This document shows positions 1-25,440 of a stretch of DNA of 25,440 nucleotides, one piece after another. Both the position numbers and the translations under genes were made by a program. How positions within the stretch are numbered: the stretch's first letter is position 1; every line of letters starts with the position of its first letter. The notes under the pieces are model-generated. The model did not search any database. It had not been told where the DNA came from and worked only from the letters and a program-made list of their open reading frames with translations. The DNA comes from a virus: positions 1 through 25,440 of IMG/VR virus record IMGVR_UViG_3300025141_006002; one strand, given 5' to 3'.

Positions 1-115
1 AATTAGACATATTTTTAGGCATAACAAATCGAATTACTTCTTGTTTTTCCTTGGTCGGAGTAGCACCAAGCATAAAGAACATACTTAGTGCTAGAATTGC
101 AGTCTTGTATATCAT
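1..115 (-). CDS. Small exported protein, partial (runs off left edge)
   Basis: The ATG is at 113-115 on the minus strand and the frame stays open to the window edge, so only the first 38 residues are visible. They start MIYKTAILALSMFFMLGA, a short positive N-region followed by a hydrophobic core and a small-residue stretch, which looks like a signal peptide. The following residues (TPTKEKQEVIRFVMPKN) are polar. A purine-rich GAGAGGG lies four bases before the ATG and could serve as ribosome binding site, although it is also part of a small hairpin. The gene follows the last large ejection-type gene after a 28-base gap. Its function is unknown; an exported phage product near the end of a late operon could belong to lysis, but nothing visible proves that. 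Confidence 0.6.
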   Translation of the reverse strand, partial: MIYKTAILALSMFFMLGATPTKEKQEVIRFVMPKNMSN

Positions 116-140
116 AAAACCCTCTCTGTAGGGTTGTCAA
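111..140 (-). promoter_or_regulatory. Sigma70-like promoter match with an internal dyad
   Basis: On the minus strand a perfect TTGACA (135-140) is followed after 18 bases by TATGAT (111-116). Between them lies the inverted repeat AACCCT-ACAGAG-AGGGTT (118-135). If used, transcription would start near base 104, inside the small exported gene and downstream of its ATG. The promoter would then serve a shorter form of that gene or genes beyond the window. This is a consensus match only. The dyad could instead be a weak translation-control or termination hairpin, because it contains the purine-rich ribosome-binding stretch. Confidence 0.35.
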
Positions 141-143
141 TGT

Positions 144-2702
144 TTAATTTATCACTTTATCTATAAATAATGGCAATTTTTTTCTTTCAGATTTTGTAAG
201 AGATTTTCTGTATTTTCTCCAATATTGGTCTAGTGTTAACAATGTTGGACGTACCAACGAAGGAATTTTTGATGCAATAACATCTGGTTTTTCAGAATAA
301 GGTACATCTTTTCCTAAGTAACTTCCTATTACACCACCAGCACCAGCATATTTAGGAATATCCATCATATGATCTCTAACAGCCCAAGCTATAAATTTCC
401 TTCCTCGTTCAGTTTTTACAAATTTAAGCAAATATTCTGGTCCTCTTGCACCAAGCATCGCACCAACTGCACCACCGACTGGACCAGCAATTGTACTACC
501 CAAAATAACACCAACAACTGGTCTTAATAATCTTTCCATCAAGTTGGCCATCTTAGACCTGATTTGCAAACCTCCCCCCCCTTCGTAAGGGGCAAACGCA
601 ATAATTTCGTCTACGAGAGAGTTCCAAACTTTTAAATTTCCTGAAGATCGCATACCTTCCACAAAGTTTGCACTGTAGTCTGGATGTCCTTTAGTAGTCA
701 ATCCCCTAATTTTATTCACAATTTTAATGGGATCGTCTACCTGTGGGTCGAGTTCTCCTTGCACATATTTTCTGCGTCTCTCTATAATTTGATTAAATTC
801 ATCCATAGCATATTCTTGTTTTCTTAATTTCTGGGCTTCTTTAAAGGTTCCTATTGCTTTTGGTGCATCTCCCTTTACAGGATGATAAAAAGAATCTTTT
901 CCCTCTATATTTTTTATTACATAATCAGTATCTTCTACTAAATCGTTTACACTACTATATCTCAATGAAACTTTAGAGGGGTCTAAATTATCAACTACCG
1001 ATCCATCTGCCATTCTATAAAATCTATCCCCTTCTTCTGTGCGTATAATGTCTGAAACACCAGCTTTTCTTGCTACTTTACTTATCAATATATCATCTAA
1101 ATCGTTATGTAAAAGATGAAATATACCTTTAGAAGCACCAAGAAGTTTTGCTTGGTTACTGCTTCCAATTAAACCTCCTAACATTTGAATATTGCTGGTT
1201 AAATCATAAATATTTATTGGTTGAGGTTCTGTTACTGTTGATGGAGTCCACACTGTTCCTGTTCTCGAAACTTGTTTCTTAGTTCCAGATCGAACAATTT
1301 CTCCCACAGCTTTTTCTTTTGGAACGATTGTGTTATATATCTGAAGTGCCAAACTTTGAATAGTTTTTAGTTCTGGTATTCCTGTATCAGCAGCTTCGGA
1401 AAAAGGAGTTTTCACTCCTCCCTTTATTTTATCTCCTAGAATCCATTCTAATTTTCCTCTAGTGGAAGCAAATGTATTTTCGGTTGGAATTATTTTTGAT
1501 CCACTTCTTTCCAGAGACTTATATAATTTAGCAGATGGTCTTTTTCCAAAAGGTAGCCCTTCAAATATTTCTTGTATTTTTTGCCCTACTTTCCAATCTT
1601 GGAGAGCTTGTTTTGCTTTTGCACCCAGAGCACCCTGCATTATGAATTTTCTACCTTTTCCTAAAGCACCTAAAGCAAGGGGAGTTGCTACTTCAAAAGT
1701 AGCAGCCAACGCTTTCTGCATAGTATTTTTCTCTTGCCATCCAACCTCCTGAAATGCGTGTAAAGTTGATCCTGTTCCCAACGCAGCACCAACAAGTTGC
1801 CTTGTTCTTCCTAATAATTTTCCAATTCCTTTTCCTTTACTACCTATACCTAGAGCCCTTCCTCCGTACTTTGCTCCTTGATATTCAATAACACCATCCA
1901 TCAAAAGTTTAGACCAAGGATATTTTCTTTCCAATCTTTGAGCATAATTTATCAAAGTTTCTCCACTTTGGGGAACAAGGTCTGATGGATCGTAAGATAA
2001 ATTTGGCAGAGGTTGCGAAGGGCCCCTTTGAGAGGATGCAGTAGTCATATTTTCAACAAAATTTTTAAACGTATTACCTATTAATTTTGCAAATGGAACA
2101 TCTTTAGAATCTTCTAAGGCTCTGGAAACAGCATCGTGAGCAGCAGGTGCAGCGTAAGCCAAAGCCATAACTTTAGACAAAGGATTATAGGCTATATCTG
2201 AATCATAGGGAAGTTTTTCCTTCACACCTTTAAATGCTTTTCCTGCTGCTAGAGTTGCTATGTCAAATGTTTCTTTCCAAGAAGATTTGTGACCAAACTT
2301 TTTTCCGTAAACGTCAGGTATTGATATTCTTTCTCTGCCAATGGCATGTTTGTCTCTAATTCTCGCTACCTGATCTTTGAAAGGTAATGCAGACATGGGA
2401 AGTTTATATTGTTGTGTAAGTGCTTCCTGTTCCGTAGGTTCTTCCAATGGAGCAAATTTACTTCCCATAGTTGGAAAGGTTTGTGCATCTAAATATTCTT
2501 TAGGAATTTTATCTCCATATTCTGTTTCATACTCTCTTATTTTTTGTCTAGCCATTTCTTCTGCTTTTTGTGAAATTACTTTTTCACTTGTTCCTTTTGG
2601 AACACTGAGAGTGATAGGAATAGTATCTCCACCAGTTACAGAGTTTTCTTCAGTTTTAAACTCAACTACATAATTTTCTCTATCAGGAGAATTTTCAATC
2701 AT
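144..2702 (-). CDS. Large internal virion / ejection-type protein (852 aa)
   Basis: I do not recognise a named family. The protein is long, and its first 120 residues are charged and probably helical (QKAEEMARQKIREYETEYG). It then has several glycine/alanine-rich hydrophobic stretches, around residues 275-350 and most clearly 729-752 (VVGVILGSTIAGPVGGAVGA), followed by a basic C-terminus. Alternating amphipathic and membrane-compatible segments are typical of proteins that short-tailed phages eject into the host envelope (compare P22 gp16/gp20 and the T7 internal core proteins). It is the last of three consecutive very large genes, and its ATG overlaps the previous stop (TAATG at 2702), so translation is probably coupled. 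I see no lysozyme or transglycosylase motif. The structural role is inferred from position and composition, not from homology. Confidence 0.6.
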   Translation of the reverse strand: MIENSPDRENYVVEFKTEENSVTGGDTIPITLSVPKGTSEKVISQKAEEMARQKIREYETEYGDKIPKEYLDAQTFPTMGSKFAPLEEPTEQEALTQQYKLPMSALPFKDQVARIRDKHAIGRERISIPDVYGKKFGHKSSWKETFDIATLAAGKAFKGVKEKLPYDSDIAYNPLSKVMALAYAAPAAHDAVSRALEDSKDVPFAKLIGNTFKNFVENMTTASSQRGPSQPLPNLSYDPSDLVPQSGETLINYAQRLERKYPWSKLLMDGVIEYQGAKYGGRALGIGSKGKGIGKLLGRTRQLVGAALGTGSTLHAFQEVGWQEKNTMQKALAATFEVATPLALGALGKGRKFIMQGALGAKAKQALQDWKVGQKIQEIFEGLPFGKRPSAKLYKSLERSGSKIIPTENTFASTRGKLEWILGDKIKGGVKTPFSEAADTGIPELKTIQSLALQIYNTIVPKEKAVGEIVRSGTKKQVSRTGTVWTPSTVTEPQPINIYDLTSNIQMLGGLIGSSNQAKLLGASKGIFHLLHNDLDDILISKVARKAGVSDIIRTEEGDRFYRMADGSVVDNLDPSKVSLRYSSVNDLVEDTDYVIKNIEGKDSFYHPVKGDAPKAIGTFKEAQKLRKQEYAMDEFNQIIERRRKYVQGELDPQVDDPIKIVNKIRGLTTKGHPDYSANFVEGMRSSGNLKVWNSLVDEIIAFAPYEGGGGLQIRSKMANLMERLLRPVVGVILGSTIAGPVGGAVGAMLGARGPEYLLKFVKTERGRKFIAWAVRDHMMDIPKYAGAGGVIGSYLGKDVPYSEKPDVIASKIPSLVRPTLLTLDQYWRKYRKSLTKSERKKLPLFIDKVIN

Positions 2703-4459
2703 TATTCTTCTCCTTTCACTTTGTAAGGAACTGGTATATCAAGATATTTTCGACGACTTCTTCGGCCACGTCCTGCATGTGGTGTTTTATTAGTAGGAAC
2801 ACCTACTGGGTCTTGGTCTTGTTTTTTCTTTGTTAATTTTTTTATCTTTGTTATTGTAAGTTTCATAGTATCAGAATTATTAGTCCCCACTGGAGGAGGG
2901 TCTGTTTTTTTCTTTTTTCTCTTACCCTGCTCCATTGATTTTTTTACTCTTTCTCGTCTTTCTTCTTCTTTTGTTTTTTGTTTTTTTCTAGGAAGAAATA
3001 TTTCATTAGATTCAAACATCTTTACTATATTTCTAGGTAATGTTTGTTCAGCAATACTTTGAAAAGCTTGTTTATTTAATGTTAAATTTTTAGGAATAGT
3101 CCAAGGATTTCCTGCCAAAACAAGTGCATATTCTATCTCCCCTAGCTTATCTTGATATGGTTCTACAAGACTTTTGTGTATATTTGGGTCTTTAAGTTTT
3201 TCTTTTATAAATTGTGCTCTGACATTTAAAGTTCTCACTAATCCTATTAATTGCCCTGCTGCTTTGTCAGGGTTAGTAAACCATGCATCAGCGTCAGGAA
3301 CTTGCAGTAAAGAAAATCTTATAGCTGACTTCCCCATTCTTTCACCGAAAGTATTTACTTGAACCACAGCGTTTCTAAGTCCCTGCATCCTTGCTCTATA
3401 TTCTGCAAATTTTCTTGTTCTTTCATTGGACCAAAATTGAGAAAGTATAGGAAAGCTATCAATCTTATCTTGAATTTTTCCAATTCCCCCAAATATAGAA
3501 TTTCTAGTAATTAAAGACGATACATCGTTTGTGTCTTGCATAGGTTGTGAGGCTTTAGGCCCAAAAACTCGGTTTCTATATCTTTGCCCAAAATTTTTCA
3601 TAGTTGGTATATAGGAAAAAGTACCCATTTTGGAGATATTATTTATTGTTGAATTTTGGTTTAAGTTACTACCTATTCCGTATCTTATCCTGTCTTTTCT
3701 TTCTTTTTCCCTTGTAAGATTAATAAACTTTGCCATTTCAGGATTTGTTTTTCCATTTTTTAAATAACTAGGGATACCCTTTTGATTTCCAAAGACTTCT
3801 ATATCTATATCAGTGAAAGCTTTTTTTTCACCTAAATTTACTGGCAATTGATTTACTTTTTTGTTTGAGAGTGTATTGTTGCCAAGAGGAGCAGAGGGAA
3901 TATTTATATTTCCGACAGGAGATATAGGACTCCCATGTTCATTTTTCAATTTATCAATTGTTATAATCTTTCCAGTAAGTGGATCAACTTGCCATTTGTA
4001 TCTTTTATTTACAAAATCTAGTGCTTCTGTTTTTGTAACACCATACTGGTCTATAATATTTTGCACCAATGTGTTTTTTTCTGCTGTTGCTAATGCTCCC
4101 TTTCTAGTCAACATAGCCAAAGAAGATGGGTGAAATTTTCCTAATTCATAAAGTGCTTTTGGGGATTGATTTGTCATAGTAGACAATGGAGTAACTTTTA
4201 CTACTTCAGGAACAACATTTCCTTGATCATCTGTTCTGGGAGGTGTATATCCTGACAAATACTGAAGCGTCTTTTCCTTTCCTAATTTTTCATTATTTTC
4301 TTGTATTAATTTTTCTCGTTTCAGTTTGTTACTAGCTAGAGTGCTTTGCAAAGTCATTAATTTAAAAGTATTTGCTAAATCATTTTTTCTTTGTAATTCT
4401 CTTTGTGCTAACCCTTTTTCCACACCCTTCAACGCACCTGCTACCCAAGGAGATACCAT
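2702..4459 (-). CDS. Large virion-associated protein with Lys-rich tail (585 aa)
   Basis: The function is not recognised. The ATG has an excellent ribosome binding site (AGGAGGAG, 7-8 bases upstream). Residues 5-70 are highly charged and helical, with a likely coiled coil. The middle is polar, Asn/Gly/Pro-rich and low in recognisable motifs. Residues 489-571 are extremely basic and rich in short Lys/Arg runs (for example GKRKKKKTDPPP and AGRGRRSRRKYLD), which suggests nucleic-acid or membrane contact. It sits between two other large unrecognised genes at the end of the structural module, where short-tailed phages keep their ejection proteins. An internal virion protein that contacts packaged DNA is therefore a reasonable guess. 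Stop and next start overlap at 2702. Confidence 0.6.
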   Translation of the reverse strand: MVSPWVAGALKGVEKGLAQRELQRKNDLANTFKLMTLQSTLASNKLKREKLIQENNEKLGKEKTLQYLSGYTPPRTDDQGNVVPEVVKVTPLSTMTNQSPKALYELGKFHPSSLAMLTRKGALATAEKNTLVQNIIDQYGVTKTEALDFVNKRYKWQVDPLTGKIITIDKLKNEHGSPISPVGNINIPSAPLGNNTLSNKKVNQLPVNLGEKKAFTDIDIEVFGNQKGIPSYLKNGKTNPEMAKFINLTREKERKDRIRYGIGSNLNQNSTINNISKMGTFSYIPTMKNFGQRYRNRVFGPKASQPMQDTNDVSSLITRNSIFGGIGKIQDKIDSFPILSQFWSNERTRKFAEYRARMQGLRNAVVQVNTFGERMGKSAIRFSLLQVPDADAWFTNPDKAAGQLIGLVRTLNVRAQFIKEKLKDPNIHKSLVEPYQDKLGEIEYALVLAGNPWTIPKNLTLNKQAFQSIAEQTLPRNIVKMFESNEIFLPRKKQKTKEEERRERVKKSMEQGKRKKKKTDPPPVGTNNSDTMKLTITKIKKLTKKKQDQDPVGVPTNKTPHAGRGRRSRRKYLDIPVPYKVKGEE

Positions 4460-4471
4460 AATTTTCTCCTC

Positions 4472-6529
4472 CTATCCTTGTTCGTCTTCAATGTAATCAA
4501 TCTCAATAATTTCAGGCTTAAATCCTGCGAGTGTCTTCCATTCTCTAGGAAGAAGTTCTTTCATTTCTTCCCTTTCAAACTCTAATTCTTTGATTCTTTT
4601 ATTCATACTCCATTCACTTTCTGTTCTATTCATTTCTTTCATATCATTGATAGATTTATTTAGAGTATATACTTCTCCAATTCTTGGATTATCTATGAAA
4701 TACCTATTAGAAATTTCTGCTATTTTATCTTCAGCTTGTTCTCTAGGCATTTGTCCTTTTAAACCAGCCATGAATATAGGTTTTAATTCTGGAATAAGTT
4801 CACTATACACTTGCTGTTTTCCTAACCATTTCTGACTTGTGTTCTGAATGTCAGGGTCAGGGTTGGTGTAATCAATACCAGCTTCTCTAGCAAAGTCTTG
4901 TCCACGTTCAGACATAGATTTTTCACTGTTAGCAGTTATTACAGACCTTCTAGGGTCTTCTGAATATATTTTATCCATTCCTGTAATTTGATCTGTCATT
5001 CTCCAATTATTGTTAGCTTCTTCAAGAACAGGGGAAGTTCTTTTATTTCCAGCCATCCACAATTCACCACCGATCAAATTATATCGAGCACTACCTGCTC
5101 TATTTCTAGTTTCCTCTGCCTCTGCTTGTGCTCTAGCTTTTCTGTTACTTGCAATACCAGCACCTATTAAAGCCATTGGAGCACCTACTGCTGTAGCTGC
5201 CAAAGGAGATATTGATGCTCCTGCAAAGCTAGGCATTTGTCCTTTCAATAAACTACTTGCTATATTTCCTATTCCAACCTTACCAGCACCCATAATTTGA
5301 GGGCCAACGAAAGATAATGGATTAGAAGCAACACCCTTAACTCCTTCAGGGTTTAATGCAGATGCTATCGCTAACGAACCTAGCGTAGATTTGAATGGAA
5401 TTTCATCTATTGCTTTTCCTACACCACTAAATATATTAGTTCCCTCTGTTTCCATAATAGGAGTATCTTTAGATATAATAGAACTGTCAATATTTCTATT
5501 GGGGTCTATTCTACTTAATTGTTCTTTAGTGAAAGAATCGACAGGAGTTGGAACTTTCATTCCTAGATTGTTCAAGTTACCCAAACTTGCCACCTTTAAC
5601 CCATCTGTACTAGTAGAATCAAAGGTATCTCCAAAAGGTTCATAATCAGGACCCTGAAACGCTTCTTGAAGTGTAAAAATATCACTTTCGTCAAAATCAG
5701 GACCCCCAAACGCTGCTTGAAGTTCAGGTATTTCACTCTCTGTTATTCCTAAACTAAGCAAACCTTCAGCATCATCATATTGATAAGGAGCACTTCCTGC
5801 AACACTAGGGATAACCGATTCTTTCCATTCTTCTGGAATCGGAAGGTCTTTATCTAACCCAAATAATTTGCCAAGACCTAAAGAAGACGCTAGTTTTTGA
5901 ACTAAGCCACCTTGTTGAGAGGCTCCTGTTCCAAGTCCTTTTCCACCAGTTACCGAAGCAAGAAGTGCTTGTTCCAATGGGCTAGTCTGTTTTCCAAACA
6001 ATAACTCGGAAATAGGATTTCTACCTGTCAAAGTACTTAATATTCCTGCACCAGCAGCTTGTTTCATCAAATCATCTCTTGCTTTTTGTTGTTGAGAGTA
6101 TGCTTCCTCTTGCTCATACCTTCTTCGAGACTCTTGTGCTCTCTGTGTGCCACGTTGCTGTGCTAAGTCTCCCATCGCTATTTGTGCTTTCAATGGGTCT
6201 ATCTCAGCAAGAGTTTTTGCTTTATCTATAGCAATCTGTCTTTGCAAAGCTGCTTGTCCAATATCTTCTAGTTGTAACCCTGATCCATAAAGACCACGCC
6301 TAGCCATTGGTTGTGCTGCTTGTCTTATAGCTTCTGGAATACCTGATTCCAACTCACTTACTTCTCTTTGTCTTTGCCTTCTAATAGCATCTGATAATTG
6401 TCCATACGCTTCTGGAACATAAGACATCCATTCATCACCAGCCCTATCTTCGTACTGAGGTACTCTAGTAGGAGTTACCCCTGTAGAAGCAGCAGTCATC
6501 GCTGCCTGTTCTAAATTGTTTATAGCCAT
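4472..6529 (-). CDS. Large internal virion / ejection-type protein (685 aa)
   Basis: No named family is recognised. Residues 40-160 are a long Gln/Arg/Glu/Ala-rich helical region (RRQRQREVSELESG; QESRRRYEQEEAYSQQQ) that is probably coiled coil. Residues 265-298 carry a tandem 17-residue duplication. Residues 375-460 are Gly/Ala/Ser/Leu-rich and hydrophobic (AATAVGAPMALIGAGIASN), which is membrane-compatible. The C-terminus is again charged and helical (NKRIKELEFEREEMKELL). Helical ends around a glycine-rich hydrophobic centre resemble the composition of phage pilot/ejection proteins. It is the first of three consecutive large genes downstream of the tail genes. The role is inferred from context and composition. 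Confidence 0.6.
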   Translation of the reverse strand: MAINNLEQAAMTAASTGVTPTRVPQYEDRAGDEWMSYVPEAYGQLSDAIRRQRQREVSELESGIPEAIRQAAQPMARRGLYGSGLQLEDIGQAALQRQIAIDKAKTLAEIDPLKAQIAMGDLAQQRGTQRAQESRRRYEQEEAYSQQQKARDDLMKQAAGAGILSTLTGRNPISELLFGKQTSPLEQALLASVTGGKGLGTGASQQGGLVQKLASSLGLGKLFGLDKDLPIPEEWKESVIPSVAGSAPYQYDDAEGLLSLGITESEIPELQAAFGGPDFDESDIFTLQEAFQGPDYEPFGDTFDSTSTDGLKVASLGNLNNLGMKVPTPVDSFTKEQLSRIDPNRNIDSSIISKDTPIMETEGTNIFSGVGKAIDEIPFKSTLGSLAIASALNPEGVKGVASNPLSFVGPQIMGAGKVGIGNIASSLLKGQMPSFAGASISPLAATAVGAPMALIGAGIASNRKARAQAEAEETRNRAGSARYNLIGGELWMAGNKRTSPVLEEANNNWRMTDQITGMDKIYSEDPRRSVITANSEKSMSERGQDFAREAGIDYTNPDPDIQNTSQKWLGKQQVYSELIPELKPIFMAGLKGQMPREQAEDKIAEISNRYFIDNPRIGEVYTLNKSINDMKEMNRTESEWSMNKRIKELEFEREEMKELLPREWKTLAGFKPEIIEIDYIEDEQG
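5636..5737 (-). repeat. Tandem 51-base (17-residue) duplication inside the 685-aa gene
   Basis: Two adjacent units, 5687-5737 and 5636-5686, encode SEIPELQAAFGGPDFDE and SDIFTLQEAFQGPDYEP. The shared pattern is S-[DE]-I-x-x-L-Q-x-A-F-x-G-P-D-[FY]. The DNA units are also similar, for example in the plus-strand AATCAGGACCC starts 51 bases apart. The units are diverged, so this is a fixed duplication and not a sequencing artefact. Confidence 0.75.
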
Positions 6530-6538
6530 TATTTTCCC

Positions 6539-7492
6539 CTATGCAACTAAATTGTATCTCGGAAGTTCATTCTTCCATACACCACTCATCGTAGCGTTCA
6601 TCACTTCAATTCCTTTAGTTTCCTCTAGTAGAACACCTTCTACCTTATAAAAATTCTTATCGCCTTTATTATGACAACGAACAACCGACAATCCTTTATC
6701 CCTTAACTCATCTGCTATCCCTACAATCGCTGTTCGGTACATCATTCCTGTGATATACCAAAGCTGTTTGCCATTGTGATAACTGATAGGTTGCTTGTTA
6801 ATCGCTTCTTCGTGATCAAAATCTTTCAGTACATATTTGCCATCAACGTAGTCATACTGATCTACTCGATACTTACCACCAGTGAAGGTTTGGTCTAACC
6901 CTGTTAAGATAATGGGATTGCAACCCATATAGGCTGCTAACCGAATAGCGTTAGGGCCTACCGAACCACTAGTGGGAATACCTACATAGTCTCGGTACAT
7001 ATACCACATATACTTTTTGAACCATGCTTCCTCTGGATCAAAAGCACTGAACCCATATACCTTCCCTTTCGTTTTCCAGAACTCTACCATCTCAGGCAAA
7101 ACAAAAGTTGCACATATCAATGTAACGTCATCTATGGGAAGGTTTCCTATTCTCTCTGGTTTATATTGACCATCGAAAATATGTACATAGTCTGGTTTAA
7201 TACCATTCTTCATCAATAGACTCATAGAACTATTGGTACTGATAACCAACCCATCGAAGTTCTTTATATGAGGTATTGTATCTTCAAGGCTAGGTCCTGA
7301 TCCTGTAATCAATGCAGGTTTGTTTTTATGTGCCATGAACAAGTTAGCAAAGTTTTCTTCTTCGCCTAACAGTTTACTTCCATAGTTAGTTGCAGTATTG
7401 GATACCCATTTGTGTAACCAACCTTGCATTATCTTTTCGTTCCTAGCTTTTAACTGTTCCTTCTTCAAAAGTCCTGCATTATCCATATACAC
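6539..7492 (-). CDS. DUF115 / Maf-like glycosyltransferase-family protein (317 aa)
   Basis: The central domain carries the hallmarks of the DUF115 family (also annotated as MptE-like or flagellin-modifying Maf). These are a nucleotide-binding turn ALITGSGPSLEDTIP near residues 60-74, a STNSS strand end near 85-89, DYVHIFDG near 101-108, and SGSVGPNAIRLAAYMG (175-190) followed by GLDQTF (198-203). Maf proteins attach pseudaminic or legionaminic acid to flagellin Ser/Thr; other family members have unrelated roles, so the exact reaction is not proven. The gene lies just after two tiny membrane-protein genes and the fibre cluster, which suits a virion- or envelope-modifying enzyme. The family assignment is firm. 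The sugar donor and the acceptor are inferred. Confidence 0.8.
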   Translation of the reverse strand: MYMDNAGLLKKEQLKARNEKIMQGWLHKWVSNTATNYGSKLLGEEENFANLFMAHKNKPALITGSGPSLEDTIPHIKNFDGLVISTNSSMSLLMKNGIKPDYVHIFDGQYKPERIGNLPIDDVTLICATFVLPEMVEFWKTKGKVYGFSAFDPEEAWFKKYMWYMYRDYVGIPTSGSVGPNAIRLAAYMGCNPIILTGLDQTFTGGKYRVDQYDYVDGKYVLKDFDHEEAINKQPISYHNGKQLWYITGMMYRTAIVGIADELRDKGLSVVRCHNKGDKNFYKVEGVLLEETKGIEVMNATMSGVWKNELPRYNLVA

Positions 7493-7503
7493 CTCTAGGG
7501 CGG

Positions 7504-7737
7504 TTAATCGTGATTTTTGTCTCTAAGTTGATCAACCAAGATACCATGTATCTTTCCTACCTTATCTGCTATAGACCTCTGTCTCATATCCATACTCTCT
7601 ACCATCTTCTCGTTGGTATGAACACGCACCTCTAATTTCTTTCCTTCTGGTAAAGGATAAGCATACAGTTGCAATACGATATATAACCCACCTATCAATG
7701 CTAAAAATGCACTGACACCTACCCCTAAGTAACTCAT
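7504..7737 (-). CDS. Small one-pass membrane protein (77 aa)
   Basis: Residues 5-27 form one hydrophobic segment (VGVSAFLALIGGLYIVLQLYA). They are followed by a polar, charged tail of about 50 residues that is probably helical (NEKMVESMDMRQRSIADKVG). The ATG overlaps the stop of the preceding 31-residue gene (TAATG at 7737), so the two are probably translated as a pair. A short transmembrane anchor plus a helical exposed tail is compatible with a spanin- or holin-type lysis protein, but equally with an anchor for the neighbouring DUF115 enzyme. No specific family is recognised. Confidence 0.65.
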   Translation of the reverse strand: MSYLGVGVSAFLALIGGLYIVLQLYAYPLPEGKKLEVRVHTNEKMVESMDMRQRSIADKVGKIHGILVDQLRDKNHD

Positions 7738-7832
7738 TACAATCCTATCTTATATATAACAATGCCGACAATAATACCGACAATGACTGTTACCAAACTA
7801 CATATACATGGAAATTTACATTTACAGTTCAT
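7737..7832 (-). CDS. 31-residue Cys-rich membrane miniprotein
   Basis: This ORF is below usual gene-calling length. It has an ATG (7830-7832), an AAGGA ribosome binding site eight bases upstream, and a stop that overlaps the next ATG (TAATG). It encodes MNCKCKFPCIC followed by a continuous hydrophobic helix of about 15 residues (SLVTVIVGIIVGIVIY) and a KIGL end. The four cysteines at 3, 5, 9 and 11 sit immediately before the membrane segment. They could be lipidated, bind a metal or form disulfides. The gene fills the whole gap between the fibre-assembly-like gene and the 77-residue membrane gene. I see no match to a named family. The good RBS, coupling and a clean membrane helix make it likely to be real. 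Confidence 0.6.
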   Translation of the reverse strand: MNCKCKFPCICSLVTVIVGIIVGIVIYKIGL

Positions 7833-7843
7833 AAATTATATCC

Positions 7844-8161
7844 TTATGGTTTTGGAAAATCGCTTCTTACTTTATTGTAATTCTCCACATACGCATCCCA
7901 TTTATCAGTTTTGTCTAAAATTTCTTTCTCGGTATATGCTTCAATAAACTCACTAAATAAAGGGTATGCTTTTGCTCTATTTCTTTTATATTCTTCGTTA
8001 GTATATTGAGACTCTAACTCTGCTTTTTTATTTAATATATGTTGGTTGGTAATGTTATTTGGATTTCCATCGTGCCAGTTAATTTTATTAACATCATCTT
8101 CCTTAACAGTAACCTTAGAATCAGGTTGCAATGCCAATATAGACTCTAAAATACTTGCCAT
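7844..8161 (-). CDS. Tail-fibre-assembly-like small protein (105 aa)
   Basis: The layout resembles the short accessory proteins that follow tail-fibre genes in many phages. It begins with ILESILALQPDSKVTVKED, has a Trp-containing strand (INWHDGNPNNIT), and continues with a helical YKRNRAKAYPLFSEFIEA and a C-terminal WDAYVENYNKVRSDFPKP. Such proteins often act as fibre chaperones or fibre-attached factors. It lies one base after the fibre gene stop, where a fibre chaperone would be expected. The assignment rests on pattern similarity and position. It has no catalytic motif, and a fibre-tip or purely hypothetical role remains possible. Confidence 0.55.
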   Translation of the reverse strand: MASILESILALQPDSKVTVKEDDVNKINWHDGNPNNITNQHILNKKAELESQYTNEEYKRNRAKAYPLFSEFIEAYTEKEILDKTDKWDAYVENYNKVRSDFPKP

Positions 8162-8162
8162 T

Positions 8163-9716
8163 TTATGCTCCTATCTCAGAAAGAACCATTGACGCTTTAT
8201 GCGGTTGATTCTGATTAAATTTACCAGTACCTCCAGTAACTCGTATCATCACCGCATACGTTGCAGTAACATTTGTATTTGGTGAATCTACATAAAAACC
8301 AGCCATTGGAACATGAAGATCAAAATTAGCACCATCTTGCTCAATGTATACTCCACCAAATCCATCGTCTTCTCCAGATATGTTAGTTCCTGTTGTAGTT
8401 CCACTTGTAAATCTAAATATAGTCCAATAACACCAATTTCCTCTAGTTCCACCTATATTTATATTTCCATGTAAGCCAATATTTACTACAGAAGCAGAAC
8501 TTGCTGGTAGTATATCTAAAGAAAGTGAAGTAGTAACAAAGGAAGTATTAGTAGTTTGAGTTTCACTAGTAGTAGTAGTGTGCACTACTTGCAACACCTT
8601 CCCTAATCCACGACCATCTACTACTAAATCTCCCAATGTAGCTGTAGCACTTACTACAAGAGAAAGCATGGTTGATGTTGCAGAAACTAATAACGAATTG
8701 GTTATCGCTGTACCACTATTAATAATATTTCCTAGCGTACAAGTTCCACTTACTGTTAAGTTTGGCAAGGTAACGGTATTACTTACTTTCAAATCACCAA
8801 CTGTTGCTGTTCCACTTACTACGATTGTTTTCAGAGTAGATGTAGCCGATACGACTAAAGTATTTAGTGTGGCTGTCGCTGATACAACCATTGTATTGAT
8901 TGTGGCAGTAGCACTCACAACTAATGAATTAGATGTAGTGGTAGCAGATATCAATAACGAATTACCTGTTATTGTTCCACTTGCCTTTATTCCACCAACA
9001 GTGGCTGTTCCAGAACATACTATAGACTTCAATGTAGCAGTTCCACTCGCTATAATGTTACCCAACGTAGCAGTTCCACTCACTGTTAAATTAGGTAAGG
9101 TAACGGTATTCGATACCTTTAAGTCTCCTATCGTAGCAGTTCCACTTACTACTATTGATTTTAAAGTTGCTGTACCACTTGCTATAATGTTGCCAAGTGT
9201 TGCTGTTCCTGATACCACTAAGTTCGGTATAGTAACTGTGTTAGATACTTTTAAATCTCCGACAGTCGCAGTGCCACTACATACCAGACCACTTATCGTA
9301 GCAGTTCCTGATACGACTAATGTACCTAGCGTAGCCAATGCACCTAATGTCGCAGTACCTGACACTTTAAGATTGCCGACAGTAGCACTAGCTATGACAG
9401 TCATTTTGCCTATCTCGGCAACTCCGCCACTAGCGGTGATAGTTACTGTAGCAGAACTACCTACAGCAATCGTTTGTGTTGTGGTTCCCAATGTAATTGT
9501 AGATGACAAAGACATAAGCACATTCGTAGAGAATGACGCTGTAGTTGCAGAGGCAAGATCAAGTTTAGCTGCCTTAATTCCTGCCGAAGAATTTATGTTG
9601 TCGTTGTCTATGTTCCCATTAACGAGAGTATATAAAGTAGTCTCGTTATCTGTAACTTCGGCTGGTTGAATAACATCACCAGCAGTGTAAGTGTAAGGGC
9701 GAGAAACTGTTCCCAT
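8163..9716 (-). CDS. Tail fibre with 11-residue beta-solenoid-like repeats (517 aa)
   Basis: The N-terminus (AGDVIQPAEVTDNETTLYT and NGNIDNDNINSSAGIKAAKL, residues 12-52) is of the type that begins many phage fibre proteins and attaches them to the tail. Residues 105-363 are 23 near-perfect units of 11 residues with consensus [LI]xVSGTATLxx. Variants are SNTVTLPN and SATATLNT, and one short irregular insert of six residues lies at 127-132. The regular Val/Leu plus Ser/Gly/Thr pattern predicts a beta-solenoid or triple beta-prism shaft. The final ~150 residues (LQVVHTTTTSETQTTNTSF to ASMVLSEIGA) resemble a globular C-terminal fibre head. The protein is presumably the host-recognition fibre. 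The receptor cannot be deduced. Confidence 0.85.
   Translation of the reverse strand: MGTVSRPYTYTAGDVIQPAEVTDNETTLYTLVNGNIDNDNINSSAGIKAAKLDLASATTASFSTNVLMSLSSTITLGTTTQTIAVGSSATVTITASGGVAEIGKMTVIASATVGNLKVSGTATLGALATLGTLVVSGTATISGLVCSGTATVGDLKVSNTVTIPNLVVSGTATLGNIIASGTATLKSIVVSGTATIGDLKVSNTVTLPNLTVSGTATLGNIIASGTATLKSIVCSGTATVGGIKASGTITGNSLLISATTTSNSLVVSATATINTMVVSATATLNTLVVSATSTLKTIVVSGTATVGDLKVSNTVTLPNLTVSGTCTLGNIINSGTAITNSLLVSATSTMLSLVVSATATLGDLVVDGRGLGKVLQVVHTTTTSETQTTNTSFVTTSLSLDILPASSASVVNIGLHGNINIGGTRGNWCYWTIFRFTSGTTTGTNISGEDDGFGGVYIEQDGANFDLHVPMAGFYVDSPNTNVTATYAVMIRVTGGTGKFNQNQPHKASMVLSEIGA
8628..9404 (-). repeat. 23 x 33-base repeat array inside the fibre gene
   Basis: Each unit encodes 11 residues. 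A higher-order block of four units (LTVSGTATLGN, IIASGTATLKS, IVVSGTATIGD, LKVSNTVTLPN) recurs every 44 residues (132 bases). It is seen completely near residues 166-209, again from 210, and partly near 298-341. The codons differ between copies more than the residues do, so purifying selection acts on the protein repeat. Confidence 0.85.
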
Positions 9717-9724
9717 AATAACTC

Positions 9725-10027
9725 CTAACTTGATCCAATAACTAAATAATTAAATGCCACTGTTGCACTTGTTGTATAAGTGAAAGATGCAGTAGCTTTT
9801 GTAACTGTCGCACTTCCTGTTTCTGCTAAGGGAGTGATGTTAATAATATAATCTGCCGACTTTATTTTTGATAATGACACACCTGTATTCGAGGTAGCCG
9901 AACCCCACTCCATATTTGTATCTAAGAAATGATAGATACCCATGACATTATCGTGCAAAACTCTTGGTGCAAATTGGTCGTTTAAGTCTTGTATAAACAA
10001 TGGTTTACGAAGTTTTTTAGATGGCAT
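9725..10027 (-). CDS. Small virion-associated protein of unknown function (100 aa)
   Basis: No family is recognised. The N-terminus is basic (MPSKKLRKPLFIQDLNDQF). The rest is predicted beta strand rich in Ser, Thr and Ala (ETGSATVTKATASFTYTTSA), similar in composition to the fibre and the head-decoration candidates. It is translated by overlap with the previous gene (TAATG at 10027) and sits between the gp10-like tail-hub protein and the fibre. It could therefore be a fibre adaptor, tail needle or decoration component. No signal peptide or membrane helix is convincing. Confidence 0.55.
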   Translation of the reverse strand: MPSKKLRKPLFIQDLNDQFAPRVLHDNVMGIYHFLDTNMEWGSATSNTGVSLSKIKSADYIINITPLAETGSATVTKATASFTYTTSATVAFNYLVIGSS

Positions 10028-11616
10028 TATTCAAATCGCCTCAATCCTGGTAGAACTTGGAATCTCAATACCCAAGTATCAATTCGCCATGCAGGGTCTT
10101 TACTCGAATCAGAAAACTTAATAGAGAGTGCTTCACTTCGGTTTGATAAAGATAATCTTTTTATTACTGATATCGCTGCTCCCCATAAATCTTCTCCCCA
10201 TTTAGATACTCCCCAATAAGAAGCAAACCCTCCTGTAGATAGAGCAACAGTATCTGCGGTTATGAAACTACCAGCCCAATTCTCTGCGGTAGATATCGTT
10301 ACTGTTCCACTAGAAGTCTGACCAACGACAGGAATAATTTCTCTCCATCTCTTAGTTACGTCAGGCATATTCGCATGGAATGGACCTGTTTGATATCGAG
10401 AAGCAATAGCGTTTCCATCATTGGCATCAGCAGAAGAATCTCCATCTGCATCGCCTGTTTCTAGTTTGCATATATGACCATCGTAATCTCCTGCATACAA
10501 TACTTCTTGATCATCTTCTATAGCGACACCTAAGTAAGAAAAGTTTCTATCATACTTATCTACAGTCCAAGCACCTATAGGTTGTCCTGTCTTAGGGTCT
10601 GGTGTTCTTAAATCGTAATGATAATTCAATATAATGCTATTTTGTGTTTTATTTTTCTCTGCCACCAAGAAACTTACTCTGGATTGAGAAGCTATATTCA
10701 CGCCTTGTATGTTATCGAACTTTGCTAAATTAATATTAAAGAAATCACTTGTATTAGCGAGAGGTCTTTCTATTCGATTAGATATAATGCGTGTATTAAC
10801 ACCATCAAACTCATAGAAGTTTTCTCTCCAAGGCCAGACTATTAAGTTTCTATTTGCTACGTTGACTATACTTCTTTGATTCGTAGCCCCTACAGAAAGC
10901 CTAACTGCATCCATTCGGATATCATCCCTATCGTGGCCTGATACACGATACATTCTATCTGTGGTAAAGATAAATAAGTCATCATATAACGTAGTCGCTC
11001 CCACAGTTTGTCTATCTGTAGGAAATCGATCAGAATTTCTCCACTGTGTAGAATCACCCTGATGTGATATTTCAAAGTTACTTCCCCTCGCTGGTATCTT
11101 TAAAGCAACAGCGTGTCTGTTCCAGTCACTTACCACTTCTGCCAAAGGTGCAGTCGCTGTGTTTAAATCAGTACAGGCGGTAGCGGAACCATCCCATTGT
11201 AATATGTTAGAGCCACCATCAGACGCAATCATTAATATATCGTTAGATACAGCGAAAGTTACATCTCCACCAGACCAAGTTCCTGAAGGTGTAATGGAAG
11301 TGAACGTATTTGTTCCAGCATCTTTTTTATATATTTTGTTTGCAACGCTTCCACTATTTACGCATACAATTAAGTCTGAGTTTCCAGTGAAACGTAAGTA
11401 GTTAAAGATACCAGTAATCGTTCCAGAACCAACGAGACTAGCTGTATTGACAACGTAATATCCTTTTCTTTTTCGTATTCCACCTGTGGGAATTAAACGA
11501 ACATTATGGATATCTAACGCTTCATGTTCTTTCACAGACGTTATCTGCGTGGAATCATTGATACCACCAACATTCTTTCCAAACTCCACTCTTTGCATTT
11601 GGAGGTTGTTAGCCAT
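10027..11616 (-). CDS. gp10-like tail-hub / DNA-stabilisation protein (529 aa)
   Basis: The N-terminus (FGKNVGGINDSTQITSVKEH, then DIHNVRLIPTGGIRKRKGYY, residues 12-53) matches the opening of the phage hub proteins that begin with a 'net-gain, no-residue' loop and a GG...KRKGY strand; P22 gp10 is the best-known relative. The remaining ~470 residues are a series of short beta strands with propeller-like motifs (ILMIASDGGSNILQWDG; EVLYAGDYDGHICKLETG). The length is close to that of P22 gp10. In short-tailed phages this protein plugs the portal channel below the adaptor and carries the fibre/needle. Here it lies between the enzyme block and the fibre genes, a normal place for it. The family match is by pattern, so moderately confident. 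Confidence 0.65.
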   Translation of the reverse strand: MANNLQMQRVEFGKNVGGINDSTQITSVKEHEALDIHNVRLIPTGGIRKRKGYYVVNTASLVGSGTITGIFNYLRFTGNSDLIVCVNSGSVANKIYKKDAGTNTFTSITPSGTWSGGDVTFAVSNDILMIASDGGSNILQWDGSATACTDLNTATAPLAEVVSDWNRHAVALKIPARGSNFEISHQGDSTQWRNSDRFPTDRQTVGATTLYDDLFIFTTDRMYRVSGHDRDDIRMDAVRLSVGATNQRSIVNVANRNLIVWPWRENFYEFDGVNTRIISNRIERPLANTSDFFNINLAKFDNIQGVNIASQSRVSFLVAEKNKTQNSIILNYHYDLRTPDPKTGQPIGAWTVDKYDRNFSYLGVAIEDDQEVLYAGDYDGHICKLETGDADGDSSADANDGNAIASRYQTGPFHANMPDVTKRWREIIPVVGQTSSGTVTISTAENWAGSFITADTVALSTGGFASYWGVSKWGEDLWGAAISVIKRLSLSNRSEALSIKFSDSSKDPAWRIDTWVLRFQVLPGLRRFE

Positions 11617-12412
11617 AAATATATCCCTTTATTTCTTTGCACCCTTTCACTACTTCTTCAAAGGTGTCGTAATCAATCGCTTGTTCTGCATCGGAAACAG
11701 ACTCATCAGGGTTAGGGTGCACTTCACATAACACACCATCAGCACCTGCTGCCACTCCTGCTCTGGCAAGTCTAGGAACTAACTTTCTGTCTCCACTTCC
11801 ATGAGAAGGATCAGCTACTATTTTCAATGCAGTATATTCTTTTATCATCGCAATAAACGAAGCAGAGAAACTCCACCTACAATGATCTTCAAAACTAACG
11901 ATTCCTCTTTCGCATATTGCTACATCTTCTGCTCCATGTTGAAGCAAATACTCTATAGCCCCAAGCGTTTCATCGACTGTCATCCATGAACCACGTTTTA
12001 ATAATACTTTCTTTCCATAAGAAGCTATCGCTTTCAACAACGGATAATGTTGTGCATGACGCATACCTATTTGTATCCAATCTGCATCAGTAACGTATTG
12101 CATATCTGGTGCATCCATCACTTCCACTATCCAAGGAAGTTTGTTTCCATCTGCTGCTGTTGAAAGAGATAGTGATTTATCTGCTACAAATCCACTATTC
12201 TCTGGAGGGTATGTTCCATATACATAACAACCACCTCGTAGCATGGTTGCTCCTGCTTTCTTAACCACACACGCTATGGCATATATCTGTTCCAAATTCT
12301 CTACGGAACATGGCCCTGCAATAAACTCTAACTCTGGTGCTTCTTTTGCTTGGTAGGAACGTACTAAAGGGTATTTCGCATCAGGTCCGAATAGCTTCGC
12401 TAACCTGGACAT
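11609..12412 (-). CDS. DAHP/KDO-8-P synthase-family aldolase (267 aa)
   Basis: The enzyme family condenses phosphoenolpyruvate with an aldose phosphate to give a 3-deoxy-ulosonate. The family blocks appear in order: IAGPCSVEN (31-39), LRGG (58-61), EVMD (97-100), QIGMRHAQ (114-121), LLKRGSWMT (137-145), CERG (167-170), DPSHGSG (201-207) and EVHPNPDESVSD (230-241). The four metal ligands of the family are present (C35, H204, E230, D241). The usual KPRTS aldose-phosphate loop after LRGG is replaced by CYVYGTYPPEN, with no Lys or Arg. The substrate may therefore not be erythrose 4-phosphate. There is no regulatory N-terminal or chorismate-mutase domain. The gene overlaps the preceding glycosyltransferase gene by 13 bases and lies in an enzyme block, so a surface-sugar role is as likely as an aromatic one. 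Confidence 0.8.
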   Translation of the reverse strand: MSRLAKLFGPDAKYPLVRSYQAKEAPELEFIAGPCSVENLEQIYAIACVVKKAGATMLRGGCYVYGTYPPENSGFVADKSLSLSTAADGNKLPWIVEVMDAPDMQYVTDADWIQIGMRHAQHYPLLKAIASYGKKVLLKRGSWMTVDETLGAIEYLLQHGAEDVAICERGIVSFEDHCRWSFSASFIAMIKEYTALKIVADPSHGSGDRKLVPRLARAGVAAGADGVLCEVHPNPDESVSDAEQAIDYDTFEEVVKGCKEIKGYIYG

Positions 12413-13011
12413 GACATACTTCCTTCATGTCGTTCATAATTGTAAATGGGTTTCTCTGTTTTCACTAATCCCCATTTTGATGTAGCAGTTCCAAAAACTT
12501 CATTAGATATTTTGCGAACAATAGACTCTCCATCATTGATAGGTTCTTCTTCGTTATATCCACAAACTTCTTGCAATAGACTTGTCTGTATCGCTAACCC
12601 TGCTCCCATTACTTTATCAGGATTATCTTCATCCCAATGTCCTTGCACTCCTATAATAGGTTTATCAGAGTGTTGCTCTATCGTATTTACAAAGTGCCAC
12701 AAAGCGTTTGATTCAAGGTAATCATCAGCATCTAACCTGACTATCCAATTTCCTTTTGCTAATGCGATAGCTGCGTTGGCTGCTGCTCCCAACGTATGAT
12801 ATTCACCACCTATTATCTTTCTACCAAATACGCCAGTGCTTTTATATATATCTCCTTCATTCATCCAACTAGGAAACGAAGTTCCATTGGCTATCAATAT
12901 CGTTTCAAATGAAGTAAACGACTGTGCATCTAAGGAACGTAACGCATCTTTTGCTTTAATAGCATAACCATAAGTATGAAACGGAATATAGACTGTAAAA
13001 AATGGGTTCAT
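12400..13011 (-). CDS. Family-2 glycosyltransferase (203 aa)
   Basis: This GT-A fold protein opens with FFTVYIPFHTYGYAIKAKDA, continues with the NG turn ETILIANGTS (36-45), and has the donor-metal motif RLDADDYLE at 92-100. It then has a short acceptor half ending KPIYNYERHEGSMSCPG. At 203 residues it is at the short end for the family, so the acceptor domain is minimal. It transfers a sugar from a nucleotide-sugar to an unknown acceptor. It overlaps the cytidylyltransferase gene by four bases and the aldolase by 13, so the three are probably translated in stoichiometric fashion. There is no membrane segment, so it is probably soluble. A virion or cell-surface polysaccharide is a plausible acceptor. 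Confidence 0.8.
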   Translation of the reverse strand: MNPFFTVYIPFHTYGYAIKAKDALRSLDAQSFTSFETILIANGTSFPSWMNEGDIYKSTGVFGRKIIGGEYHTLGAAANAAIALAKGNWIVRLDADDYLESNALWHFVNTIEQHSDKPIIGVQGHWDEDNPDKVMGAGLAIQTSLLQEVCGYNEEEPINDGESIVRKISNEVFGTATSKWGLVKTEKPIYNYERHEGSMSCPG

Positions 13012-13682
13012 CGCACTTTTTCCTTTGACTTTTGATAATCTAAATACTCGATAACATTATCGAGACAAAATGGCGGTGAATGATTACTAAATAAATCAGA
13101 GAATAATTCTCTTAATCTTTTCAAGTCTTTATATTCGTTTAACTCATAGTTAAAACGTCTTCTATGTCTTTTAGGTACTTCCACTTCATGTATATTGAAT
13201 AGCGTTTTATCTTTTAGTATTTCCCCAATATACTCTGTATTAGGATCTATCTTCATAATCTCTAACAATGCTTTTCTAGATATTACTTCACAATCAAAAC
13301 CTCTAGGTAACTTTGGTATATAGGTATAATCTGCTTCATATTGTAAATGTTCTTTCACTGCTTTCCTGAGATATTCTGGATCAACGAGTATATCGTCAGC
13401 AGTTACTCTGACAATGTGATCCACATTTTTCATTTCAGCAACAGACCATAACCTTTTCGGCACTTCCACTGCTCCATAAAATCCTTCTAACTCATAATGT
13501 TCACAAAACATTTGCAAAGGTTTATCTACATCTCTATCGGAAGTGGCAACAATAACTGGCATTTCTGTCATAAACAATCTGTCTAACAAATGACTTAAAG
13601 CACAACCACCAGTGATAGGCATCAACACTTTGCCATACAAACGTCTTGAATCCATTCTGGCCTGTACTACAATGGGAATCAT
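13008..13682 (-). CDS. SpsF-like cytidylyltransferase (224 aa)
   Basis: The N-terminus VVQARMDSRRLYGKVLMPIT (5-24) is the SpsF/CMP-sugar synthetase signature. R13-R14 and K18 would contact the nucleotide triphosphate. VRVTADDILVDPEYL (91-105) matches the usual RVTGDCPLIDP loop, with Ala for Gly and Asp for Cys, and PRGFDCEVISRKAL (126-139) carries the later metal Asp (D130). Relatives of this family activate acidic sugars as CMP derivatives; Bacillus SpsF itself lies next to a NeuB-like gene. The activity on a particular sugar is not proven. The stop overlaps the next ATG by four bases (ATGA), and it is coupled upstream to a membrane protein in the same way. Confidence 0.8.
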   Translation of the reverse strand: MIPIVVQARMDSRRLYGKVLMPITGGCALSHLLDRLFMTEMPVIVATSDRDVDKPLQMFCEHYELEGFYGAVEVPKRLWSVAEMKNVDHIVRVTADDILVDPEYLRKAVKEHLQYEADYTYIPKLPRGFDCEVISRKALLEIMKIDPNTEYIGEILKDKTLFNIHEVEVPKRHRRRFNYELNEYKDLKRLRELFSDLFSNHSPPFCLDNVIEYLDYQKSKEKVR

Positions 13683-13969
13683 TTTTTATAACCACCATTA
13701 TAGATTTTTTCATTTAGTTTCTGCATTTGCATCTCTAAGTTAGCAATCTTTAAATCTTGTCTCACATCAGAAGGAAGACTACCACTACCCCATTTACCAG
13801 CAGGCCAAAGTTCTACGAATGATGAGTTTTTACTTACATCTTTAGATATCATCTGTATCTGAAAGTCATTGTGCTGTACTTTAGCGGACATAGTAGCTAA
13901 CCACCAAACTCCTGCTGCTGCTTGAAGTGCTAAACCTACTGCTAGAGTAATTATAAACTTGGTATCCAC
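13679..13969 (-). CDS. One-pass membrane protein (96 aa)
   Basis: It begins with GTG (13967-13969), and this codon shares its first base with the stop of the preceding basic gene (TAGTG). Residues 5-26 form a membrane helix (FIITLAVGLALQAAAGVWWLA). They are followed by a polar stretch and a probable short coiled coil near the C-terminus (DLKIANLEMQMQKLNEKIY). An N-terminal anchor with a helical exposed part is the layout of an inner-membrane spanin or an antiholin/holin, but it lies inside the enzyme block, away from any endolysin. It could also anchor the neighbouring sugar enzymes. No family is recognised. Confidence 0.6.
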   Translation of the reverse strand: MDTKFIITLAVGLALQAAAGVWWLATMSAKVQHNDFQIQMISKDVSKNSSFVELWPAGKWGSGSLPSDVRQDLKIANLEMQMQKLNEKIYNGGYKK

Positions 13970-14067
13970 TACTTCTTTTTCCCTTTTTTCATTTTACTTC
14001 TTGCTTTGGCTGCTGCTTTTTTACCTGCTTTTGTATATGGATAATGTTTCTTTCCTACTTTTGGCAT
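13969..14067 (-). CDS. 32-residue very basic protein
   Basis: Too short for standard ORF lists. It has an ATG at 14065-14067 and a TAG that shares a base with the next GTG. It begins MPKVGKKHYPYTKAGKKAAA and ends in a Lys/Arg-rich run, with about half of its residues Lys or Arg. Proteins with the start MPxVGKKxYPYTxxG are, to my knowledge, recurrent in marine and podoviral genomes near the structural genes and are thought to be small nucleic-acid-binding proteins. It lies directly behind the 202-residue gene with a two-base gap. A role in DNA condensation or host takeover is inference. Confidence 0.7.
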   Translation of the reverse strand: MPKVGKKHYPYTKAGKKAAAKARSKMKKGKKK

Positions 14068-14069
14068 AT

Positions 14070-14678
14070 TTAATTTCCTCTCATAAAATCTTTAGTTGAT
14101 CCAATAGTTTCACTCATACCACTTCCTTGAGCACCTTCAATATTACCACTTGAAGTTGGAGCTCCAATAACTTCTAGTATTACTTTTCTATCTTCTGGAG
14201 ATAATGCAGGGTCTTTCAAAGCATCTTGAAGCATTTGTATTATTGCAGCAGCTTGATCGGCAGTATAACCATAAGAAATATCTTCATCAGTTGCATCTAT
14301 ATTTTTTCCAGCAGGACTATACGCATTAATATTAAATAATGATCTACCTATTTCTGGAGACATAGGCATATCTATATTTTGTAACCTTTGTAAACGATTA
14401 ACTCTATATCTTTTCTGTCCTACTGGAGGAATATTTAATTCATCCATAACATTTACCTGATCCAAATTAGTTTCATATTCGTCTGGTAATCCAGGACTTA
14501 CAGAAGGAAATGCTTCTGCTATAGGATTGTATGTTTTATAAGGGTCCCTTGTTCTTGGTACTTTAGGTGTCATTTCTCCTGTAGTTCCTAAACCTAATGC
14601 GTTTAAAAATTTGTTTATATTGCCTGATATAAGCTCTGATACCCCTGATCCAGTTGGGTATCCATAATTATTTGCCAT
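14070..14678 (-). CDS. Unknown structural-module protein (202 aa)
   Basis: No family is recognised. The N-terminus is Gly/Asn-rich (MANNYGYPTGSGVSELISGN). A Pro/Tyr-rich extended middle follows (PRTRDPYKTYNPIAEAFP). A helical section near residues 138-172 (TADQAAAIIQMLQDALKDPA then SPEDRKVILEVIG) has a hydrophobic face and may mediate binding. It overlaps the stop of the radical SAM gene by 11 bases and is followed by the 32-residue basic gene. The small composition bias and the context suggest a virion-associated or assembly protein, or a partner of the enzyme block. It has no signal peptide, membrane helix or metal motif. Confidence 0.55.
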   Translation of the reverse strand: MANNYGYPTGSGVSELISGNINKFLNALGLGTTGEMTPKVPRTRDPYKTYNPIAEAFPSVSPGLPDEYETNLDQVNVMDELNIPPVGQKRYRVNRLQRLQNIDMPMSPEIGRSLFNINAYSPAGKNIDATDEDISYGYTADQAAAIIQMLQDALKDPALSPEDRKVILEVIGAPTSSGNIEGAQGSGMSETIGSTKDFMRGN

Positions 14679-15729
14679 TACCTAACCTCCATACCCATGC
14701 GTCTTTAGCCCAACATGACTCGCATGGTGCAGTCTTTTCTTGTCTGCCTTCATGTTGTGCATCTCTCATATCTTGTAACTCTATAGAATTATTCCAAATC
14801 TCTTGTAAACTATGTGTATTGGCATCGCCTACTGGTCTGTTCTCAAACCAATCTGCACAGCATCCCATTACTTTGCCATCATATCCAATCGTCAATCTTT
14901 GAAAAGGTTGTTTGCATACTGCTCTCTCCACTGCAATCCAATCGTCTATCAGAAAGTTACCATCGGCTCCTCTATCCATTACTGCCGATACTCTTACATC
15001 GTCAACTATATCTTTCCACTTCCTGACAAATCCTTCGACTTCGTGTTCGTTACTTTTTTGTTTGCACATTTGCACACGAATAAACGGTTTAGATAACCCT
15101 TTACTGTTTCGGTATAAAACTGCTTGTTCAATCGTTTTCGTAAGTTCGTCAAAGTCTCCACCTATTCGTATATCTTCAAATGTATCTTTCGTATTCCCAT
15201 CTACGCTAAATATAATTCTATCTACTCCAGCGTCTATTAAATCTTCTACCTTGCAACCTCTCATATTGCCATTGGTATTTAACTGTACTTCAGGGATACC
15301 TAAACCCTTTGCTTTCCTTGTTAACTGAGCAATCTGTTTATGTAGAGTTGCTTCCCCTCGCCAGTTCCATTTAATACTGGATACACCCATCTCAGCAGCT
15401 TCTTCCAATAAACGATCAGCCAATTCATACTTCATGGCTCCCTTTACATTTTCATCGTATGCCTGTGGACACATGGTACATTTAAAGTTACAAGCATAAC
15501 TAAGTTCTATATCTAAATGTATAGGAAACTTTGGAGTATAAACCCAGTTAAGAAACTTTTTCCCTGCATTATGCCATTTGGTTCGATACAGCAGGTATTT
15601 CCATTCCTTTATCCTTTTGGCTGTCTCCTTCACTGCTGACAGATTCCTGTTGTTTAGCCAAGTACTCCCGTTCAAGTGCACAACAGTTTTTGAAGGTTTC
15701 TTCGATTCGCTTTCTATTCTCTCTACCAT
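14668..15729 (-). CDS. Radical SAM / SPASM-like enzyme (353 aa)
   Basis: The [4Fe-4S] site is C80-x3-C84-x2-C87 (CNFKCTMCPQ) within the first strand of a TIM barrel (HLDIELSYACN). Later family strands are present: IKWNWRGEATLH (119-130), VQLNTNGN (148-155) and RIIFSVDGNT (171-180). A C-terminal cluster of Cys (C272, C290-C291, C336, C339) looks like a one-cluster SPASM or twitch domain. The family uses S-adenosylmethionine to start radical chemistry such as epimerisation, dehydrogenation, or peptide/sugar modification. The actual substrate is unknown. It follows, and overlaps by 161 bases, the methyltransferase, so both may modify the same acceptor. The start has an AGGAG upstream (15-base spacing) with a nearer AAGAG. 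A later non-ATG start would shorten the overlap. Confidence 0.85.
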   Translation of the reverse strand: MVERIESESKKPSKTVVHLNGSTWLNNRNLSAVKETAKRIKEWKYLLYRTKWHNAGKKFLNWVYTPKFPIHLDIELSYACNFKCTMCPQAYDENVKGAMKYELADRLLEEAAEMGVSSIKWNWRGEATLHKQIAQLTRKAKGLGIPEVQLNTNGNMRGCKVEDLIDAGVDRIIFSVDGNTKDTFEDIRIGGDFDELTKTIEQAVLYRNSKGLSKPFIRVQMCKQKSNEHEVEGFVRKWKDIVDDVRVSAVMDRGADGNFLIDDWIAVERAVCKQPFQRLTIGYDGKVMGCCADWFENRPVGDANTHSLQEIWNNSIELQDMRDAQHEGRQEKTAPCESCWAKDAWVWRLGNGK

Positions 15730-16594
15730 AATGCTCTTGCGTTTCTCCTGGGCGAAGTTTGCGAGATAGGGAACGTATTCCTCTACTGTAATAGTCTAAT
15801 CGTTCCAGATAAAATCCTGCCTTATTTAACATTCTACCTAGTGTTCTAGGTGTATATAAGGTTAAATGTGGTGAAGCAGTAAAGTTATCGCACATCATAT
15901 TAAATCGGCTATATTCATTACCCCAAGGATACTCCACTGTCGGAACTCCTATATATAACCAACCATCGGAATATAATCTATCGTTACACAACTTCAAAAA
16001 CGCTACAGGGTCGTGTATATGTTCTAACACTTGTTGTGCTGTAATTAAGTCAAATGTTAAGTTACGCCAAGACTTCTTCTTAAACTCCCCTGTTTCCACT
16101 TGACACAACTTATTTGCCCTAGCCCAATCTGCATATACTTTATTAGGTTCTATCGCATAAGTATCCCACTTAGGCCCACCATTCTCTCCCATCTTTTCAT
16201 GGGTATATGGTAACAATCCCTCGCCAGTGCCCACATCGAGCATCCTTCCTGATTTAGGAAAAACCTTGTCTTCGTGAATGAAGTCATAAACATCTGCTGC
16301 ATCCTTTAATTTATAATCTACATTCTTTTGTTGTGGTACTTGTGGTCTATATAACTTGCTGTAAAACCTGTCTGCTGTTTTCTTAGTCCATCTAGGAGAT
16401 TGGTATATCAGTTCACAATCATCACAGTAATAGAAAGATACTTTGAAATCTTTTGGTACTTTTAATTGGTTTAAGTATGGATCGTCATCATGCTCAAAAT
16501 ACAAATCACGTTTCTTTGAATTACATAAAGGACAATCTACTTCTTCAAACTGTTCATCCAACCCAGATTCCGTCAACTGTATACCCCTCATCAT
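15569..16594 (-). CDS. Zinc-knuckle class I SAM methyltransferase (341 aa)
   Basis: The ORF is open to 16696, but the likely start is the MM at 16589-16594, which has AAGGA upstream (12-base spacing). The earlier ORF Met would need a much longer overlap with the adaptor gene. The N-terminal C21-P-L-C24 and C57-D-D-C60 pairs form a zinc knuckle like that of sugar C-methyltransferases. The Rossmann domain has motif I LDVGTGEG (119-126), an acidic AIEP (147-150) and the motif IV-like AQQVLEHIHDP (186-196). The C-terminal 160 residues include LTLYTPRTLGRMLNKAGF. The family methylates nucleotide-sugars or small molecules, so a deoxy-sugar or lipid substrate is plausible. It overlaps the adaptor gene by 41 bases and the radical SAM gene by 161. 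Confidence 0.8.
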   Translation of the reverse strand: MMRGIQLTESGLDEQFEEVDCPLCNSKKRDLYFEHDDDPYLNQLKVPKDFKVSFYYCDDCELIYQSPRWTKKTADRFYSKLYRPQVPQQKNVDYKLKDAADVYDFIHEDKVFPKSGRMLDVGTGEGLLPYTHEKMGENGGPKWDTYAIEPNKVYADWARANKLCQVETGEFKKKSWRNLTFDLITAQQVLEHIHDPVAFLKLCNDRLYSDGWLYIGVPTVEYPWGNEYSRFNMMCDNFTASPHLTLYTPRTLGRMLNKAGFYLERLDYYSRGIRSLSRKLRPGETQEHYGRENRKRIEETFKNCCALEREYLAKQQESVSSEGDSQKDKGMEIPAVSNQMA

Positions 16595-17246
16595 CTGTGG
16601 GCACGATCCTTCTCGGAGATTGTCTCTGTCTTCCTTCCAATGTGGCAGTAAGAATTGCTTCCTCTGAAGAAAGTTCCATTGTAGGATCACGACCATCTTG
16701 CAGGCGAAGTTGTAAGTTTAATAATGCTCTCAAAGCAATTACTTTAGCCCATCTATCAGGGCAATCTATTACAGTAGTAGTGGTAGAAAGCCTTGTTGCA
16801 GAGGGAACCCAAGTAACTTCAATAGCATCGGTTGCTGCTTGTGTTGGCGGAGGTACAAGTTGCACTGCATTTGCTTCTATATAATAATAGAATTGGTCAT
16901 TTCTAGTAGCAGTCATACTACCATCTTCAAAGTAATACTTTTCTGTTTTAGCACTCAATGGAACAACTGGTTGTCTGTCTCCATCACTTTGTATTACCTC
17001 GACCAAATCAATTTTTTTGAATGTTGATGTTACAGCAGGATTTAGATCACGACTATCTGCCACTAAACTTGCTGTATGTATTTCTTCAAAATACCCTTCA
17101 TCAGACGCTACAATTATATCATAATAATGCTCATGTGCTGCATTTACAGCCCTTAATATTTGAGCATCACTCAATGTAGCTGTGGCACTATCTGTATCTG
17201 TTAATGTTCTTACTTCCGTTATAATTGTAGTCGCAGTAGTTGCCAT
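16554..17246 (-). CDS. Head-tail adaptor protein (230 aa)
   Basis: The first 45 residues have a helical phage-adaptor pattern (ITEVRTLTDTDS, LSDAQILRAVNAAHEHYYDI). The protein continues with a beta segment and a second helical section (DRWAKVIALRALLNLQLRLQDG, residues 162-183), and ends GYTVDGIWVG. This resembles the gp4/gp6-like connector proteins that bind the portal ring and serve as gatekeeper attachment sites. The gene comes after the coat and two small structural genes and before the gp10-like protein (with the enzyme block between), as in P22-type phages. TAATG overlap with the upstream gene. The homology is by pattern. Confidence 0.65.
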   Translation of the reverse strand: MATTATTIITEVRTLTDTDSATATLSDAQILRAVNAAHEHYYDIIVASDEGYFEEIHTASLVADSRDLNPAVTSTFKKIDLVEVIQSDGDRQPVVPLSAKTEKYYFEDGSMTATRNDQFYYYIEANAVQLVPPPTQAATDAIEVTWVPSATRLSTTTTVIDCPDRWAKVIALRALLNLQLRLQDGRDPTMELSSEEAILTATLEGRQRQSPRRIVPTDDEGYTVDGIWVG

Positions 17247-17785
17247 TAGGTTTTCACCTTTTTCTTTTTATTTTTAAAATCTATACCCACTTGATAATTG
17301 GTAGGATTCCAAACGTGCCATCCTCGGTTATTCTGATATTCCCAATCATCCATTTGTTTTCTCAATGCACCATCATTTTCCAGTGCAATATCTTTATACA
17401 TTTCTTTCTGTTGTCTAGAACTACGTCTCTCTTCTTCGTATTCTTCCTTCTCTGCTGCTAACCAAATATCATCTGGTCTTGCGTGTCTCCAGTTATCCCA
17501 TTCCTTTAACTGAAGTATCAATCCGTAGTCTAACGATCTAAACTCTCCGTTATCACCTTCCCAAAAACAAATATGCCATCGGTCTATAGGTTTTGGTTCG
17601 TACAACTTAATGGGTATTCCACGATCATAAAACGTAGCTATGTGAGTAAATCTCTTACGTTCCGATGGTCGAAGAAAGTGCCTTCGGTAAAAAACTTCCC
17701 AACGACACTTCCTTCCATTCCATTGGACCGATAAGTTTTCATCTAACCGTTTCAGTTCGTTTAGAATATACCTATCAGGGTTCAT
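17246..17785 (-). CDS. Conserved-looking phage structural-module protein (179 aa)
   Basis: No function is known. The opening layout, with NELKRLDENLSVQWNGRKCR then WEVFYRRH (8-35), then DRWHICFWEGDNGEFRSLDY (68-87) and a basic/acidic coiled helix (EKEEYEEERRSSRQQKEMYK), is one I recall as a recurrent small protein in phage head modules next to the coat gene. The N-terminal half is a Trp/Arg-rich beta section, and the C-terminal half is helical. The start codon follows the previous stop without a gap (TAAATG), and the gene is coupled to the adaptor by TAATG. A head-assembly or connector-accessory role is inferred from position. Confidence 0.6.
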   Translation of the reverse strand: MNPDRYILNELKRLDENLSVQWNGRKCRWEVFYRRHFLRPSERKRFTHIATFYDRGIPIKLYEPKPIDRWHICFWEGDNGEFRSLDYGLILQLKEWDNWRHARPDDIWLAAEKEEYEEERRSSRQQKEMYKDIALENDGALRKQMDDWEYQNNRGWHVWNPTNYQVGIDFKNKKKKVKT

Positions 17786-18268
17786 TTATTTCCCATCATC
17801 TTTAGGTGAATCATCATACTCGATACGAATGTATCCCTGTATAAAATTCACTGTAGAAGTGGCGGTAAAATTACTATTAATCAGTAATGTTGTTCCTGCA
17901 CTTACTAACATACCACCTTTATTACCAGTAACAATAGAAGTGTTTAGCGTAGCAGTAGAGATAGCACCAACAGTTGTTCCTGAGTTGAAGCTAATTCCAC
18001 CAGAAGCCAATAGACTTGTTGTTGTGGCAGATGCTATGGAAGAAGAATTAGCACGATAGAAGTTTAATGTAACCGAACCAGAGTTTCCAGCACCACCAGA
18101 AATCCCTGCCAAAGCTACAATCTCTTTTACCCTTCCGTTATGAGGAACGGGTATATATAGATTCGTATCGGCTAACGCTGTACCTGAACCATAATCTTCA
18201 AATCCAAACCGAAGCATTTCACTTTTGGCTGGATTGTTTGCTGCAATATTTCTATTTTTAATTGCCAT
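17786..18268 (-). CDS. Candidate head decoration protein (160 aa)
   Basis: The protein is predicted to be almost entirely beta. It has a short polar N-arm (MAIKNRNIAANNP), then strands such as LYIPVPHNGRVKEIVALAG, a Ser/Thr/Ala-rich middle (RANSSSIASATTTSLLASG) and a final VNFIQGYIRIEYDD strand. It resembles trimeric decoration or head-fibre domains in composition only. It is the first gene after the coat gene, which is where decoration proteins are often found. It has an AGGAG ribosome binding site. The gap before it (18269-18382) holds a possible terminator. A head fibre or a receptor-contacting protein is an alternative. Confidence 0.55.
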   Translation of the reverse strand: MAIKNRNIAANNPAKSEMLRFGFEDYGSGTALADTNLYIPVPHNGRVKEIVALAGISGGAGNSGSVTLNFYRANSSSIASATTTSLLASGGISFNSGTTVGAISTATLNTSIVTGNKGGMLVSAGTTLLINSNFTATSTVNFIQGYIRIEYDDSPKDDGK

Positions 18269-18300
18269 ATTTGCTCTCCTCTGGAGCCATAGTTAACCCC

Positions 18301-18365
18301 AAAATCTCCCTACTGCCTGTCTCCCCATGTGGGTTAATATTATTTTAACCAGTGTAGCAGGGAGA
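18301..18365 (-). terminator. Possible terminator / structured RNA after the coat gene
   Basis: On the minus strand TCTCCCT (18359-18365) can pair with AGGGAGA (18305-18311), and TTTT follows (18301-18304). Inside is a 6-base inverted repeat GGTTAA/TTAACC (18345-18350 with 18332-18337). A further GGGGTTAAC just downstream (near 18292-18300) could pair with the TTAACCC instead, giving an alternative fold. The outer stem is short and the loop long, so as a plain terminator it is weak. A partial stop after the coat gene, or an RNA-processing or stability element, are equally likely. Confidence 0.4.
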
Positions 18366-18382
18366 AATTGGATACTAAGAGG

Positions 18383-19624
18383 TTAAAGTGTTGCTTGAAT
18401 GTCAGTTATCCTGAAATTCTTATTCGGTGCATCTGTACCAAAGTTACCGAACATTCTCATAAATCCTTCAAATGAGTCTATGTTGCTAACTCTGCTTAAT
18501 ACTGATCCATCTTCATCAGCCCATTCAAAGTCTGAAATCTTATACAGATGCCATGAAGGTGCATTGATTCCGAATACAGTATTGAAAGGTGCGTCTACTT
18601 CAAATCGGAACTCTGCTCCGTTGAAGTCTAAGACTTTGTGTCCACCTTTCAGTGTTTGTGCAGTGAATCGCACATCTGGTGTAAGAAGGTCTAAATACTC
18701 ACGCCTCACACTGTAGTGAGAAATAAGGTGAGTAGTAGTGTCATCTTCACCAGAAGCCTCTGAAGCAGCATCCCATGCTTGTTGCAATAGGTTTAGCGTA
18801 AGAGGTCTGTTAGTCCCACTATTCCCAAGAATATTGGCTCTCCACGATTTGTTACTGTAGGCATCACGACTCACTCCAGAATATGTTCCTGAAGAATCAA
18901 TACCATCATTAACACCATTGAAATCGTTGAAAGCACAACCTGTCAATGTCATAATCGTTCCTGATACGACAGTAACTGTTGCTGAGAATGTAATAGTGGA
19001 AGACCCACTTGCTCCGACAGTAGCAGAAACTACTGTAGCAGAAGTGAAGTCAGTAGATACAGAAGATGTCTCTGTGGCAGCACCTGAAGCACTTAATCCA
19101 TCTAGTATCATACCAGCTTGAATAAAGCGAAGTGGGCTTCCGACATTTACTGTTGAAGATGTTACGTTTACAGTTGTTGTATTGACCGAAGATTGGTTAG
19201 AAGCAACTGTAGATAAATCTCCACGACTACCAAAATAAAGCATTCTATTAAAATACTTACGACTGTTACGAGTCATTCTATCCATTTCCTCGGACATAGC
19301 TTCAGCAAATGCTGCTCTATCTCCTTGAGACTGTTTCATAGCCTGTGCGGAAACTTCAATGCGACCATACCAATATTTTGGCGATACTGTGGCTGTTACA
19401 TAGACTTCGTTTTGTGCAGTAGGTAAAGTTCCTCGTTCTGATCTAGTACCTACACCAAAGTTCCTGCCAACGTGCACAGGATAAACAAGTCTTCTACCAC
19501 CAACACGTTCAGAAGCTGCGTTAGCAATATCAAACATTGTTACTTTTTCATTCAGTGTATCTCGTACTTTTCCTAGAAACCAGTCCTTCAACACCGCATC
19601 AAATGTGGTAGTTGTTGCTGGCAT
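18383..19624 (-). CDS. Major capsid protein, HK97-type (413 aa)
   Basis: It has the usual coat-protein layout: a short N-arm, a spine helix region (DRAAFAEAMSEEMDRMTRNS, 102-121) and a beta P-domain (GGRRLVYPVHVGRNFGVGTR, 42-61). Residues 137-228 are a Ser/Thr/Val-rich section (VNTTTVNVTSSTVN, FTSATVVSATVGASG) containing a strand LRFIQAGMILDG. This probably forms an inserted beta-barrel domain. The C-terminal part (DTTTHLISHYSVRREYLDLL, VDAPFNTVFGINAPSWHLYK) is family-like. The gene has a strong ribosome binding site (GGAGTAAGCT) and is followed by a structured gap. Scaffold upstream and decoration candidate downstream confirm the position. The length is close to P22 coat. Confidence 0.85.
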   Translation of the reverse strand: MPATTTTFDAVLKDWFLGKVRDTLNEKVTMFDIANAASERVGGRRLVYPVHVGRNFGVGTRSERGTLPTAQNEVYVTATVSPKYWYGRIEVSAQAMKQSQGDRAAFAEAMSEEMDRMTRNSRKYFNRMLYFGSRGDLSTVASNQSSVNTTTVNVTSSTVNVGSPLRFIQAGMILDGLSASGAATETSSVSTDFTSATVVSATVGASGSSTITFSATVTVVSGTIMTLTGCAFNDFNGVNDGIDSSGTYSGVSRDAYSNKSWRANILGNSGTNRPLTLNLLQQAWDAASEASGEDDTTTHLISHYSVRREYLDLLTPDVRFTAQTLKGGHKVLDFNGAEFRFEVDAPFNTVFGINAPSWHLYKISDFEWADEDGSVLSRVSNIDSFEGFMRMFGNFGTDAPNKNFRITDIQATL

Positions 19625-19634
19625 AGCTTACTCC

Positions 19635-20414
19635 TTACTCTCCTTGCTCCATTTGATCCATATATGCTTTTAAATCAGCTACATGGTCTGCACTAGAAAA
19701 GTTTGTATATTTCTTTTCTTCGCTGGAAGGAATCGGTGCTCCTGATCCACCTCCAGATGCAGGGGGCAAACTAGAGTTCTGTTTAAGTTTATTAGTGTGT
19801 TCTGATATAATTTGCTGTTTATATGAGTTTACATAACTTGCTCTCTCATTTACAGCAGTTTCCATTGGTGTTCCCAGGGCCACTTTAGCGTAAATCGTAT
19901 CCCAATCACCAGCTTGTAAATCTGGATTTTGTTTAGCGAACTCTGCTTTCTTCGTTTCCCAAGCAGATTGGGCTACCTGATTTTTTAATTGAGAGGTATC
20001 CTGTTGCACCTGTCGTTGCACATTTGCCACTTGATCTTGTAACTTTTGTATCGAAGCAGCATATGGGTCTTCTAACTCAAGTTCCCTATACCTATCTTCC
20101 TGCGTTTGTTGTTGTTGTTGATAGGCAAGTTGTTGAGCTCTAGCATCAGCCTGCTGATTGACCCAATCGTCTAGGCCTTGCTTTTGTTGCTTTAAGTTCT
20201 CCATCTCCTGAGAATAATGATAACCTTTCTGTAATAGTTCCGTTGTTCTAGGGTCATTAATGTCCCAGTCTACCTCTTTTCCACTTACCTTTAACTTTAA
20301 AGAGTTCGGATCACTTGTATCGGCAGGTATTTCACCGATGTTCTGATCTCCTACATCTTGGAATTGTTCCTCTTGAGGAGTTCCCATATCTGTGGTTTGA
20401 TCTTGTTCTGCCAT
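19635..20414 (-). CDS. Scaffolding protein (259 aa)
   Basis: The composition is that of a scaffold: acidic N-terminus, Gln-rich centre and helical coiled coil. The sequence LKVSGKEVDWDINDPRTTEL (39-58) followed by LLQKGYHYSQEMENL is typical of the short N-terminal section that precedes the coil in scaffold proteins. Residues 70-160 are Gln-rich helix (QQADARAQQLAYQQQQQTQE). The C-terminal 40 residues include a Pro/Gly linker and a short amphipathic helix (HVADLKAYMDQMEQ), the usual coat-binding element. It directly precedes the coat gene with a 10-base gap. It is expected to guide procapsid assembly and then leave. Confidence 0.8.
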   Translation of the reverse strand: MAEQDQTTDMGTPQEEQFQDVGDQNIGEIPADTSDPNSLKLKVSGKEVDWDINDPRTTELLQKGYHYSQEMENLKQQKQGLDDWVNQQADARAQQLAYQQQQQTQEDRYRELELEDPYAASIQKLQDQVANVQRQVQQDTSQLKNQVAQSAWETKKAEFAKQNPDLQAGDWDTIYAKVALGTPMETAVNERASYVNSYKQQIISEHTNKLKQNSSLPPASGGGSGAPIPSSEEKKYTNFSSADHVADLKAYMDQMEQGE

Positions 20415-20432
20415 GTTGCTCTCCTAATATAG

Positions 20433-20783
20433 TTAGTTTCCACTACGTCTAAATTGGGCGTAGATAGTTCCTGCTCCAACTAAACCATGAACAGCAATAT
20501 CGGCAGTTGAAACAATGTTAAGGTCTTTCAAATCTATTGTTGTTGCTGTGTTTAGCATTAGTGTTGGCAATATCGCAGTACCACCGACACTAAGTTGTAC
20601 CTGTGCTGCTGTTGCAGTTGCAGAAATAATCACTCTATCTAAAATAGTTTGATGTATTCTTTGTTTCGGATTTGGGCCATTTACATTGGTTACAGTCGAA
20701 GATATAAATATCGCTGTCGCTGTAGGTACTGTAATTGGACCAGTTGAATAACTATGATACCAAGTTCCATGTTTATCTGGCAT
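20433..20783 (-). CDS. Small beta-rich virion protein (116 aa)
   Basis: No family is recognised. Nearly the whole protein is short beta strands rich in Thr, Ala, Val and Ile (VPTATAIFISSTVTNV, LDRVIISATATAAQVQLSV), with HGLVGAGTIYAQFRR at the end. There is no signal peptide or helix bundle. It overlaps the portal stop (TAATG at 20783), so it is coupled to it, and it precedes the scaffold gene. A head decoration or portal-accessory role is plausible from position. A fibre-like role is an alternative because the composition resembles the fibre. Confidence 0.55.
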   Translation of the reverse strand: MPDKHGTWYHSYSTGPITVPTATAIFISSTVTNVNGPNPKQRIHQTILDRVIISATATAAQVQLSVGGTAILPTLMLNTATTIDLKDLNIVSTADIAVHGLVGAGTIYAQFRRSGN

Positions 20784-22930
20784 TACATTGGGCCTCCTTG
20801 CTGTATTCCCTCGTCAGGGGTAGCAAACTGATCGTCTTGAACTTCTTCTTGGATGGCCCCACCTTGCTGTTGGCCTCCCATTTGAGCAGCCATAGCTTGA
20901 GCATTTGCTGCTTGGATTTGTTCAGTTAAAAATGCACCATGCTGTTGCAGGTGTTGTTCGTACATTTGGTCTATTTGTGGTTGTTGTTTAATTAATTCTA
21001 TATATTCTGGTGCTTTACGTCTTCGGTTATGTATCTTAACGTGTAGCTGGTGATCTTGATATCGTTTTGCTATAGGCATAGCACCATTAACCATTTCTCT
21101 ATTTTCTGTTTCTGCCTGTGCTTCATCAAGTGCTTGTTCAGAGAATACATCTTGTGTTTGTCCAAACTCTAGTAACTCCATGACTGTACGCCAATCGGTT
21201 CTACCAGTTTCAGGATTAATAAATGCACCTCTCTGTTCCATATCGAGTATTTCTGCTTTCCTTGCCACTAAACTAAATGGAGCACCTAATGTTCCTGCCA
21301 CTACAACCTGTGTATTTCCTCGAAGCATATCTCCAGTAAAGTTATCTACGACATCTACTTCGTTATTTTTTCCAATGATACGAATCTTTTGAGGAACTAC
21401 CATTCTTTCCGAAGCTATTAATAAAGCTAAATTTGCTACCCTAGCGTCTGCTTCTGCTATATCTATCGCTGTAGTTCCTATTTGTGTGGTATCTGATTCT
21501 TGTAGTAATTGAATAGCGACACCACTTCTTGCACCAGAAGGTAAAGCACCTCTCGATACTTCTCTAACCCCTGATTGCTCCATCATATTTTCTCTGTGTT
21601 GCTTTAACACATTAAACAAAGTAGGTTGCGGAGGGTGTATATTTGCCATGTGTGGCATTTGTCCACCAATAGGAATTGCTTCCACTACTTCATCGGCAGA
21701 GGAATCTAGGTTTGATTCTTTGAGATGTGCACCTCTAGGTACAATCCATTTACCTTTAAATAACGAATGATGTTCTAATATAATAGATAATGCCTTATTG
21801 TATGCTTTCTGATCTGGTATCTGATCTTCTAAAGAACTTCTTCCCCATAAACGGAAAGGAACATCAATCTCTCTATAATGTACAAGAGGTAGAGGCCTAT
21901 CGCCATTATTATCTTTTGGTGTGGGATTGTCTCCCATAAACAACATTATATTATTCGCACATATAATCATTCTTCCATCAGGAAACTCTGGAGTAGATTT
22001 TTGCCAATACCTTTTTACTACTGCCCCTTTTTCAGAGGGTTCTCCACTTGCTCCTTGTGGGTTAATTTGTGATGTGGTTGGAGATACAAGTCCATCTAAA
22101 AACTTTTCAAACGTAGATGCTGTATCTCTATATTCTGGCGTTACATATTTTCCTTTATCTGGAAACTGTCTTCGTATTTCTTCTAAAGATAACCACTCTC
22201 CGACTATAGCGGAATCACATTCATCTAACTCTGTTCCACTTCCTATAGGAATTACTGAGAAAGGGGATAAAGTTTTAATAGATAACTTTCCAGTTCTATA
22301 TTGTTCCACTCCCACGACTTGTTGTTTCGATTGCATTACAGGTTCTCCCATTTCGTTCATCATGGGATTACCCATTTCATCTACTTGCTCTATTTCAGTA
22401 GTTTCTTCTTTAACACTAGATAACATCTCACCAGAATTAGGATTCCATTCTGTTAACAAGAAACCATTTCCACAAGATAAGACCCAACCAACCAATCTTC
22501 TCTTTAATTGTTTCCAATGCACGTCATTTTTAATATGAAACCATACCTTTTGGGCTAAACGTGCAGCATCTACATCTTCTTGTTCGTTAGAATTAGGTAA
22601 AACACTTATAGCTGCATTACCACTAGACAATTTAGATAAATTAATTCTATAAGCAGACATCATTAAATTAGATGTCATTCTAACTTGTCTTCTCCTAGAA
22701 GGAGGTAGCCATAATCTATTTCTTGATGGATGCCATACTAAATGCTGAAATCCAAGTAAATATGCAGTATTTAGAAACCATTGTCGGTGATAGGGTTGCA
22801 TACGATTTATACCCTTTTCCCATTCCTCTTGCACCATCGCCATCGCACCAGTTTCTGTTTTGGTGTGATCTATTTCATCTTGCAACTCTCTAGGAGTAGT
22901 TGGATCAAGCGTGATTTTATCCTCTGCCAT
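20783..22930 (-). CDS. Portal protein (715 aa)
   Basis: The ring that fills the special capsid vertex and through which DNA enters and leaves. The order of segments fits the large portal family of short-tailed phages: an N-terminal helix (MVQEEWEKGINRMQPYHRQW), then FLNTAYLLGFQHLVWHPS, a charged helix, and stem and clip regions with IADARV-like helices and GVREVSRGALPSGARSGVAI (453-472). The final 80 residues are Gln-rich (ANAQAMAAQMGGQQQGGAI), as in portals with an extended barrel. The length of 715 is near the P22 portal (725). It lies directly behind TerL and a small membrane protein, overlapping the latter by 14 bases, which is the usual place. Confidence 0.85.
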   Translation of the reverse strand: MAEDKITLDPTTPRELQDEIDHTKTETGAMAMVQEEWEKGINRMQPYHRQWFLNTAYLLGFQHLVWHPSRNRLWLPPSRRRQVRMTSNLMMSAYRINLSKLSSGNAAISVLPNSNEQEDVDAARLAQKVWFHIKNDVHWKQLKRRLVGWVLSCGNGFLLTEWNPNSGEMLSSVKEETTEIEQVDEMGNPMMNEMGEPVMQSKQQVVGVEQYRTGKLSIKTLSPFSVIPIGSGTELDECDSAIVGEWLSLEEIRRQFPDKGKYVTPEYRDTASTFEKFLDGLVSPTTSQINPQGASGEPSEKGAVVKRYWQKSTPEFPDGRMIICANNIMLFMGDNPTPKDNNGDRPLPLVHYREIDVPFRLWGRSSLEDQIPDQKAYNKALSIILEHHSLFKGKWIVPRGAHLKESNLDSSADEVVEAIPIGGQMPHMANIHPPQPTLFNVLKQHRENMMEQSGVREVSRGALPSGARSGVAIQLLQESDTTQIGTTAIDIAEADARVANLALLIASERMVVPQKIRIIGKNNEVDVVDNFTGDMLRGNTQVVVAGTLGAPFSLVARKAEILDMEQRGAFINPETGRTDWRTVMELLEFGQTQDVFSEQALDEAQAETENREMVNGAMPIAKRYQDHQLHVKIHNRRRKAPEYIELIKQQPQIDQMYEQHLQQHGAFLTEQIQAANAQAMAAQMGGQQQGGAIQEEVQDDQFATPDEGIQQGGPM

Positions 22931-23234
22931 CTACATCACCTTTATTTGTACTATATTCAGACATTAAGTTAGGAGGTAAATCCTCTCCCAACGCCTGTAA
23001 ATAAATAGAAGTTTCGTTTTCTGAAGCTGTAAATCCATTTCCATTGTTAGTTTCAGAATAGTCTAAGTTTTGATTGGCAGAATATTCTCCATAATCCCTA
23101 GACATAATCCTATCTAACAACTCTTTCTCTACAGCGAAATGTCTTTCCTTGTCTTTAGTCCTCTCTCTCTCTTTCAAAATAAGAAGACAAAGACAAACCA
23201 AGCCAAACGAAGCTGAAAATATTGTCTCTATCAA
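22917..23234 (-). CDS. Small membrane protein between TerL and portal (105 aa)
   Basis: It begins with TTG (23232-23234), supported by an excellent GGGAGG six bases upstream and by stop-start overlap with the terminase nuclease gene (TTGA). No ATG is nearby; the first one is at residue 44. Residues 3-19 are hydrophobic (ETIFSASFGLVCLCLLIL), followed by a highly charged helix (KERERTKDKERHFAVEKELL) and a polar Asn/Ser/Glu-rich tail. This is a membrane-anchored coiled-coil-type protein. It is not a portal or terminase part. Its place just before the portal is common for small unrelated phage genes. No family is recognised. Confidence 0.6.
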   Translation of the reverse strand: MIETIFSASFGLVCLCLLILKERERTKDKERHFAVEKELLDRIMSRDYGEYSANQNLDYSETNNGNGFTASENETSIYLQALGEDLPPNLMSEYSTNKGDVDGRG

Positions 23235-24160
23235 GTTAATCCTCCCAAATAAGGATCATACACTTCTTCCTCGTCTCGATATTTCTTTGGATACTTTACT
23301 TTCTGTTCCTTAGTCATGCTATCCCATATCTCTGCACCATCTGGTCCAGCAGGGTGTGTCTGTATTAAATACTTAATTGCATCAAACGCATGGTTATCTT
23401 TCTGTACTATTCGTTCAGGCTCATTCTTTTTCATAACCTGAGACTGATTTAACTCATCATGTCTTAAATGGTTCAGTTCCCACCAAAGTTTAGGACAGGC
23501 ATGAGTAATAATTACTTTAGGGTCTTCTAAATTCTGCCATGCTTTATACAATGCTTGTGCAAAAGCCACATCATCACCAGCACGACCAGGTACTAAAGGC
23601 CAACCAAACTCGGTAAACATATCACCAAGCGTTTTTATTTGTTCTCTATCACCCTTACCAACACCACCACCCCACTGCAACATCGTTCTCATAGAAGGAT
23701 CGTGTGCTACAAATACCAAATCTTCCCAATCAGGGTGTGCTTGAATAGCAGCATTAATCTCTTGTGGCTTTTGTTTCGGTCTATAATATTCCCAATAGAA
23801 TATAATCGTTCCAGTAGGAGATATCGTTGCTAATTCAAATGCACTGGGGTTAGAACCACCCCAGTCAAATCCAGCATATCGAGGCCACCAAGAAGGAATA
23901 ATTCCGTCTTTAACTACATGATGTAATGGTTTATATACATATTCAGCCCAACGTGGTAGTTCAGGAAATACAGGTTTACCACTCGCAGCGTATGGGTCCA
24001 TCTCAAACTCCTTACGCCAAGCCCAATCAGGCATACCTTTCTTTTCTTTCGCTATCCATTCCTGTTTTGCTTTCTCTGGATCAGCCGAATAATGTACTCT
24101 GGCTATAGTGAAACCATTTTTATTCTTGGCTACTGTTAGACCTTGATTTTGTTGTGGCAT
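23231..24160 (-). CDS. Terminase large subunit, nuclease part (309 aa)
   Basis: Residues 15-60 are the linker and strand that in intact terminases follow the ATPase domain (NGFTIARVHYSADPEKAKQE). The RNase-H-like nuclease domain has the acidic residues D99 in YAGFDWGGSN, D154 in VFVAHDPSM and D260 in NHAFDAIKYL. The C-terminal tail ends in an acidic EEEVYDPYLGGLT. The domain cuts the DNA concatemer while docked on the portal. It has no ATPase motif; that half is encoded separately. The start ATG has no clear ribosome binding site and lies 41 bases inside the intervening ORF, so its translation probably depends on coupling. It is in the same frame as the ATPase part, 273 bases away. Confidence 0.85.
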   Translation of the reverse strand: MPQQNQGLTVAKNKNGFTIARVHYSADPEKAKQEWIAKEKKGMPDWAWRKEFEMDPYAASGKPVFPELPRWAEYVYKPLHHVVKDGIIPSWWPRYAGFDWGGSNPSAFELATISPTGTIIFYWEYYRPKQKPQEINAAIQAHPDWEDLVFVAHDPSMRTMLQWGGGVGKGDREQIKTLGDMFTEFGWPLVPGRAGDDVAFAQALYKAWQNLEDPKVIITHACPKLWWELNHLRHDELNQSQVMKKNEPERIVQKDNHAFDAIKYLIQTHPAGPDGAEIWDSMTKEQKVKYPKKYRDEEEVYDPYLGGLT

Positions 24161-24434
24161 ATCGTTTTCTTTGTGTTGGCAGTTTAGGCGTAGTTCTTAT
24201 TGGTTCCTTTGGTTCCATTGGTTTTGCTTCTACAACTATTGGTTCTTCTTTAATTACTTTTGGTGATGGTGATAATTGATCTAAATCTATAGAAAATATT
24301 AATCCTTTGCTATTTACCAATAACCATTTTCCATTGTGTTCCGTTGCAGCAACAATACCATTAGCCCCATTCCAATCGGAAAGACTTCCACCTTCCACTG
24401 TTAATTTAATAACTGTTGAATCCACTGTAATCAT
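24120..24434 (-). CDS. Unknown protein inserted between the terminase halves (104 aa)
   Basis: The likely start is the ATG at 24432-24434, which overlaps the stop of the ATPase part (ATGA). It has AGAGGA six bases upstream, inside the codons for LVEDVA. Residues 2-55 look like a compact beta domain (DSTVIKLTVEGGSLSDWNGA; NGKWLLVNSKGLIFSIDLD). Residues 56-85 are Pro/Glu/Lys-rich (VVEAKPMEPKEPIRTTP), and the end is basic (LPTQRKRYATTKSRSNS). There is no homing endonuclease motif (no LAGLIDADG, GIY-YIG or HNH). It overlaps the nuclease ORF by 41 bases. It could bind one of the terminase parts, or be a small cargo gene. The function is unknown. Confidence 0.6.
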   Translation of the reverse strand: MITVDSTVIKLTVEGGSLSDWNGANGIVAATEHNGKWLLVNSKGLIFSIDLDQLSPSPKVIKEEPIVVEAKPMEPKEPIRTTPKLPTQRKRYATTKSRSNSSQE

Positions 24435-25105
24435 GCGACATCCTCTACTAAATCCCAAAAGAATCCTGCGTTTGCTGAACTGATACCTATGAACTGTCCC
24501 CCACCTGTGATAGCTGGTTTGGCAGCCATATACGCATTAGCAGCTTCTTCTTGAAAGCCCATCTCATCAGAGATAATAACCGAGGCAGCTCTGGAACGAA
24601 TCACGTCTGCTCCCTGTTTAATTGCTTTCACTATAGAACCATTGTTCCATAGAAGGTTTCCTTGAGAAGGTTTTGGGCGATCAAATATATATTCTGGCAA
24701 ATGCCAACATACGAAAGAACATCTCGCTACCTGTGGGTCATCTCTATCAAACACCATCGCAGCAGCATCATCAAAGTTCTTGGATTGCCAGAGTATTAAT
24801 TGATTTGGTCTTGTATATGCTCTCCATACACAATACGCAACAGCTAACCAACTAATAGTCATCTGTCTACTTTTTGGAATCAGTAACAACTTTTCATGTT
24901 GGAATAGATGTGCCAAATCCTTGATATACTTCTTTCGAGGAAATAACTTAACTTTTCCTTCGTCTTTCTCGTCTTTCGTCTTCACCATCGCTAGAAAGTT
25001 TAGGAACGCATTGTCATTTATCTTTGGATCAATAGATTTCAATGCTGAATCTCTAGCGGCAGAAAGTTTTACCTTCGTTGCTTCAGTAACTGTAGTGATA
25101 GCCAC
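24431..25105 (-). CDS. Terminase large subunit, ATPase part (224 aa)
   Basis: This is the DNA-packaging motor half. Residues 73-85 (LLLIPKSRQMTIS) form the Walker A-like loop of TerL with the family SRQM core. VIISDEMGF (176-184) is Walker B with the catalytic Glu181, and GISSAN (207-212) is coupling motif III. The ORF then ends shortly after, at LVEDVA, whereas ordinary TerL continues directly into the linker and nuclease. The start codon is GTG at 25103-25105, preceded by a purine-rich GGAAGAAG, and the gene follows the TerS stop by three bases. The amino-terminal 60 residues are charged. The split is discussed under findings. Confidence 0.85.
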   Translation of the reverse strand: MAITTVTEATKVKLSAARDSALKSIDPKINDNAFLNFLAMVKTKDEKDEGKVKLFPRKKYIKDLAHLFQHEKLLLIPKSRQMTISWLAVAYCVWRAYTRPNQLILWQSKNFDDAAAMVFDRDDPQVARCSFVCWHLPEYIFDRPKPSQGNLLWNNGSIVKAIKQGADVIRSRAASVIISDEMGFQEEAANAYMAAKPAITGGGQFIGISSANAGFFWDLVEDVA

Positions 25106-25108
25106 TAA

Positions 25109-25440
25109 CTATTCTTCTTCCCATTCAGCGTTATCTTGTGCATCACGCAATATTTGATCTGCTTCGTCTAATATTTTTTGTTTCTCACTTTCACTTTTTC
25201 CCTCAAACATACTTTGGAAAACGTGTTCGTGCTGTTCTGGAGAGAAATCCCCTTTAATCTTTAATATTTTATTAATGGCATCTAACCTAGAAGGCCAATC
25301 TTCAACGTGTTCAACAGTCATTCCTGCACCAGAACCAAATTTCATAGGCCTAGTTGCATCTAATGCTTGGTCTAAACGCATATATGCCCTGTGCATACGT
25401 TCCGATATACCTTGTTTGGAAAAGAATTTCTCTAGGTAAG
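25109..25440 (-). CDS. Terminase small subunit-like protein, partial (runs off right edge)
   Basis: An internal ATG at 25394-25396 would give a 95-residue protein, but the frame stays open upstream to the window edge (YLEKFFSKQGISERMHRAYM). The real start is therefore probably outside, and the gene is incomplete here. Visible are a helical RLDQALDATRPMKFG region, then VEDWPSRLDAINKILKIKGD, and a long acidic helix near the C-terminus (SESEKQKILDEADQILRDAQ). Small terminase subunits recognise the packaging site and start packaging. The assignment relies mainly on the position immediately before TerL and on the size and helical nature; direct homology is not evident. Confidence 0.6.
   Translation of the reverse strand, partial: YLEKFFSKQGISERMHRAYMRLDQALDATRPMKFGSGAGMTVEHVEDWPSRLDAINKILKIKGDFSPEQHEHVFQSMFEGKSESEKQKILDEADQILRDAQDNAEWEEE

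Follow-up and report, generated by a model that had tools for sequence, protein, structure and literature searches.

A phage-specific clade of DAHP synthase-like aldolases lacking the KPRTS loop, encoded in a putative CMP-sugar cassette

What reaction does an enzyme of the DAHP synthase superfamily catalyze in a tailed phage once its sugar-phosphate loop has been lost? The question is posed by one gene in a 25,440-nucleotide stretch of marine viral DNA (IMG/VR record IMGVR_UViG_3300025141_006002), referred to here as the window, whose portal and major head proteins (PHROGs) and terminase-like ORFs mark the genome as that of a tailed phage. We favor, with moderate confidence, the reading that the gene product is a phage-specific PEP-dependent ulosonate synthase that supplies a CMP-sugar glycosylation pathway, whose target is probably the virion; its activity, substrate, product and acceptor are all inferred. 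The gene and its key positions are as follows.

11609..12412, minus strand: PEP-dependent aldolase of the DAHP synthase superfamily with a GTYP loop, 267 aa (Pfam DAHP_synth_1, AlphaFold model)
12308..12310, minus strand: metal ligand C35, invariant in 29/29 aligned proteins
12203..12229, minus strand: loop C62-P70, CYVYGTYPP, which replaces AFKPRTSPY (alignments)
11801..11803, minus strand: metal ligand H204, invariant in 29/29 aligned proteins
11723..11725, minus strand: metal ligand E230, invariant in 29/29 aligned proteins
11690..11692, minus strand: metal ligand D241, nearly invariant among the 29 proteins (one of the 29 rows is truncated before this position)

The aldolase matched Pfam DAHP_synth_1 (PF00793) at 156 bits against a cut-off of 25.5, and among solved structures it is nearest to class I-beta DAHP synthases. 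A fold search with its AlphaFold model (pLDDT 89) returned DAHP synthases, including 1vr6, at Z scores of about 36 and KDO-8-phosphate synthases (KDO8PS) at about 30, and the protein meets our criterion of a class I-beta DAHP synthase TIM-barrel fold. Its best NCBIfam models are likewise DAHP synthases, but it scored below their curated cut-offs (TIGR01361, 234.4 vs. 267.75 bits; PRK08673, 255.6 vs. 335 bits). The KANRS loop of KDO8PS is absent, the curated KDO8PS model gave 78.7 bits against a cut-off of 242, and the Pfam NeuB model reached 21.2, just below its gathering score of 22.1.

In DAHP synthases, the KPRTS loop binds the aldose phosphate, while PEP is bound by Arg and Lys residues; the corresponding residues of AroG are R92, K97, R99, R165, K186, and R234. 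The first-pass annotation, made from the sequence alone, had claimed that the four metal ligands and the LLKRG, CERG, and DPSHGSG blocks are present, that KPRTS is lost after LRGG, and that QIGARN is replaced by QIGMRHAQ. These claims all held. The ligands were found together with the three blocks (residues 137-141, 167-170, and 201-207, respectively), and alignment to the solved enzymes 1vs1 and 1zco placed LRGG-CYVYGTYPP opposite LRGG-AFKPRTSPY, the Lys of KPRTS becoming Val and the Arg becoming Gly, with Thr retained. The Arg of QIGARN is nonetheless kept in QIGMRH. The enzyme is indeed short and without a regulatory domain, as was also claimed, but this does not discriminate, since 1zco of P. 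furiosus has 262 aa. Alignments also revealed that the PEP-site residues R59, R118, K139, R169, and H204 are retained. The metal and PEP sites are intact, and the sugar-phosphate loop is lost.

Sequencing error and decay can both be excluded as sources of this loop, because it is repeated in environmental copies and purifying selection acts on the gene. Near-identical copies or fragments occur in 18 environmental phage contigs (93-100% identity to the window aldolase) with the loop essentially unchanged, and dN/dS ranged from 0.04 to 0.21 in the nine close copies compared. In one close relative (L016:5273-6085), it is precisely the substrate loop that is lengthened by an in-frame insertion of four residues (a YPPA/YPPE repeat). 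The possibility of a degenerate or inactive gene was rejected on the basis of the dN/dS values and the invariant metal site.

A wider search uncovered a clade at 38-45% identity, characterized by an N-terminal WGPxPxY, RGGxFRAGTYP, and HxRWDLS; at least 25 divergent phage aldolases share RGGxFRAGTYP and HxRW. Most relatives read RAGTYP, compared with CYVYGTYPP in the window, KPRTS is absent clade-wide, and H177, R179, and W180 (HxRW) are invariant across the phage family. A DNA pattern for the loop matched 24 viral contigs, of which 23 encode clear clade aldolases and one is a contig-end fragment, and a QIGMRH DNA pattern retrieved from viral contigs aldolases of the window's own clade and no others. 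Across 84,980 bacterial and archaeal genomes (one per species), the RAGT(Y/F)P pattern matched once, in an Endomicrobiia MAG; the 30.9-kb contig bearing the match has a gene for a Mu-like portal as well. The family profile gave this contig 392 bits, compared with no more than 270 bits for ordinary bacterial enzymes, the latter value being the best among 295 genomes of the same phylum. Window-like variants would escape a search that demands a RAGT(Y/F)P-type loop; a scan with the window clade found no relative in bacterial or archaeal genome contigs. In a family tree built without the loop columns (this and the structure comparison above were checks proposed by the earlier annotation), the window protein joined the phage GTYP clade with support of 89/77, on a long branch and apart from bacterial DAHP synthases. 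The loop change is a fixed trait of a phage-specific clade that is separate from the bacterial enzymes.

The aldolase gene belongs to a cassette, of which the window holds these further members.

12400..13011, minus strand: family-2 glycosyltransferase (GT2), 203 aa (Pfam PF00535, 33.5 bits)
13008..13682, minus strand: SpsF/KdsB-like cytidylyltransferase, 224 aa (CTP_transf_3, 50.7 bits, cut-off 22.6)
14668..15729, minus strand: radical SAM/SPASM protein (Pfam PF04055 and PF13186; cassette homologues)
15569..16696, minus strand: SAM-dependent methyltransferase (Pfam Methyltransf_23, 68 bits; cassette family F1)

Cytidylyltransferase and GT2 are separate genes in the window and a single fused gene elsewhere, the former corresponding to the N-terminal half of the fusion and the latter to its C-terminal half. 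The cytidylyltransferase profile matched solved cytidylyltransferases, KDO cytidylyltransferases among them, and the GT2 matched a phage glycosyltransferase moron family. Nothing else from the shikimate pathway was recognized in the window, and a promoter/terminator scan gave signal no better than shuffles. The radical SAM and methyltransferase ORFs (14668-16696) overlap by about 160 bases, and their true starts probably lie further in. The products of 13008-13682 and 14668-15729 both match halves of the spirochaete spiro-SPASM protein (TIGR04321), which suggests that cytidylyltransferase-like and radical SAM/SPASM parts also cooperate in bacteria. A fibre-like protein of repeated SGTATLGxI-like units, without a PHROG match, is encoded at 8163-9716.

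In divergent phages, the gene order is radical SAM, cytidylyltransferase-GT2 fusion, small protein, aldolase, and methyltransferase; beyond the cassette families, BLAST detected no gene family shared between the window and these loci. A search from the cytidylyltransferase-GT2 protein yielded 53 viral loci, four of which are unreadable at the synthase slot, their contigs stopping just after the fusion gene. A PEP-dependent synthase was present in all 49 of the remaining loci: the GTYP aldolase in 30, NeuB in 11 (downstream of the slot and outside it in one, L136), a third DAHPS-like type in six, and both aldolase and NeuB in two. These counts are not independent events, as the loci are partly interrelated, and the window clade accounts for 12 of the 30 aldolase-only loci, all near-identical. 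NeuB identity was confirmed by Pfam scores above cut-off for 7/7 proteins tested. A profile comparison of the aldolase with phage NeuB was not significant, so the two are treated as analogues at that sensitivity. Viral contigs with a canonical KPRTS DAHP synthase, with KDO8PS, or picked by chance carried none of the other cassette genes. We regard the replacement of one synthase by another in this slot as the strongest evidence on the function of the aldolase. The first-pass annotation, which missed both the phage origin of the gene and its cytidylyltransferase/glycosyltransferase cassette, had inferred a changed substrate, either non-phosphorylated or a different aldose; this claim is supported by the wider evidence, because the loop change is fixed in the phage clade and NeuB shares the slot, with the activity itself still inferred.

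The third synthase type, very divergent and with a GGTRPDRF-type loop, is found in L128, L130, L132, L134, L135, and L141, and several of its cassettes additionally hold an NAD-dependent epimerase. In two loci, a NeuB-like gene lies directly upstream of the GTYP aldolase (L058:9304-9984 and L073:9488-10171); conserved motif residues are gone from the L073 copy (SDHT and EKHF are altered), as if it were under replacement. Since these loci carry both genes, it is possible that aldolase and NeuB are not interchangeable. Most cassettes also encode a small protein of 110-125 aa between the fusion and synthase genes (L057:9395-9766 and L062:7711-8049, for example). Profile comparison links its two main forms (E 2e-5), and the copies tested matched neither Pfam nor PHROGs. 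No phosphatase-type gene was recognized among the cassette proteins screened, and no flippase-type gene was recognized in the cassettes.

A candidate for attaching the sugar is also encoded in the window.

6539..7492, minus strand: MptE-like/Maf-type transferase, 317 aa (PF01973, 100.5 bits)

PF01973 also contains archaeal pterin kinases. The window protein resembled the Maf structure 5mu5 (phmmer E 6.5e-5), and a profile of cassette Maf-type proteins found 5mu5 first (3.7e-8) and pterin kinases weakly. It has both the MptE-like central domain and the similarity to 5mu5 that we set as the criterion for a Maf-type protein. Its AlphaFold model is poor (pLDDT 54), and the presence of Maf and CMP-sialyltransferases near the top of the fold matches is merely supportive; the PseD model gave only 38.6 against 670, and bacterial Maf is twice as long. 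Of 38 cassette records, 31 encode an MptE-like protein of about 330 aa; the other seven are all fragments shorter than 24 kb, so no cassette contig at or above that length is without one. None of 18 control viral contigs had a PF01973 match above cut-off, and one had a weak match (Fisher p 2e-9 vs. cassettes). The Maf-type gene directly precedes a tail-region protein of about 345 aa in 6/6 non-window genomes examined, and this protein belongs to phrog_290 (tail) in 2/2 tested. In the window, the gene lies among late genes of unknown role, with no recognized tail protein adjoining.

In our preferred reading, class I-beta DAHP synthase gave rise to the aldolase, which would now act as a PEP-dependent 3-deoxy-2-ulosonate synthase. 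Its predicted reaction joins PEP to an aldose that cannot be named, either non-phosphorylated or different in some other way, to form an ulosonate. The adjacent cytidylyltransferase would use CTP to convert this acidic sugar to a CMP-sugar. Tailoring of the sugar or of its carrier would fall to the radical SAM protein and the methyltransferase, and transfer of the sugar, with a tail protein of the virion as the likeliest acceptor, to the Maf-type protein, the GT2, or both. This reading rests mainly on the slot exchange, because NeuB condenses PEP and an aldose to a nonulosonate. Legionaminic acid synthase uses a non-phosphorylated hexose as substrate, and Maf4 is a putative transferase to flagellin (PMC9298399). 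There is precedent for virion decoration in mycobacteriophages, which glycosylate proteins of the capsid and the tail tube (Freeman et al., 2023, as cited in PMC12363180). Against the model, GT2 enzymes are not usual CMP-sugar users. Moreover, most relatives carry an Arg at the position of the loop Lys, but the window clade is without even this substitute and has to catalyze its reaction in the absence of both. A bolder reading, which we regard as somewhat less likely than not, is that a widespread family of uncultured tailed phages makes its own CMP-ulosonic acid, with which a short Maf-type enzyme decorates the tail protein; the virus-specific synthase, derived from DAHP synthase and interchanged with NeuB, would then form part of a viral counterpart of flagellin glycosylation.

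An alternative that we consider unlikely retains the identical synthase pathway but directs the sugar to a host envelope glycan, for receptor masking or seroconversion, rather than to the virion. In its favor, the GT2 domain of the fusion also matches a GtrB-like O-antigen conversion family, and the window GT2 resembles the phage moron family. Against it, the cassettes have no recognized flippase-type gene and are surrounded by late genes, and the tail operon includes the Maf-type gene. It is also improbable that the substrate is a phosphorylated aldose other than erythrose 4-phosphate, bound by different residues, with a host phosphatase acting afterwards. KDO and Neu5Ac-9-phosphate synthesis do use a phosphorylated aldose followed by a phosphatase, the invariant H177, R179, and W180 could serve as the alternative binding residues, and the model fold is near KDO8PS too (Z of about 30). 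However, the KDO8PS loop is absent, KDO8PS models score far below cut-off, and no phosphatase gene was recognized in the cassette. That the aldolase is an auxiliary metabolic gene, a DAHP synthase boosting the host shikimate pathway during infection, is very unlikely: although the nearest solved structures and NCBIfam models are DAHP synthases, it falls below the curated scores, its clade lacks KPRTS, the window has no recognized further shikimate gene, the slot is common to NeuB, and viral contigs with a canonical KPRTS enzyme are without any other cassette gene.

If the ulosonate synthase reading is true, sugar chemistry of a sialic-acid-like kind is encoded by phages themselves, and the DAHP synthase superfamily includes a new substrate class that arose in phages. 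The swapping of unrelated synthases in one fixed cassette offers a direct, testable route to the substrate, and it would be misleading to annotate such genes as shikimate auxiliary metabolic genes, as would otherwise happen. Among GenBank phages, a nucleotide search with part of the cassette gave no match, and an aldolase protein search returned nothing beyond DAHP/KDO8P-synthase family matches; the two inspected had a KPRTS loop and a KDO8PS-type KANR loop, respectively. Protein searches of the same phages detected no full-length fusion, no Maf-type protein, and one partial radical SAM match, and literature searches for this cassette or for phage nonulosonate synthesis returned nothing relevant.

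Compared with class I-beta DAHP synthases (1rzm/1vr6 of T. maritima, 1vs1 of A. pernix), the aldolase shares the fold, the four metal ligands, the PEP-binding Arg/Lys/Arg, and about 36-44% identity, but has xxGTYP for KPRTS, GMRH for GARN, and an added HxRW, and its gene lies in a phage sugar cassette rather than an aro operon. As in mycobacteriophages, phage-encoded enzymes are proposed to place a sugar on virion proteins; the mycobacteriophage system consists of glycosyltransferases, with no PEP synthase, CMP-ulosonate, or Maf route in the relevant sections of PMC12363180. With NeuB/SpsE/LegI (PF03102), the aldolase shares the cassette slot and presumably the step from PEP and aldose to ulosonate, but it belongs to a different sequence family. 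The proposed phage pathway would parallel the NeuB - NeuA/SpsF - Maf route, which places nonulosonic acids on bacterial flagellin, and this glycosylation with legionaminic or pseudaminic acid (Leg/Pse) likewise brings together a synthase, a CMP-transferase, and a Maf-type transferase. Dedicated precursor enzymes of the flagellin route were not recognized in the phages, whose cassette adds radical SAM/SPASM, methyltransferase, and GT2 proteins and relies on a synthase that is mostly DAHPS-derived.
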